Shown here one piece after another: positions 1 to 64,000 of a DNA stretch of 64,000 nucleotides. The DNA comes from Alphaproteobacteria bacterium (GTDB lineage: Bacteria > Pseudomonadota > Alphaproteobacteria > Micropepsales > Micropepsaceae), in the NCBI GenBank assembly GCA_019241645.1, contig JAFAWQ010000048.1, forward strand, positions 1 through 64,000, read 5' to 3'. The position numbers and the translations under genes are program-made. Below the pieces are notes generated by a model. That model saw nothing but the letters and a program-made list of their open reading frames with translations, had not been told where the DNA came from and made no database searches. Within the stretch, counting starts at the first letter, position 1. Each line of letters starts with the position of its first letter.

Positions 1-2
1 AG

Positions 3-434
3 AACTCCATCCAAAAATGGATGGAGGCGTTCTACGCCGCGCCGAAAACCAAAGACCGCGACATCCACGATCTGATGCAGCTGGCCATGTGCGCGACCTA
101 CGATCCCGATCCAGATGCGTATCTCGGCCTCCGCCTCCCGGTGACAATGGACACTTGCGAACTCATCCCGGAGCGCTGGGCAAACTTCCGCAAATGGGAT
201 CCCTGCGTGATGGTGGACGAGCGGGGTGCCGGCCTGAAGCAGTTGAAAGCGCTCTACATCGATTGCGGCGACATCGATCAGTACAATCTGGTCTACGGCG
301 CACGGCGGTTGCATCGTTCGCTGGAACGGTTCGGCGTGCCGCATACTTACCAAGAATTCCCTGATGACCACACCGCCGTGGACTATAGGATGGACACCAG
401 CCTGCCCATGCTGGCAAAGGCGCTAGCCGCGTGA
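3..434 (+). CDS. esterase-like alpha/beta hydrolase, C-terminal part (5' end outside the window)
   Basis: The frame is open from the left edge of the window, so the gene starts upstream and only about 143 C-terminal residues are visible. The stretch LYIDCGDIDQYNL and the later PDDHTAVDYR look like the acid and histidine regions of a serine esterase of the alpha/beta-hydrolase fold. In that fold a conserved Asp and then His complete the catalytic triad; the nucleophilic serine would be upstream. The stop codon overlaps a GTG (GTGA) that opens the next frame, so the following lipoprotein may be translationally coupled. Substrate unknown. The family call rests on the C-terminus alone. Confidence 0.6.
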   Translation, partial: NSIQKWMEAFYAAPKTKDRDIHDLMQLAMCATYDPDPDAYLGLRLPVTMDTCELIPERWANFRKWDPCVMVDERGAGLKQLKALYIDCGDIDQYNLVYGARRLHRSLERFGVPHTYQEFPDDHTAVDYRMDTSLPMLAKALAA

Positions 435-457
435 CCGGCGGGAATTGGATACAACCG

Positions 458-814
458 ATGCGGATTGCACTGTCTGGCGCAATTGCGCTCGCGCTGCTGT
501 GCGGATGCGCTGTTTGGGAGCTTAATCAGGATCCAGCAGGCATGGGTTACCGCCGCGACGCCAATCGCGTGCTAATCGGTCTGCAGGATTACCGTCGCGA
601 AAAGGGCGGCTTCCCGGATACACTGGCGATGTTAACGCCACAATATTTGCCGTCGCTGCCGGATATTCCGAACGTTCGTTACAGCCCGGCGGATGGTTCG
701 CTGCGTTACAACTACATTCCCTCCTGGCCACAACTGCGCCCCGTAAGCTGCGCTTCGGAAGGCAACACCACCGTCTGGCGCTGCTCCGAGCACCTGACCG
801 ATACACCATTGTAG
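458..814 (+). CDS. small hypothetical lipoprotein
   Basis: 118 residues from the ATG at 458. The N-terminus (MRIALSGAIALALLCGC) is a short lipoprotein signal with lipobox LCGC, so the mature protein would be lipid-anchored at about Cys17. An in-frame GTG at 431 overlaps the upstream stop and would add nine residues; I prefer the ATG because it gives a normal signal peptide. The mature part has Tyr/Pro-rich segments (LTPQYLPSLPDIPNVRYSP) and two late cysteines. I do not recognise the family. Its stop lies one base from the converging ligA stop. Confidence 0.6.
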   Translation: MRIALSGAIALALLCGCAVWELNQDPAGMGYRRDANRVLIGLQDYRREKGGFPDTLAMLTPQYLPSLPDIPNVRYSPADGSLRYNYIPSWPQLRPVSCASEGNTTVWRCSEHLTDTPL

Positions 815-815
815 C

Positions 816-4594
<3,779 letters not shown>

Positions 4595-4604
4595 CCGAGA
4601 TGCC

Positions 4605-5477
4605 TCAGATCGGCGATTTGAACAGCTTCGCAATCCAAGAAGCCGGATTCAGCTCCGGCTTCATATGATGCGTGACCAGCAGATTGTACGAATCCTGATA
4701 CCACATGCTGCCCGGATAATTCGCTCCCAACACGGCGGCCGCCGTTTGAGCCTCCGGATAAACGCCGAGGGCGTAGTAGGCTTCGGTCAACCGCTCGAGC
4801 GCCTCGGCAATTTGCGGGGTGCGCTGGTAGCGCTCCACCACGATGCGGAACCGGTTGATAGCTCCGATATAGTCGCCCCGCTGCAGATAGTAGCGGCCGA
4901 CAGCCATCTCCTTTCCGGCGAGATGGTCCTGGGTCAGGTCGATCTTGAGCAAGGCATCGCGCGCATATTCGGTGTTTGGGAAACGCTGAGCGACGTCCTG
5001 CAACGCCGTAAGCGCCTGCTCGGTGTTCGTCTGGTCGCGGCCGACATCGACGATTTGCTCGTAAAGCGACATCGCCTTCAGATAGAACGCATAGGCCACA
5101 TCCTCGCTGCCGGGATGCAGCTGGATGTATTGGTCCGCCGTGTTGATGGCATCCTGATATTTGTTGCCGCGATAATAGCAGAAAGCGCTCATCAGCATCG
5201 CGCGCCGCGCCCAGATGGAATAGGGGTGCTGACGCTCGACCTCGTCGAACTGCTTGGCGGCCGCTGTCCATGAGCGCTCGCGAATGTGCTTCCAGCCCTC
5301 CTCGTAAATCTGATCGACGGGGCGCTCGACATACTTCGTATCCTCGTCGTCGCCATTGCTGGTGCTGTCGAAAAGGGAGCACGCCGAAAGGCCGATCACG
5401 GCCGCAATCGCGAGCAGGGTAAAACGCGCGCCGGCCGGCCAAGCCTTTGCTCTGCCAAAACTTTCAACCAACATCAT
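4605..5477 (-). CDS. bamD: outer membrane assembly lipoprotein BamD
   Basis: 290 residues from the first of two adjacent ATGs (MMLVESF). A lipoprotein signal ends in the lipobox LSAC (IGLSACSLFDS). The mature protein is built of TPR-like helices (YEEGWKHIRERSWTAAAKQF, YKGALLKIDLTQDH-like segments) typical of BamD/ComL, a subunit of the BAM machine that inserts beta-barrel proteins. It sits between lpxC and recN, a common alphaproteobacterial arrangement. The upstream open frame to 5570 lacks a signal and was not used as the start. Confidence 0.95.
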   Translation of the reverse strand: MMLVESFGRAKAWPAGARFTLLAIAAVIGLSACSLFDSTSNGDDEDTKYVERPVDQIYEEGWKHIRERSWTAAAKQFDEVERQHPYSIWARRAMLMSAFCYYRGNKYQDAINTADQYIQLHPGSEDVAYAFYLKAMSLYEQIVDVGRDQTNTEQALTALQDVAQRFPNTEYARDALLKIDLTQDHLAGKEMAVGRYYLQRGDYIGAINRFRIVVERYQRTPQIAEALERLTEAYYALGVYPEAQTAAAVLGANYPGSMWYQDSYNLLVTHHMKPELNPASWIAKLFKSPI

Positions 5478-5579
5478 GCTTCCAATTTCGGGTTCTATTG
5501 GGCGCCCGTGCTGCCCGGGCCGGTTATGCCATTTCGCGACGGCAGCGGTCCAGACCGACGCCCCGGTCAACTGAAACCC

Positions 5580-6476
5580 CTAATCCAGCGATACCCGGTT
5601 GTAGTTGTCTGGATCGGAGAATAACGCCCGCAACAGTTGATTGTTGAGCCCGTGGCCCGAGCGGTGGCCTTCAAACCGGCCGAGGATGGGCGCGCCGGCC
5701 AAAGCCAGATCACCGATCGCATCGAGGATCTTATGGCGGACGAATTCGTCCGGAAACCGCATCAACGATGAATTGATGACCTTGTCGCCCTCGATGGCCA
5801 GCGTATTCTCCAGAGAGGCCCCCCGGCCCAGGCCTGATTTATTCAGCGCCTCGATTTCATGAACAAAGCCGAAGGTCCGCGCCGGGGCGATGTCCGCCGC
5901 GAAGCCTTCGCGCGAAAACCGCCATTTCAATGCCTGGTGTCCTATTGCCGCGGATGGAAAGTCGATTTCGAAACGGAACTCGCGCGTTTCCGATGGAAAC
6001 AGGGCTGCGCGCGCCTCTTTCGTCCCGACGCTGACGGGGCGTTTGACTTTGATTGCCTCGCGGCTGACGGGGCGTTTGACTTTGATTGCCTCGCGGCTGC
6101 CAGCCGTGTCGACGACACCGGCTTGAGACAGCAGGCTCAGATAGCTGAGGGCATCGCCATCCAGAATGGGCGGTTCCGGACCGTCAAGAATGACATCTAG
6201 GTCATCTATTTCGCATCCCGCCACCGCGGCCATCAGATGTTCGATGACACCGACGCTGGCGCCGTTGCCATTCTCGATGACCGTGCCAAGGCGGGTCTGG
6301 CCAACCTGATCGTAACGCGCCGAAATGATGGCCCCACCGAGATCGTTGCGCCGGAATGCGACGCCTGAACCCGGCATTGCCGGCGCCAGCCGCATATGGA
6401 CACGCGTGCCGGCGTGAAGAGCGACACCCTCGATTTCGATTTCTCGCGCAAGCGTTCGACGGGGCATGACCGTCAA
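5580..6476 (-). CDS. lpxC: UDP-3-O-acyl-N-acetylglucosamine deacetylase LpxC
   Basis: 298 residues. It catalyses the committed step of lipid A synthesis in the cytoplasm. Zinc and catalytic motifs are intact: Glu79-His80 in VIEHLMAAVAG, then RHKILDAIGDL with the second zinc His and Asp, and the catalytic GHRSGHGLNNQ near the C-terminus. Odd feature: the 11-residue block SREAIKVKRPV occurs twice in a row at residues 127-148, encoded by a perfect 33-bp tandem repeat. This falls where domain II begins in known LpxC. Remaining motifs suggest an active enzyme. A terminator lies just upstream, so it may have its own weak promoter or depend on read-through. Confidence 0.96.
   Translation of the reverse strand: MTVMPRRTLAREIEIEGVALHAGTRVHMRLAPAMPGSGVAFRRNDLGGAIISARYDQVGQTRLGTVIENGNGASVGVIEHLMAAVAGCEIDDLDVILDGPEPPILDGDALSYLSLLSQAGVVDTAGSREAIKVKRPVSREAIKVKRPVSVGTKEARAALFPSETREFRFEIDFPSAAIGHQALKWRFSREGFAADIAPARTFGFVHEIEALNKSGLGRGASLENTLAIEGDKVINSSLMRFPDEFVRHKILDAIGDLALAGAPILGRFEGHRSGHGLNNQLLRALFSDPDNYNRVSLD
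6031..6096 (-). repeat. perfect 33-bp in-frame tandem duplication inside lpxC
   Basis: Two identical 33-bp copies lie head to tail at 6031-6063 and 6064-6096 (each starting ctgacggggcgtttgacttt on the plus strand). The next three bases repeat the unit start. The length is a multiple of three, so the reading frame is kept and 11 residues are duplicated. Confidence 0.97.
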
Positions 6477-6492
6477 TGTAGCGTCAGCACAG

Positions 6493-6527
6493 AAAAATAC
6501 ACCGGCAGCGTGGGCTACCGGTGTATT
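6493..6527 (-). terminator. rho-independent terminator after ftsZ
   Basis: In the minus-strand direction a perfect 10-bp stem (AATACACCGG paired with CCGGTGTATT) closes a 12-nt loop and runs straight into a T-run (TATTTTTCT). It begins 15 bp after the ftsZ stop and ends only about 17 bp before the lpxC start codon. Confidence 0.85.
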
Positions 6528-6542
6528 CGCAAGAACGGCGAC

Positions 6543-8048
6543 TTAATTCGTCTGTCGCCGGAGAAAAGCCGGAATCTCGAACTGGTCTTCCGCGTCGAGA
6601 CCGAGATCCGGCTGTGTGGATTGCGGCCCGCGGGGATTCTCCGCTAGCGGTCGCGTCATGACCTGCGCCGTTGCGCGCGATGGAGCGGCGGAACGCTGCA
6701 GTGGCGCGGGCTCGGTTCGCACATCCGGTTTCCGGTCGGACCAACCGCCGAAAAACCGGCGCCGCTTGGACTCCTGCTTGGGCTCCGGCAGGATTTCCCG
6801 CACCGGTTGGTGGCGGACCGGCGGCATTTCCACCATATCTTCATCCGCCGCGGCCAGATCCTCCGTGCCCGGCGTTCCAAGAATCAAGGGCTCGATTGGG
6901 GACATCGGCGGACGCTGCGCCGCGGGCGCCTGGGCCGCCATGTCCTCCGGCAGGCTGTTCATCACCGGCCGCATCGCGACCGCTGCCGGCTGCGGTGGCA
7001 GCGAACTCTGCCGGCCTGGCAGTCCAACAGGCACCGGACGGTTGCGAGGACGCAGCGTCTCGACGTTCGGCGGCATCTTGGTCATGGCTTCGGCTTCGAT
7101 ACCGGTGGCGACCACGGACACACGCAGGCGGCCTTCCATGTTTTCGAGGAGCGTGCCGCCGAAGATGATGTTGGCATCGGGATCGACTTCCGCGCGGATG
7201 CGGTTTGCCGCCTGGTCCACCTCGAACAGCGTCATGTCGGCGCCGCCCGTAATGTTGATGAGGACGCCGCGCGCGCCTTTCATAGACACCTCATCAAGCA
7301 ACGGATTGGAGATGGCGGCTTCCGCGGCCTTGAGCGCGCGCTCCTCTCCTTCAGCTTCGCCAGTGCCCATCATGGCTTTGCCCATCTCGCTCATCACCGT
7401 TTTGATGTCTGCGAAGTCGAGATTGATAAGGCCTGGCATCACGATCAGATCGGTGACGCCGCGCACGCCGGAGTGGAGCACGTCGTCTGCCATTGCGAAG
7501 GCCTGCGCAAAGGTGGTGCGGTCGTTGGCGACCCTGAAGAGATTCTGATTGGGAATGATGATCAGGGTATCCACGAACGCCTGAAGTTCCTCGATGCCGC
7601 GCTCGGCGATGCGCATGCGGCGCTCGCCCTCGAAGGCAAACGGCTTCGTGACCACGCCAACCGTCAGCATGCCCTGCTCGCGCACGGCGCGGGCTATCAC
7701 CGGAGCAGCTCCCGTTCCGGTGCCGCCTCCCATTCCCGCCGTTATGAATACCATGTGCGAACCGGACAATTGGTCGAGCAATTCGTCCAGGGTTTCTTCC
7801 GCACTGGCGCGGCCGACTTCCGGCTTCGCGCCCGCGCCGAGGCCGCTCGTGACCATAGGGCCGATCTGGATTTGCCGTTCGGCTCTGGATTGCGCCAGCG
7901 CCTGCGCGTCAGTGTTGGCGACCACGAACTCGACGCCTTCCAGCTTGGAGGCGATCATGTTGTTGACGGCATTTCCCCCGGCCCCGCCAACGCCCAGCAC
8001 GGTAATACGTGGGCGCAGCTCCGTCTTCTCGGGCACTCCGATTTTCAT
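6543..8048 (-). CDS. ftsZ: cell division GTPase FtsZ
   Basis: 501 residues. The tubulin-like GTPase that forms the Z-ring. The GTP-binding glycine loop GGGTGTG is at 107-113, with the earlier [12 protein letters not shown] loop near residue 20 and the synergy-loop region [12 protein letters not shown] long Pro/Gln-rich linker follows the GTPase body (about 320-485). The tail [12 protein letters not shown] is the conserved C-terminal peptide that binds FtsA. The long linker is usual in alphaproteobacteria. It lies 83 bp downstream of ftsA, the widest gap within the dcw block, so it may also have a local promoter. A strong terminator follows. Confidence 0.98.
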
Positions 8049-8131
8049 TTCAGTCTCCGTTCCTCATCCCTTCACGACCTGAAGCAGCCACCAAAATCCC
8101 GTGTGCCCGTTTCTTTTATAGCGCACGCGAA

Positions 8132-9415
8132 TCACCCAAAGATACCGCCAACGAAGCGGCGCAAGAATCCCGTCTCCCGGGCCTCATCCTGAGGCGATTC
8201 GAGATCGGGGTTTAGAATCTCAAGAGGCATCGTTGCCCCCGCGATAAGAAGGCCCAAGGCGGTCGCGTAATCGGGACCCGCGCCGGCAGCCGGCAAGCCG
8301 GGATACGTTTGAGGGCGGCCGAGCCGGACCTGCTTGTTCAGCAGGCGTTGCGCGAGCTCCCTTGTCCCGGCCAATTGGCTTGCCCCGCCCGTCAGCACGG
8401 CGCGGCGGCCGGCGGCAACGTCAAGGCCGCTGGCACGGAGCCTGTTCTGCACCTCGAGCAATATCTCCTCAAGACGCGGCTGGATAATGCGTGTCAACAT
8501 CGAGCGGGGAACGCGGTAGGCATAGTCGTCGCCGTCTTCGCCCATTTGCGGCACGGCCACCACATCGGTGCCGGTTTCGATTTCTCCCAGCGCCGCGCCG
8601 TATAAAGTCTTCAGCCGTTCCGCGGCGGAAAGGGGTGCCGCCAGCATGCGGGCAAGGTCGGATGTCACATGACTACCGCCCATCGGCACGACCTCGGCAT
8701 GCACGAGCTGCCCTTCCATGAACACCGCGAGCGAGGTAGTGCCGCCACCCATATCGATGACGGTCGCGCCGAGCTGCATCTCGTCGGGCGTGAGACAGGA
8801 AAGACCGCTCGCGTAGGGCGCGGCCAATGCCGCGCCGATCGTAAGATGGCAGCGCTCCACGGCCAGTTTCAGATTCTGAAGTGGCAGAGGCTTCACCGCA
8901 ACACCATGCATGGTGACGCCAATGCGCTGGCAAAACATCCCCCGTGGATCGCGAACGCCGCGGGCTTCATCCACCACATAAGAGACCGGTGCCGACTGGA
9001 TCAGTTCGTGGTCGTCAACGCGGCAATTTCCCCGCGCCTCGCCCAATAAGTCCTGGATGTGCTGGTCGGTGACCAGTTCTCCGCCCAGCTGCATCGCGGC
9101 TCGCGCCGTCACGCTCTTGGGCATGCCACAATTCACCGAAATGAGGATCGTCTGAATCCGCGTATCGGCGTGATTTTCGGCCGCGGCAACCGCTTCGCGG
9201 ATGGAATCCTCCGCCTCATGCACGTTGACCACGGTACCGGACTTCATGCCCTGCGATTCCCGCAACGCGGCCCCGGCAACGCGCAAGGAACCTGGCTCGG
9301 CGCGGCCGATCAGACAGACCACTTTCGAGGAGCCGACATCCAGCGCGGCGACCGTTCCCGTGCGGTATGCGGTCGGCTGCGCTCCTGTCGTGCGCAATCT
9401 CACCGTTTCACCCAT
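8132..9415 (-). CDS. ftsA: cell division protein FtsA
   Basis: 427 residues. An actin-like membrane tether for FtsZ. The actin-fold phosphate loop is seen in TGTVAALDVGSSKVVCLIGR, the second phosphate motif in GATVIDMGGGTTSLAVF, and the adenosine motif in VLTGGASQLAGTRELAQ. The C-terminus (EARETGFLRRFVGGIFG) is the amphipathic membrane-targeting helix. The ATG directly follows the ftsQ stop with no intervening base. Confidence 0.97.
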   Translation of the reverse strand: MGETVRLRTTGAQPTAYRTGTVAALDVGSSKVVCLIGRAEPGSLRVAGAALRESQGMKSGTVVNVHEAEDSIREAVAAAENHADTRIQTILISVNCGMPKSVTARAAMQLGGELVTDQHIQDLLGEARGNCRVDDHELIQSAPVSYVVDEARGVRDPRGMFCQRIGVTMHGVAVKPLPLQNLKLAVERCHLTIGAALAAPYASGLSCLTPDEMQLGATVIDMGGGTTSLAVFMEGQLVHAEVVPMGGSHVTSDLARMLAAPLSAAERLKTLYGAALGEIETGTDVVAVPQMGEDGDDYAYRVPRSMLTRIIQPRLEEILLEVQNRLRASGLDVAAGRRAVLTGGASQLAGTRELAQRLLNKQVRLGRPQTYPGLPAAGAGPDYATALGLLIAGATMPLEILNPDLESPQDEARETGFLRRFVGGIFG

Positions 9416-10351
9416 CTAAGTCGGTTCCCCCCGCGAGCTCTTGTGCGGCGTTACGTGACGCAGCCCAAAGATATAGTTGTCATGCGAACGCAAATCTATT
9501 TCCGCGATGTCGCGCTCAAGCACGCCCTTGTCGACAATCAGCCGCTCGAGCGCGGCGAGTTCTCTGGTCCAGTGCTCTTCCGGCAGCTTGACCAGCACGC
9601 CGTCGTCGAGAAGCAGGTTCCATCGCCGTCCGGAGACCCGCTGCATGGCTTTGACGCGCGCGGCGACGGCATGGTGTCTGCGGATCGCGGTCACGAGCTC
9701 GGCGGCCCCGTCAGGCCGATCTCCAAAAAAGAACGGGGCGCGCCTGAACAGGGCGGCCTTGACCTGCGCGATCGGGCGGCCATCGCGCTCCACCGCGTAA
9801 AGGCCATGATCGGACTGCCACAGCGCGAAGGGCACCCGCTCAATCAGTTGCACATCGACTGCATCCGGATAGTGCCGCGAAATCGTGACGTCACGAATCC
9901 AAGGCAGTGTCTTCAACCGGGTGCGTGCCTCCTGCGGATCGGCTGCAAAGATGGAATCGCCGGCGCCGAAGCCGAGTAGGCCATACACCTCCCGGGGTGC
10001 CTCGTTGTGATTTCCGTGGATGCGAATGGTTGCGATCGAGAGTCCGGAATCCGCGCCCACGGTATCCGCTGCGCGGCTCACAGCGGCAAGCGCACGCTGT
10101 GCATGACCCTGGACGACGAGGTACGTCGCGCCAGCCACGATTCCGAGGACCATGGTGAGAAGAACGGTAGACCGCCGTGGATTGAGAAAGGCCGTCAGCG
10201 CGCCCGCAAGCCTCGACAAAGGGCCGGCGCGCGAGCTGGCGCGCGCACTGCTCACGCCACGCTTCGCGGTTCCGCGTGCTGGCGCGACGCGGCGGCTGGC
10301 CGACACACGGCCGCGCGTACGCGCATTTGCGGCTGCGCTCACCGATCGCAT
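9416..10351 (-). CDS. ftsQ: cell division protein FtsQ
   Basis: 311 residues. A bitopic inner-membrane divisome protein. A long basic cytoplasmic tail rich in Ala and Arg (residues 1-60) precedes one membrane segment at about 62-80 ([19 protein letters not shown]). A POTRA domain follows at about 105-175 ([21 protein letters not shown]), then the FtsQ beta domain ([37 protein letters not shown]). The start overlaps the ddl end by 13 bp. Confidence 0.94.
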
Positions 10352-11262
10352 GAGGCATCCTCAACAAGCCACCGACACAAGCTGGCATAGCTCAACCCTG
10401 TATAGGCAGCCTGTTCAGGCACCAGCGATGTGGGCGTCATGCCTGGTTGGGTATTGGTCTCCAGCGCAATCAGCCGGCCCGTGCCGCTGGAGTCATCGTA
10501 GCGAAAATCCGTGCGCGTCACGCCTCGGCATCCAAGAGCCTCATGGGCCAGAACCGCGAGGTGCATGGCCTCCTGAGTAACGGCAGAAGGTATATCGGCG
10601 GGCAGAGTATGGCGTGAGCCTCCCGCCGCGTATTTGGCTTCGTAATCGTAAAACTCCAGATTGGTCGTGATCTCGGTCACCGCCAGGGCCTTGCCGCCGA
10701 GCACGCTGACCGTGAGCTCGCGGCCGGGCACGAACTCCTCGATCATCATCTCCTGGCCGAGGTTCCACTCGGGCCGGGTGAGTTCCGATGGCGGGCGGTT
10801 GTCGCCTTTGCGAATGATGTAGACGCCGACTGACGAGCCCTCGTTCACCGGCTTGATCACATAGGGTGGTTCCATCAGGTGTTCTCGGCCAGCCTCGTGA
10901 CGATCGGCGACAATGGAATTCACAACGGGAATACCGGCCGCGCGGTAGACATCCTTCGTGCGCTGTTTGTGCATGGCAAGCGACGACGCCAGAACGCCGG
11001 AATGGGTGTAGGGGATTGCCATCCATTCGAGCAGCCCCTGAATGCAGCCATCTTCGCCCCACCGGCCATGCAGCGCATTGAAGGCGCAATCGGGCTTGGC
11101 ATCGAGAAGCTGGCTAGCCGGGTTTTCGCCCGGATCTATTTCGGCGACATCGAATCCCTCATCGCGAAGGGCACGCGCGCAGCCTGCTCCGGATGAAAGG
11201 CTGACCTCGCGCTCCGCCGATCGTCCGCCAAGAAGAACGGCTATGCGGTGGAACCGGCTCAT
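10339..11262 (-). CDS. ddl: D-alanine--D-alanine ligase Ddl
   Basis: 307 residues, starting at the ATG before [20 protein letters not shown]. Makes the D-Ala-D-Ala dipeptide for MurF. The ATP-grasp core shows [16 protein letters not shown], the serine loop [14 protein letters not shown], and the C-terminal [19 protein letters not shown], which carries the magnesium ligands and the nucleotide-proximal Asn. Its ATG overlaps the murB stop (ATGA), which fixes the start and suggests coupling. Confidence 0.96.
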
Positions 11263-12161
11263 GGAACTCCCACGCGCTTGATTTCCCATTCGAGCGCAAT
11301 GCCGAATTTCGCTTTCACCCGGGCTCGGACCTCTTCCCCCAATTGCTCAATCTCGGCGCCGGTTGCCTCGCCGGTATTGATGAGAAAATTGCAGTGCTTC
11401 TCGGATACCTGTGCCGCACCAAGCTGCAAGCCACGGCATCCTGCCTCATCGATCAGCTGCCATGCCTTGTGGCCGGGCGGATTCTTGAAAGTCGAGCCGC
11501 CGGTTTTCGCCTTTACAGGCTGAGTCGATTCGCGCTGTTCCACAAGCGCGTTCATCCGGGCGCGGACCTCTTTGGCGTCCTCTGCTTCACCTCGGAGCGT
11601 GGCTTCAACGAAGACAATATCCTCTGCCGCTCCGGTTCGCCGGTATGCGAACGCCATGTCATCAGGCGTTAAAGTCAGGATGTTGCCTTGGCCGTCGACA
11701 GCTTTGGCTTCGACGAACACGTCTCTGACCTCGCGGCCGTAGCAGCCGGCATTCATGCGCAGCGCGCCGCCGATGGTTCCCGGAATTCCACGCAGGAATT
11801 CGAGGCCGCCGATGCCGGCTTCGGCCGCCACTCGCGCGACCGCGGCATCGAGCGCGGCCGCGCCGGCGCGAACGCAGGTGCCTTCCACACCAATCCTGCC
11901 AAAGCTGGCCGGCAGGCGAATGACGACACCCGGGATCCCGCCGTCCCGGATCAGCAGGTTCGAACCAACGCCGATCACCGTGAACCGCATATCCGCGGGC
12001 TTGGCGTACAAAAAGGTTGCCAGGTCTTCCACATCGGCGGGACGGAACAGCGTCTCTGCGGGGCCGCCCGCTCTGAACCAGACGAAGTCCCTGAGCGGCG
12101 CGTTCTCCGCATAGGTGCCGCGTACCGGCGGAAGCGCGAAGCAGGGACGCGATTGCATCAT
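11259..12161 (-). CDS. murB: UDP-N-acetylenolpyruvoylglucosamine reductase MurB
   Basis: 300 residues. The FAD enzyme that reduces enolpyruvyl-UDP-GlcNAc to UDP-MurNAc. The FAD domain shows [13 protein letters not shown] and [14 protein letters not shown]. The active site includes YRRTG and the proton-donor serine in [21 protein letters not shown]. The short form without the extra domain is usual in alphaproteobacteria. It overlaps murC and ddl by 4 bp on either side. Confidence 0.97.
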
Positions 12162-13588
12162 TGCCGTCCTTCCCGTGCCTTTAGGACGGCCTCAAGTCCG
12201 TTCGCCCAGTTCGTGCTGGAGCCCGCCCCCAGGAAAATGATCGCGCCTCCGGGCTCGGCGAATGGCGAAACGAGGTCCGGGAGTTCTTCCGGCGATTCGA
12301 TCGTCAGCACGTTCTTGTGGCCGTGCGCGCGAACAGCGTCAGCGTAGGTAATGTGCGTGATACCTTCGATGGGCTGCTCACCCGCGGAATACACAGGCGT
12401 AATGATCGCGGTATCGGCGTCATTGAGGCAGGTGCAAAACTGCTCAAAGGTATCGCGCAAGCGGCTGTAACGATGCGGCTGCACGATTGCGACGATGGGG
12501 CCCGCATAGGCCTGTCGCGCCGCTTTCAGTGCTGCCGCGATCTTGAAGGGATTGTGCCCATAATCGTCAATGATCGCAGCACCATTCCACTCGCCGACCC
12601 TGCTGAAGCGGCGCCGCACACCTTCAAAGGCGCTGAAGGCCGTGCGGATGCGATGATCGCTGACACCCAGTTCGCGGGCAACCGTGATCGCCGCAAGTGA
12701 ATTCAGCACATTATGGTCGCCCGGCATGGGCAGAGTAATCGCCTCGATACGCGTTTCCGAACCCGTTCGCCGGTCGCTGACGATCACATCGAAGCGAGAG
12801 CCGCCTTCGGCAAACGCAATGTTCACCGCGCGTATATCGGCCTGCGGACCGAAGCCGTAGGTGATCAGCCGGCGGTCCATGATGTGGCCGACCATCTTTT
12901 GCACTTCCGGATGGTCGAGACACAGCACGGCGAAGCCATAGAACGGCACGTTCTCGATGAAGCGCTGGAAAGCTTCGCGCATACGGTCGAAGGTACCGTA
13001 GTAATCCAGATGATCTGGATCCGCGTTGGTGAGGATTGCTATCGTTGCGGGCAGCCGCAGAAAAGAGCCATCGCTTTCATCGGCTTCCACCACCACCCAA
13101 TCACCCGCGCCCACGCGCGCATTCGTCCCGTAGGCGTTGATGATCCCGCCATTGACGACTGTCGGGTCCAGACCGCCGGCATCAAGCAGCGCGGCCACCA
13201 TGGTCGTGGTGGTGGTCTTGCCGTTGGTGCCGGCGACCGCCACGCACCATTTGAGGCGCATGATTTCAGCGAGCATTTCGGCGCGGCGCACCAGGGGCAG
13301 CCCCCGCTGTCGTGCCGCCTCGAATTCCACATTGCCTTGTTTCACGGCGGATGAATAAACGACGGCATAGACGTTGCCGACATTTTCGGCGGCATGGCCG
13401 ATGGTTACGGAAATTCCGAGCCCGCGCAGGCGCTTGACATTCGCGCTCTCCACCGCATCGGAGCCGCACACCTTGTAGCCCAGATTATGCATGATCTCGG
13501 CAATGCCGCTCATGCCGATCCCGCCGATGCCGATGAAGTGGATCGGCCCGATATCGAGCGGCACGCGCGTGGGTGACGGTACCGTCAT
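12158..13588 (-). CDS. murC: UDP-N-acetylmuramate--L-alanine ligase MurC
   Basis: 476 residues from the ATG before [27 protein letters not shown]. The frame is open 306 bp further upstream inside murG, but only this ATG overlaps the murG stop in the ATGA form seen throughout the block. Adds the first amino acid to UDP-MurNAc. Visible: the N-terminal Rossmann loop GIGGIGMSG, the ATP P-loop [13 protein letters not shown], and the central metal-binding [12 protein letters not shown]. Confidence 0.97.
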
Positions 13589-14679
13589 GCCGCGCCTGCG
13601 CAAAGTTCGTCTACGAGATCGGCCAGGCGTTGCGCCGCGTCCGGCCTTCCTAGCGATGCCGCAGCTTCGGCGCGCCTGGCAAGCTCGTTCGGGTTTGCGA
13701 GGATTTCGGCAAGCAGCATCGACAGCATCTGGGGCGTGAGGTCCCGCTGCCGCACGAGCCATGCCGCGCCGGCTTTCGTCAGCACGGTTGCATTGGCGGT
13801 CTGGTGATCGTCGGTTGCAAAGGGATAGGGAACGAGGATCGACGGCCGGCCGATGACCGCCAGTTCGCTGACGGTGGAAGCACCGCTCCGGCAAATCACA
13901 AGGTGCGCCGCCGCCATGCGTTGCGGCAGGTCATTGAAGAATGGCTGCACTTCAGCGAAAATTCCTGCTGCGGTATAGCTGGACCGAACGGCACCTTGGT
14001 CCTCGGGCCGCGACTGCTGCACAATCTCCAGCCGAACCCGAACATTATTCGGGAGCAACGCCATTGCAGCCGGCACGGTATCGCCGAACACCTTTGCGCC
14101 CTGGCTGCCGCCAAAGACCAAAATCCGGATCGGATCATCCCCGGCGGGCGAATGATAAGGGGCATGAGCGAGCGCTACCGCTTCCGGCCGCACTGGATTA
14201 CCGGTGAACTGAACTCGCTGGACCTCCTTCGGCGCAAAGCGCGCAAACGGAAACGACGCCGCTATCGCGTGCATCCGCGTCGCGAGGAGCCTGTTCACCC
14301 GGCCAAGAATGGCGTTCTGCTCATGGATGATCGTAGGCAGGCCGGCCAGCCATGCGGCAATCATCACCGGCAGGCTGGGGTATCCGCCAAAACCGACAAC
14401 GGCTGCCGGCTTTTGCTTCGAAAGTTTGAGGAAGCCGCTAACCACCCCTGCCAGAATCCGCAGCGGCACCAATACTCGTCCGGCCGCATTCGTGTTCGAA
14501 GGGGAAGCGGAAGGCACTGTCGCGATGCTCGTTCCGGGAAAAGCCTGCTCATAGTTTCGCCCGCGGGCATCCGTCATCAGCACGACGCTGCGCTGCCGGC
14601 GGATCAATTCTGCCGCCAGCGCCTGTGCGGGAAAAAGATGACCGCCGGTTCCTCCTGCCGAGAGCACAACGGTTGTCAT
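13585..14679 (-). CDS. murG: MurG, lipid II-forming N-acetylglucosaminyl transferase
   Basis: 364 residues from the ATG before [24 protein letters not shown]28 enzyme at the inner membrane that converts lipid I to lipid II. The glycine loop GGTGGH is at about 9-14. [15 protein letters not shown] sits at the membrane-facing cleft, and the C-terminal donor site shows [13 protein letters not shown] and [24 protein letters not shown]. The upstream open frame inside ftsW is discarded because this ATG forms the 4-bp overlap with ftsW. Confidence 0.97.
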
Positions 14680-15842
14680 GTCCGGGCCTCGCGCAAGCCA
14701 AACAGGCTGTCCGTCTCGCGTCGTGAAAGCGTTGTAACTGCCGGCCGCTGTCGCGTAACAGCGAGGGCAAACCCCATCGTCACCGCAACCGCGAAGAGGG
14801 ACGACCCACCATATGAAATGAACGGCAAGGTCATGCCCTTGGCAGGAAGCATGTTCACCGCCACGCCCATGTTGATGAAGGCCTGCAGAGCGACAATCAT
14901 CGCAAGCCCTGCCCCCGCCAATTGCGAAAACTTGTCGCGCGCGGCGGCGGCGCGCAGCAACAATCGCACGGTCAGCAGGCAGAACAGCGCGGCAATGACT
15001 GCGCAGAGCACAAGCCCGAACTCTTCTCCCGCGACCGCGAAGATGAAATCGGAATGGGCGTAAGGAATGTGGTATTTGATTGTGCCGGCGCCCGGACCGA
15101 CACCGGCAATGCCGCCGTGCTCGAATGCGCGAAGCGCCAACGCGGATTGATATCCGGGTTTTCCGCCGCCCATGAACTGGTCCATGCGGTGGTGAACATG
15201 CGGAAGAAGGACAAATGCCATCCCGCCTAAAGCCGTTCCGATTCCGGTAATCGCAGCCATCCAGAGGAGTGAAACTCCGTTGAGGAAGAGCATGGCGCCC
15301 CACACCGCCAGCAGCAGCCCCGTTTGCCCCACATCGGGCTCAAGAATCAGCAGCGCAAGCGGGATAAGAACGAGGATAAAGGAGATCAGCTCCTTTGCGG
15401 GATGGCCTTCCAGCTTGCTCGACAGCACGGACGCGCAAACCACCGCAAAGGCGGGTTTCAGGAACTCCGAGGGCTGTATCGTGATCCAGCCAAGATCGAT
15501 CCAGCGTTTGGCGCCTAGAACTTCCGCTCCGGTAACCAATACGAGCGCCGATCCGGCAAGAGCCAAAGCAAAAACGGCTGTCGCCGTCAGTTTCAGGTTT
15601 CGCGGCGAGAGCAGCGAGCCGCCCGCCATGATGACCACCGCGATCATTCCGAACAGGATCTGCTTGCCAGCGAAACGGAAATTTCCCGCCTCCATCGTGT
15701 TGTGCGCCGTGGCTGCGGGACTCGCCGCGAAAGCCAGCATCATGCCGATGGCGACGAGGCCCAGCATCGCGAACAATGCGACGCGGTCGACCGTCCACCA
15801 CCAATCCGCAAATCGGCCGCGATTGTCGCGCGACAACATCAT
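14676..15842 (-). CDS. ftsW: FtsW, SEDS-family peptidoglycan polymerase
   Basis: 388 residues with about ten membrane segments. The septal glycosyltransferase that partners with FtsI. SEDS signatures are visible: GAKRWIDLGWITIQPSEFLKPA, the loop GGGKPGYQSALALRAFEHGG, and the C-terminal GVAVNMLPAKGMTLPFISYGGSS. The start is a tandem ATG that overlaps the murD stop. Confidence 0.96.
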   Translation of the reverse strand: MMLSRDNRGRFADWWWTVDRVALFAMLGLVAIGMMLAFAASPAATAHNTMEAGNFRFAGKQILFGMIAVVIMAGGSLLSPRNLKLTATAVFALALAGSALVLVTGAEVLGAKRWIDLGWITIQPSEFLKPAFAVVCASVLSSKLEGHPAKELISFILVLIPLALLILEPDVGQTGLLLAVWGAMLFLNGVSLLWMAAITGIGTALGGMAFVLLPHVHHRMDQFMGGGKPGYQSALALRAFEHGGIAGVGPGAGTIKYHIPYAHSDFIFAVAGEEFGLVLCAVIAALFCLLTVRLLLRAAAARDKFSQLAGAGLAMIVALQAFINMGVAVNMLPAKGMTLPFISYGGSSLFAVAVTMGFALAVTRQRPAVTTLSRRETDSLFGLREART

Positions 15843-17251
15843 GAGGCCTCCCGCAGCCCAACGTGCACAAGGCCGCCGACGATTTCGCGGAAAGCGTCTC
15901 CACGGCGTTCGTAGTCGCGAAACTGATCGAACGAGGCGCAGGCCGGAGACAGGAGAACGGCCGGAGCGGCGGCGTCCGAAACTTCCGCGTCATGGGCGGC
16001 GACGGCAATCGCCTTGTCGAGAGTTCCGCATCGTTCATGCGGCACATCGTGAAGTACGCGCGCGAAATCGTCCGCCGCCTCGCCGATCAGATATGCCTTT
16101 CGCACGCGCGAGAACAGCGGCCGAAGGCTCTCGATACCACCCTCTTTCGGCCTGCCGCCGGCGATCCAAAAAATATCGTTGAAGCACGCCAGCGCCCGCG
16201 CGGCGGCGTCAGCGTTGGTGGCTTTGGAATCGTTGATGAAGCGGACCTTGCCGAGACGGCCGACCTCTTCGAGGCGGTGCGGCAACCCGCGAAAACTCGC
16301 AATGGCATCGGCGATGGCCTGTCTGTTTTCCACAAGCCGCCTTGTGGCAGCAAACGCAAGCGCTGCGTTCTGCCAGTTGTGCGCGCCAGGGAGCCGGCTC
16401 GCATTGCGCAAATCCATGATCTTGGGATTGGCGGAAGGTGCTTCGTAAAGTACGCCATCGAGAACAAAGATGCCGCTGCCTAACACCTTGCCGACGGAAA
16501 CCGGGATCGCCTCTGCACCGCCGCTCGCCGCGAAGCGCGAGTGGATCGCAGCGCTGTACGGATCGTCCACTCCAATGCACACGACGCCCTCTTTATTCGT
16601 CTGCTGCAGCAGACGAGCTTTGATAGCCGCGTAATTCTCGAGAGTTCCGTGACGGTCGAGGTGATCCGGCGAGATATTCGTCAGGACGGACACATTGGGA
16701 CTGAGGTTGGGTGAAAGCTCGATCTGATAGGATGACACTTCCAGCACATAGGCCGACCGCGGTGTCGGCGGCCCCAGGTCTAGGACAGGCCTGCCGATAT
16801 TGCCCCCGAGTTCCGCGACATAGCCGCATGACGAAAGGATATGACTGATCAACACCGTCGTTGTCGACTTCCCGTTGGTGCCGGTGACGGCAATTACGGG
16901 AGGAAGCGCGCTCGTTGCTTGCTGCGCCTGCAATTCGCGCGCGAAGATATCCATGTCGCCGATCACAGGAACGGCAGCCTGAGCCGCGGCAGAAACAACC
17001 GCATGCGGCACCGGATGTGTCAGCGGAACACCCGGGCTGAGAACCAGCGCAGTAAGCCGCTCCCACGGCCATGATTCGAATGGCAACACACGGGCGCCAT
17101 GCTCGGCACAGATCCGCTGCGCTTCCACATTGTCGTCCCAGGCGAATACGCGGGCACCACCCGCAACAAGCGAGCGAGCGACAGACATCCCTGTCCGCGC
17201 CAGGCCGAATACGCCGACATCCTGATTTGCAAATCCGCCGAAAACGATCAT
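15839..17251 (-). CDS. murD: UDP-N-acetylmuramoylalanine--D-glutamate ligase MurD
   Basis: 470 residues. Adds D-Glu to UDP-MurNAc-L-Ala. Motifs: an N-terminal Rossmann region (DVGVFGLARTGMSVARSL), P-loop TGTNGKSTTTVLI, TNISPDHLDRHGTLENYAAIKARL, and the C-terminal VLLSPACASFDQFRDYERRGDAF. It is 4 bp downstream of mraY. Confidence 0.97.
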   Translation of the reverse strand: MIVFGGFANQDVGVFGLARTGMSVARSLVAGGARVFAWDDNVEAQRICAEHGARVLPFESWPWERLTALVLSPGVPLTHPVPHAVVSAAAQAAVPVIGDMDIFARELQAQQATSALPPVIAVTGTNGKSTTTVLISHILSSCGYVAELGGNIGRPVLDLGPPTPRSAYVLEVSSYQIELSPNLSPNVSVLTNISPDHLDRHGTLENYAAIKARLLQQTNKEGVVCIGVDDPYSAAIHSRFAASGGAEAIPVSVGKVLGSGIFVLDGVLYEAPSANPKIMDLRNASRLPGAHNWQNAALAFAATRRLVENRQAIADAIASFRGLPHRLEEVGRLGKVRFINDSKATNADAAARALACFNDIFWIAGGRPKEGGIESLRPLFSRVRKAYLIGEAADDFARVLHDVPHERCGTLDKAIAVAAHDAEVSDAAAPAVLLSPACASFDQFRDYERRGDAFREIVGGLVHVGLREAS

Positions 17252-17255
17252 CGCA

Positions 17256-18344
17256 TCACCTTAGCTTCAAGGTGGAGAGCCCAATCAGGGCCAGAACGAC
17301 TGAGATGATCCAAAAGCGGATGACAATGGTGGGCTCTCGCCAGCCCAGCTGCTCGAAGTGGTGATGAATCGGGGCCATGCGGAATACGCGCTTGCCAGTC
17401 GTCTTGTAAGAAACGACCTGAACGATCACCGACACTGCTTCCATCACGAAGAGCCCGCCGACAATCCCGAGCACGATTTCGTGCTTGGTCGCGACTGCGA
17501 CCGAGCCAAGCGCGCCGCCGAGCGCGAGCGAGCCTGTGTCGCCCATGAAAACCATCGCTGGCGGGGCGTTGTACCAGAGAAACCCAAGACCGGCCCCCAG
17601 AAGCGCGGCAAGAAATACGGTCAGTTCGCCGGTACCCGCCACATAATGCAGCTGGAGATAGTCCGCGAATTTCACGTTTCCGACGACGTAGGCGATGAGG
17701 GCGAAAGCGAGTGCCGCAATCATGACCGGCACGATCGCAAGACCATCCAGGCCGTCGGTGAGGTTGACGGCGTTAGAAGCGCCGACCAGTACCAAGGCTC
17801 CGAAGAGGAGAAAGAACCACCCGACGTGCAGCAGGGTGCTTTTCAGAAATGGGACGGCAACGGTGCCCGCGAGAGTCCGGTCCTCAAGCTTCATGATCAG
17901 GTAGCAGGCGACAAACGCGACAGCGAATTGCACCAACAGCTTCGCCTTGCCGCGCACGCCCTCCGGAGAACGCTTGACCACTTTCAGGTAGTCGTCGGCG
18001 AAGCCGAGCAGCCCAAAGCTCAACGTCACGAACAACACGACCCAGACATAGGCATCGGTCAGGTCGGCCCACAGCAGGGTGGCGACAACCGCGGAAATGA
18101 GGATGAGAAGGCCGCCCATCGTGGGCGTACCCTGTTTCTCGACAATATGGCGTTGCGGCCCGTCGGTGCGGATCGGCTGTCCTTTGCCTTGCCGCGCCCG
18201 CAACCAATCGATGGTCTTCGGCCCAATCAGAAAGGCGAGCAGGAGCGCGGTCATGATCGCGCCACCCGCACGAAACGTGATGTAACGGAAAATGTTGAGG
18301 AACGCTGTATGCCCAGGCAGGTGCACGAGGAAATACGGGATCAT
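17256..18344 (-). CDS. mraY: MraY, phospho-N-acetylmuramoyl-pentapeptide transferase
   Basis: 362 residues, ten predicted membrane segments. Forms lipid I from UDP-MurNAc-pentapeptide and undecaprenyl phosphate. Family motifs: [24 protein letters not shown] with the catalytic Asp pair, [36 protein letters not shown], and the HHHFE motif in [13 protein letters not shown]. The ATG at 18344 overlaps the murF stop, so the 67-codon upstream extension is not used. Confidence 0.97.
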
Positions 18345-19747
18345 GCCGCGCCCTCCGCTGCGCGCGTACGAATTGCTTCGATTACGCGCTCCATGCGGCT
18401 GCCAAAAGATCCTTTGACGAGCACAACATCGCCGGCGCGCAGTATTCCGATCACTTCCGGCGCGAGCGCACCTGAGTCGGCGGCAAAAACGCCCCGGCGA
18501 TATACCGGCAACGCGTCCCAGAGATTGCGCATCTGCGGCCCGCACGCACAGACGAGGTCGATTTGCGCGGTTTCAATATCCCGCGCCAACCCGGCATGCA
18601 GTTGCGGCGCCTGCGCGCCCAGTTCCAGCATGTCCCCCAGCACCGCGATGCGACGACCGCCATCGCCGGGTTTGACGCGCGACAGCACATCCAGGGCTGC
18701 GGACATGGATGCGGGATTCGCATTGTAGCCTTCATCGATCACGTCGATTGTGCCCGCGCCAAACGGCAGCGTGGTGCGGGCACCGCGGCCTTTCAACGAA
18801 TCGAAATCCGAAAGCGCCGCAGCCGCGTTCAGCACGTCGCCGTTGACAACAGCCACAGTCAACAGAGCGGCGACAGCATTGCTCGCAAGATGCGCTCCAT
18901 GCGCACGCAGCCGGAGATGGACATCTCGACCAAGAATAACAGCCTCAACCCGCATCCCTTCCGGAGTATCGTCGATGGAGCATATCCTGCCATCCGCGCC
19001 GGTGCCGGTCCCAAATAACAGAACATTTCCCAGGTTTGCCTGCCGCGCGCGGGCACGCAAGCGACCTGTATAAGGATTGTCGGCCGGAATGATCGCCGCA
19101 CCTCCCGGCACCACGCCTTCGAAAATCTCCGATTTGGCGTCGGCGATGGCTTCACAGGAACCAAAAAACTCGAGATGCGCCGCTGCCACGGTTGTGATCA
19201 CCGCCACATCCGGTTTCACGATGCTCACGAGCGCGCGAATCTCACCGGGATGGTTCATCCCGATCTCGAACACACCGTATTCGGTCTCGCGCGGCATGGC
19301 GGCAAGGGAAAACGGCACTCCCCAATGGTTATTGTAGGAAGCGGTGGAAGCGTGTGTGAGACCGAGCGCACCACAAGCCAACCGCAACATCTCTTTCGTC
19401 GTCGTCTTGCCCGCACTTCCGGTTACCGCCAGGATTTTCGCGTGACTTCGGGCCCGCGACGCCCGCGCAAGATCCTCGAGACCGCGAAGCGTGTTCGCGA
19501 CAACCAAAGCCGCGCCATTGTCGTTCGCGCTGTCGCCAATGCTGGAGACCATCACGGCAGCGGCCTGGGCGGCAAAGGCGGCGGGAACGAAGACATGCCC
19601 GTCGCGTGAATCGCCCTGGAGCGCCACGAACAAATCGCCCGGCTGAAGCGTTCGTGTATCGATCGAAATCCCGGTCGCCGAAAAAGGCGCGGAAGTATGG
19701 CCTAGCGTGGCCGCTTCGATTTCCGCGGAGCTCCAGAGAGCGCTCAT
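18341..19747 (-). CDS. murF: UDP-N-acetylmuramoyl-tripeptide--D-alanyl-D-alanine ligase MurF
   Basis: 468 residues. Adds the Ddl product to the tripeptide precursor. P-loop [12 protein letters not shown]; central motifs [12 protein letters not shown] and [14 protein letters not shown]-terminal Mur-ligase part [15 protein letters not shown] and [15 protein letters not shown]. It overlaps murE and mraY by 4 bp each. Confidence 0.97.
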
Positions 19748-21234
19748 GTCGCGGGCTCCACGGCACGGCCGCCAAGCGAAATCGCTGCCTTGATCGCCTC
19801 ATCACGGTCCGAGAACGGCCTTGTCATCGCGCCGATGATTTGGCCTTCCTCGTGGCCCTTTCCGGCGATCACAAGGATGTCGCCGGGGAAAAGCCCATCG
19901 ATGCCGGCATGGATTGCCTCCGCGCGGTCGCCGATTTCCCGCGCCGACTCGCAACCGGCCAAAACCTCGCGGCGAATCGTTGCCGCATCTTCGCTGCGCG
20001 GATTGTCATCGGTCACAATCACCGCGTCGGCATGGGCGCAAGCAGCGGCGCCCATGAGCGGACGCTTGCCTCTGTCCCGGTCGCCGCCGCAGCCGAACAC
20101 GACATGCAGTCCGCCGCGCACATGCGGGCGCAAGGCCTTGAGCACGGTCGCAAGCGCATCCGGCGTGTGCGCGTAATCGACATAGACCGGCGCGCCGCTT
20201 TGCGCGTAGGCAACTTTTTCCAGCCGTCCCGGGGCGCCATGCAAATTGGACAGAGCGGAAAAGACCTGGTCCTCGGATGCGTCGAGGGCGAGTGCCAGTC
20301 CGGCAGCGACAAGCGCGTTCGATGCTTGGAAGCCGCCGGCCAGCGGCAACGTCAAATCTCGGCGTACTTCGCGATAACTGAAGCTAAGAGCCAGACCATC
20401 GCCATGTGGCTGCTGCGACAGCAGGCGGATCGCTTCGCCGCGCGTGCCCACGGTAGTGAGCTTCAGATTGCGGTCCCGCGCCGCCGTAACGAACGCCTCG
20501 GCATGGCTGGCATCCACATTCACCACCGCGACGCCGCCATCTACAACGAGTTCAGAGAAGAGGCGCAGCTTGGCGCTCAGATAGTCCTCGAACGTCGTGT
20601 GATAGTCGAGGTGATCGCGGGTGATGTTCGTAAAAGCCGCCGCCGCGATGCGCACGCCATCGAGCCGATACTGATCGAGCCCGTGACTCGACGCTTCCAA
20701 TGCCAGACGGTCAACGCCGGTGCGTTTCAGCGCCACCAGATTGCGATGCAACTCAATGGGATCGGGGGTCGTGTGCCGGAGGGCCGTCGTGCCAGCGGGC
20801 GTGACCAGCCCGATCGTGCCAAGGCTTGCCGCACTGTAACCACAAGACCTCCAGATCTGCCGGAGGAACACGGCAACGGATGTCTTGCCGTTCGTACCAG
20901 TCACCGCAGCGACCACGGATGGCTGCTGTCCGAAGAAGGCCGAGGCGATATGCGCCAGTCGAAGCCGGGGATTCTCGTCCGCGAGAAAGGCAACCCCCAA
21001 TTCGCGAACTCGAGGCGCGAGCTCCGGGCGGCCCAGCACGGCGGTCGCGCCGCGCCTCACGGCGTCGCGAATGAATTCCGCGCCGTCGCTTCGCGCGCCC
21101 GGAAGAGCGGCGAAGAGATAGCCGCGCCTTACCTCGCGGCTGTCGCTCGCGAGCCCTTCAAACTTTGTTGGGGCATCCATTCCGTAGCGGCCCACATTAC
21201 CCATTCCCAAAATCGTTGTTGATTGTGTTTCCAT
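19744..21234 (-). CDS. murE: MurE, UDP-MurNAc-tripeptide synthetase (meso-diaminopimelate type)
   Basis: 496 residues. P-loop VTGTNGKTSVAVFL; TTPDPIELHRNL and NITRDHLDYHTTFEDYLSAKL in the central domain. DNPRSEDAATI contains the DNPR motif that, in known MurE enzymes, marks use of meso-diaminopimelate rather than L-lysine. I keep the first ATG, which gives the usual length. A later ATG before DAPTKFEGL would give about 477 residues and cannot be excluded. It lies 18 bp downstream of ftsI. Confidence 0.96.
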   Translation of the reverse strand: METQSTTILGMGNVGRYGMDAPTKFEGLASDSREVRRGYLFAALPGARSDGAEFIRDAVRRGATAVLGRPELAPRVRELGVAFLADENPRLRLAHIASAFFGQQPSVVAAVTGTNGKTSVAVFLRQIWRSCGYSAASLGTIGLVTPAGTTALRHTTPDPIELHRNLVALKRTGVDRLALEASSHGLDQYRLDGVRIAAAAFTNITRDHLDYHTTFEDYLSAKLRLFSELVVDGGVAVVNVDASHAEAFVTAARDRNLKLTTVGTRGEAIRLLSQQPHGDGLALSFSYREVRRDLTLPLAGGFQASNALVAAGLALALDASEDQVFSALSNLHGAPGRLEKVAYAQSGAPVYVDYAHTPDALATVLKALRPHVRGGLHVVFGCGGDRDRGKRPLMGAAACAHADAVIVTDDNPRSEDAATIRREVLAGCESAREIGDRAEAIHAGIDGLFPGDILVIAGKGHEEGQIIGAMTRPFSDRDEAIKAAISLGGRAVEPAT

Positions 21235-21252
21235 TGTGGTTTCATGCCGGGC

Positions 21253-22836
21253 TCATAAGACCGGCGCCGCAGTCGGCAGGCCAAGCATCGGCGCAATTTT
21301 CGCGACGACCCTGCCTGCAAGCGGCGCTGCCGTGTGCCCGGCCAACGCCATCACGCCGCTCGCGTTGGCGCCATGGGGCTCATCCAACAGTACGAAGACG
21401 AGGTAGCGCGGATTGTCCATGGGAAACACGGCGCAAAAAGACGTCAGCAGCTTATGGGCGACATAGCGCCGTCCGTCGGTCTTTTCGGCAGAGCCTGTTT
21501 TCCCGCCGACATCGTAGCCGGGCACATCCGCCAGTTTGCCGGTTCCGTCGGTGACGACATACCGCAGGAGCTGGCGCATGGTGGCGCTCGCCTCCGGCGA
21601 GATCACCTGCTCGCCGCGCGCATCGCCGGTGCGCTTCAGAAAGGTTGGCACGATACGACGGCCGCCATTCACGACGATGGCGGCGGCCGTGACGAAGGAA
21701 AGCGGGCTGACCGATATGCCGTGTCCAAACCCAACCGTGGCCGTTTCCGTTTGTCCCCACCGCCGGGGGAACAGGGGTTTGGCGCCTTCTGGGTCTTCCG
21801 AGCGGACTCTCGAAAGCAGACCCAGCGATTGCAGGAAGGCCTGCTGCCGCTGCGGCCCGGAACGCAGAGCGATCTGCGCCGTCCCGGCGTTCGACGATTC
21901 CGCAAGAACGTCGCGCGCAGTGAGCGTTGCAGGCATACGCTCGGCATCATGAATGGTGTAGCGGCCGATTTTGAAGCCGTTGCCAATCGGCAAGGATTCA
22001 TCCAGCCGGACGGTGTGATCCTGCATCGCCAGCGTGAACGAGAAAATCTTGAACACAGACCCCAACTCATAAACGTCGCGCAACATCCGATTGCGGTTGG
22101 GATTGCCGCGGTCTTGAGCATTCGGAGGCGCTGCCGGGTCGCGCAGCGACGTCATGGCGAGGATCTCGCCGGTGTTGACATTCATCACGATGCCGCCGGC
22201 CGCGCGTGCGTTGAACTGGGCCCTGGCCGTCTGCACTTCCTGGTTCAATACGTACTGGACACGCATATCGAGAGAGAGCTGGGCAGAGCGGCCGCCACGC
22301 AATGGCTTGTCCAATCCGAGCTCTATTCCGGTCACGCCCAGTCCGTCCGCATCGGTCTGTCCCAGAATCTGCGCGGACGCCTCTCCCAACGGATAGTAGC
22401 GCTTCATCACCGGATCGAATTCGAGTCCCGGCAAGCCAAGCTCGCTCAAGCTATCCTGCGTCTCCGGCGTGATCTGGCGCGCGAGCAGCACATACTGATT
22501 GGGCTTCTTGCGACGGGTAAATTCCCGCAACAGCCGCTGCTCGCTCGCGCCCGTCGCGACTGCCAGCTGGTGAGCGGCAACGGCCGGATTCGGCAATAGA
22601 TATGGCTGCACCGACAGATCGTGCACGACGAGGTCGCGGGCGAGCAGTTCTCCGTTCCGGTCAACAATGTCGGCCCGGTTGGCCATCACATGCGTCACGG
22701 CGGGCGCTGCGTCCGCCGGTGACGAGCGAAATAATGTGAGATCGACGAGGCGGACCCCGATCAGCGCGAAGGCAAGGACGCAACCAAGCGCGACAATGCC
22801 GATGCGGCGTTGAACGATGGTCGGCGCAGCCGTCAT
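21253..22836 (-). CDS. ftsI: FtsI, septal peptidoglycan transpeptidase (PBP3)
   Basis: 527 residues from the ATG before TAAPTIVQRR. A TTG at 22842 overlaps the ftsL stop (TTGA) and would add two residues. One N-terminal membrane anchor at about 12-32 is followed by a dimerisation domain and the transpeptidase domain. The active serine is in GSVFK near residue 260, the second motif is SSN, and the third is KTGSAEK. A class B penicillin-binding protein that crosslinks septal wall with FtsW. Confidence 0.96.
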   Translation of the reverse strand: MTAAPTIVQRRIGIVALGCVLAFALIGVRLVDLTLFRSSPADAAPAVTHVMANRADIVDRNGELLARDLVVHDLSVQPYLLPNPAVAAHQLAVATGASEQRLLREFTRRKKPNQYVLLARQITPETQDSLSELGLPGLEFDPVMKRYYPLGEASAQILGQTDADGLGVTGIELGLDKPLRGGRSAQLSLDMRVQYVLNQEVQTARAQFNARAAGGIVMNVNTGEILAMTSLRDPAAPPNAQDRGNPNRNRMLRDVYELGSVFKIFSFTLAMQDHTVRLDESLPIGNGFKIGRYTIHDAERMPATLTARDVLAESSNAGTAQIALRSGPQRQQAFLQSLGLLSRVRSEDPEGAKPLFPRRWGQTETATVGFGHGISVSPLSFVTAAAIVVNGGRRIVPTFLKRTGDARGEQVISPEASATMRQLLRYVVTDGTGKLADVPGYDVGGKTGSAEKTDGRRYVAHKLLTSFCAVFPMDNPRYLVFVLLDEPHGANASGVMALAGHTAAPLAGRVVAKIAPMLGLPTAAPVL

Positions 22837-22838
22837 GC

Positions 22839-23213
22839 TCAACGTCCTGCCTCGAAGATCGGCGGCAAAGGAGCGGTGGTGACTGGCGCGGTGACGACCG
22901 CACTCGCAGAGCGCACCTCCGCATCCGCCACGAGCGTGTCGCCGCGGCGCGGCAGCTGGGTTGTGGAGGAAAGTTCGATCGCGGGCTTGTCCTGCGCGCC
23001 GTCAGCCTGCGCGAATTGCTGCAACCTGGAGGGATCGGCGACGCGGCTCCATTCTGCCTGCAGCGTATCCGCGAGCTGGCGCTCTTGCTGGATCCGCTCA
23101 CGGACGGTCCTCAATTCCCCGCGTGCCACACGGGTCTGCTCGGAGACATGATAAAGCGCGAGGCAGGCAAAGGCCGACACCGCGAAGCAGAAAAAGTTGA
23201 ACACGCGGAGCAT
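22839..23213 (-). CDS. ftsL: FtsL-like cell division protein
   Basis: 124 residues. A short cytoplasmic end, one membrane helix (about residues 5-22, FNFFCFAVSAFACLALYHV), then a leucine-zipper-like coiled coil (GELRTVRERIQQERQLADTLQAEW) and a low-complexity Val/Ala/Pro tail. The sequence is poorly conserved in this family. Position between rsmH and ftsI, topology and the motif VADPSRLQQFA support FtsL, the FtsB/FtsQ partner. A perfect AAGGAGG ribosome-binding site overlaps the rsmH stop. Confidence 0.85.
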   Translation of the reverse strand: MLRVFNFFCFAVSAFACLALYHVSEQTRVARGELRTVRERIQQERQLADTLQAEWSRVADPSRLQQFAQADGAQDKPAIELSSTTQLPRRGDTLVADAEVRSASAVVTAPVTTAPLPPIFEAGR

Positions 23214-23224
23214 GGATACCTCCT

Positions 23225-24151
23225 TCAGGCCGCGAGCGCCGTACGCTCGGCGGCTCTCAAACGCGCGGAACGGGCGCGGGGATTGCGTGCGATCTCATTC
23301 TCGCTGGGGACGCGCGAGCGGGACCAGACGAGGCGAAAAGTTTGTGGGTGCGCGCTTCGGGATTCTGGCGCATGTCGCGAAACTGCCGGCGGATTGCTGC
23401 GAGCCGCGAAAAAACGCTTGACGATGCGATCTTCGAGAGAGTGGAAGGCGACCACGGCCAACCGCCCGCCTTCGCTCAGAACACGTTCGGCCGCTGCAAG
23501 GCCACGCTCCAGTTCTCCCAATTCATCGTTGACGTAGATGCGCAGGGCCTGAAACGTGCGCGTTGCCGGATGAATTGGGTGACGCAGCGCGGACGGGCCG
23601 AGCGCTTTTGCCACGATGTCGGCCAGTTCGCCGGTGCGCGTTACCGGCCTCGCGGCAATGATCGCGCGGACGATCCGGCGCGCCTGGCGCTCTTCTCCGA
23701 AATCGCGAACGATGCCGGTAAGCATCTTCTCGTCGGCGGTATTGACGACATCGGCGGCGCTGGGCCCAGCCTTGCTCATCCGCATGTCCAGCGGGCCGTC
23801 CTCGCGGAAAGAAAACCCGCGCACCGGCTCGTTCAGCTGAAACGACGAAACGCCAAGATCGAGCACGATGCCGTCTGCCGCCGCGGCACCAGCCGTGGCA
23901 AGCAGTGCAGCCATTTCGGAGAACCGGCCTTCGGCAATTGTGAGCCGGCCGCCGTAACGCCTGGACAAATTCTTGCCGCGCGCCACCGCCTCCGGATCGC
24001 GGTCGATGCCAAGCACCGAGCAATTGACCGCTTCCAGCATGGCGACCGCATAGCCGCCGCCGCCGAACGTGCCATCGACATAGAGTCCGCCGTCCCGCGG
24101 CGCGATCGCCTCCAGAACTTCTGCAAGCATCACCGGAACATGAGCGGTCAT
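23225..24151 (-). CDS. rsmH: 16S rRNA m4C1402 methyltransferase RsmH (MraW)
   Basis: 308 residues from the ATG before TAHVPVMLAEVLEAI. Methylates N4 of C1402 in 16S rRNA. The SAM-binding loop is YVDGTFGGGGYAVAML. Further family motifs: LDLGVSSFQLNEPVRGFSFREDGPLDMRM, TFQALRIYVNDELGELERGL and VVAFHSLEDRIVKRFF. The 27-codon upstream extension lies inside mraZ, and the chosen ATG makes the 4-bp overlap with the mraZ stop. Confidence 0.97.
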   Translation of the reverse strand: MTAHVPVMLAEVLEAIAPRDGGLYVDGTFGGGGYAVAMLEAVNCSVLGIDRDPEAVARGKNLSRRYGGRLTIAEGRFSEMAALLATAGAAAADGIVLDLGVSSFQLNEPVRGFSFREDGPLDMRMSKAGPSAADVVNTADEKMLTGIVRDFGEERQARRIVRAIIAARPVTRTGELADIVAKALGPSALRHPIHPATRTFQALRIYVNDELGELERGLAAAERVLSEGGRLAVVAFHSLEDRIVKRFFAARSNPPAVSRHAPESRSAHPQTFRLVWSRSRVPSENEIARNPRARSARLRAAERTALAA

Positions 24152-24597
24152 GAAACCGCTCCAGCTTCGTAGGCACGCTGCATCTCTTCGAGCCGGGCGC
24201 GCTCCACAGGCTCGAACGTTTCCGGGTTCCAAATCTCGAAGATGCGATCAAGGCCAACGAAGAGTACGCGTTCACGGATGCCCGCAAAGGCAATCAGCTC
24301 GTCTGGAAGCCGGGCGCGGCCATCGTTGTCGATTTCAAGATAATTGGCTTGAGCGAAAATCGCGGTCGCCTGCGCGGCGTAGTCCCGACTGAAAACCGGA
24401 TTGAATTTGTTCAGCTTCTCGCCCGCATCGGCGAAAAATGTTTCGCTGAAACCGTTCAGCGCCGGATGACCAAGCGCGCGGATGCAATAGAAACCGGCGC
24501 TGCCCTGTCCGGCCAGAACCTGACGGAAAGACGCCGGAACGCTGACGCGGCCTTTCGCGTCGAGCTTGTTGGCGACCTTTGAGACAAACCGTTGCAC
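24148..24597 (-). CDS. mraZ: MraZ, transcriptional regulator of the dcw cluster
   Basis: 149 residues, GTG start. Two SpoVT/AbrB-like halves are visible: KLDAKGRVSVPASFRQVL near the N-terminus and IDNDGRARLPDELIAFAGI in the second half. In other bacteria MraZ binds TGGGN direct repeats in its own promoter and represses the operon. Such repeats are present 92-116 bp upstream of this start. First gene of the cluster. Confidence 0.95.
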   Translation of the reverse strand: MQRFVSKVANKLDAKGRVSVPASFRQVLAGQGSAGFYCIRALGHPALNGFSETFFADAGEKLNKFNPVFSRDYAAQATAIFAQANYLEIDNDGRARLPDELIAFAGIRERVLFVGLDRIFEIWNPETFEPVERARLEEMQRAYEAGAVS

Positions 24598-24688
24598 GAC
24601 GCCGTGCGCCCCTCTTCCCGGCGGGGAGCACCGCCTCCGGAGCCCAAGCCGCCTGCGCGCAGGATCGAATCAGCGATCCCTAAGCGCA

Positions 24689-24713
24689 TGGGATTTTATG
24701 GGATATCATGGGC
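24689..24713 (+). promoter_or_regulatory. mraZ: three TGGGN direct repeats, candidate MraZ operator
   Basis: TGGGA at 24689-24693, TGGGA at 24699-24703 and TGGGC at 24709-24713, spaced exactly 10 bp centre to centre. That is the spacing described for MraZ operators (TGGGN with 5-nt gaps). They read on the strand opposite to mraZ and overlap the candidate -10 box and spacer. From memory, the E. coli repeats read in the direction of the gene, so the orientation here is unusual. Confidence 0.75.
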
Positions 24714-24728
24714 TAACGTTGGCGTCAA
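24700..24728 (-). promoter_or_regulatory. candidate sigma-70-type promoter of the dcw cluster
   Basis: On the minus strand TTGACG (24728-24723), a 17-nt spacer and TATCCC (24705-24700) form a plausible -35/-10 pair about 100 bp before the mraZ GTG. The -35 is strong and the -10 is weak. The overlap with the TGGGN repeats fits repression by MraZ. Confidence 0.5.
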
Positions 24729-24950
24729 TGTAAAAAGGCAATAAAATCAGGGTTTCAGAAGGGTTAATGCATTCGATCTCGTAGGTGAACAAAGAGCAAA
24801 CACAAGGGTGACCCAGCTTGGTAAAGAATTGGTAAATGACCGCCAAGTTGGTTAGCCCGAATAACGGTTGGCGCGCCCTTTTTTGCGATCAATGCGCGGC
24901 TGGGCGCTTCAGCCCCGTCCGCTGGAGTACTGCCAGGCCGTTCGCGGCTG

Positions 24951-27023
24951 TCAGGCGCCCGGTTGCGTCAGCTCCGCCACCAGCGCCTGATTGCCGTAGA
25001 CGTTGCGCAACGCTTCAGTGATTGCCGTGGTTGAAACACCGACCGTGCGATTCACACGGTCGTCGAACCCGAAGGCGCCACCAAGACTTTCGATGTTGCC
25101 GTCGAACGCCGCGCCAACGACGCTGCCCTTGGCGTCGATCATCGGCGATCCGGAATTGCCGCCGATAATGTCGTTATCAGTCACGAAATCGAAGACGGTA
25201 GTTGGTGTCAGCCTGGCTTGCGCGGTTTGCCAGCGAGGCGTGAGATTGAACGGAGGCTGTCCCGTCGCCCGCTGCCAGAGGCCGCTGTAATAGGTGAAGG
25301 GCGGCACCGATACGCCATTGTTCGTCCAGCCTTCAACCCTGCCATAGGAAATGCGCAGCGAGAACGTAGCGTCCGGATAGGTACTGGTGCCGTAAATCGC
25401 AAATCGCGCCTTGGCGATTTTTTCCGCCGCGCGATCGGAAGGTCCCGTGACCTTTTCCTCGTATTCCTTTCGCACGGCGCGGCTCGCCGCGTCGGTTGCC
25501 AGCACAAATTGGATCAGCGGATCGGTAGAGGCGCGGATGGCTGCTTCTCCGCCGTCCCATAGCGTCTTGCGCAGCTTGGCGTCGCCCAAACGCGACGTTG
25601 CCAGCCGGGCGGCGAGCCGTTCGGGAGAGTCCTTGCCGAGGAACGTTCTTGTGCCAGCCGCGTCGGCGGTCAGGTTTTCGCGCAGCTTGGAAAGCCAGAA
25701 TTCGAGCGCGACCTGTTCCACCTCCGGATAGATCGGGCGCTCGTCCAGCACACGCTTTTCCAGCAGCGGCAATCGGCTGTCCGTGTATTCCGGCAGGCGG
25801 TCGCCGTTCTGCTGCGCGCGTTCGACAGCGGAACGCACAAGTGCCCGGGCATAGCTGAACAGATCGGATTGAAACCCGGCGCGCGATTCCATGAACGTGT
25901 AAGGCAAGTAAAGCGCCCGACGCGAGACCTGCGCTTTCGCGGTGTCGCTCCAGGGGTCGCCAATCTCTTTCGAGAGCGCCTTGTTCTTCATGATTTTCGC
26001 GCGCAGTTGCTGATCGAAGCTACGCTTTTGCGAAATTAGCGCCGGATCCACCAACGCCAGTTCTTCTCCGTGAAGGGCCTTGAAGCTGTTTTCGATTCCG
26101 AAAAGCGTATCGTCCGCAATTCGCGCATGCTCCGAGCTTTCCTCGCCGAAGCGGATCAGTCTTCCGCGTAGCTCGGAGTAGTGAATCAGCGTGGCCGGCA
26201 GAGAAACATCGCGCAAAAACTCCAGCTGCTCCGCAGTCAGCAGCCGCTGCGTTGAGCCCGGATTGCCGACCACGAAGATGGCTTCGCCATTCTTCGGTGG
26301 CATTGTGCTCCAGGTCAGATGAGCAGGCGTGGAGATCGGCTTACCGTTCTCGTAGAGGCGCACGAATGAACAATCTAGATCGTAGCGTGGGAAATTGAAG
26401 TTGTCCGGATCTCCGCCAAAGAATGCCATCTGCACTTCGGGAGCGAACACGAGGCGGACATCCGAGTATTTGCGGTAGGTGTAAAGCTTATACTGGCCAC
26501 CCTGATAGAGTGTGATCACCTGGCAGCGCAACGTCGTTTCGCGTCCCTGGCAACCCTCCTTTTCGATGGCAGCAATTGCAGCGTCCCGCGCCTTGACGAA
26601 GGCCTGGCCGGTTTGTCCGGCCGCGGCCTTCGTGACGCGCGGCGTGACATCGGTTATCCCCGTGAGAACTTCGGCCTGCATACCGGGACAAAGTTTTTCA
26701 TCCTCGCGGCGGTTGGCGGAGAACCCATCCTTCACATAATCCACCTGCGCGGTCGAAAGGCTCTGCGCGCAGTCGCGCACGCAATGATGATTGGTGAGAA
26801 CGAGTCCCTGCGGCGTGACGATCGAGGCCGAACAGCCGGACGAAAGCCGTACCGCCGCGCTGCGGATGCGGTCGAGCCAGGGCTGATCGATGGCCACGCC
26901 GTATTTCGCCTTGACGGTTGCCGAGGGAAAATTGTCGAAGGTCCACATGCCCTCATCGGCAAGCGCGGTCGCCGCGATCGAACACAAAGCCGTGGTGACA
27001 AGCGCAACGCTTAACCGTTTCAT
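24951..27023 (-). CDS. S46 family serine peptidase (dipeptidyl-peptidase 7/11-like)
   Basis: 690 residues. A Sec signal peptide at 1-22 (cleavage after ALA) targets it to the periplasm. N-terminal motifs DEGMWTFDNFPSATVKAKYG and LVLTNHHCV (catalytic His), and the late GGNSGSPM with the catalytic Ser, match the S46 family. That family removes dipeptides from peptide N-termini with a chymotrypsin-like double barrel and a helical domain. Length is normal. S1 specificity (hydrophobic or Asp/Glu) cannot be read with confidence. Divergent from the ornithine decarboxylase gene; probably nutritional peptide breakdown. Confidence 0.93.
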   Translation of the reverse strand: MKRLSVALVTTALCSIAATALADEGMWTFDNFPSATVKAKYGVAIDQPWLDRIRSAAVRLSSGCSASIVTPQGLVLTNHHCVRDCAQSLSTAQVDYVKDGFSANRREDEKLCPGMQAEVLTGITDVTPRVTKAAAGQTGQAFVKARDAAIAAIEKEGCQGRETTLRCQVITLYQGGQYKLYTYRKYSDVRLVFAPEVQMAFFGGDPDNFNFPRYDLDCSFVRLYENGKPISTPAHLTWSTMPPKNGEAIFVVGNPGSTQRLLTAEQLEFLRDVSLPATLIHYSELRGRLIRFGEESSEHARIADDTLFGIENSFKALHGEELALVDPALISQKRSFDQQLRAKIMKNKALSKEIGDPWSDTAKAQVSRRALYLPYTFMESRAGFQSDLFSYARALVRSAVERAQQNGDRLPEYTDSRLPLLEKRVLDERPIYPEVEQVALEFWLSKLRENLTADAAGTRTFLGKDSPERLAARLATSRLGDAKLRKTLWDGGEAAIRASTDPLIQFVLATDAASRAVRKEYEEKVTGPSDRAAEKIAKARFAIYGTSTYPDATFSLRISYGRVEGWTNNGVSVPPFTYYSGLWQRATGQPPFNLTPRWQTAQARLTPTTVFDFVTDNDIIGGNSGSPMIDAKGSVVGAAFDGNIESLGGAFGFDDRVNRTVGVSTTAITEALRNVYGNQALVAELTQPGA

Positions 27024-27153
27024 GAAAAGTCCCCATCAAAGGCAATCGCAAAAGTGAGACGCCAGATAGGCCGTTCCCGTCAAGGCCGCCCGGCTGCTTG
27101 ACCCCCCTTGAGCCGCACCCTAAGTCGCGAGGGGCTGCGGGAATTGGGACGCG

Positions 27154-28347
27154 ATGAACGACGTGGCGAGGTTTCAAAGCGGGGTGCCCGGCTCCTCCCT
27201 GGCCGGGAGCCTGCCGCATTACGCCTCCGTGGAGGACGTGATCCAGCGCGAACGTCCGGTGTTGCCGGTGTACTGCCTGTTTCCGCAGCGGTTTGTCGAA
27301 GCGGCGGCCCGCTTCAAGAATTTCCCCGGCGATGCGATGTACGCCGTCAAGGCAAATCCGGCGCCGCAGGTTCTGGATCAGGTGCATGCCGCGGGCACCC
27401 GCCACTTCGACACCGCGTCGCTCGCCGAGATCGAACTCATCCGCCGGCGCTTTCCCGACGCGCATTGCCATTTCATGGCGCCGGTGCGGATTGTCGGCGC
27501 CGCGCATACCGCTTTCCACCAACATGGCGTGACGGACTACGTCGTCGATTGCGATTTCGAGCTCGACAAGCTTCTGGCTGAAACCGGCGGCGGCAAAGGT
27601 GTATGCATTTTCGTGCGGATTTCCACACCGCTGGGCGGAGCGCTCCTTGAACTCTCCAGCAAGTTCGGCACCACGCAGGAAGATGCCGCCCGACTGCTTA
27701 AGCGCGTGGTGGAGGCGGGTGTTACTCCCGGCCTGACATTTCACGTGGGGTCGCAGTGCCTTTCGCCTCTTTCCTATGCGAAGGCGATCGAGATGGCACG
27801 CCGCACGGCAGAACTCGCCGGGATCGAAATCGCGGCCCTCGATATTGGCGGTGGTTTCCCCGGGCCGTACCACAACAACGACGTGCCGCCGCACCATTCT
27901 TATTTCGATGCGATCAGGGAGGCTTTGGCAATCCTGCCCGGCCAGCCAAGGCTGATGTGCGAACCGGGGCGGGCGCTGATCGCGGAAGGCGTTTCGGTCA
28001 TCACACAGGTGGTGTTGCGCAAGGGGGATACGCTCTATCTGAACGACGGCATCTATGGAAGCTTCGACGAACTGACGCTGCCCGGTTGGACCGCAGACTA
28101 CCCGCTGCGCGTTTTCCGAATCGATGGAGAGGGCCACGCGGCGGTTCAGCCCATGGGCCGCACACCTTTCCGGGTCTACGGCCCAACCTGCGACACATTG
28201 GATGTCTTACCTAAGCCGCTGATGCTGCCCGATGATATCAGGCCCGGCGACCATATCGTGGTGGACGCGATCGGCGCCTATTCAGTGGCGCTGCGGACGA
28301 ACTTCAACGGTTTTTTTCCCGACAAATGGGTGATCGTGGGCAACTGA
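27154..28347 (+). CDS. ornithine decarboxylase-like PLP enzyme (fold type III)
   Basis: 397 residues. The alanine-racemase/ODC fold is clear. The PLP lysine is Lys66 in MYAVKANP. HVGSQCLSPLSYAKAI and the glycine loop LDIGGGFPG bind phosphate, EPGRALIAEG follows, and the C-terminal YGPTCDTLDVL supplies the catalytic Cys. GAYSVALRTNFNGF lies at the dimer interface. This matches group IV ornithine decarboxylases that make putrescine; some relatives also use lysine. It pairs functionally with speD and speE about 11 kb downstream. A GC-rich hairpin (CCGCAcCCC...GGGGcTGCGG, about 27114-27140) lies in its short leader. Confidence 0.9.
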   Translation: MNDVARFQSGVPGSSLAGSLPHYASVEDVIQRERPVLPVYCLFPQRFVEAAARFKNFPGDAMYAVKANPAPQVLDQVHAAGTRHFDTASLAEIELIRRRFPDAHCHFMAPVRIVGAAHTAFHQHGVTDYVVDCDFELDKLLAETGGGKGVCIFVRISTPLGGALLELSSKFGTTQEDAARLLKRVVEAGVTPGLTFHVGSQCLSPLSYAKAIEMARRTAELAGIEIAALDIGGGFPGPYHNNDVPPHHSYFDAIREALAILPGQPRLMCEPGRALIAEGVSVITQVVLRKGDTLYLNDGIYGSFDELTLPGWTADYPLRVFRIDGEGHAAVQPMGRTPFRVYGPTCDTLDVLPKPLMLPDDIRPGDHIVVDAIGAYSVALRTNFNGFFPDKWVIVGN

Positions 28348-28409
28348 GGATGGCCTTTTGCACGTGGCAAACGGAACGTTAAGGGGTGCCGCTCTAAGGG
28401 TTATACCCC

Positions 28410-29117
28410 ATGGCGCCCACCTCTCCCCGCGAACGCCTCACCCGGCTCGCCGATCTTGCCAGCCGAACTGACGTTCCCGCGAGCGAACTGACGGCTGAAG
28501 TTGCCAATCTTCTGGTCGACTGGCCGGCAACCTATCCACTGAGCATGCGAGAGCCTTTCGAGGCGCTGCTGGAAAAATCACTGCACGAGTTGGATCCCGC
28601 TGCGCGCACACTTCTGGCCGGCCGGTTTGCATCGAGTCCCAACATGCCGCTCTCGGTGCTGAACGCGCTCATTTTCGATGCCACGCCGGAGGTCCGCCAA
28701 CATATCCTCGCTTGCAACGCGCCTGTCACCGATCCCGAAGGGACGCTTTCAGCCTTGATCGACGAGCATGCGCTGCTCAACTCTATCCGCAACGAGGGGA
28801 GCGATCCTGCATCGGGACTGGCAACCCACTTCGGCATTACGCGTGCAACCGCGGCGAAAATCTGGATGGATGCTTCAGGCTTCGGGCTGGCGGTTCTGTG
28901 CAAAGGTGGAAATTGCACGCGGGCGATGTTTTCCGCGTTGGCCGTGCTTGCACAATCGCAAGCAAGCTACGAAGAGACCTATCGCCGCCTTGCGGAATAC
29001 GACGACGTTCCGGTCGACGGCGCGCGCGCGCTATTGCAGTTTTGGCGCGCGCAGTTGCCAGGTGGACGCCAGCCTGTTGAGGCTGCGGCCGAATTCCGCG
29101 CGGGAACTGCGCTCTAG
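28410..29117 (+). CDS. DUF2336-like hypothetical protein
   Basis: 235 residues, no signal peptide or membrane segment, helical and rich in Ala and Leu. Segments such as TPEVRQHILACNAPV and ATAAKIWMDASGFGLAVLCKGG resemble the helical-repeat DUF2336 proteins that are common in alphaproteobacteria. It is shorter than many members and the match is by eye. Function unknown. It starts 62 bp after ornithine decarboxylase and ends 40 bp before the dehydrogenase, so it may share their transcript. Confidence 0.6.
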   Translation: MAPTSPRERLTRLADLASRTDVPASELTAEVANLLVDWPATYPLSMREPFEALLEKSLHELDPAARTLLAGRFASSPNMPLSVLNALIFDATPEVRQHILACNAPVTDPEGTLSALIDEHALLNSIRNEGSDPASGLATHFGITRATAAKIWMDASGFGLAVLCKGGNCTRAMFSALAVLAQSQASYEETYRRLAEYDDVPVDGARALLQFWRAQLPGGRQPVEAAAEFRAGTAL

Positions 29118-29157
29118 CAAGCCGCGTTGCCTGAGCGACGCTTCGCGCCGGGCCGCA

Positions 29158-30462
29158 ATGAAACCGATATTTCCAGTGTTTGCCGTAACGCTTTTCCTTG
29201 CCGGTTGTGGCGGCCGCGCGAACTTGCCCGAATCTGCTGGGATGGGCCTTTCTCCAGAGCTTCCCGCGCCGGTCGAGTCGGCAATTCCGACATTCAAGAT
29301 CGCCACTGCGTCGGGCTGGGCCAACGGCACGGCCCCCAAAGCGGCGCAAGGGCTGGCTGTGAATGCTCTCGCGCGAGATCTCCAGCATCCCCGGCGCGTA
29401 TACGTCCTGCCGAATGGCGACGTGCTGGTGGCCGAGACCTCTGCCCCTCCAAAGCCGGACGACCCGAAAGGCCTCCGTGGATTGGTGCAGAAAGCGATCT
29501 ACAAGATAGCCGGTTCGGCCGTTCCCAGCGCCAACCGGATCACATTGCTGCGGGACACGAACAACGACGGCATTGCAGATGTCCGCTCCGTATTCGTTGC
29601 GGGTTTGAACTCGCCGTTCGGAATGGTGCTCGTCGGGGACGACTTCTATGTCGCGAACACCGATGCGGTGCTTCGTTTCCGCTACACGCCCAACGCGACA
29701 AAGCTGGATGGAAGCGGCCAGAAGATCTGCGACCTGCCCGCCGGCACGATCAATCACCACTGGACCAAGGACCTGACAGCAAGTCGGGATGGCGCGAAGC
29801 TCTACGCGACCGTCGGTTCGAACAGCAATGTGGGTGAGAACGGGCTCGCGGCAGAAGAAGGCCGGGCGGCGGTATGGGAGATCGAGCCGGACACCGGCGG
29901 ACACCGCGTTTTTGCCAGCGGGCTGCGCAATCCCAACGGCCCAACATTCGAGCCCGGAACGAACAAATTATGGGTGGCCGTGAACGAACGCGACGAGATC
30001 GGCAGCGATCTGGTGCCGGACTACATTACGTCTGTGAAGGACGGCGGATTTTATGGCTGGCCATTCAGCTATTATGGCCAGCATGTCGATGCGCGGATGA
30101 ACCCGCAGAACGCCGAATTGGTCGCGGAGGCAATCGCTCCGGACTATGCAATGGGCAATCACGTCGCGGCGCTAGGACTTGCTTTTTCCGGCAACGCAAA
30201 CCTCGGGCCTCAATTCTCCGGCGGCGCGTTCGTGAGCGAGCATGGCTCGTGGAACCGCGATCCGCTGTCCGGTTACAAAGTGGTGTATGTTTCGTTCGTG
30301 AACGGCAAACCGTCCGGAATGCCCGCCGACGTACTTACCGGCTTCCTTTCGGCGAACGGTCACGCACAAGGGCGTCCGGTCGGCGTGGCGATCGACAAGT
30401 CCGGGGCGCTGCTTGTTGCGGACGATGTCGGCAATACGATTTGGCGGGTGACGAAGCGATAG
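29158..30462 (+). CDS. PQQ-dependent sugar dehydrogenase-like lipoprotein (sorbosone dehydrogenase family)
   Basis: 434 residues from the ATG before KPIFPVFAVTLFLAGCGG, which carries a lipobox (LAGC); the open frame upstream overlaps the previous gene and is not used. The mature part is a six-bladed propeller of the soluble glucose/sorbosone dehydrogenase type: HPRRVYVLPNGDVLVAET, DTNNDGIADVRSVFVAGLNSPFG, NHHWTKDLTASRDGAKLYATVGSNSN and FVSEHGSWNRDPLSGYKVVYV. Likely periplasmic and membrane-anchored. The substrate cannot be told. Its stop touches the converging prfC stop. Confidence 0.85.
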   Translation: MKPIFPVFAVTLFLAGCGGRANLPESAGMGLSPELPAPVESAIPTFKIATASGWANGTAPKAAQGLAVNALARDLQHPRRVYVLPNGDVLVAETSAPPKPDDPKGLRGLVQKAIYKIAGSAVPSANRITLLRDTNNDGIADVRSVFVAGLNSPFGMVLVGDDFYVANTDAVLRFRYTPNATKLDGSGQKICDLPAGTINHHWTKDLTASRDGAKLYATVGSNSNVGENGLAAEEGRAAVWEIEPDTGGHRVFASGLRNPNGPTFEPGTNKLWVAVNERDEIGSDLVPDYITSVKDGGFYGWPFSYYGQHVDARMNPQNAELVAEAIAPDYAMGNHVAALGLAFSGNANLGPQFSGGAFVSEHGSWNRDPLSGYKVVYVSFVNGKPSGMPADVLTGFLSANGHAQGRPVGVAIDKSGALLVADDVGNTIWRVTKR

Positions 30463-32067
30463 TTAGCCTTCGGCGTGAATCTCGTGGCGCTCGCGCGTTT
30501 TCGCAAAGCGGATCGACTTGAACTTCTCCGCCACATAGCCGAGTTCCCATTGTGACTTCGCGAGGAACACGGGAGCACCGTCGCGGTCTGTCGCCATCTG
30601 GTTGCGGTATGTGGCGACGAGTTTCTCCAGCACCTCATCCCCACCCGAAACCCAACGCGCGGTATCGTATGGCGACGCGTCGAGTTCCACGTCCAAACCG
30701 TACTCCGCCCTCATCCGGCTTTTCAGAACATCCAGCTGCAGCTGCCCGACAACGCCGACGATCCAGTTGGCGCCCAGCATCGGCTTGAACACCTGCGTGA
30801 CGCCTTCTTCCGCAAGGCTTTCGAGCGCGCGCGTGAGATGTTTCTGCTTCATGGGATCGGCGAGCCGCACGCGGCGCAGGATTTCCGGCGCGAAATTGGG
30901 GATGCCGGTGAAGACGACATCGCCGCTTTCGCTCAGCGTGTCGCCAACGCGCAGCACGCCGTGATTCGGAATGCCAATGATGTCGCCGGGCCACGCTTCG
31001 TCGACCGTCTCGCGCTCCTGGGCGAAGAACAGGATCGGATTGTGGATGCCGATCTGCTTGCCGGTGCCGGACTGCTTGAGCTTCATGCCGCGGCGAAACT
31101 TGCCCGAGCACAGTCGCAGAAACGCCACGCGGTCGCGGTGGTTCGGATCCATGTTCGCCTGCACCTTGAAGACGAACCCTGTGACTTCGTCTCTACTGGG
31201 TGGGATGACCTGACCCTCCGCGGTTTGCGCCCGGGGGCTCGGCGCATACTCGGCGAGCGCGCCGATCAGTTCCTTTACGCCGAAGTTTTTCAGTGCAGAG
31301 CCGAAATAGACCGGCGTGAGATGCCCTTCATGGTAGCGGTCGGCGCGAAAGTGCGGCAGTCCCGCCTGCGCCAACTCCGCTTCCTCCTCGAGCCTGGCGA
31401 ATATTTCAGGCTCCAGATGCGCGCGCATGGCGTTGCCGCCGATGCGTTCCCCCTGCCCAGGCCCGTTGCCGAACACCACGAATTCGTCCGCATAAAGATC
31501 GAGCGCGCCCTTAAAGTTCAACCCCGCACCCGCCGGCCACATCATCGGCGCGCATTCGAGTTGCAGCTGATCCGAGATCTCGTCGATCAGTTCCAGAGGA
31601 TCGCGCGCTTCCCGGTCCATCTTGTTGATGAACGTGACGATCGGAATGTCGCGCAGTCGGCAGACCTCGAACAGCTTGCGCGTTTGCGCCTCGATGCCCT
31701 TGGCCGCATCGATCACCATCACGGCGGAGTCGGCGGCCGTCAGCGTGCGATAGGTGTCTTCCGAAAAATCCTCGTGGCCGGGCGTATCGAGCAGATTGAA
31801 TACAGCCCCCCCATACTCAAAGGTCATGACCGCGCTGGTGACGGAGATGCCGCGCTCCTGTTCGATGCGCATCCAGTCCGAGCGCGCCCGCCGCGCCTCA
31901 CCGCGCGCCTTCACCGCGCCGGCCGCCCGGATAGCGCCGCCCAGCACCAGCAGGTGCTCTGTGAGCGTGGTTTTGCCGGCGTCAGGATGGGAAATGATAG
32001 CGAAGGTACGGCGCCGTGCCGCCTCGGCTGCCGGCGTTCCCGGTGGTGCTGGAGTCGCGTCGTTCAT
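30463..32067 (-). CDS. prfC: peptide chain release factor 3 (RF3)
   Basis: 534 residues from the ATG before NDATPAPPGTPAAEAARRR; the 34-codon extension upstream overlaps the ompA terminator hairpin and is rejected. GTPase that recycles RF1 and RF2 from ribosomes. Walker A is SHPDAGKTTLTEHL, switch II is DTPGHEDFSEDTYRTL, and the base motif is NKMDREARDP. The C-terminal domains II and III (VTQVFKPMLGANWIVGVVGQLQLDVL) are RF3-specific compared with EF-G. Length is close to the E. coli protein. Confidence 0.97.
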   Translation of the reverse strand: MNDATPAPPGTPAAEAARRRTFAIISHPDAGKTTLTEHLLVLGGAIRAAGAVKARGEARRARSDWMRIEQERGISVTSAVMTFEYGGAVFNLLDTPGHEDFSEDTYRTLTAADSAVMVIDAAKGIEAQTRKLFEVCRLRDIPIVTFINKMDREARDPLELIDEISDQLQLECAPMMWPAGAGLNFKGALDLYADEFVVFGNGPGQGERIGGNAMRAHLEPEIFARLEEEAELAQAGLPHFRADRYHEGHLTPVYFGSALKNFGVKELIGALAEYAPSPRAQTAEGQVIPPSRDEVTGFVFKVQANMDPNHRDRVAFLRLCSGKFRRGMKLKQSGTGKQIGIHNPILFFAQERETVDEAWPGDIIGIPNHGVLRVGDTLSESGDVVFTGIPNFAPEILRRVRLADPMKQKHLTRALESLAEEGVTQVFKPMLGANWIVGVVGQLQLDVLKSRMRAEYGLDVELDASPYDTARWVSGGDEVLEKLVATYRNQMATDRDGAPVFLAKSQWELGYVAEKFKSIRFAKTRERHEIHAEG

Positions 32068-32133
32068 TCGTGTGAGAGCCCTAACCGTAGGAAATGCGCG
32101 AACGCAAATCCACTCCCGACAAGTCCATAAATG

Positions 32134-32162
32134 AAAAGGGGGCGGGCTCCAGGCCCGCCCCC
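32134..32162 (-). terminator. rho-independent terminator after ompA-like gene
   Basis: A perfect 10-bp GC stem (GGGGGCGGGC with GCCCGCCCCC, 5-nt loop) is followed on the minus strand by TTTT. It lies 20 bp beyond the stop of the OmpA-family gene. Confidence 0.88.
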
Positions 32163-32181
32163 TTGGCAAGATGGATAGTTG

Positions 32182-33273
32182 CTAGCTGCCGCCGCCGAGA
32201 TCGATCACGGCACGCCGATTCTGCGGCTCGCGCACGCCAGGTCCGGTTGGCACCAACGGCTCGTCGAAACTCCGGCCGACGGTGCCAATGTCGCTGGCGT
32301 TCATGCCCTGATGCACCATTTCCTCCTTGACGGATGCCGCACGGCGCTCCGACAGGCTTTGATTGTAGCTGTGCGATCCCACTGTGTCCGTGTGCCCGGT
32401 CACCAGAATGCGCACGGCACCCTGCTGCTTGGCGGTTTTTACCGCTTCGGTCACGACAGCCTCCGCTTCCGCGGTCAGGTTCGATTTGTTGAAATCGAAG
32501 AAGACGATGAAGGTTTTCACCGGCGGCGGCGGTGGCGGCGCCGGCGGAGGTGGAGGAGGCGGTGGCGGCGGCACAACGACCGGTGGCGGGGGTGGCGGAG
32601 GCTCGGACGCCGGGTACCAACGAACGCCGAACATCACAGCCTGTTCGTTGTTGTCGTTCAAATGCGCGCCGAAGCGGGTGAACGGAACGCCCGCGCCAAA
32701 AGCCGTGCCGAAGTTCTTGTCGACCGAGAACGAGCGGTACCGCCAGTCCAGGCTCAGATCGACATTGTCGGTGATGGAATAAGAAACGCCAACCAATCCC
32801 TGATAGCCATAGCCCGTCTCGCGGCCATCGGCATAGGCGAAGCCCCCCGCATTGGTATTGAGGTCGATACGATCGATGCCCGCACCCATGCCAAGGCTGA
32901 GATCCCACTGCGGCGTCAGATGCCAATCGTAAATCGCATTGACCATGCCGGTGAGGTTGCTGATGCGGCCATCTACTCTCGCGGGAGTCAGCAAAACATC
33001 CGCGCCGCTGACGTCGTGGCGGTCCCAGCCGATTTCCATCTCAAGGCGCAGGCCCAAGGGCAAGCGATAGCCGACGGTTCCCAGGAACAGCCCGGTATCC
33101 GAACTGGTGAGCCTGTCCGTGGGGCCGCCATTCTGGAATTTGACGTGAAAGCTGCCGAGCGTGTCCCATCCCGCTCCGAGACCGAGATACCACCCGGTCG
33201 CGTCGCTTGCCGCTGCCGGCCCGGCGATCGCCGCTGCCGCAATGCCAGCCAACACAATGGTTCGAAGCTTCAT
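32182..33273 (-). CDS. OmpA-family outer membrane protein
   Basis: 363 residues from the ATG before KLRTIVLAGIAAAAIAGPAAAS, which gives a signal peptide. An eight-stranded barrel (ATGWYLGLGAGWDTLG to EQAVMFGVRWYP, about 23-220) is joined by a proline-only linker with some valine (about 225-250) to a C-terminal OmpA peptidoglycan-binding domain. That domain shows FDFNKSNLTAEAEAVV, GHTDTVGSHSYNQSLSERRA and EPQNRRAVIDL. It anchors the outer membrane to the wall. Monocistronic by its own terminator and the divergent tesB. Confidence 0.93.
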   Translation of the reverse strand: MKLRTIVLAGIAAAAIAGPAAASDATGWYLGLGAGWDTLGSFHVKFQNGGPTDRLTSSDTGLFLGTVGYRLPLGLRLEMEIGWDRHDVSGADVLLTPARVDGRISNLTGMVNAIYDWHLTPQWDLSLGMGAGIDRIDLNTNAGGFAYADGRETGYGYQGLVGVSYSITDNVDLSLDWRYRSFSVDKNFGTAFGAGVPFTRFGAHLNDNNEQAVMFGVRWYPASEPPPPPPPVVVPPPPPPPPPPAPPPPPPVKTFIVFFDFNKSNLTAEAEAVVTEAVKTAKQQGAVRILVTGHTDTVGSHSYNQSLSERRAASVKEEMVHQGMNASDIGTVGRSFDEPLVPTGPGVREPQNRRAVIDLGGGS

Positions 33274-33489
33274 ATCGACCTCGTCTGCAATTCGGGCTGA
33301 GGAGAATCGGCCCCCGATCACTGATTCGTGTATATAAGAATTGTGGCCCTTAAATGGAGCAAGGTGAACCGCGCTATAATCTGTTGACGGCGCCTTTCTC
33401 CTCGCCATGTGACTCAGACGCAACATACTTGCGCCAACTCCGTTGAATCGGCGATTGCGCTGTTCTCTTCAAGTTCCTATGGAGCAGCC

Positions 33490-34377
33490 ATGGTTGTCGA
33501 GTCTGAAACCGCGCCTCCCCTTTCGGAATTGCTGGCGCTCCTTGATCTCGAAACGATAGAGGTGAACATTTTCCGCGGTTTGAACCCGCCGGCGCGATCG
33601 CAACGCGTTTTTGGCGGGCAGGTGCTCGCCCAAGCCCTGGTCGCGGCCAATCGAACCATCGAAGGGCGATCTTGTCATTCCTTTCACGCGTACTTTCTGC
33701 TCCCGGGTGATCCCAGGGTTCCCATTCTTTATGAGGTGGACCGCAGCCGCGACGGCAAAAGCTTCAGTTCTCGCCGGGTGGTCGCCATCCAGCATGGCCG
33801 CCAGATCTTTCACATGTCGGCGTCCTTCCAGGTGGAGGAAGCGGGCCTGGAGCACGAAATCGAGGCACCGTCGGTTCCTGCCCCTGAAGAACTTCCGAGC
33901 GAAGAGGAGTATCGGCGAAGTCTGCTGGCGGAGGTGCCGGACAGATATCGCGAGCAATTCTTGCGCAAGCGGCCGATTGAAATCAGGCCGGCCGCTCGCC
34001 GTGACATGTTTCATCCGCAAAGGCGGCCGCCGCACCAGGCGGTTTGGGTTCGTGCGATCGGGTCTTTGCCGGATGATATTGCCCTGCAGCAATGCGTGCT
34101 CGCCTACGCGTCGGACATGACACTCCTGGACACAGGCCTTCTGCCGCACGGAGTCAGTCTATTTTCGCCAGAGATTCAGATTGCAAGCATCGATCACGCG
34201 ATGTGGTTCCATCGCCCTTTCCGTGTCGACGATTGGTTGCTTTACGTTCAGGACAGTCCGAGCGCTTCGGGGGGGCGGGGGTTCAACCGCGGCCTTGTCT
34301 ATGCGCGCGGCGGTGAGCTGGTCGCGTCGGTGACGCAGGAAGGTCTCATGCGGCGGCGGACAACGCTGTCCGGTTAG
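33490..34377 (+). CDS. tesB: acyl-CoA thioesterase II (TesB)
   Basis: 295 residues from the ATG before VVESETAPPLSELLALLDLE, which matches family length; an earlier in-frame start at 33409 adds 27 unconserved residues. A double hotdog fold hydrolysing acyl-CoA. FGGQVLAQALVAANRT and HAYFLLPGDPRVPILYEVDRSRDGKSFSSRRVVA form the first hotdog. DHAMWFHRPFRVDDWLLY and GLVYARGGELVASVTQEGL hold the conserved Asp, Thr and Gln. A TATAAT box at about 33375 is a possible -10. The stop overlaps the converging TadE-like stop. Confidence 0.95.
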   Translation: MVVESETAPPLSELLALLDLETIEVNIFRGLNPPARSQRVFGGQVLAQALVAANRTIEGRSCHSFHAYFLLPGDPRVPILYEVDRSRDGKSFSSRRVVAIQHGRQIFHMSASFQVEEAGLEHEIEAPSVPAPEELPSEEEYRRSLLAEVPDRYREQFLRKRPIEIRPAARRDMFHPQRRPPHQAVWVRAIGSLPDDIALQQCVLAYASDMTLLDTGLLPHGVSLFSPEIQIASIDHAMWFHRPFRVDDWLLYVQDSPSASGGRGFNRGLVYARGGELVASVTQEGLMRRRTTLSG

Positions 34378-34916
34378 GGCGTATAGACGACGAAGTTGCT
34401 CTTTCGTGGCTTCGAATAGAACGTATCCGACATCGTAAATGACGACCGGATGACAGCATTCGAGGGCGGCGTGTAGGTGTAGCTGATCTCCGTCATGATG
34501 ACGCTGCTGTTGTTGGTGACCAAGCCGGAGGGAATCGTGATCGCTGCTCCCACGGTATGTGCCGTCGTATTGAAAGGAACGCTCCAGTCGACAAGATACT
34601 GGCCGGTATGACCCGGGTTTTGCTTTACGCTCGTGACGATGATCCGCGACCCGCTCGTCGGGAACGGATACATGATGGCGTTCACGGCGGTGAAAACGTC
34701 GCTCAACTGCGTGCCGGTGATCGCTTCGTCCTGCGCGACAAGGTCGGAAGCGCTGGCGGCCATGGTGGTGACTTTCTGGTGGCAGATCAGGGCGTTGCAC
34801 AGCTCGATCGTTCCCAGGAACAGCAGAATGAGGATTGGCGCGATGAAGGCGAATTCGATGGCGACGGTGCCTTCGCGTGCCTGGAGCAGATGTATCGGTG
34901 AGCGCGTGGCGGGCAT
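34374..34916 (-). CDS. TadE-like pilus/secretion pseudopilin protein
   Basis: 180 residues from the ATG before PATRSPIHLLQAREGTVAIEF. The TadE signature is the short N-terminus, then REGTVAIEFAFIAPILILLFLGTIEL, a Glu-containing membrane segment like that of type IV prepilins, followed by a periplasmic part. The start shares one base with the upstream stop (TGATG), so it is coupled to the other TadE-like gene. No tad ATPase or secretin lies nearby. Confidence 0.82.
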   Translation of the reverse strand: MPATRSPIHLLQAREGTVAIEFAFIAPILILLFLGTIELCNALICHQKVTTMAASASDLVAQDEAITGTQLSDVFTAVNAIMYPFPTSGSRIIVTSVKQNPGHTGQYLVDWSVPFNTTAHTVGAAITIPSGLVTNNSSVIMTEISYTYTPPSNAVIRSSFTMSDTFYSKPRKSNFVVYTP

Positions 34917-35461
34917 CAGAACGGCTCGTTTCTGAATGTGGATGTCGCCGTCAACAACCGCTTCCCGTTGGAAAGATTGGCGAAGAACGGCCGTAAAAGG
35001 GGCGTTACGATATCCCAGGTGTAGAAGGTCCTCACCAGAACGATATCGCCGGCCCTGCCGACAACATAGTTGTTGAGACTGGTATCCAGTTTCCCCTGTC
35101 CGTCGATGGGATTGGGGATGTTCACGCCGCCAAAGCTTGAGAACGCCTCGACATCGACCTGCATGTTGGTTCCGCAGACCAGCAGCGGGGAGACTTGCGT
35201 GCAAATGTAGTCGTGAAACTGGGTGGCAGACATGTTTTGCGCTTGCGCCTGGCCGGTTCGAATCAGCCGCGCCCCGTCCTGGGTCGCTTTTTCGAGCATC
35301 GAGTTGCCGAAAAAGATGATGCCGACTTCGAGAACGCCGAATATCAACATAAAAAAAGGAATGGACACGAGCGCAAATTCGATGAGCACTGAACCCCGGG
35401 CATCCCGGGAGAATGCCAACGCGCCGTTCGCTTTATGCCCGCGAGAAATTCTTGCTCGCAC
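34916..35461 (-). CDS. TadE-like pilus/secretion pseudopilin protein
   Basis: 181 residues. RDARGSVLIEFALVSIPFFMLIFGVLEVGIIFF is the TadE membrane segment with the conserved Glu. The exported part has two cysteines (ICTQVSPLLVCGTN) that could form a disulfide. First gene of a two-gene minus-strand operon, divergent from the TadG-like gene with 256 bp between them. Likely a minor pilin of a Flp/Tad system encoded elsewhere. Confidence 0.85.
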   Translation of the reverse strand: MRARISRGHKANGALAFSRDARGSVLIEFALVSIPFFMLIFGVLEVGIIFFGNSMLEKATQDGARLIRTGQAQAQNMSATQFHDYICTQVSPLLVCGTNMQVDVEAFSSFGGVNIPNPIDGQGKLDTSLNNYVVGRAGDIVLVRTFYTWDIVTPLLRPFFANLSNGKRLLTATSTFRNEPF

Positions 35462-35717
35462 GCCCGCACCTTCAAGATATTGGCCCGCGCTGTTGTAGTC
35501 TGCTCATGCGCGCAGACGAAGCGCGATCGCGCCTTTTGGTGAACGGAAGGTAAAGCTGAACTGTCCCGATTCGAGCCGCTCGAAAGGCGCGTGATCACGG
35601 CCGTCCTGCGCGTCTCGCAATGGGATTAATCCTTCTGAAACCACAAATCGGTTTTGCAGCGGATTTCAGGACAGAATTTGAACAAGATTGGCGCGGAAAG
35701 CATTGCAGGCGGCCGCC

Positions 35718-37292
35718 ATGCGGAAAATTCGCGTTCTACTGGACAAGCTCAGGGCATTTCGGAAATCGAAAGGCGCCAACGTCGCCATCATTTTCGGTTT
35801 ATCGCTGATTCCGATTTCGGTCGCTGCCGGTGCCGGACTGGATCTCGCTCGCGCAATGATCGTTCGCCAACGTCTGCTCCAGGCACTTGATGCCGCAGGC
35901 CTTGCGGCAGGCGGCGCCAGCCGCAGCGGCATGACTTCAACGCAGCTGCAGGCGCTGGCCCAACAATACTTCAACGCGAACTACATCGTCGACAGCAGTT
36001 ACGGAACGCCGGGGCCGCTCTCCATCAGCATCGATCTGCCGAACAAGACCGCCAACCTGAGCACCACCGTCGCGATGCCGACGGTTCTTGTGCGTCTCGC
36101 GGACATCATCGGCTGCACGCAATGCGATACGATGAACATCCCGGCTTCCACACAGGTGGTGTGGGGAATGTCGAAGTTGTGGGTGTCGCTTGTGCTCGAC
36201 AACACCGGATCGATGAACGAGACCGACAGCTCCGGAACCAGCAAGATCAGCGCGCTCCGCACGGGTGCTTCGCAACTCCTTACAATCCTGCAGGGCGCTG
36301 CGCAGTATCCAGGCGACATCCAAGTCGCCCTTCTACCCTTCAGCAAGGACGTGAACGTCGGTGCGGGCAACAGAAACGCCACCTGGATAGATTGGACCGA
36401 CTGGGATTCCCCGCCGCCAAATTCATTGCCTGCTTCCACGGTCGGCCCGGGCTCAAACTGCCCCTATAGCTGGGGCTCGAACGATTTTGCCTGCACCAGC
36501 GGATCGGCCAACGATCCCAATTGCTACAACGGCAGCGGCAACGATTGCGTCACCAAAGTCCCGTCAAGCGGACTTATCTGTCCCAGTCAGCACGAAGCAA
36601 ACGCCAGCAACGGGCAAGGCGGACATTTCTACAACGGCTGCTACAACAGCTCGAAACAAGTGAGCGGCTGCCAGAGCAACTGCAAGTACAACCACACCTG
36701 GATCCCGAACAACCACACCACGTGGACAGGCTGCATCATGGATCGAACACAAAGCTATGACGTGCAGAATACGGCACCGACCGGCAGCGCGAAATTTCCC
36801 GCCGAGAACGCCTTTTCCTGTCCGCCGTCAACGGTCATGGCGCTCAGCTACAACTGGACCAGTCTCAACAGCGCTGTCAACGCCATGGCCGCGCAGGGTT
36901 CCACCAATCAGACGGTGGGCCTCGCATGGGGATGGCAGGCCCAGACGCCTGGCGTGCCGCTCAGCCCGCCGCCCCTCACCGCCGATACAATGCAGTTCGT
37001 CATCATTCTCAGCGACGGCCTGAACACGCAGGATAGATTTTATGGCGACGGCTCCGCTCACAGCACCAACGTCGATAATCGTATGGATGCGGTCTGCGAC
37101 AACGTGAAGGCGGCTGGGTATATCGTCTATACGATCTTCGTCGACCTCAACGGCACGCAGGGCAATTCCGCCACCATGCAGAATTGCGCCTCGGATTCGA
37201 GCAAGTATTTCGATCTGAAGACGTCGGGCGAAATCATCACGACGCTGAACAACATCGCGCAGGACATCATCAACCTGCGAGTGTCGCGGTAA
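35718..37292 (+). CDS. TadG-like protein with VWA domain
   Basis: 524 residues from the ATG before RKIRVLLDKLRAF; an in-frame TTG 30 bp upstream is possible but has no better ribosome-binding site. The N-terminal KGANVAIIFGLSLIPISVAAGAGLDLARA is the TadE/TadG membrane segment. From about residue 150 a von Willebrand A fold begins with metal-site motif LVLDNTGSMNETDSSG and later IILSDGLNTQDRF. Between them is a Cys/Asn-rich insertion (CPYSWGSNDFACTSG, CKYNHTWIPNNHTTWTGCI) that may be stabilised by disulfides outside the cell. Such proteins anchor Flp pili or act in adhesion. Confidence 0.85.
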   Translation: MRKIRVLLDKLRAFRKSKGANVAIIFGLSLIPISVAAGAGLDLARAMIVRQRLLQALDAAGLAAGGASRSGMTSTQLQALAQQYFNANYIVDSSYGTPGPLSISIDLPNKTANLSTTVAMPTVLVRLADIIGCTQCDTMNIPASTQVVWGMSKLWVSLVLDNTGSMNETDSSGTSKISALRTGASQLLTILQGAAQYPGDIQVALLPFSKDVNVGAGNRNATWIDWTDWDSPPPNSLPASTVGPGSNCPYSWGSNDFACTSGSANDPNCYNGSGNDCVTKVPSSGLICPSQHEANASNGQGGHFYNGCYNSSKQVSGCQSNCKYNHTWIPNNHTTWTGCIMDRTQSYDVQNTAPTGSAKFPAENAFSCPPSTVMALSYNWTSLNSAVNAMAAQGSTNQTVGLAWGWQAQTPGVPLSPPPLTADTMQFVIILSDGLNTQDRFYGDGSAHSTNVDNRMDAVCDNVKAAGYIVYTIFVDLNGTQGNSATMQNCASDSSKYFDLKTSGEIITTLNNIAQDIINLRVSR

Positions 37293-37311
37293 TCGCGCAG
37301 CCGGATACGAA

Positions 37312-37338
37312 CACGAAGGCGAACACGTCGCCTTCGTG
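37312..37338. terminator. perfect 11-bp stem-loop between TadG-like gene and methyltransferase
   Basis: CACGAAGGCGA pairs fully with TCGCCTTCGTG around a 5-nt loop, 20 bp after the TadG-like stop. There is no T-run after it, so it is either a rho-assisted terminator or an mRNA-stabilising hairpin. Confidence 0.45.
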
Positions 37339-37395
37339 CCGCGAAACGGCGTTTCTGGGGCAAAATATTAACCGTCGCCCTGCAACAATGACGGC

Positions 37396-38106
37396 ATGAA
37401 AACAGCTCAGACGCTTCCGGAAACGCAATCCGTCGACCTTCGCTGGGGCACCAAGGCCCGCGACCTGCTCGTAGTGCTGCCACTCTTCCTCTGGTACGCC
37501 TACGTCGCCGTGGGAATCCTGCACGTGGTCACGCGCGAAGTGGGGAACCTGAGCATGGCCCATCCGGATTGGGCACTGGTGTTATCGATCCTGTCGCAAT
37601 CGGCGGTCATGCTTTTTACCGGCACGGCGCTGTCGCTCCTCCTCCTTCGCCTGCCCCCGAAAAACGGCGCCAAGGGAATACTGCCTCGAGCGGCCGCGAT
37701 CCTGGGCACCTTTCTCAGTATCGCCATGGCGCTGCTGCTTGCTCCGGCCAGCGTTCCGCCGGCCGCGCTCGCCGTCTCCACCGTATTGATCTTCGGAGGA
37801 ACGATATTTGCGATCTATGCCATCCTGCATCTCGGGAAGTCGTTCAGCCTGATGGCGGAGGCGCGCCGGCTGGTGACGACCGGACCCTATGCGCGGATCC
37901 GGCACCCGCTTTATGTGGCGGAGGAGATCGCCATTTTCGGCGTGGCAATCCAGTACTTCTCGGCCGCAGCGGTGGCCATTCTGATTTGCCAGATCGCCTG
38001 CCAGTTCTATCGCATGGGCCGGGAAGAAGACGTGCTCAGCGACACCTTTCCGGAATACAGCGCGTACAAGGCGCACACCGCCCGGCTGATACCCGGAGTC
38101 TACTAG
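37396..38106 (+). CDS. isoprenylcysteine carboxyl methyltransferase-family membrane protein
   Basis: 236 residues with about five membrane segments (LLVVLPLFLWYAYVAVG, WALVLSILSQSAVMLFTG, AAILGTFLSIAMALLLA). The C-terminal LVTTGPYARIRHPLYVAEEIAIFG, then REEDVLSDTFPEYSAYKAHTARLIPGVY, is the SAM-binding region shared by the ICMT and phospholipid methyltransferase families. The real substrate cannot be deduced; in bacteria it may be a lipid or small isoprenoid. Stands alone between the tad-like genes and the converging small secreted genes. Confidence 0.8.
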   Translation: MKTAQTLPETQSVDLRWGTKARDLLVVLPLFLWYAYVAVGILHVVTREVGNLSMAHPDWALVLSILSQSAVMLFTGTALSLLLLRLPPKNGAKGILPRAAAILGTFLSIAMALLLAPASVPPAALAVSTVLIFGGTIFAIYAILHLGKSFSLMAEARRLVTTGPYARIRHPLYVAEEIAIFGVAIQYFSAAAVAILICQIACQFYRMGREEDVLSDTFPEYSAYKAHTARLIPGVY

Positions 38107-38167
38107 ACGCCGCGAAGCACGCGGGAGCGTGTTCGCACAATCGACTTGTTCGTCTTGTTCGCGAAAA

Positions 38168-38524
38168 TCAGCGGCAGCGCGCCGCGATGACGTCATGAAT
38201 GTCACCGATAGAAGCGTCCAGCTGCGCGACATTCTCCCCGCGATCGTGGCCTGTCATGCAGCGGTTCATGCTGTCGCGCGCGATGCCCATGTCGTGCGCG
38301 TTCTGGCGTAGCAGCTTGCAGGCGTTCGGCATGTCGTTGTCCTTGGCGTAGCGGCCAAGCGTTTCCTCGCGATCGCGCACGCCTGAGATGAGCTTGTCTG
38401 CCGTCGCCATGTCGATGGCGCAATCGCCGGCGAAGGCCGGAGTGACACTGACAACCCACGCCAGAGCGGCGGCGACAACACCAAGGCAATGCGAACGCAT
38501 GGATATGATGGCGGCCCCCTTCAT
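38168..38524 (-). CDS. small secreted hypothetical protein
   Basis: 118 residues from the ATG at 38524, which overlaps the stop of the upstream small gene (ATGA); an internal ATG at 38500 also gives a good signal peptide. The signal ends near VSVTPAFAG. The mature part of about 84 residues is helical with three cysteines (GDCAID, NACKLL, NRCMTG) and another near the C-terminus (AARCR), so two disulfides are possible. I do not recognise the family. It is coupled to the 64-residue secreted protein upstream. Confidence 0.6.
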   Translation of the reverse strand: MKGAAIISMRSHCLGVVAAALAWVVSVTPAFAGDCAIDMATADKLISGVRDREETLGRYAKDNDMPNACKLLRQNAHDMGIARDSMNRCMTGHDRGENVAQLDASIGDIHDVIAARCR

Positions 38525-38715
38525 CGCGGCGGACTGGCGAGCTGATAGGATAGCACCTGTGCGATGCTCGAAGTCTCCAGCCAAGTCTGCGATGCTGCGC
38601 AGATTCCAGCCTGGCAGTCGACGTTGGTGGTGGCACGGTTCGAGATCGACAGCTCGGCGTGCGCGCCGCCGCTGACAGCGAGCACCGTCAACAGAGCAGA
38701 AACTTGGGCGCGCAT
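38521..38715 (-). CDS. very small secreted hypothetical protein
   Basis: 64 residues. An N-terminal signal peptide (MRAQVSALLTVLAVSGGAHA) is followed by a 44-residue mature chain with a CQAGIC motif that could close a disulfide or bind metal. The signal peptide and the 4-bp overlap with the downstream secreted gene argue that it is real. Family unknown. Confidence 0.5.
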   Translation of the reverse strand: MRAQVSALLTVLAVSGGAHAELSISNRATTNVDCQAGICAASQTWLETSSIAQVLSYQLASPPR

Positions 38716-38781
38716 GGTGCCCTCTCCCCGTAAGGCGCACTCACTCTAGCCCAAATCGACGGAGGCCGCACGGCAAAGCGA

Positions 38782-38814
38782 AAGGGCGGAACAGCTCATC
38801 GCCGTTCCGCCCTT
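38782..38814 (-). terminator. stem-loop terminator after speD
   Basis: An 11-bp perfect stem (AAGGGCGGAAC with GTTCCGCCCTT) and a short T-rich stretch (TTTCGCTTT) lie about 55 bp beyond the speD stop on the minus strand. Confidence 0.65.
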
Positions 38815-38868
38815 CCAGGTCCGATGAAAGCTGAGCTTTCTTTACTGCCAACAGCTAACGCTGCTTGG

Positions 38869-39345
38869 CTAAAGTACGCCGCGCTTGTGCTCGCCGACGA
38901 CCATGCGCTTCGGGCTGAAGGCCCGCTTGAACACCGAGAGCGCCTTTTTCGGCTGGGCGTCTCCGCACATGAAGACGTCGAACGCCGCATAGCCGCGCTC
39001 CGGCCATGTGTGCACGCTGATATGACTCTCCGCCAGCACGGCGACGCCGGAAACCCCGCCGCCCTCCGTGAAGGTATGCAGATGAATGTGCAGAAGAGTC
39101 GCGCCCGCGGAATTCACCGCGTCGATCAGCGCCGTTTCGATCCTGTCTCTGTCGTCGAGCCCTTCGGCTTCCCACAGATCGATGATCAGGTGACTTCCCG
39201 CAAAGGTCAGACCGTTGCGGGTGATGAAGTGATCCTTTTGGTCCTCATCCCCCAGGGGAGCAGGAACCGGAACGGTCCTCGCGGAAGCGCGGGCGCGTGG
39301 CGCCTTTGCTTCTTTGATCGCCGCCACGAGTTCGAGTCGAGCCAT
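38869..39345 (-). CDS. speD: S-adenosylmethionine decarboxylase proenzyme (SpeD/SpeH type)
   Basis: 158 residues. Makes decarboxylated SAM, the aminopropyl donor for spermidine synthase. The self-cleavage motif is AESHISVHTWPE. Cleavage between Glu106 and Ser107 would generate the pyruvoyl group, and the downstream His and Cys (FDVFMCG) are the usual helpers. The core from about residue 36 matches the short bacterial class. The first 35 residues (rich in Ala, Arg and Pro) are an extension whose real use as translation start is uncertain. Divergent from speE across a 337-bp region with a possible attenuator. Confidence 0.95.
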   Translation of the reverse strand: MARLELVAAIKEAKAPRARASARTVPVPAPLGDEDQKDHFITRNGLTFAGSHLIIDLWEAEGLDDRDRIETALIDAVNSAGATLLHIHLHTFTEGGGVSGVAVLAESHISVHTWPERGYAAFDVFMCGDAQPKKALSVFKRAFSPKRMVVGEHKRGVL

Positions 39346-39423
39346 TCTGGCACCTACCCTCTCTAAGTAGCGTTGACACCCAATGCGTCGATCGCCCTCC
39401 TTTGGCTTCGGACGCGGCTGAAG

Positions 39424-39457
39424 AAAAAAGCAGCGGACGGAAGGCCGTCGCGCCGCT
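39424..39457 (-). promoter_or_regulatory. terminator-like hairpin in the speD leader, possible attenuator
   Basis: On the minus strand AGCG, a GCGC bulge, then GACGG-CCTT-CCGTC and CGCT form a stem, followed by GC and six T. It lies about 80 bp before the speD ATG and downstream of the candidate promoter at 39482-39509. A second hairpin (GCTCCC-TTGC-GGGAGC mirror, about 39459-39475) precedes it. No gene lies upstream on this strand that the hairpin could end, so a leader role is plausible. Confidence 0.5.
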
Positions 39458-39481
39458 TTGCTCCCTTGCGGGAGCGGGGGA

Positions 39482-39509
39482 AATATAGGGCCGCTTTCCC
39501 CCCATGCAA
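39482..39509 (-). promoter_or_regulatory. candidate speD promoter
   Basis: Minus strand TTGCAT (39509-39504), 16-nt spacer, TATATT (39487-39482). The start of transcription would be near 39475, giving a leader of about 130 nt. Confidence 0.45.
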
Positions 39510-39682
39510 GAAAATTTGGGGCCGAAGGGTCAATTTTCTGTCACCTCCGTTGCGCGTCTGCGGCACTCCGCTGTCACACTTCTCTGCGCCAGACGCCTGG
39601 AAGGCGCGCTGGACAGCTTTTGAGGCGAGCCGTAGAACGCGCCGCCTTTGCGCTACTTTCCGCCTGGACACTGGAGAACACG

Positions 39683-40552
39683 ATGGCTGCCAAAAGGTTC
39701 ATGGAGCGGCTGCACGAGGGTTACGCGCAGGTCATGGAGCTCTCCGGCGCGCCGCTGGCCGAGGAGAAGAGCGCTTATCAACGGATAAGAATTTTCGACA
39801 CCGTGGCCAACGGGCGGGTGCTGACCTTGGACGACATCGTCCAGATCACCACCCGCGACGAGAGCGCCTATGCCGAAATGCTCACGCATCTGCCGATGCT
39901 GGAGCACGGCAAGGCCGAGCGGGTGATGATCGTGGGCGGCGGCGATCTTTCCATCGCCGACGAGGCGCTGAAGCACAAAAGCGTGAAGGAGGTCGTGCTG
40001 GTCGATATCGATGGCAGAGTGGTGGAGCTCTGCCGCGAGCATTTTCCGGAGATCAATACGCGCGCGTTCAAGGATAGGCGGCTGAAGATCGAAATCGCCG
40101 ATGCCTTCGAATATCTCGGTAGGCCGCAGTCAAAGGAGTGCTTCGACCTGATCGTTGCCGACCGGCCGGATCCCGTCGGCCCCGGCAAAGCGTTATTCGG
40201 CGAGACCTTCTACGACCGCGTGAAGGGCGCGCTGAAATCCGGCGGCTTCGCCACCTTCCAGACCGGCGTGCCGTTCTACCAGCCCTCCGAGATCACCGAC
40301 GCACTGCGCGAACTGGCGGAATTCTTCCCGCAATCGGGACTCTATCTGACGGTGGTGCCGACCTATATCGGCGGCTTCATGGCGCTTTCATGGGCCGGCA
40401 ACGGACGCAACGCGAAGCTCGGCACGCCGGCCGGCATCCGCCGGGCGCGCGCACGTTTTGCTTCAGCAAAGCTGAACACCGATTACTACAATCCGGATAT
40501 TCACGCCGCCGCTTTCGCACTGCCGGAATGGATCAAACGGCTGGTACCTTAG
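39683..40552 (+). CDS. speE: polyamine aminopropyltransferase (spermidine synthase-like)
   Basis: 289 residues from the ATG before AAKRFMERLHEGYAQV. The fold and order of motifs match SpeE: TLDDIVQITTRDES, then MIVGGGDLS at the SAM loop (85-90), LVDIDGRVVELCREHFPEIN, VADRPDPVGPGKALFGETFYD, and VPTYIGGFMALSWA. Several signature residues differ from classic enzymes: GGGDLS instead of GGGDG, AYAEM instead of the usual YHEM, and DRPDP instead of DxTDP. Asp160 at the catalytic aspartate position is kept. Linkage to speD supports a spermidine-forming role, but the amine acceptor may differ. Confidence 0.85.
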   Translation: MAAKRFMERLHEGYAQVMELSGAPLAEEKSAYQRIRIFDTVANGRVLTLDDIVQITTRDESAYAEMLTHLPMLEHGKAERVMIVGGGDLSIADEALKHKSVKEVVLVDIDGRVVELCREHFPEINTRAFKDRRLKIEIADAFEYLGRPQSKECFDLIVADRPDPVGPGKALFGETFYDRVKGALKSGGFATFQTGVPFYQPSEITDALRELAEFFPQSGLYLTVVPTYIGGFMALSWAGNGRNAKLGTPAGIRRARARFASAKLNTDYYNPDIHAAAFALPEWIKRLVP

Positions 40553-40560
40553 GAGCGGAA

Positions 40561-40590
40561 AACAAAAGCCCGCCGAACATCAGCGGGCCT
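40561..40590 (-). terminator. terminator after the HU gene (also between converging speE and HU)
   Basis: On the minus strand GCCCGC pairs with GCGGGC around a 9-nt loop and is followed by TTTTGTTTT. It begins 27 bp beyond the HU stop and 9 bp beyond the converging speE stop. Confidence 0.8.
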
Positions 40591-40616
40591 CTGTCAAAAC
40601 TTTTTGGATCGTGTGT

Positions 40617-40901
40617 TTAGCAGCCGGCGGCTTTCTTCAGCTGCGATGACGGCTTGAAGCGCAGGCTCTTCGACGCCTTGATCTTGATCGGCTCCCCCGT
40701 GCGCGGATTGCGGCCGGTGCGCGCGCCGCGCTTGGTCATGCGGAAGCTGCCGAAGGTGCCGATCTGATACTTACCCTCGCTCTTCGCACCCTTAAGCCCG
40801 GCTTCCACGGCGCCGAAGACCATTTCAACCGCGCGTTTTGCATCGGCTTTGCTGACTTTCCCGTGTTTCGCCACCGACTCCACGAAATCTGTCTTGCTCA
40901 T
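40617..40901 (-). CDS. HU/IHF-family DNA-binding protein
   Basis: 94 residues from the ATG before SKTDFVESVAKHGKVSKADAK; the 53-codon extension upstream is unconserved. A histone-like dimer that bends DNA. The helical base is KADAKRAVEMVFGAVEAGLKG, then the beta-arm region YQIGTFGSFRMTKRGARTGRNPRTGEPIKIKAS with the arm-tip proline in RNPRTGE, then the C-terminal LRFKPSSQLK. Closer to HU than to either IHF subunit, but the exact class is not certain. Single gene with its own terminator. Confidence 0.93.
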   Translation of the reverse strand: MSKTDFVESVAKHGKVSKADAKRAVEMVFGAVEAGLKGAKSEGKYQIGTFGSFRMTKRGARTGRNPRTGEPIKIKASKSLRFKPSSQLKKAAGC

Positions 40902-41114
40902 GTTGTCATCCCTTTCGATACCGAGCATCCGGCCAGCGAATATAGCGATGCAAATTCGCCGCGCCCTCCAATCCTCGTCAAATACTGTGATTCGCGACGT
41001 TCCATCCACAGGAAAGGTGCAATTTGCTGCGTTTTGCGCGTGGCTCCTTCCCGGAAGCAAGCAAAACAGCCCGTTTCGATGCAGGCCATTCGCCCGCGTC
41101 GCTTGTGATTCGCG

Positions 41115-42476
41115 TCAGGCGAAGATCATGCTGGCGCGGAGGCCCGGGCGGTTGTCTCCCAGTTCGAGACGCGCTTCGTGCAGGCGCGCCACCGCCGCAA
41201 CCAGACTCAAGCCAAGTCCGGTGCCAGGAGAATGCCGGCTCGCTTCCAGCCGCACGAAACGCTCGATAGCGCGCGGGCGGTCTTCTTCAGAAATCCCCGG
41301 TCCATTGTCGGCAACCGACATCACCGCGCCGGCGCCGTTGCGCTCCGCCGCGATCGTCACCTTGCCTCCCGCGGGCGTGTACTTGATCGCGTTGTCCACC
41401 AGGTTGGCCAGTGCCTGCGAGAGCAGGTTGCCGTTGCCCCTTACCTGCACGGACTTGCTGGGGACCATGGCGAGGACGATCCCGCTTTCCTCCGCCACGG
41501 GCTGATACAGCTCCCACACATCATGCGCGAGCGCGGAAAGGTCCACCGCCGACATGGAATTGCGCGCGGCTCCGGCTTCCGCTTCGGCGATCAGGAGCAG
41601 GGAATCGAAAGTCGAAATCAAACGGTCGGTCTCGGAGATGGCGGACTCGATTTCCGCCGCTTCCTCGCCCTCGTGCGGCAATCGCCGCATGATTCCTTCC
41701 AGCCGGTTGCGCAAGCGATTCAGCGGCGAGCGCAGATCGTGCGCGACCGAATCCGTAACCTCGCGCATGCCTTTCATCAGCCGCTCGATCCGGTCCAGCA
41801 TCCGGTTCAGGTTGCGGGCAAGCGTATCGAATTCATCGCCGGCGCGCGAAAGCGGCAGCCGGCGGGACAAGTCTCCCGCCATGATTTCGCGGCTTGTGCT
41901 GTTGATCTGATCGAGCCGCCTGAGCAGGTTCCGGCTCATGACGGCGCCGCCGATCAGACCGAGGCTCAGCATCAACATGACGCTCCAGGGAAGCGCCGTG
42001 GTGAACATGCGCTCGGTGTCGGCCCGTTCGCGGATGTCGCGCGCCACCAGCAGCTGCAGTCCCCCGACGAGATGAAATATCCGGCCCCGGGCCGGGTGAC
42101 GCTCTAGAGTGCCGCCGACGCGCCGCTCGTACTCAAACTCCACAAAGCGGCTGCCGGTGCGGCGCAGCGCCGGCCAGGCATCGAGGTTGCCGGCCAGCGG
42201 ATGCGCGAGAGGGCCCACCAGAAGATACAATCCCTGTCCCGCGTGCATCGAGCGGGCGGTTATGACGTCTGTCAGGCCCCCGAGGCCCTGCCGCTGATAT
42301 TGCTCGGAGAGGCCGGCGATCTCCGCCTGGATGGTCTGATCGGTTTCAGCTTCGAGCGCGCGCTTCGTGTTCCAGTAGGTGAACGCAGCCAGCGCTCCGG
42401 CGGACAGCGCGAACAGCGCCAGATAGACGACGACGATGCGGAACGCGAGCGTGCGGAAAAGTCGAAAGCCGAACAA
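41115..42476 (-). CDS. two-component sensor histidine kinase
   Basis: 453 residues from a TTG start (MFGFRLFRTLAFRIV). Membrane segments at about 12-34 and 161-183 flank a periplasmic sensor part of about 125 residues. A HAMP linker follows (RRLDQINSTSREIMAGDL). The phosphoacceptor is His246 in DSVAHDLRSPLNRLRNRLEG. The ATPase domain shows LVDNAIKYTPAGGKV (N box), VADNGPGI (G1) and GTGLGLSLV (G2). It lies 39 bp after its response regulator and downstream of a DegP gene, suggesting envelope-stress sensing. The signal is unknown. Confidence 0.93.
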   Translation of the reverse strand: MFGFRLFRTLAFRIVVVYLALFALSAGALAAFTYWNTKRALEAETDQTIQAEIAGLSEQYQRQGLGGLTDVITARSMHAGQGLYLLVGPLAHPLAGNLDAWPALRRTGSRFVEFEYERRVGGTLERHPARGRIFHLVGGLQLLVARDIRERADTERMFTTALPWSVMLMLSLGLIGGAVMSRNLLRRLDQINSTSREIMAGDLSRRLPLSRAGDEFDTLARNLNRMLDRIERLMKGMREVTDSVAHDLRSPLNRLRNRLEGIMRRLPHEGEEAAEIESAISETDRLISTFDSLLLIAEAEAGAARNSMSAVDLSALAHDVWELYQPVAEESGIVLAMVPSKSVQVRGNGNLLSQALANLVDNAIKYTPAGGKVTIAAERNGAGAVMSVADNGPGISEEDRPRAIERFVRLEASRHSPGTGLGLSLVAAVARLHEARLELGDNRPGLRASMIFA

Positions 42477-42515
42477 AGCTAGTCACCCCCGGCCGAAGCA
42501 AAGGCGACGCCGTGC

Positions 42516-43193
42516 CTAAGCCCCGGCACGGATCATATAGCCCGCGCCGCGCACAGTCTGAAGGAGGGGTGGCTCGAATCCCTTGTCTATCTTCGCCCGC
42601 AGGCGGGAGATGTGCACGTCGATCACGTTGGTCTGCGGGTCGAAATGGTACTCCCACACGCTTTCAAGCAGCATGGTGCGCGTCACCACCTGGCCCGCAT
42701 GCCGCATCAGATATTCGAGCAGGCGGAATTCGCGGGGCTGTAAATCGATGCTGCTGCCGTTGCGCCTTGCCGCGCGGGTGAGTAGATCCAGCTCGAGGTC
42801 GCCGACCTGCAATTTCGTCTTCACGGCGGAAGGCTGGCGCCGGCGCATCAGCGCATCGATCCGCGCCAGCAATTCGACGAACGCGTAGGGTTTCGTGAGA
42901 TAATCGTCACCGCCCGCCTTCAGGCCTTTCACCCGGTCGTCCACCTCGGACAACGCGCTCAGGAACAGCACGGGCGTCACGTTGCCATGCTCCCGCAACT
43001 CCTGAACCAGCCTGAGGCCGTCCATCTTCGGGAGCATGCGATCGATGACGGCGACATCGTAGGGACGCGACAGCGCAAGCGTGAGCCCCGTCTCCCCATC
43101 GGCCGCGTCGTCAACGACGTGCCCGGATTCTCGCAATCCGTTCACGAGATAGCGTTGCGCCTCGACATCATCTTCCACAACGAGCATGCGCAT
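42516..43193 (-). CDS. OmpR-family response regulator
   Basis: 225 residues. The receiver domain has acidic Glu7-Asp8-Asp9 (VVEDDVEA), phosphoacceptor Asp51 (VIDRMLPKMDG), the Thr/Ser position in LFLSAL, and Lys in YLTKPYAF. The C-terminal winged helix (about 127-225) has LQPREFRLLEYLMRHAGQVVTRTML and VIDVHISRLRAKID. Together with the downstream kinase and the upstream DegP gene it forms a minus-strand unit; degP is a likely target. Confidence 0.95.
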   Translation of the reverse strand: MRMLVVEDDVEAQRYLVNGLRESGHVVDDAADGETGLTLALSRPYDVAVIDRMLPKMDGLRLVQELREHGNVTPVLFLSALSEVDDRVKGLKAGGDDYLTKPYAFVELLARIDALMRRRQPSAVKTKLQVGDLELDLLTRAARRNGSSIDLQPREFRLLEYLMRHAGQVVTRTMLLESVWEYHFDPQTNVIDVHISRLRAKIDKGFEPPLLQTVRGAGYMIRAGA

Positions 43194-43294
43194 GGCGCTA
43201 TCCTTTGTTCAGGAACGCCAAATCGGCGCTCCGAATCGGGTCCGCGCCGGCAATGGCAACGGGGGGAAGGGGCCACCATCACCGGCGCGGGGGA

Positions 43295-43330
43295 TCCGGA
43301 CACCGCCGGCTTTCGCCGGCGAAGTCCGGA
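43295..43330. repeat. long imperfect palindrome between degP and response regulator
   Basis: TCCGGA ends enclose an inner CGCCGGC-TTTC-GCCGGCG hairpin with short mismatched joints. It starts 10 bp beyond the degP stop. No T-run follows, so it is either an mRNA 3' stabiliser or processing site, or a dispersed palindromic element. Confidence 0.5.
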
Positions 43331-43339
43331 ACGCTGTTC

Positions 43340-44911
43340 TTACGCCTTGCCGATCTTGAGAGCCACGAAACGCTGACCGTTCTGTCCCGTCACCAGAACC
43401 AAGACCGCCGACCGGCCCGCGGCTTGCGCCTCGGCTATCCGGTTCTTCACTTCCTGTGGAGAACGCACAGACTTGTTTGCTATCGAGACCACGACATCGC
43501 CCGGCTGGATGCCCTTGTCGGCCGCATCGCTGTTCGGATCGACTTTCGTGATCAGCACGCCGCTGACACCCTGATCGAGATTGTAGGTCCGGCGCATGTC
43601 AGGCGTCACCGCTGCCAGACCGAGGCCCATCGCTTCCGCCGTGCTGGTTGGCGCGGAGCCCGGCGTGTCCGGATTCCCGTCGTTGGAAGCAACCTGCTGG
43701 TCTTTGCGCAATCCGACCTTGGCATGCAGATCCTGCTTTGAGCCGTCCCGCAGGATTGTAAAGGTGGCGTTGCTGCCGGCCTGAAGTGCGGCGACGCGGC
43801 GGGTCAGGTCACGCGAATCGTCGACGCCTGCGCCATTGATCGCCACGATCATATCGCCTTGCCTGAAGCCTGCGGTGGCCGCCGGGCCGCCCGGCACGAC
43901 ATTGGCAACGATCGCACCCTTCAGATCCTTGGCTCCGAGGCTCGCCGCCATTTCCGGCGTAATCGCCTGCACCTCCACACCAAGCCAGCCGCGGGCCACC
44001 TTGCCATGCGCCTCGAGCTGGGAAACCACCTCCCGCACGGTGGAGGCGGGGATGGCAAAACCGATGCCGACGCTGCCGCCCGACGGAGAGAAGATCATCG
44101 AGTTCATCCCGATGACCCTGCCGCGGATATCGAAAGTCGGGCCGCCGGAGTTACCTCGATTGATCGGTGCGTCGATCTGGATAAAGTTTGTGTACGGACC
44201 ATTGCCGACATCGCGCCCGATGGAAGACACGATTCCAGCGGTGACCGTGTTGCTGAGGCCGAAGGGATTGCCGACCGCAACAACCCAATCGCCGACGCGC
44301 ACCTGCCGGTCGTCGCCGAAGTCAACCGACGGCAGCGAATGGTCGCTCTTGATCCTGAGCACCGCGACATCGGTAGCGGGATCGGCGCCGATCAATTTGG
44401 CGTCGAACTCGCGTCCGTCGGTCAGCTTCACCTTGATGCGCTTGGCGCTCTCGACGACGTGATTGTTCGTCACGACGAAGCCCGACTTGTCGATGATAAA
44501 GCCGGACCCCATCGCCACCGCCTTGCGCGGAATGTTGAAGGGTTTGCCGCCGCCGCCGCCACCCTGGTCGTTGAAGAAGTCGCGAAACGGCTCGGGAAGG
44601 TCCTGGAGATTGACCCCGGCCGCGGCATTGATTTCCTGTTCGACGGTGACAGTCACGACAGCCGGACTGACGCGCTCCACGAGATCGGCGAAGCTGAAGG
44701 GCGCGGCCGCATCGAGCATATGCGGCGGCGCACCCCGCATCGCCACCTGCTGCAGATGGGCTGCGGGCTGCTGTGCGGATGTGGCGGTTTCGCCGGCCGG
44801 GCGGGGAAGCAACGTCGATGCTCCCAGGCCGAGCACCAGAATAGCGGCAGCCGAACCTGCCGCCAGCAACCGGGACCGCAAACCTTGTCGTACCTTGTGC
44901 TCGCTGTTCAT
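43340..44911 (-). CDS. degP: DegP/HtrA-family periplasmic serine protease-chaperone
   Basis: 523 residues. An N-terminal signal anchor (about 14-35, LLAAGSAAAILVLGLGAS) exports it. The trypsin-like domain has the triad His151 (VTNNHVV), Asp181 (ATDVAVLRI) and Ser255 (GNSGGP). Two PDZ domains follow: the first with ARGWLGVEVQAITPEMA and VVPGGPAATAGFRQGDMIVAING, the second with GVSGVLITKVDPNSDAADKGIQPGDVVVSI. Length and order match the Do family. Acts on misfolded envelope proteins. First gene before the two-component pair on the same strand. Confidence 0.95.
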   Translation of the reverse strand: MNSEHKVRQGLRSRLLAAGSAAAILVLGLGASTLLPRPAGETATSAQQPAAHLQQVAMRGAPPHMLDAAAPFSFADLVERVSPAVVTVTVEQEINAAAGVNLQDLPEPFRDFFNDQGGGGGGKPFNIPRKAVAMGSGFIIDKSGFVVTNNHVVESAKRIKVKLTDGREFDAKLIGADPATDVAVLRIKSDHSLPSVDFGDDRQVRVGDWVVAVGNPFGLSNTVTAGIVSSIGRDVGNGPYTNFIQIDAPINRGNSGGPTFDIRGRVIGMNSMIFSPSGGSVGIGFAIPASTVREVVSQLEAHGKVARGWLGVEVQAITPEMAASLGAKDLKGAIVANVVPGGPAATAGFRQGDMIVAINGAGVDDSRDLTRRVAALQAGSNATFTILRDGSKQDLHAKVGLRKDQQVASNDGNPDTPGSAPTSTAEAMGLGLAAVTPDMRRTYNLDQGVSGVLITKVDPNSDAADKGIQPGDVVVSIANKSVRSPQEVKNRIAEAQAAGRSAVLVLVTGQNGQRFVALKIGKA

Positions 44912-45069
44912 ATCTTGCTCCTGCGAATGTCGGCCCCCGCAGACTTCCGTTGTCCGCTGTAAGCCCTTTGAATTACCTGTTTCTGTTCATATCATTAAAG
45001 GTGCGCAACAATTCAAGCGGAGCGAATTGCTCCCCAGAATTTGATCCGAAACGCCCCTCGGAGGTGGCG

Positions 45070-45522
45070 CTAACGGCCGGTTTCCTGCCAGCGACCCGCG
45101 CGCTTGAGGGCGCTGACGACTTCGGGCGGCATGTAACGCTCGTCATGTTTCGCCAGGATTTCACTGGCCTGGAACACGCCACTACGATCCAGCCGGCCGC
45201 TGGCAATCACGCCCTGACCTTCCCGGAAAAGATCTGGCAGCGCCCCCGAATAGGCGACTGGCACTTGCCGCCTTCCGTCCGTGACCACGAAGCGGATGTC
45301 CTCTCGCGGACCGCGCACCAGACTGTGCTGCTGCACGAGCCCCCCAACACGGAACGCCACATCCGGCGGCACATGCTTCGCGGAGATATCGGACGGACTG
45401 TAGAAGTAGAGCACGTTGTCCTTGAGCGCGCGCACCACCAGCGCCGCTCCGGCCACCCCGGCGAGAATAACCGCCAGCGCGAAGTAAAGTCGCCGTCGCT
45501 TTTTCGGGTTCATCATGCTCAA
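45070..45522 (-). CDS. ccmE: cytochrome c maturation heme chaperone CcmE
   Basis: 150 residues. A membrane anchor (about 11-31) is followed by an OB-fold periplasmic domain (FRVGGLVQQHSLVRG, IRFVVTDGRRQVPVAYSGALPDLFREGQGVIASG). The heme-binding His126 and Tyr130 lie in LAKHDERYMPPEV. CcmE carries heme from the CcmC export complex to CcmF. The usual partners ccmF, ccmG and ccmH are not adjacent, so the gene is detached from its system. Start among MSMMN is ambiguous by up to three codons. Confidence 0.95.
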   Translation of the reverse strand: MSMMNPKKRRRLYFALAVILAGVAGAALVVRALKDNVLYFYSPSDISAKHVPPDVAFRVGGLVQQHSLVRGPREDIRFVVTDGRRQVPVAYSGALPDLFREGQGVIASGRLDRSGVFQASEILAKHDERYMPPEVVSALKRAGRWQETGR

Positions 45523-45602
45523 ACACGATAGTGCGGCCGGGCAAGATCACCAACGCGGCACCCGGCCTCATCTCGCCGCCTCTTACACGCCTGGAGTACG
45601 CC

Positions 45603-46193
45603 ATGATCCAGTTCCGTGCTCTCTTAACCTGCCTGGCCTTCGCCGCCCTGGGCGCATGTCTTCCGGTCACCAGCAAGGTGCCTGTCGGAACCACCATGGG
45701 CTTCAGGCAGGATCAAGCCTTGCTCGGCACCTGGCGGGCACAAGCGGAAAAAGACGACAAGCCAGCCTACGTCCACATTCTTGCAAACGACGACCAGACG
45801 ATGAGCGCCGTCGTCATTTCGCCGCCGGAAGACAAGAACGGCGGCGACTGGAGCGTCTACAGACTGCAGGCCGCGACGTTGGGCTCCAACAGAGTTCTCA
45901 ACGTCCAGGAGCAGTTCGCCAACGGCAAACCGTCCGAAGGGCCGCTCGCGAGCGAACACATCATCCTGCTTTACCGCGCTTCCGGGCCCGGTCGGATCAC
46001 GCTTTATCAGATGGATGATAAGGCTCTCGCAGCAGCCATTCGCGCCGGTGAAATCGCTGGCGAGATCGAGCCCGGTGAATCCGGTGACGTGCGCTTGACT
46101 GCGGAAGCCGGGGCACTCGACAAGTTCATGAGCACGCCACGCGCCGCGGCCCTGTTCAGCAAGGCTTTGGTGACGCTGACTCGCATACCCTAG
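45603..46193 (+). CDS. hypothetical lipoprotein
   Basis: 196 residues from the ATG before IQFRALLTCLAFAALGACLP; the lipobox LGAC fixes the start, and the 24-codon upstream extension is rejected. The mature part (LLGTWRAQAEKDDKPAYVHILAND, GGDWSVYRLQAATLGSNRVLNVQ) looks like a beta-rich domain of unknown function. No recognised family. Monocistronic, 122 bp before transketolase. Confidence 0.65.
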   Translation: MIQFRALLTCLAFAALGACLPVTSKVPVGTTMGFRQDQALLGTWRAQAEKDDKPAYVHILANDDQTMSAVVISPPEDKNGGDWSVYRLQAATLGSNRVLNVQEQFANGKPSEGPLASEHIILLYRASGPGRITLYQMDDKALAAAIRAGEIAGEIEPGESGDVRLTAEAGALDKFMSTPRAAALFSKALVTLTRIP

Positions 46194-46315
46194 GTTTATC
46201 GGCCGCGAGCGACTGATCGCCCTTCAATTCTCCGGAACTCCGGGATATTCAGGGGCGTTCCCGTTCCTTTGGCGCGATGATTATTCCGCGCCAGCAAAAT
46301 CGCGTCGAAGGACAG

Positions 46316-48346
46316 ATGCCCCACGATATCGACAAGCTCGCCATCGACACCATTCGCACCTTGTCGATGGACGCGGTGGAGAAGGCGAAGTCGGGTCACC
46401 CGGGCACGCCGATGGCGCTGGCGCCGGTCATCTACACCCTCTTCATGCAGCACATGCGCTATGATCCGGCGGACGCGCGCTGGCAGAACCGCGATCGCTT
46501 CCTTCTGTCGGCCGGCCACGCTTCGATGCTGCTCTATTCGATGCTGTTTCTCGCCAATGTGCGCGAGCCCGACGGCGAAGGGCTGACGCTCGACGATCTG
46601 AAGAACTTCCGGCAGGTCGGCAGCCGCACGCCGGGTCATCCGGAATACTGGCACACGCCGGGTGTTGAAGTGACAACGGGTCCGCTCGGTCAAGGCGCCG
46701 GCATGAGCGTCGGCATGGCGGCCGCCGCGCGCTGGAAGGCGCACCACTTCAATCGCGACAATCTTGAGTTGTTCAATTACCGCGTCTTCGCCATCTGCAG
46801 CGATGGCGACATGATGGAGGGTGTTTCCAGCGAAGCGGCATCGCTGGCCGGGCATTGGAAGCTCTCGAACCTTTGCTGGATCTACGACCAGAACCACATC
46901 TCCATCGAAGGCGACACCAACCTCGCCTTCACCGAGAACGTGGCGGAGCGATTCTCCGCCTATGGCTGGAACGTCCTGCATGTCGCCGATGCCAACGACA
47001 CGGAAACGTTAAGCCGCGCGCTTTCGGTGTTCGAAGCGACCAAGGAAGGCCCGACGCTGATCATCGTGCGCAGCCATATCGGCTATGGCGCGCCGGACAA
47101 GCAGGACACCAAGGAGGCGCATGGCGAGCCGCTCGGCGAGAAAGACATTCGCGGCGCCAAGCAGGCTTACGGCTGGCCGCAGGACGCGCAATTCCTCGTT
47201 CCGGAAGGCGTGCGCGAGCATATCGCCAATGTCCTCGGCAAACGCGGCGCAGAACAGCATGCGGCATGGAATGAAGTGTGGGAGCGCTATGGGCGCGAGC
47301 AGGCCGACCTTGCGGAGCAGCTCGATTTCATGCGCTTCCGGGAATTGCCGCCAGGCTGGGCAAAGGACATTCCGGCCTTCCTTGCGGATGAAAAAGGCAC
47401 TGCCACACGCGATGCCGGCGGCCAGGTGTTGAACGCGATCGCAGCGAATGTGCCGTGGCTGGCCGGCGGCGCTGCCGATCTTTCACCGTCCACCAAGACC
47501 GTCATCAAGAACATGCCGTCCTTCGAGGCAGAGATAACCGGCCGCAATTTCCACTTCGGCATTCGCGAGCACGCCATGGGCTGCATCGTCAATGGCATGA
47601 CAATGTCGGACCTGCGCAGCTACGGCGCCACCTTTCTCATCTTCAGCGACTATATGAAGCCGGCGGTGCGCATCTCCGCGCTGTCGCACATTCCAAGCAT
47701 CTGGATTTACACGCACGACTCCATCGGTCTGGGCGAGGACGGCCCCACGCATCAGCCGATCGAGCAGCTGATGACGCTGCGCGCTACCCCGAACATGCTG
47801 ATGATCCGCCCCTGCGACGCCAACGAAACGGCGGAAGCCTGGCGCGTGGCGATGGAGCAAAAGAATAGGCCGGTGTGTTTCGCTCTCACGCGCCAGAAGG
47901 TGCCGACCTTGGACCGCAAGAAAGTCAATCCGGCGGATGGATTGTCGCGCGGCGCCTACATCCTCTCCGATCCGCCGGAAGACAAGGTGGACGTGATCCT
48001 TATCGGCACGGGCAGCGAAGTGCAGCTGTGTCTGCAGGCGCAGGATACGCTCGCCAAAGAAAATATTGGCGCGCGGGTGGTTTCGATGCCCAGTTGGGAA
48101 TTGTTCGACGCGCAGGATGAGTCCTATCGCCATGCCGTGCTTCCGCCGGCCATGGCAGCGCGAGTCTCCGTGGAAGCCGGCGCCACGCTCGGCTGGGAGC
48201 GTTATGTCGGTATGACCGGCGCGATGATCGGCATGCAAAGCTTCGGCGCCTCCGGTCCGGCACCGGATGTCTACAAGCACTTCGGCATCACGGCGGAGGC
48301 GGTCGCACAGGCCGCACGCGACCAGGTTGCGAAGGCGAAGGCATGA
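46316..48346 (+). CDS. tkt: transketolase
   Basis: 676 residues from the ATG before PHDIDKLAIDTIRTL; GAAGGA five bases upstream supports it over an earlier ATG at 46277. A thiamine-diphosphate enzyme moving two-carbon units between sugars. Motifs: KSGHPGTPMALAP, LSAGHASMLLYSML, thiamine/metal motif CSDGDMMEGVSSEAASLAGHW through IYDQNHISIEG, the central NFHFGIREHAMGCIVNG with catalytic Glu, and THDSIGLGEDGPTHQP. First gene of the pentose phosphate/trehalose operon; its stop overlaps the next start by 4 bp. Confidence 0.97.
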   Translation: MPHDIDKLAIDTIRTLSMDAVEKAKSGHPGTPMALAPVIYTLFMQHMRYDPADARWQNRDRFLLSAGHASMLLYSMLFLANVREPDGEGLTLDDLKNFRQVGSRTPGHPEYWHTPGVEVTTGPLGQGAGMSVGMAAAARWKAHHFNRDNLELFNYRVFAICSDGDMMEGVSSEAASLAGHWKLSNLCWIYDQNHISIEGDTNLAFTENVAERFSAYGWNVLHVADANDTETLSRALSVFEATKEGPTLIIVRSHIGYGAPDKQDTKEAHGEPLGEKDIRGAKQAYGWPQDAQFLVPEGVREHIANVLGKRGAEQHAAWNEVWERYGREQADLAEQLDFMRFRELPPGWAKDIPAFLADEKGTATRDAGGQVLNAIAANVPWLAGGAADLSPSTKTVIKNMPSFEAEITGRNFHFGIREHAMGCIVNGMTMSDLRSYGATFLIFSDYMKPAVRISALSHIPSIWIYTHDSIGLGEDGPTHQPIEQLMTLRATPNMLMIRPCDANETAEAWRVAMEQKNRPVCFALTRQKVPTLDRKKVNPADGLSRGAYILSDPPEDKVDVILIGTGSEVQLCLQAQDTLAKENIGARVVSMPSWELFDAQDESYRHAVLPPAMAARVSVEAGATLGWERYVGMTGAMIGMQSFGASGPAPDVYKHFGITAEAVAQAARDQVAKAKA

Positions 48347-51141
48347 ATCGGCTGAAGCAACTGGAGGAATTGGGCCAGTCCGTCTGGCTGGACTTCCTCA
48401 GCCGCGAATTTCTGGCCAGCGACGAATTCAGACGCATGATCGCGGAGGACGGCCTCAAGGGCATGACCTCCAATCCATCCATCTTCGAGAAAGCCTTTGC
48501 GCATGGCAGCGCCTATGACGACGACATCTGGCGCCTTGCCGAAGAGGGCTGCGATGTCGGCGCGATCTTCCGCAAGCTTGCCGTCGCTGACATTCAACAC
48601 GCCGCAGATGCCTTTCGCCCGGTTTACGACCGGCTGAAGGGTGCCGACGGATTCATCAGCCTTGAGGTCTCGCCCTACATCGCGAAAGGCACCGAAGCGA
48701 CCATCGCCGAAGCGAAATCGCTGTGGGCCGAAGTGAACCGCCCGAATTTGATGATCAAGATTCCGGCGACGCGCGAAGGGCTGCCGGCTATTCGCGAGTG
48801 TCTTGGCGCCGGCATTAATATCAACATCACCCTGCTGTTCTCGCGCGATGTGTATCAGCAGGTGGCAGAGGCCTATATCGAAGGCCTCGAAATGCGGCCC
48901 AAGGATGAAGACCTCAGCCGCATCTCCAGCGTCGCCAGTTTTTTCGTCAGCCGCATCGATACCAAGGTGGACAAGGCGATCGACGAAAAGCTGAAAGGCG
49001 GCGGCGACAAGAGTTTGACTGATCTTCAAGGCAAGGTGGCCGTTGCCAATGCCAAGCTCGCCTACCAGCAGTACAAGCACATCTTTTCCGGCCCGCGCTG
49101 GGACGCATTGGCAAAGCGCGGCGCGCGGCCGCAGCGGCTGCTGTGGGCCTCCACCGGCACCAAAAACAAGGCCTACTCCGATGTGTTGTATGTGGATTCG
49201 CTGATCGGGCCGAATACGGTCAACACAGTGCCGCAGGAAACGCTGGAAGCGTTCCGCGATCACGGTCAGCCAAAGCAAACACTGGAAGAGAATGTGGGCG
49301 AGGCCGAACGCATTCTCGGAACGCTCGAACGGTCAGGCATTTCGCTCGATACCATTACCACGGAGCTGGTGGACGAAGGCGTGCAGCTGTTCGCCGACGC
49401 CGCCGACAAGCTCTATGGCGCGTTGGCCGACAAGCGCGCCAAATTCCTGGCCGGCAAACTCGTGAGCGTCGATTTCCGCTTTGGCGATGCAGACGAAGCT
49501 ATTGCTGCGGAGACAAAAGCGCGCACCGCGAGCGGCGATTCGCGGCGGTTCTGGGCGAAAGACAAATCGCTTTGGACCGGCGCCGACGAAAGCAAGTGGC
49601 TTGGCTGGCTGGACATCGCGGAGCGCGAAGCTGCGGACAAGCAGACCTACGACTCATTCCAGCGCTGGGTGACAGACAACGGCTTCAGCGATGCCGTTCT
49701 GCTGGGCATGGGCGGCTCCAGCCTTGGCGCGGAGGTTCTGAGACAAGTATTCGGAGAGCAAAACGGCTGGCCGAACTTGCATGTGCTCGACTCTACGGAT
49801 CCAGCGCAAATTCGCGCGGTCGAGAATATCATCGATATCGCGAAAACCTGCTTCATCGTCTCTTCTAAATCCGGCACCACGCTCGAACCGCACATCCTGA
49901 TGGCTTATTTCTTCGCGAGGAGCGGAGCCGGAGCGGAGAAGCGCTTCATCGCCATCACCGATCCTGGCTCGAAGCTGGAAGCCCACGCGAAGGAAAAAGG
50001 CTTCGCGCACATCTTTCATGGCGATCCGCAAATCGGCGGACGCTATTCCGTGCTTTCGAAATTCGGTTTGATTCCAGCCGCGGCGATGGGCGTCGATGTT
50101 GCGCGCCTTTGCCAAGAGACCCAAGCGTTCGTCGGCGCGTCCGATGCGTTTGTCCCGCCGCCATCCAATCCCGGCGTGAAGCTGGGAATCGCACTCGGCG
50201 TGCTCGCCACCCAGTTCAAACGCGACAAGATCACCATTGCCGCGTCGAAAGAACTGGCAAGCGTGGGCCTGTGGCTGGAACAGCTGATCGCTGAATCGAC
50301 CGGCAAGCAGGGCAAAGGTCTGATTCCGATCGATCACGAACCGCTTGGCGATCCGGAAGTTTACGGAAACGACCGCGTGTTCGTTCAGATTAGCCTTTCC
50401 GACTCTGAGAACAACGACAAGATCGAAGCGCTGGCGCAAGCCGGTCGTCCCATCTTCCGTGTCCAGCTGAATGACAAATATCAATTGGGCCAGGCATTCT
50501 TCCTGTTCGAGATCGCCATTGCGTTTGCCGGCGCCGTAATCGGCATCAACCCGTTCGACCAGCCGGACGTGGAAGCCGCAAAGATGAAAGCGCGCGAGTT
50601 GACGGATGCTTACGAGAAAGGCAACGGCGCGATCCAAGAGCAGCCGATCTTCTCGCACAACGGCATTGCCGGGTATGCCGATGGCGAGAACGCCGCGGCG
50701 CTTCGTGGCGCCAACACACTGGCGCAGGCCATGAAGGCATATCTCGATGGCGCCAAGGCCAATGATTACTTCGCGCTGCTGGCCTTCATGGAACCTGCGG
50801 ATTCGCACCGTGATACATTGCAGGACATCCGCCTCAAGGTGCGTGACCGCAAACAGGTTGCGACCTGCCTGGAGTTTGGCCCCCGCTACCTTCACTCCAC
50901 CGGCCAGGCGTACAAAGGCGGACCCAACTCCGGCGTGTTTGTCGAAATCACCTGCGATCATCCGAACGATCTCAACATTCCCGGCCGCAAGGCGACATTT
51001 GCACTGGTGGAAAAGGCGCAGGCGTTGGGCGACCTTGCTGTGCTGAACGAGCGTGGACGCCGTGCGTTGCGGGTTCATCTCAACGATGCCGCCGAGGGCC
51101 TCGCCTCCTTGCGCGATGCGTTTGAAGAAGCTCTGCAATAG
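48343..51141 (+). CDS. bifunctional transaldolase / glucose-6-phosphate isomerase
   Basis: 932 residues, a natural fusion known in several alphaproteobacteria and acetic acid bacteria. Residues 1 to about 365 are transaldolase: KGMTSNPSIFEKAF and Schiff-base Lys139 in LMIKIPATREG. From about 375 the chain is phosphoglucose isomerase: LLGMGGSSLGAEVLRQVFG near 455, KSGTTLEPHI at 509-518, and GGRYSVLSKFGLIPAAAMGVD. The C-terminal LEFGPRYLHSTGQAYKGGPNSGVF is typical of this fusion and absent from stand-alone isomerases. It links the pathway's non-oxidative branch to the glucose-6-phosphate pool that Zwf uses. Confidence 0.96.
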   Translation: MNRLKQLEELGQSVWLDFLSREFLASDEFRRMIAEDGLKGMTSNPSIFEKAFAHGSAYDDDIWRLAEEGCDVGAIFRKLAVADIQHAADAFRPVYDRLKGADGFISLEVSPYIAKGTEATIAEAKSLWAEVNRPNLMIKIPATREGLPAIRECLGAGININITLLFSRDVYQQVAEAYIEGLEMRPKDEDLSRISSVASFFVSRIDTKVDKAIDEKLKGGGDKSLTDLQGKVAVANAKLAYQQYKHIFSGPRWDALAKRGARPQRLLWASTGTKNKAYSDVLYVDSLIGPNTVNTVPQETLEAFRDHGQPKQTLEENVGEAERILGTLERSGISLDTITTELVDEGVQLFADAADKLYGALADKRAKFLAGKLVSVDFRFGDADEAIAAETKARTASGDSRRFWAKDKSLWTGADESKWLGWLDIAEREAADKQTYDSFQRWVTDNGFSDAVLLGMGGSSLGAEVLRQVFGEQNGWPNLHVLDSTDPAQIRAVENIIDIAKTCFIVSSKSGTTLEPHILMAYFFARSGAGAEKRFIAITDPGSKLEAHAKEKGFAHIFHGDPQIGGRYSVLSKFGLIPAAAMGVDVARLCQETQAFVGASDAFVPPPSNPGVKLGIALGVLATQFKRDKITIAASKELASVGLWLEQLIAESTGKQGKGLIPIDHEPLGDPEVYGNDRVFVQISLSDSENNDKIEALAQAGRPIFRVQLNDKYQLGQAFFLFEIAIAFAGAVIGINPFDQPDVEAAKMKARELTDAYEKGNGAIQEQPIFSHNGIAGYADGENAAALRGANTLAQAMKAYLDGAKANDYFALLAFMEPADSHRDTLQDIRLKVRDRKQVATCLEFGPRYLHSTGQAYKGGPNSGVFVEITCDHPNDLNIPGRKATFALVEKAQALGDLAVLNERGRRALRVHLNDAAEGLASLRDAFEEALQ

Positions 51142-51150
51142 GTAAAGGCA

Positions 51151-52167
51151 ATGCAGCTGGGGATTGTTGGACTGGGGCGGATGGGCGGCAACATCGCCCG
51201 CCGGCTTATGAAGGCGGGCCATGAAACCGTCGTTTACGATCACAACGCCCAGACTGTCGCCCAGCTGGCGAATGAACACGCGAAGCCGGCGCGGACTCTA
51301 GACGATCTGGTTCGGCAACTGATGCGGCCGCGCGCCATCTGGGTAATGCTGCCGGCCGGCGGGGCCACCGAATCCACCATCGGCGCGCTGGCGGGCCTCG
51401 TCGAAACAGGTGACATCCTCATCGACGGCGGCAACACCTTCTTCAAGGACGATGTCCGCCGCGCGAAGATGCTGAAGGCGAAGGGCATCCATTATGTGGA
51501 CGTCGGCACCTCCGGCGGCATCTGGGGGCCGGAGCGCGGCTATTGCCTGATGATTGGCGGCGACAAGCAAATTGTCGATCACCTCGATCCCATTTTTGAC
51601 GCGCTTGCGCCGGGAGCCGGCGAGATTGCACGCACGCCACATCGCGAGGAGCGCGATCCGCGGGCGGAAAAGGGCTACATCCATGCCGGTGAAAGCGGCG
51701 CCGGGCATTTCGTGAAAATGATTCACAACGGCATCGAATACGGACTGATGCAGGCCTACGCCGAAGGCTTCGACATTCTGCGCGGGCGCATGCACGAGAA
51801 TCTGCCTGAGGACGAACGCTTCGATCTCAATCTCCCGGACATCGCGGAAGTGTGGCGGCGAGGAAGCGTCATCTCGTCATGGCTGCTCGATCTCACCGCC
51901 ATCGCGCTGGCGCAAAGCCCCGAACTCGAGCATTTCGAGGGCTATGTACAGGACTCCGGCGAAGGCCGCTGGACGGTGAACGCCGCCGTGGAAGAAGCGG
52001 TGCCGGCGACCGTCATAACCGCCGCGCTGTACGCGCGGTTCGCCTCGCGCATCCAGCACGATTTCGCCTACCGCCTCCTCTCCGCCATGCGCAACCAGTT
52101 CGGTGGCCACGTGGAAACGCCGATCGTCAAAGGCACTGCCGAAGGCGAGCCGCAGGGCCCGAAATGA
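51151..52167 (+). CDS. gnd: 6-phosphogluconate dehydrogenase, short decarboxylating type
   Basis: 338 residues, the short class (GndA/YqeC-like), often NAD-preferring, rather than the 470-residue class. The N-terminal dinucleotide loop is [18 protein letters not shown]. Substrate motifs: [33 protein letters not shown] and [25 protein letters not shown] with the catalytic Lys. Converts 6-phosphogluconate to ribulose 5-phosphate. Starts 9 bp after tal-pgi and overlaps zwf by 4 bp. Confidence 0.95.
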
Positions 52168-53684
52168 CGGAAGGCAAGCGCCAACGCTGCGCCACCTGTT
52201 GCGCGCTGGTGATCTTCGGCGCAGGCGGCGACCTGACCAAGCGGCTTGTCGTGCCTGCTCTCTACAATCTCGCGAAGCAGGATCTGCTCCCAGAGAAATT
52301 CGCCATCGTCGGCTTCGATCACAACGAGAAGACAGACGACGTTTGGCGAAAAGAGTTGCACGATTTCCTCGAGCAGATTGTCGGTTCCGGCCACGGCGAA
52401 TTCGAGGCCAGGAAAATCCATGAGTCAGTCTGGAACAAGCTTGCCTCCACCATGAGTTACATGGCCGGAGATTTTCTGGAAGCGGCGTCCTACACGAAGC
52501 TGCGCAATCATCTGCAACGGCGCGACAGCGAAGCGGGCCTGGATGGCAACGTTGTGTTCTACCTCGCGGCCGCCGACAGGTTCTTTGGCCCGATCGTCGA
52601 TGCGCTTGGCGAAGCCGGGCTGACGAGCCAGGAAAAAGGTTGGCGCCGCGTGGTGATCGAGAAACCCTTCGGTCACGATCTTCCATCCGCCAAGGCACTC
52701 AACCAACGCATCCTGAAGGTGCTGAACGAAGACCAAATCTACCGCATCGATCACTTCCTGGGGAAGGAAACGGTGCAGAACATCATGGCGCTGCGCTTCG
52801 CCAACGGCCTATTCGAGCCGATCTGGAACCGGGACCGAATCGATCACGTCCAGATCACGGTTGCCGAATCCATCGGCATCGAACAGCGCGGCAAATTCTA
52901 CGAGCAGACAGGCGCGCTACGGGACATGGTGCCAAATCACTTGTTTCAGCTGGTTGCGATGACAGCCATGGAGCCGCCGGCCTCGTTCGGGGCGGATGAA
53001 ATCCGGTCGCGGAAGGCGGATGTGTTCAAGGCCGTGCATCCGCTGTCGCCCGACGATGCCGTTCGCGGCCAGTATGGCTCCGGTGAGATCAACGGAAAGA
53101 CCGTGGCCGGTTACCGGGAAGAACCCAATGTCGCGCCGGATTCCGGCGTTGAAACCTTCGCCGCCTTGCGCCTGACGATCGACAACTGGCGCTGGGCCGG
53201 TGTGCCGTTCTACCTGCGCACCGGAAAGCGTCTGCCCAGCCGCTGGACGGAGATCGCCATCCTCTTCAAGCATGCGCCGCTGACCCTGTTCCGCGATACA
53301 CCGACCGGCAATCTCGGGCCGGATTGGCTCATCCTCCAGATCCAGCCTGATGAAGGCATTCGCCTGCGGTTCAATGCCAAGCGGCCTGGCACCGAAATGC
53401 ATCTCGAAAGCGTGGCGATGGATTTCAAATACGCGGACTGGTTCCAGCAGGCGCCTGCCGTCGGTTACGAAACCCTGCTCTACGATTGCTTCGAGGGCGA
53501 CCAGACGCTCTTCCAGCGCGCCGATCAGGTGGAAGCGGCCTGGGCCGTCGTGCAGCCCATTATCGAGGCATGGGCAGAATCGGCGACGAAGGAATTTCCC
53601 AACTACGCCGCTGGCAGCGCGGGTCCCAAAGCAGCAGATGCTTTGATCGAGCGCGACGGCCGCAAGTGGCGGCCAATTCACTAG
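52164..53684 (+). CDS. zwf: glucose-6-phosphate 1-dehydrogenase
   Basis: 506 residues from the ATG that overlaps the gnd stop. The nucleotide-binding loop is [22 protein letters not shown]. The substrate motif [19 protein letters not shown] holds the catalytic His and Lys, preceded by [10 protein letters not shown]. Further conserved: [27 protein letters not shown] and [17 protein letters not shown]. Two Cys (RCATCC) sit unusually close to the N-terminus. First step of the oxidative branch; 15 bp before pgl. Confidence 0.97.
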
Positions 53685-53699
53685 CCATTTGCGCCACCA

Positions 53700-54431
53700 A
53701 TGATCATGCACGCCGATATCGCTCCCAGTCCCCAGGCAACTGCCCGGCGCGCCGCGGAATGGATCTCCAAGCGCATCGAGGCCACACCCGATGTCTTTCG
53801 CATCGCCTTATCGGGAGGCGAAACGCCGCGTCTTCTCTATTCGACTCTTGCGTCCGCACCCTATCGTGACCGTATCGATTGGCGGCGCGTCGATTTGTTC
53901 TGGGGAGACGAGCGCTTCGTTCCGCATTCGGACGAGCGCAGCAATTACCGCATGGCCCGCGAGGAGCTGCTTGCACGCGTACCGGTGCTCATCGACCATG
54001 TGCATCCGGTGATCACCGAAGGCGATCCGGAAACAGCGGCACGCCGCTACGAGGGACTGCTGAGAGCAGCCTATGGCTCGGAGTGCCTGGCGCCTTCGCT
54101 GCCGCTTTTTCATCTTGTGCTGCTTGGGCTGGGAACGGATGGCCACACGGCATCGCTGTTGCCGGGCAGCGAGGCGCTCGACGAGCGCCAGCGCTGGGTT
54201 ATGGGCGTGCAGGGCCACGACGTGCCGCGGATCACCCTCACTTATCCCGCCATTGCCTGCAGCAGTGCCGTCATGTTTCTCGTGACCGGCAGAGAAAAGG
54301 CTGAACCGGTTGCTCGTGTTCACGCCGGCGATCCCGATTTGCCGGCTACCCATATCCATTCCGAGGGTGAAATCGTCTGGTTCCTCGATGAAGCCGCGGC
54401 AAGCAAGCTGCCTGCAAGCGTCAGACGATAG
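53700..54431 (+). CDS. pgl: 6-phosphogluconolactonase (DevB type)
   Basis: 243 residues; an alternative ATG two codons later is equally possible. Motifs of the NagB-like fold: IALSGGETPRLLYSTL, VDLFWGDERFVPHSDERSNYRMA and LLGLGTDGHTASLLPGSEAL. Hydrolyses the lactone made by Zwf to feed Gnd. Ends one base before the GH15 start. Confidence 0.95.
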   Translation: MIMHADIAPSPQATARRAAEWISKRIEATPDVFRIALSGGETPRLLYSTLASAPYRDRIDWRRVDLFWGDERFVPHSDERSNYRMAREELLARVPVLIDHVHPVITEGDPETAARRYEGLLRAAYGSECLAPSLPLFHLVLLGLGTDGHTASLLPGSEALDERQRWVMGVQGHDVPRITLTYPAIACSSAVMFLVTGREKAEPVARVHAGDPDLPATHIHSEGEIVWFLDEAAASKLPASVRR

Positions 54432-54432
54432 C

Positions 54433-56253
54433 ATGGCCGGGCGCATCGAAGATTATGCCATGATCGGAGACATGCGCACCGCCGCGCTGGTGTGCAACGA
54501 CGGTTCACTCGATTGGCTCTGCCTCCCCCGCTTTGACTCGAGCGCCTGCTTCGCGGCGCTTCTCGGAAAATCGGAGCATGGCCGCTGGCTGATCGCGCCA
54601 AAGGGCAAGGCGAAGGTTCGCCGCCGCTACTCTCCGGGCACGCTCATCCTCGAAACGACATTCACGACCGGCACCGGCCGCATCACGCTGGTCGATTTCA
54701 TGCCGGTTGAGGAACCGCATTCGAGCATTATACGCCTGGTGATCGGCAATGAAGGCGCCGTGCGGCTGCAAACCGATCTGGTCATTCGCTTTGACTACGG
54801 CATTTCCGTGCCGTGGGTCAGCCGGCAGGACGAGACGACGCTCACCGCCGTTGCCGGCCCCAGTATGCTTGTGCTTCGCACGCCTGTTCCTCTGAAGGGA
54901 AAGGATTTGCGGACGCAGGGACAGTTCACCGTGCGCAAAGGCGAGACCGTACCCTTCGTGATGACCTATGTGCCGTCGCACCTGCCGGTTCCGCTGCCGA
55001 TCGATGTCGAGGTGGCAATGGCGGCGACCAAGAAATTTTGGACCCAGTGGACCAACCGGGCAAACTTCGATGGAAAGTGGCGGGAGCCCATCCAGCGTTC
55101 GCTGCTGACATTGAAGGGGCTCAGTTACCGCCCCACCGGCGGCATTGTCGCCGCGGTCACGACATCGCTGCCCGAACAGATCGGCGGCCCGCGCAACTGG
55201 GACTACCGCTACTGCTGGCTGCGCGATGCCGCGTTCACGCTGCTCGCCTTTCTCAATGCGGGCTACACGGAAGAGGCCGCCGATTGGCAGCACTGGCTGA
55301 TGCGCTCGATTGCCGGCAGTCCCGATCAGATCCAGACAATGTACGGCGTGGCGGGAGAGCGGCGGCTCGACGAATGGGAAATCGATTGGCTGCCGGGCTA
55401 TGAAAACTCGGCGCCGGTGCGCGTGGGCAACGCGGCGGCATTGCAGCTCCAGCTCGATATCTATGGCGAGCTGGCAGACACCGTGGAGCGAGGCACCGAA
55501 GGGGGCCTGCCCCGGGTTCCGCGGCGTGCTGAAATACGCAAAGTTTTCCTCAGTCATCTGGAAAGCATCTGGCGCGATGCCGACGAAGGCATCTGGGAGA
55601 TACGCGGCGCGCCGCAGCATTTCACGCACTCGAAAGTCATGGCCTGGGTTGCGTTCGACCGGGCCTCCCGCAGCGAGCGGCTGGATAGGAAAGAACGGGC
55701 GCACTGGCAAAAGGTCGCCAGCCAGATCCACGCCCACGTTTGCCTGCATGGCATCGATCCCGAACGGAATTGCTTCGTGCAGAGCTACGGCTCGGCCTGC
55801 ATGGACGCCAGTCTGCTGTTGTTGCCGATGGTTGGCTTCCTGCCGGCGAAGGATGTGCGGATCAAGAATACGGTGCGCGAGATCGAAAAGCATCTGATGT
55901 TGAAAGGGCTCGTGCTGCGATACCAAACCGGCACCGGTGTCGATGGGTTGCCGCCGGGCGAAGGCGCCTTCCTCGCTTGCAGTTTCTGGCTGGTGTGCAA
56001 CTACGTTCTGCTCGGACGGCTGGCCGAAGCGCGAACCTTGCTGAACAAGCTGATTGGCTTATGCAACGACGTGGGGCTGCTGGCTGAAGAGTACGATCCT
56101 CACAGCAAACGCATGCTCGGCAACTTTCCTCAGGCCTTCTCCCACGTCGCGCTGGTCAACGCCGCTCTCGCGGTGATGCACGCCACCGCGCCGAAAACCA
56201 AACGCCGCCCCGTCAACCGGCGGACACGGCCGCCGGCAGCGAAAGCACGCTGA
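54433..56253 (+). CDS. glycoside hydrolase family 15 protein (glucoamylase/trehalase-like)
   Basis: 606 residues from the ATG before AGRIEDYAMIGDMRTAALVCNDGSLDWL, a typical family N-terminus. A beta-rich N-terminal domain is followed from about residue 215 by an (alpha/alpha)6 barrel: IGGPRNWDYRYCWLRDAAFTLLAFLNAGY, GERRLDEWEIDWLPGYENSAPVRVGNAA with a candidate catalytic Glu, and LLAEEYDPHSKRMLGNFPQAFSHVALVNAA with the second. No signal peptide, so cytoplasmic. Bacterial members include trehalases and glucodextranases. Sitting directly before otsB and otsA favours action on trehalose or a related glucoside. Confidence 0.9.
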   Translation: MAGRIEDYAMIGDMRTAALVCNDGSLDWLCLPRFDSSACFAALLGKSEHGRWLIAPKGKAKVRRRYSPGTLILETTFTTGTGRITLVDFMPVEEPHSSIIRLVIGNEGAVRLQTDLVIRFDYGISVPWVSRQDETTLTAVAGPSMLVLRTPVPLKGKDLRTQGQFTVRKGETVPFVMTYVPSHLPVPLPIDVEVAMAATKKFWTQWTNRANFDGKWREPIQRSLLTLKGLSYRPTGGIVAAVTTSLPEQIGGPRNWDYRYCWLRDAAFTLLAFLNAGYTEEAADWQHWLMRSIAGSPDQIQTMYGVAGERRLDEWEIDWLPGYENSAPVRVGNAAALQLQLDIYGELADTVERGTEGGLPRVPRRAEIRKVFLSHLESIWRDADEGIWEIRGAPQHFTHSKVMAWVAFDRASRSERLDRKERAHWQKVASQIHAHVCLHGIDPERNCFVQSYGSACMDASLLLLPMVGFLPAKDVRIKNTVREIEKHLMLKGLVLRYQTGTGVDGLPPGEGAFLACSFWLVCNYVLLGRLAEARTLLNKLIGLCNDVGLLAEEYDPHSKRMLGNFPQAFSHVALVNAALAVMHATAPKTKRRPVNRRTRPPAAKAR

Positions 56254-57026
56254 TGGAAGCTGCTCTATCGTCCGCCCTGCCCGCACTCGACGCATCGCAG
56301 GCGCTGTTCCTCGATATCGACGGCACGATCATCGACATTGCACCCACGCCGGAAGCGGTGGATGTTCCCGAATCCTTGAAGCTCAGCCTGTCGCGCGTCC
56401 GCGAAACCTTGGGAGGCGCGCTGGCGCTGATCAGCGGACGGACTCTTTCCGCCATCGACGAACTCTTCGCCCCGTTGAAGTTCGCGGCCGCTGGCGCCCA
56501 CGGCGCGGAACTGAGAGCCGCTCCCGATGGTGCCGTGGAACGAGTCCACACGCCGTTGAGCGCTTCAGAGCGGGCCGTGCTCGCGGCGGTTGCGAAGCTC
56601 GATCCACGATTGCGGCTGGAAGACAAGGGCTACAGCGTCGCCGTGCATTACCGCAACGCGCCGGAGCTGGAGGACGAAGTGTTGGCGATTGTGCGCGATG
56701 AGGTCGCGCAGCTTGGCGAGAGCCTCCGCATCATGCGCGGGAAGGCGGTGATAGAGGTGAAGCCGCACGGCTTCAACAAAGGAACAGGCCTGCGTTATCT
56801 GATGGCGCGGCCACCCTTTGCGGGACGGCGGCCGGTGTTTCTGGGCGACGATGTTACGGACGAGGATGCGCTGGCTGCCCTCCCGGAATTTCACGGCGTG
56901 GGGATTTCCGTCGGCCGCCTTCTGCCGGGCGCAACCAGTCAGGTCGCCACCCCAAGTGAAGTGCGCGAATGGCTGGCTCGATTGGCAGGCGCAGAAATTG
57001 AAGACTGCAACCCGAAAGTCTCCTGA
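56253..57026 (+). CDS. otsB: trehalose-6-phosphate phosphatase OtsB
   Basis: 257 residues, coupled to GH15 through TGATG. A HAD-superfamily phosphatase: motif I ALFLDIDGTIIDIAPTPEAV with the nucleophile Asp, motif II ALISGRTLSAI, cap-domain segment AAGAHGAELRA, and the final FLGDDVTDEDALAAL. Converts trehalose-6-phosphate to trehalose. 165 bp separate it from otsA. Confidence 0.95.
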   Translation: MEAALSSALPALDASQALFLDIDGTIIDIAPTPEAVDVPESLKLSLSRVRETLGGALALISGRTLSAIDELFAPLKFAAAGAHGAELRAAPDGAVERVHTPLSASERAVLAAVAKLDPRLRLEDKGYSVAVHYRNAPELEDEVLAIVRDEVAQLGESLRIMRGKAVIEVKPHGFNKGTGLRYLMARPPFAGRRPVFLGDDVTDEDALAALPEFHGVGISVGRLLPGATSQVATPSEVREWLARLAGAEIEDCNPKVS

Positions 57027-57191
57027 CATTTGAATTGGTTGCTCAGAGGAACTTTCGCCACCGCGAGACGTTTTTCGTGTGCGGGTAAGGTGACTTCGGG
57101 CGACCGGAACGGTTTTCGCGTTGCTTGCAGGTGAAATTCCTGCTGCTCTCCTTTTCCGCGAGGATGGCGGTCGGGATTTGGAGGGCCAGGC

Positions 57192-58679
57192 TTGGCGCGC
57201 GTCTTCATTATTTCGAACCGCGTGGCGGTGCCGGACCCGGAGCGTGGCGTGCACGCCGGCGGTCTCGAGGTCGCCCTCAAATCCACTCTTAAGCGGCACG
57301 AATGCGTGTGGCTGGGATGGAGCGGTGAGGTCAAACCCGCCGGCCAGACGCAGACGAAAACCATCACAACAGGCGGCGTGACGTATATCGTCACCGATCT
57401 AAGCGAAGAAGATTACGAGGAATATTACAACGGCTTCGCCAACCGCGTCCTCTGGCCAATCCTGCATTACCGACTGGATCTGGCCGAGTTCACGCGCCGC
57501 GATTTGTCCGGATACCTCCGGGTCAATGAGCACTTCGCCGCCGAACTCGACAAGGTGCTGGAGCCGGACGACATCGTCTGGGTCCACGATTATCACCTCG
57601 TCCCGCTGGCCAAGGAATTGCGCCAGCGCGGCCGCCACAACCGCATCGGGTTCTTCCTGCACATTCCGATGCCGCCGGCCGAGATTCTGACCGCCATGCC
57701 CAACCATGAAAAGCTGGTGCCAGCGCTGCTTCACTACGATCTCGTCGGCTTCCAGACCGATGGCGACGCCCAGAACTTCGCCCGCTATCTCGCGACAGAA
57801 TGCGGCATGCCCGCGCATATTCCGCGCCGCATTGGCGTCCATGACCGCACCATGCGCATCGGAACGTTTCCGGTCGGCATCGAAACCAGGGAATTCACCC
57901 GCCGCGCGGAACGGGCGGCGCGCTCCAGCTTTGTCCGCGAGGTGCGCGATAGCGTCGCCGGCGCGCTGATGCTGGGCGTGGACCGGCTGGATTATAGCAA
58001 AGGCATTACGCTGCGGCTGGATGCTTACGAACGTTTCCTGGTCGCCAATCCCAACTGGCACGGTGAAGTAACCTACGCGCAAATCACGCCCAGAAGCCGC
58101 TCCTCGATCCACGAATACGCGCAGATGGAGCACGAAATCGACACCGCCGCGGGTCATATCAACGGGACCTACGGCGATCTCTCCTGGACCCCGCTTCGCT
58201 ATACCAACAAGCCCTACACGCGCACCGCGCTGGCCGGGCTCTATCGTGCGGCGCGCGTCGGCATCGTGACGCCACTGCGGGACGGCATGAACCTGGTCGC
58301 CAAGGAATATGTGGCGGCGCAGGATCCGGCCAATCCGGGCGTTCTCATTCTTTCACGCTTCGCCGGCGCCGCCGCGGAGTTCGGCGATGCGCTGATCGTC
58401 AACCCCTATGACCCGGAAGCGGTGGGTAGCGCCATCCGCAGGGCGCTTGAGATGCCGCTCGACGAACGGATTCAGCGCCACGGAAATCTGTATCGCGCGC
58501 TGCTTGACAGTGACATTCGTTTCTGGGGCGACCGCTTCCTCAGTTCCTTGACCGGCTACGACATGACCAGCGCAGCTCTACCGGCATCGCGGCCGAAGGC
58601 CGTTGTTACCCCCACCACCGCTCCTCCCTCCATGCGTCCCGCAACCCCCACAGAACCGGTTGCCCCGGCCCTGCGCTGA
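57192..58679 (+). CDS. otsA: trehalose-6-phosphate synthase OtsA
   Basis: 495 residues, TTG start supported by GGAGGG 8 bp upstream and by the conserved N-terminus [17 protein letters not shown]20 enzyme joining UDP-glucose and glucose-6-phosphate. Motifs: [10 protein letters not shown] and [50 protein letters not shown] and [17 protein letters not shown]. The last 40 residues are a low-complexity Ala/Pro/Thr tail. Last gene of the pentose phosphate/trehalose run; a promoter in the 165-bp gap before it is possible but not obvious. Confidence 0.96.
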
Positions 58680-58757
58680 ACTGCTGCCGGTCACGCCGCG
58701 CGGAACTTCTTATCTTGTCAAAAGTTTTCTTGCCGCGACCTGTTAGCGGGGTTTTCC

Positions 58758-58913
58758 ATGCTTGGTACCGTCCTTCTGATCGTCCTCGTGCTGCTGCTGC
58801 TCGGCGCTTGGCCGTCCTGGCCCTACAGCCGCGGTTGGGGCTATTATCCGAGCGGATTGCTTGGCGTCGTGCTCATCGTGATCCTGATCCTGGTGCTGAT
58901 GGGACGATTCTGA
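58758..58913 (+). CDS. DUF3309 micro-protein
   Basis: 51 residues: MLGTVLLIVLVLLLLGAWPS, a hinge WPYSRGWGYYPSG, then LLGVVLIVILILVLMGRF. Two hydrophobic helices joined by an aromatic Trp/Tyr/Ser/Gly turn is exactly the DUF3309 pattern, a tiny membrane protein family widespread in proteobacteria and of unknown role. The stop lies 10 bp before the ligD PE start, whose GGAGG ribosome-binding site follows directly, so the two may be cotranscribed. Confidence 0.85.
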   Translation: MLGTVLLIVLVLLLLGAWPSWPYSRGWGYYPSGLLGVVLIVILILVLMGRF

Positions 58914-58923
58914 CGGAGGCCGG

Positions 58924-59664
58924 GTGGCTCGCCTCACTGCCTACAACCGCAAGCGCGATTTCGCGGTTACGCCGGAGCCGCCGGGCCGCATCGGCAAGAG
59001 CGCCGGCGCCCGGCGCCGCTTTGTCATCCAGCGGCATGCCGCGACGCGGCTGCATTTCGATCTGCGGCTGGAGCTGGACGGCGTCTACAAATCCTGGGCG
59101 GTGACCAAAGTGCCGTCGCTCGATCCGGCCACCAAACGCTTGGCGGTGGAGGTGGAAGACCACCCTATCGACTACGGCACCTTTGAAGGCACCATTCCCA
59201 AGGGCGAATACGGCGGCGGCACGGTGCAGCTGTGGGACAACGGCACCTGGTGGCCGCAAGGGGAGAATCCCCAGCGCGATCTTGCCAAGGGCAGCTTGAA
59301 GGTCTGCTTCGACGGCAAGCGCATGAAGGGCGGCTGGGCGCTGATCCGGCTGCGTGATGATAAGACAGGCTTCCGCCGCTCGACGCGCCACAACTGGCTG
59401 CTGATTAAGGAGCATGACGATTCCGCGCGGCCCGGCGAGCCGGACGCGCTGGCATCGGAGGTCACCTCAGTGAAGAGCGGACGCACGCTCGAGGAAATCG
59501 CCAGCCGCTCGCGCAATGTCTGGCACTCCAATCGCAGCGAGACGAGCGAGCCGGAACCGAAGCCGCGCGCCACGGCCAAGCGCGCCACGGCACCGGCAAA
59601 GAAAAAACCCGCTGCCGCGCCAAAGCCGAAACCCGCAGCTAAAAAAAAACTCCGCAAGCGTTGA
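58924..59664 (+). CDS. ligD: LigD 3'-phosphoesterase (PE) domain protein, N-terminal part of a split DNA ligase D
   Basis: 246 residues, GTG start with GGAGG 5 bp upstream. The PE domain trims 3' ends in non-homologous end joining. RRRFVIQRHAATRLHFDLRLELDGVYKSWAVTK holds the metal-binding His residues, and DYGTFEGTIPKGEYGGGTVQLWD and GGWALIRL complete the fold. After about residue 195 comes a Lys/Ala/Pro linker (KKKPAAAPKPKPAAKKKLRKR). The stop is 13 bp after an A9 tract inside this linker. The following frame encodes ligase and polymerase domains, normally in one chain with PE. Confidence 0.93.
   Translation: MARLTAYNRKRDFAVTPEPPGRIGKSAGARRRFVIQRHAATRLHFDLRLELDGVYKSWAVTKVPSLDPATKRLAVEVEDHPIDYGTFEGTIPKGEYGGGTVQLWDNGTWWPQGENPQRDLAKGSLKVCFDGKRMKGGWALIRLRDDKTGFRRSTRHNWLLIKEHDDSARPGEPDALASEVTSVKSGRTLEEIASRSRNVWHSNRSETSEPEPKPRATAKRATAPAKKKPAAAPKPKPAAKKKLRKR
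59641..59664 (+). other. A9 tract at the ligD frame junction, candidate slippage site
   Basis: Nine A at 59641-59649 precede CTCCGCAAGCGTTGA. The PE frame stops at 59662. The LIG-POL frame is in -1 relative to it and is closed by a TAA at 59640-59642, the first base of which lies just before the tract. A -1 slip on AAA AAA, or one extra A in the transcript, joins both frames without a stop. Confidence 0.7.
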
Positions 59665-61595
59665 TTGCGCCGCGTGCGCCCATGCCGCGTTTCGTGGAGC
59701 CCCAGCTGGCGCGCGTTGTCGACATGCCCGCGGGCGGACCCGCATGGGTGCACGAGATCAAGTTCGACGGCTACCGCATGCAGCTGCGCGTGGAGAAGAA
59801 GCGCGGCCAGCTGCTCACGCGCAAGGCGCTCGACTGGGCGCATCGCTTCCCCGAGATCGTCGCGGAAGCATCACGCGCCCTGCCCGATTGCATCCTCGAT
59901 GGTGAAGTGGCCGCGCTCGATGAAAAAGGCATCAGCAATTTCGGCGATCTGCAAGCCGCGCTGTCGGACGAAGCTACCGGCGATCTCGTCTATTTCGTTT
60001 TCGATCTGCTGCATCTCGACGGCCGCGATTTGCGCCGCCTGCCGCTGACCGATCGCAAGGCCCAGCTCCAGCAACTATTGAAGCAAAAACTGCCGCGCTC
60101 ATCTCGCATCCAATATGTCGAGCACTACGAATCCTCCGGCAAGGAGATGCTGGAAGCCGCCTGCCGCATGGGGCTGGAAGGCATCATCTCCAAGCGCGCC
60201 GATGCGCCCTACAAACCGGGCCGCGGCAACGACTGGACGAAAGCGAAATGCCGCGGCGGACAGGAGATCGTCATCGGCGGCTGGCGCGGCACGTCCAGCA
60301 ATCTGCGTTCGCTGCTCGCCGGCGCCTACAGCAATGGCGAGTTCCGCTACATGGGCCGCATCGGCACCGGCTACAATGTGAAATCGGCCGGCGAATTGCT
60401 GCGCAAGCTGAAGCCGCTGGAAATTCCGCGGCCGGCTTTCACCAACACGAAAGACATCACGCGCGCGCCCGACCTTCACTGGGTCCAGCCCAAGCTGGTG
60501 GCGGAAGTCGAATTCGGCACCATCACGTCTGGCGGAATCCTCAGGCAGGCGAGCTACAAGGGCTTGCGCGAGGATAAGCCCGCGAAGAACGTGGTGCTGG
60601 AAGCGCAACCGGCGGCCGAAGTGAAATCCAAAGCCAAAAAGCCCGCGCCGAAAGCAGTGATCGTCGGCAAGACGAATGTCGTGAGCGGCAACAAGGGCCT
60701 CACCATCCGCGGCATCGCCATCAGCAATCCCGACAAAGCGTTGTGGCCGGCCACGAAAACATCGCCCGCCGTCACCAAGGCCGAGCTTGTGCGCTACTAC
60801 GACATGGCCGCTTCCCGCATCCTGCCGCACATCGCCGGCCGCCCGCTTTCCATCGTCCGCGCGCCGGACGGCATCGGCGGCGAGCAATTCTACCAGCGCC
60901 ATGTCGTGCCGGGGCTGCAGGCCTATGCGAAACCCATGCGCATTGCCGGCGAAAGCAAACCCTATTTCTCCATCGACTCGGAGGAAGGCCTCGTCGCGCT
61001 GGGGCAGGTCGGCGTGGTGGAGCTGCATCCCTGGGGCGCGCAGCCCGGCAAGCCGGAAGTGCCGCAGCGGCTGATCTTCGATCTCGATCCCGCGCCCGAT
61101 GTCGGCTTCGACACCGTCATTGCCGCGGCGAAGGACATGCGCGCGCACCTGCAGGCGCTCGGCTTCACGCCGTTCGTGAAGACGACCGGCGGCAAGGGCA
61201 TTCACGTGGTGATCGCCATAAAGGGCGCGCCTGCAAAGCCGGTCACCTGGGACGAAGCGAAAGCGTTCGCGCGTGACGTGTGCCTGCAGATGGAGCGCGA
61301 GGCGCCGGAGCGCTACACCACCAACATGTCCAAGAAGGTGCGCGGCGGCAAAATCTTTCTCGACTTCCTGCGCAACGCGCGAACCGCAACCGCGGTGGCG
61401 CCGTGGTCGCCCCGCGCGCGGCCCGGCGCGACCATCTCGCTGCCGCTGCCATGGAGCAAACTGCGCGCCGGACTCGATCCGGCGCAGTTCAACATTCCCA
61501 ACGCCGCCAAACTGCTGCGCGCCCCCGATCCGTGGAAGGACATCGACCAAACCGCCGTGAACCTTGAGGTGGCAAGGAAGAAATTGGGTGATTGA
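59661..61595 (+). CDS. ligD: DNA ligase D, ligase and polymerase domains (second part of split ligD)
   Basis: 644 residues if started at the TTG (TTGA) overlapping the PE stop; an ATG at 59682 is the alternative. The ATP-dependent ligase domain has nucleophile Lys34 in VHEIKFDGYRMQLR, then DGEVAALDEKGISNF, LVYFVFDLLHLDG, GLEGIISKRADAPYKPGR and the OB fold. A Lys/Ala linker at about 315-335 leads to the POL primase-like domain with LIFDLDPAPDVGFDTVI (metal-binding Asp pair) and TTGGKGIHVVI. This is the LIG-POL part of a Pseudomonas-like PE-LIG-POL order. Its frame is open back to the A9 tract. Ku is not in this window. Confidence 0.93.
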   Translation: MIAPRAPMPRFVEPQLARVVDMPAGGPAWVHEIKFDGYRMQLRVEKKRGQLLTRKALDWAHRFPEIVAEASRALPDCILDGEVAALDEKGISNFGDLQAALSDEATGDLVYFVFDLLHLDGRDLRRLPLTDRKAQLQQLLKQKLPRSSRIQYVEHYESSGKEMLEAACRMGLEGIISKRADAPYKPGRGNDWTKAKCRGGQEIVIGGWRGTSSNLRSLLAGAYSNGEFRYMGRIGTGYNVKSAGELLRKLKPLEIPRPAFTNTKDITRAPDLHWVQPKLVAEVEFGTITSGGILRQASYKGLREDKPAKNVVLEAQPAAEVKSKAKKPAPKAVIVGKTNVVSGNKGLTIRGIAISNPDKALWPATKTSPAVTKAELVRYYDMAASRILPHIAGRPLSIVRAPDGIGGEQFYQRHVVPGLQAYAKPMRIAGESKPYFSIDSEEGLVALGQVGVVELHPWGAQPGKPEVPQRLIFDLDPAPDVGFDTVIAAAKDMRAHLQALGFTPFVKTTGGKGIHVVIAIKGAPAKPVTWDEAKAFARDVCLQMEREAPERYTTNMSKKVRGGKIFLDFLRNARTATAVAPWSPRARPGATISLPLPWSKLRAGLDPAQFNIPNAAKLLRAPDPWKDIDQTAVNLEVARKKLGD

Positions 61596-61610
61596 ATCGT
61601 CCCACTCACT

Positions 61611-61705
61611 CGTCATCGCCCGCCTTCATGGGGGCGACCCAATTTCCTTTCTTGGTCAAAATGGATCACCCGGATCGCGCGAAAAGGCGCGACCGGCCGA
61701 TGACG
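61611..61705. repeat. palindromic REP/BIME-like element
   Basis: The 8-bp ends CGTCATCG and CGATGACG are inverted repeats. Inside are two hairpins: CGCCC...GGGCG around a CTTCATG-type loop, and TCGCGC-GAAAAG-GCGCGA. Two stem-loops within inverted ends in a spacer fit a dispersed intergenic palindromic repeat. An open frame crossing it (61564-61755) has no protein-like features. Confidence 0.5.
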
Positions 61706-61751
61706 GGATGGAACGTTTCCGTTTGAGAAAATCCTGCGCTACGATCCGCGC

Positions 61752-61973
61752 ATGACCAGGGAACAGATTGAAGCCGTCCTCGATGACGTGAGATCCTGGC
61801 CGAAACAGGATCAGGAAGAACTTGCGGGCCTTGCGCGGGATATTCAGGCGCGCCGCAGCGGCGTCTACATCACGAGCGATGAGGAGCGGGAAGCTGTCGC
61901 GCGCGCGCAAACGAGCCCGCTCATTCCGGAAGACGAAGTGGACCGCTTCTGGAAAGCGCGGGGAATTGGGTGA
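61752..61973 (+). CDS. small hypothetical protein, antitoxin-like
   Basis: 73 residues, acidic, cytoplasmic. MTREQIEAVLDDVRSWPKQDQEELAGLARDI followed by SGVYITSDEEREAV and PEDEVDRFW has the plan of small alphaproteobacterial proteins often listed as toxin-antitoxin components (a helix with a WPxxxQEEL motif, then an acidic tail). No toxin-like frame follows within 160 bp, so if it is an antitoxin it is an orphan. Confidence 0.55.
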   Translation: MTREQIEAVLDDVRSWPKQDQEELAGLARDIQARRSGVYITSDEEREAVARAQTSPLIPEDEVDRFWKARGIG

Positions 61974-62137
61974 TCGTCAGAGCGCGAGCCCAGTGAACTA
62001 ATCCATCCAGTTTTCGATCTTCAGCCGCGGCCCGCCGCGGAATTTTGTCGGCAATTTGTGTACATTGCGCAAAGCGGATATCGATTGTTCAAACGCGTCG
62101 TGAACCAAACACACAGTTGCAATAAATTGCGACAACC

Positions 62138-63571
62138 ATGGCACCCAAATCATTCAAGCGTCGTCTCGCTACTCCGAAGAGGACCGACTCGTGTCCATGC
62201 GGTTCAGGGGCCAGTTTCGGGCATTGTTGCGAATTGAATCTTCCGGCATTTGAGATTGGAAAGCGCGCGCGGGAGGCGAGAAAGAACAAAGATTGGTCAG
62301 AAATTCTAATCGCTACCCGTGCCGATGTGACTCAATATACAATTTGGCATCGCACGAATACGGAACCAATCTTGCTCAGCGGTCACACCGGATTCGAACG
62401 CTTACTTAAGATCGACGTAGAGGCTCTCGGCGAGCTCACTATGGATGCTTGCCGAGCGTACTCTGAACTCAATAGACGCGATGAAATTCCAGCCACACTT
62501 GAACGACTGCGCGCCAATATCAAACATTCAAGATGGCAGCGGAAGATCACCTGTTTTCAAGCCTTGATGGCTGAACTGCATGGCGATAACGAGCGCGCGC
62601 GGCTAGAGTTTTCAAAGCTAGGAGAGATTGGCGAGAACGAGGACGATCTAGATATCCTCCAGCTATACATGGATATTGACCTAGACCGAATGTCTTTCTC
62701 CCAGACAATTCGCATATGTGATCAGATTCTCTCAAACACTGACCGCATAGGCAACATCTTGCAATACAATGGACTGAAGGCCTTCACCTTTGCCGCGATC
62801 GGAGACAGTGAGAAGGCGAAGAATGTCCTTGCCGTGGCTATCGTGGAAGCGCGACATCGAAGTAGAGATGAGGCCCTATCCGTTAGATCAAAGAATTTCC
62901 TTGCAGGACTGCTAACTTATCAAGGTCTTCTCGCTAGCAAGGAATCCAGCTTTGCGGACGCAGTTGCGCTCTACAACGAACTGCTAAGCGATCCTACCAT
63001 CTGGACAGAGGAGGGGCGCGCTAGCCTCCTTGGTCAACTTGGCGAATGTCATCGTTTTGCAGGCAAGTGGAAGGAGGCTGAATCGGCTTACCGGGATGCT
63101 TTGAGCGGTCAAAAAAGCGGAATCGCAAAGGTGTTCCTAGCAGAGTGCTTGGTTCGTCAAGGCAAGACAACGGATGCGATCAACACGTTTGATGCCGTAG
63201 ATAAATCACACCTCGATCGGCGGGAGACACTGGACTACGCGTATGTGGCTGCCATGATCGCCGTCGAAGACAATAGTCCCGAACGCATTGCCGCCGCGAT
63301 TCAACTTTTGAAGGCTGCAGAGGCTTCTGAACCTTATTTTGAATCACGTCGTTTGAACTTGATCGTTAAGCTCCACGAAGCTTTGGCTAAGGATCGTCCA
63401 GCCCCATTGATGCATAAATTGAGTGATTTTCTTCGAACCCCTCTGAAAACCCTCAGCCGGTACGCGATACTGCGACCAACCGTATTGGGATTTGGAGTCA
63501 ATCTGAACGCTGTCATCGACGACGCGGTGAAAGACCGAAAAAAAAGCGGAAGCGGCGAAAAAGTCTCCTAG
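62138..63571 (+). CDS. SEC-C zinc motif protein with TPR-like helical repeats
   Basis: 477 residues. A basic N-terminus carries the SEC-C signature Cys19, Cys21, Cys30, Cys31 (SCPCGSGASFGHCC), which in SecA binds zinc and contacts SecB or ribosomes. The rest is helical with tetratricopeptide-like units: DWSEILIATRADV, ATLERLRANIKHSRWQRK, AAIGDSEKAKNVLAVAIVEA, LGECHRFAGKWKEAESAYRDALSG and AECLVRQGKTTDAINTFDAV. No signal peptide or catalytic motif. The DNA is visibly AT-richer and its codon use looser than in neighbouring genes, suggesting recent acquisition. SEC-C plus helical repeats occurs in poorly characterised accessory proteins; function unknown. Confidence 0.75.
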   Translation: MAPKSFKRRLATPKRTDSCPCGSGASFGHCCELNLPAFEIGKRAREARKNKDWSEILIATRADVTQYTIWHRTNTEPILLSGHTGFERLLKIDVEALGELTMDACRAYSELNRRDEIPATLERLRANIKHSRWQRKITCFQALMAELHGDNERARLEFSKLGEIGENEDDLDILQLYMDIDLDRMSFSQTIRICDQILSNTDRIGNILQYNGLKAFTFAAIGDSEKAKNVLAVAIVEARHRSRDEALSVRSKNFLAGLLTYQGLLASKESSFADAVALYNELLSDPTIWTEEGRASLLGQLGECHRFAGKWKEAESAYRDALSGQKSGIAKVFLAECLVRQGKTTDAINTFDAVDKSHLDRRETLDYAYVAAMIAVEDNSPERIAAAIQLLKAAEASEPYFESRRLNLIVKLHEALAKDRPAPLMHKLSDFLRTPLKTLSRYAILRPTVLGFGVNLNAVIDDAVKDRKKSGSGEKVS

Positions 63572-64000
63572 GACCGATCCACTTGGAATTGGGGACGATC
63601 CGTATTCACGCGCCAACCCTTGATTGTTCCTGCTATGTTCACTACATAGGCCAGTTGGCAATTTGGGCTAAGACGATGGTTGGCGCTGCAGAAATCACGA
63701 AAAGCGAGGTTCAATTCCGCAAGTTTGTTGCGTCCCCTTGCGTGCAAGCAACACGTAGGGGGAGGGGATGCGCGGATTTTCGCCAAACAAAACGAACAAT
63801 TCGGTTTGTTTGCAAACGCGCTCGCGCGTGCTTCTCGTTGCGAACAGCCTCGCGGCTGCTTCGCGGCCGCCCGCTCCACCATGCTTCGCTTGGTCCCCCT
63901 CCCCCGCTTCGCAGGGGAGGAACCGGGGGGGTGGGGGGTGTCCCCATTTTTTCGCAAAACAACCTCAAGGCAATTTTGCCAATGAATCAAAGGCTTGGAA
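63572..64000. other. non-coding, repeat-like right end of the window
   Basis: 429 bp without a supported gene. GGGGGAGGGG at 63758-63767 and CCCCTCCCCC at 63896-63905 are inverted copies, and the latter also folds locally (CTCCCC at 63899-63904 with GGGGAG at 63914-63919). Downstream is a G-run (GGGGGGGTGGGGGGTG). Frames across it on both strands are low-complexity and are rejected as genes. It may be a dispersed repeat. Confidence 0.5.

Follow-up and report, generated by a model that had tools for sequence, protein, structure and literature searches.

Organization of the ligD locus

The window, by which we mean the whole stretch of 64,000 nucleotides analysed, corresponds to contig C24 in a draft genome of 2.87 Mb (hereafter G000; 53 contigs, 99.7% complete). 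On its forward strand, downstream of genes that we take from their translations to be otsB/otsA-like, two ORFs in DNA of 63% GC together encode the domains of the end-joining ligase LigD. The first ORF (58924..59664, 246 amino acids) runs from a GTG at 58924 to a TGA stop and consists of a 3'-phosphoesterase (PE) domain (Pfam LigD_N, E 1.9e-41, residues 36-142, 59029..59349; also TIGR02777) followed by a Lys-rich tail of Lys/Ala/Pro-rich composition. It is preceded by GGAGG (58915..58919), a likely ribosome binding site whose pairing with the anti-Shine-Dalgarno (anti-SD) sequence was computed at -8.8 kcal/mol (background median, -2.1). The second frame (59649..61595), which lies -1 to the PE frame and comprises 648 codons after the putative slip site, encodes an ATP-dependent ligase catalytic domain (Pfam DNA_ligase_A_M, 59733..60248), a ligase C-terminal domain (DNA_ligase_A_C, 60297..60578) and a primase-polymerase (POL) domain (LigD_Prim-Pol, 60774..61535). 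Across the two ORFs, the NCBIfam models TIGR02777, TIGR02779 and TIGR02778 and four Pfam LigD domain models all scored above their cut-offs; the full-length model PRK05972 was matched by each half, in both cases below its 895-bit cut-off. The Ku gene of this genome is located on another contig (C40) than ligD. Ku was found in 16 of the 17 genomes searched and adjoins ligD in 11 of those 16.

The first-pass annotation had described the PE and LIG-POL frames as meeting at nine consecutive A residues (59641..59649, AAA AAA AAA in the PE frame), and this was confirmed when domains and frames were checked. The LIG-POL frame opens at the tract itself, as had been claimed: it is closed upstream by a TAA (59640..59642) that shares its two A's with the beginning of the A9, and becomes open only inside the tract. 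The PE frame indeed stops just past the tract, at a TGA (59662..59664) 12 nt after the A9, which overlaps a possible LIG-POL start, the TTG at 59661 (TTGA). This TTG and the ATG at 59682, both in-frame candidates for initiation of LIG-POL, have no ribosome binding site (anti-SD pairing +2.0 and +0.6 kcal/mol, respectively). An A AAA AAA heptamer at 59643..59649 has the phase that permits a -1 ribosomal slip, and a slip computed at this heptamer joins 242 and 648 residues into a chain of 890, in agreement with the length of about 890 previously given. Past the Lys codons this -1 chain would continue as TPQALIAPR, whereas the PE product has LRKR as its C-terminus. The three LigD domains are not in one ORF, being encoded in two frames that are -1 apart, and would form a single chain only if slippage occurs.

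The LigD of non-homologous end-joining (NHEJ) in Pseudomonas aeruginosa and its like has the domain order PE-LIG-POL. The three domains known from LigD of this kind (PMC8656161) are all present here, with the difference that a conserved change of frame in the linker breaks the chain.

Distribution of the split gene among relatives

The sample of the window's order comprised 96 genomes of one family, 51 of which had a PE match. Junctions were read by script in 48 of the order genomes and, in addition, at the second ligD of G016 and in L077 and L079, giving 51 rows; G033, G020 and G047, in which PE had no adjacent LIG match, were left out of the counts, and L075 and L076 were dropped as duplicates of G071 and G073. 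A -1 split was found in 15 of the 51 order genomes with PE, 12 of which keep eight or nine A (A8 or A9) in the PE linker, and the addition of L077 (CAIKMD010000007.1) brought the numbers to 16 split genomes, 13 of them with the tract. The frame relation from PE to LIG-POL was -1 in all 16. The run, which is located upstream of the PE stop and in the frame of PE, is A8 in three genomes (G050, G051 and G052) and A9 in ten (G000, G012, G028, G032, G039, G041, G070, G071, G073 and L077). The three split genomes without the run (G016, G022 and G023) have PE stops that overlap GTG, ATG and ATG, respectively. The 35 non-split rows, which include G036 and the second ligD of G016, were in one frame in 34 cases, and a run of at least eight A was present in three of the 35 (G014, G053 and G087). 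The exception, G036, falls outside the split clade and shows a -1 change of frame but no run, its PE stop being deep inside the ligase domain.

These data bear on a group of three explanations of the window: that A9 stands for A10 through an error of sequencing or assembly, that the mutation is private, or that the tract switches ON and OFF by phase variation. Homopolymers are prone to error and mutation, two members of the split clade are fused (G011, and G014 with A8), and G036 provides an example of a lone frame change outside the clade. Against this, the same -1 relation is found in 16 genomes, none of the 13 tract lengths would join the two frames, and species differ in their tails, their stops and the linker that surrounds the run. 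We consider this group of explanations very unlikely, and error and private mutation were discarded on the strength of the frame relation common to 16 genomes. Relatives that keep both tract and split had been proposed as a check, and 13 of the 16 split genomes proved to carry A8/A9 with LIG-POL in the -1 frame; the relatives speak strongly against an error or a mutation private to the window, split and tract being shared by G051 and G052, each of which is assembled as one contig. As for phase variation, no frame-joining length was seen in the 13 tract species, and only G014 (A8, fused) can be read in this way within the clade. It had also been held that relatives with an uninterrupted ligD would point to error or private mutation. 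Such relatives do exist, at a greater distance and mostly without the tract, and neither explanation is thereby indicated: they date the split to one lineage rather than refute it.

A maximum-likelihood tree of 64 rows was calculated from PE plus LIG-POL, with the linker removed, by a quick search with SH-aLRT support only. Besides the other dropped rows, it excluded G015, the second ligD of G016 and G412, and its outgroup rows did not all fall on one side of a branch. All 16 split rows were placed in one clade of 18 (SH-aLRT 100), the other two rows of which are fused: G011 formed a trio with G012 and L077 (support 100), and G014 lay under branches with support of 86 and 81. The split/fused label changes three times on this tree, the starred branches alone forcing two changes; in our reading, the split was gained once and the gene was fused again twice. 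The tract is absent in the sister pair G022/G023, which stands beside the tract-bearing G039, and in G016, which stands beside the tract-bearing G050, G051 and G052.

Outside the order, PE matches were retrieved from 64 of 385 genomes in the class sample and 95 of 398 in the phylum sample. We examined 23 class loci (14 mostly chosen for a short open frame, and nine others), 16 of which had a LIG match on the same stretch, 15 in one frame and one, the AT-rich G412, in the +1 frame; at the other seven, PE was found without a LIG match there and without an A-run of more than seven nearby. Six phylum loci with short frames were also inspected: G711 and G720 have a stop between PE and LIG, with no run of at least seven A, and the remaining four had no LIG match. 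A tract-type split was seen at none of these 23 class and six phylum loci, the remaining class and phylum PE matches being taken as fused from the length of the open frame alone.

Selection on the A run

We simulated synonymous versions of each linker, with codons drawn at the usage of its own locus, and scored runs of at least eight A. Such a run was seen in 13 of the 16 split linkers against 3.3 expected (P = 4.6e-9 if rows are independent) and in three of the 35 non-split rows against 0.98 expected. As the split rows are related, a test with one row per lineage was added, which gave 5/7 (P = 0.004) when the tractless row was taken where present and 7/7 (P = 1.5e-6) when a tract-bearing row was taken instead. 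Lysine is encoded by 29 AAA and 7 AAG codons inside the tract and by 42 AAA and 72 AAG in the rest of the same linkers, a contrast that is partly circular because possession of the run was the basis on which these rows had been chosen. Seven species have a run that begins in the third base of the preceding codon, which is TCA in three species and GGA, GTA, GCA or TTA in the others. The preceding residue thus varies (Ser, Gly, Val, Ala or Leu) and the A stays, in a setting where A-ending codons make up only 2 to 9% of usage for these residues. Across 17 genomes of the group, each genome contains between 0 and 7 exact A9 runs; of the 53 runs in total, nine are at the ligD site, and in G032 and G039 the ligD run is the sole A9 in the genome. 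The 15 bases GCTAAAAAAAAACTC are identical in G000, G028 and G041, and the linker surrounding them differs.

The chance of obtaining a run of eight from a Lys-rich linker was as high as 0.47 in one tract species, and the run follows in part from the Lys-rich linkers. The codon-level comparisons nevertheless indicate that the tract exceeds what the amino acids need and is maintained by selection that acts on the run itself in addition to the lysines. A run of at least eight A between two frames, conserved across species beyond amino-acid need, is what is found at this junction, and such a run serves as a criterion for programmed transcriptional slippage.

Coding character of the two frames

Between the tract and the ligase domain, no stop interrupts the -1 frame in 228 codons from the 13 tract species, and the third frame over this interval had a stop in eight of the 13. 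The PE frame after the tract encodes Lys or Arg at 83 of 163 codons in the 16 genomes; the corresponding counts, again out of 163, are 25 for the -1 frame and 48 for the +1 frame (in the three tractless genomes the last 12 codons of PE were used). As the PE tail is so strongly basic in its own frame, the short PE product is probably a real protein, rather than the remnant of a gene that was simply broken and rescued.

Independent initiation of LIG-POL

An account without slippage would have PE and LIG-POL as two proteins, the latter produced by translational coupling at the PE stop, with the tract as a mere Lys-rich linker. LigD domains are known as separate proteins elsewhere (PMC7719229), PE occurred without an adjacent LIG at seven of the 23 class loci, and G000 itself offers the TTGA overlap and the ATG at 59682. 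A start codon overlaps the PE stop (ATGA, GTGA or TTGA) in all three tractless split genomes and in five of the 13 tract species; being tractless and having an ATGA or GTGA overlap, G022, G023 and G016 can probably make LIG-POL as a separate protein. The genuine split with a coupled start, which the first-pass annotation had listed as an alternative, therefore probably applies to this part of the clade and is improbable as a general account.

An ATG, GTG or TTG is located at or just before the ligase domain in eight of the 13 tract species, and a boundary ATG is no proof of a start, because fused relatives (for example, G029, G008 and G093) also carry an ATG at the same residue. No such codon is found at or just before the domain in G012, G028, G032, G051 and L077, all five of which have TAG as their PE stop. 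Among these, a start codon of the LIG frame occurs upstream of the tract in G012, G032 and L077, and a GTG some four residues inside the domain in G032 and G051. G028 and G051 have a LIG frame that is closed at the tract and whose first ATG, GTG or TTG falls inside the domain, 12 and 22 residues, respectively, before the Lys of the KxDG motif. A strict absence of a LIG start is thus confined to G028, with G051 coming close to it. In the tract species, LIG start candidates located up to the domain boundary pair with the anti-SD sequence less well than the background median. The medians for the best candidates were -2.8 for PE and -3.25 for LIG, PE starts thus being no better, because in-domain GTGs were included; an SD is lacking only for the starts up to the domain boundary, which makes the SD comparison weak evidence. 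The codon simulation and the bias towards A-ending codons before the run, the absence in G028 and G051 of a standard start ahead of the domain, the LIG frame that is open from tract to domain in 13 of 13 species and the absence of an SD sequence at the boundary starts of tract species all count against two separately initiated proteins, an arrangement that we regard as improbable for the clade as a whole.

Proposed slippage, ribosomal or transcriptional

Taken together, the comparisons make it likely that ligD is subject to slippage of one kind or the other, by RNA polymerase or by the ribosome, and yields both free PE and full LigD. In the scheme that we propose, standard decoding would stop 12 nt past the A9 and give a 246-residue free PE with a basic tail, and RNA polymerase, most likely, would add one A at the tract, giving the 890-residue PE-LIG-POL chain; as a less likely alternative, the ribosome would slip -1 at the tract and produce the same long chain. 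The arrangement would have arisen once in an alphaproteobacterial clade, in which the tract has been kept by selection, with an overlapping start codon present in some members and the tract lost in two lineages.

Programmed -1 ribosomal frameshifting on A AAA AAA or A AAA AAG, which forms one share of the slippage judged likely above, would account for the same two products. An in-phase X XXY YYZ heptamer is present in all 13 tract species, A AAA AAG being the sole one in the three A8 species, and A_AA.A_AA.G is among the most efficient motifs in Escherichia coli when stimulators are present (PMC4066793). The direction of the frame change is also uniform (-1 in 16/16), where the heuristic for transcriptional slippage, which is no requirement, is that direction may differ among orthologues, and Antonov et al. 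(PMC3711429) take uniformity of direction to point to slippage by the ribosome rather than during transcription. Yet any in-frame run this long contains such a heptamer, so that its presence is implied by the run, and ten of the 13 runs are exactly nine A though shorter ones would suffice. Simple hairpin folding against single-base shuffles in the 13 tract species revealed no consistent downstream stem that might serve as an RNA stimulator (z-scores above -1.5 in 12 of the 13, and -3.3 in G073), and SD-like tetramers upstream of the tract were found in just two of the 13 (at -11 and -21). Selection against runs of this kind is evident from about nine in many genomes, according to Baranov et al. 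(PMC1088944). Among all 43 tRNA matches of the window's genome there are two tRNA-Lys genes, UUU and CUU, and the presence of two tRNA-Lys may, as suggested in the review by Atkins, be relevant to the use of polymerase slippage by Thermus (PMC5009743). We regard ribosomal frameshifting as rather doubtful and lean somewhat towards RNA polymerase as the slipping machine. The slippage, the manufacture of both products and the identity of the slipping machine are all three inferred from comparison.

Relation to known systems and significance

Transcriptional slippage at an A9 is known from dnaX (tau/gamma) of Thermus thermophilus (PMC1088944, PMC5009743), which resembles ligD here in having nine sense-strand A in a DNA-metabolism gene and in the presence of two tRNA-Lys. 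For dnaX it is proven that slippage yields two length variants of the product, whereas for ligD comparison suggests them, and the direction is reversed: the long product of dnaX is in frame and slippage gives the short one, whereas in ligD the short product is in frame and slippage would give the long one. Closer in layout is tssM1 of Citrobacter rodentium, where transcriptional frameshifting at an A11 was demonstrated by experiment, there and in Yersinia (PMC4256274). In tssM1, as in the scheme proposed for ligD, a stop follows the poly-A run, slippage gives the full-length protein and both lengths are made; it is another gene with a longer run and experimental evidence, whereas the ligD runs are A8 or A9 and the evidence is comparative. 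GeneTack clusters with poly-A frame transitions include two-ORF dnaX genes (PMC3711429) and share with ligD two adjacent ORFs joined by a poly-A run and kept across species. LigD is not named in the main text of the GeneTack paper (PMC3711429), in which the sole 'ligase' is a Mur ligase. A literature search that covered titles and the beginnings of abstracts, with most subscription papers beyond reach, returned no report of slippage in LigD. Slippage at A-runs is already known, from dnaX and tssM, and its use in a conserved LigD would be the new part.

Our tentative proposal, which we consider about as likely to be wrong as right, is that a selected A9 transcriptional slippage site sets the domain stoichiometry of LigD, so that cells would contain free, basic-tailed PE and a set fraction of complete LigD, and that this site has been kept across two genera of the order, a start-stop overlap having taken its place later in some lineages. 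To our knowledge, there is no earlier case in which slippage sets the ratio of a free end-processing nuclease to a complete repair ligase, and end-joining in this clade, if the proposal is true, would be the first such case known. Annotation based on ORFs only would label these ligD genes as two proteins or as a broken gene. The clade also constitutes a natural experiment, comprising the tract without a boundary start, the tract with an overlapping start, the overlap without the tract, and fused genes, and this variety allows tests of the reasons for which bacteria have PE either attached to LigD or free.

A-runs and frame changes in related ligD genes

Runs of nine or eight A were also found in the linker of fused ligD genes, those encoding PE-LIG-POL in a single open frame, in three genomes (G087, G053 and G014; loci L114, L066 and L054, respectively). 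The +1 frame of these genes meets a stop within 21 to 95 nt. Slippage at the run would yield a shorter product, which would make these genes a mirror image of the split ligD, as dnaX of Thermus is.

The frame can also change where no A-run is present. One ligD of the fused clade (L104, G036:C113:109400-113000) carries a -1 frame change of this kind, its PE frame ending within the ligase domain, and its close sister, G001, has a fused ligD. The change in G036 looks like a recent mutation or an error, and this gene provides a helpful contrast to the species in which ligD is split at an A8 or A9 run.

The window's genome (G000) contains another run of exactly nine A (L002, G000:C15:25126-25134), inside an open reading frame that spans 935 codons or more and is putatively restriction-modification-like, as judged by eye; slippage at this site would give a truncated product. 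Additional LigD-type ligase and polymerase genes of this genome are found at C47:38084-39019 and at C51:8304-10162, those on C51 adjoining each other. A second PE start, 90% identical, lies at a contig end in G028 (L122, G028:C206:1-2500) and perhaps represents another strain or copy.

Separation of the LigD domains in the order and class

In two distant relatives within the Alphaproteobacteria, stops separate PE from LIG with no A-run present (L255, G711:C17:183000-187000; L256, G720:C5:103800-107500). In five further loci from this class (L152, L153, L154, L156 and L157), the PE frame closes shortly past the PE domain and no LIG match was found on the retrieved stretches; free PE proteins thus seem to be present elsewhere in the class.

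Within the window's order, G047 retains a PE remnant (L106, G047:C8:1800-5400), its match confined to residues 1-101 at 77-79% identity. No LIG-POL match was found in the G047 genome, and ligD may have been lost there. POL directly follows PE in G020 (L023/L120) and G033 (L033/L105), with the LIG match of both genomes on a different contig. PE-POL with a separate LIG is another way to dismantle LigD within the same order.
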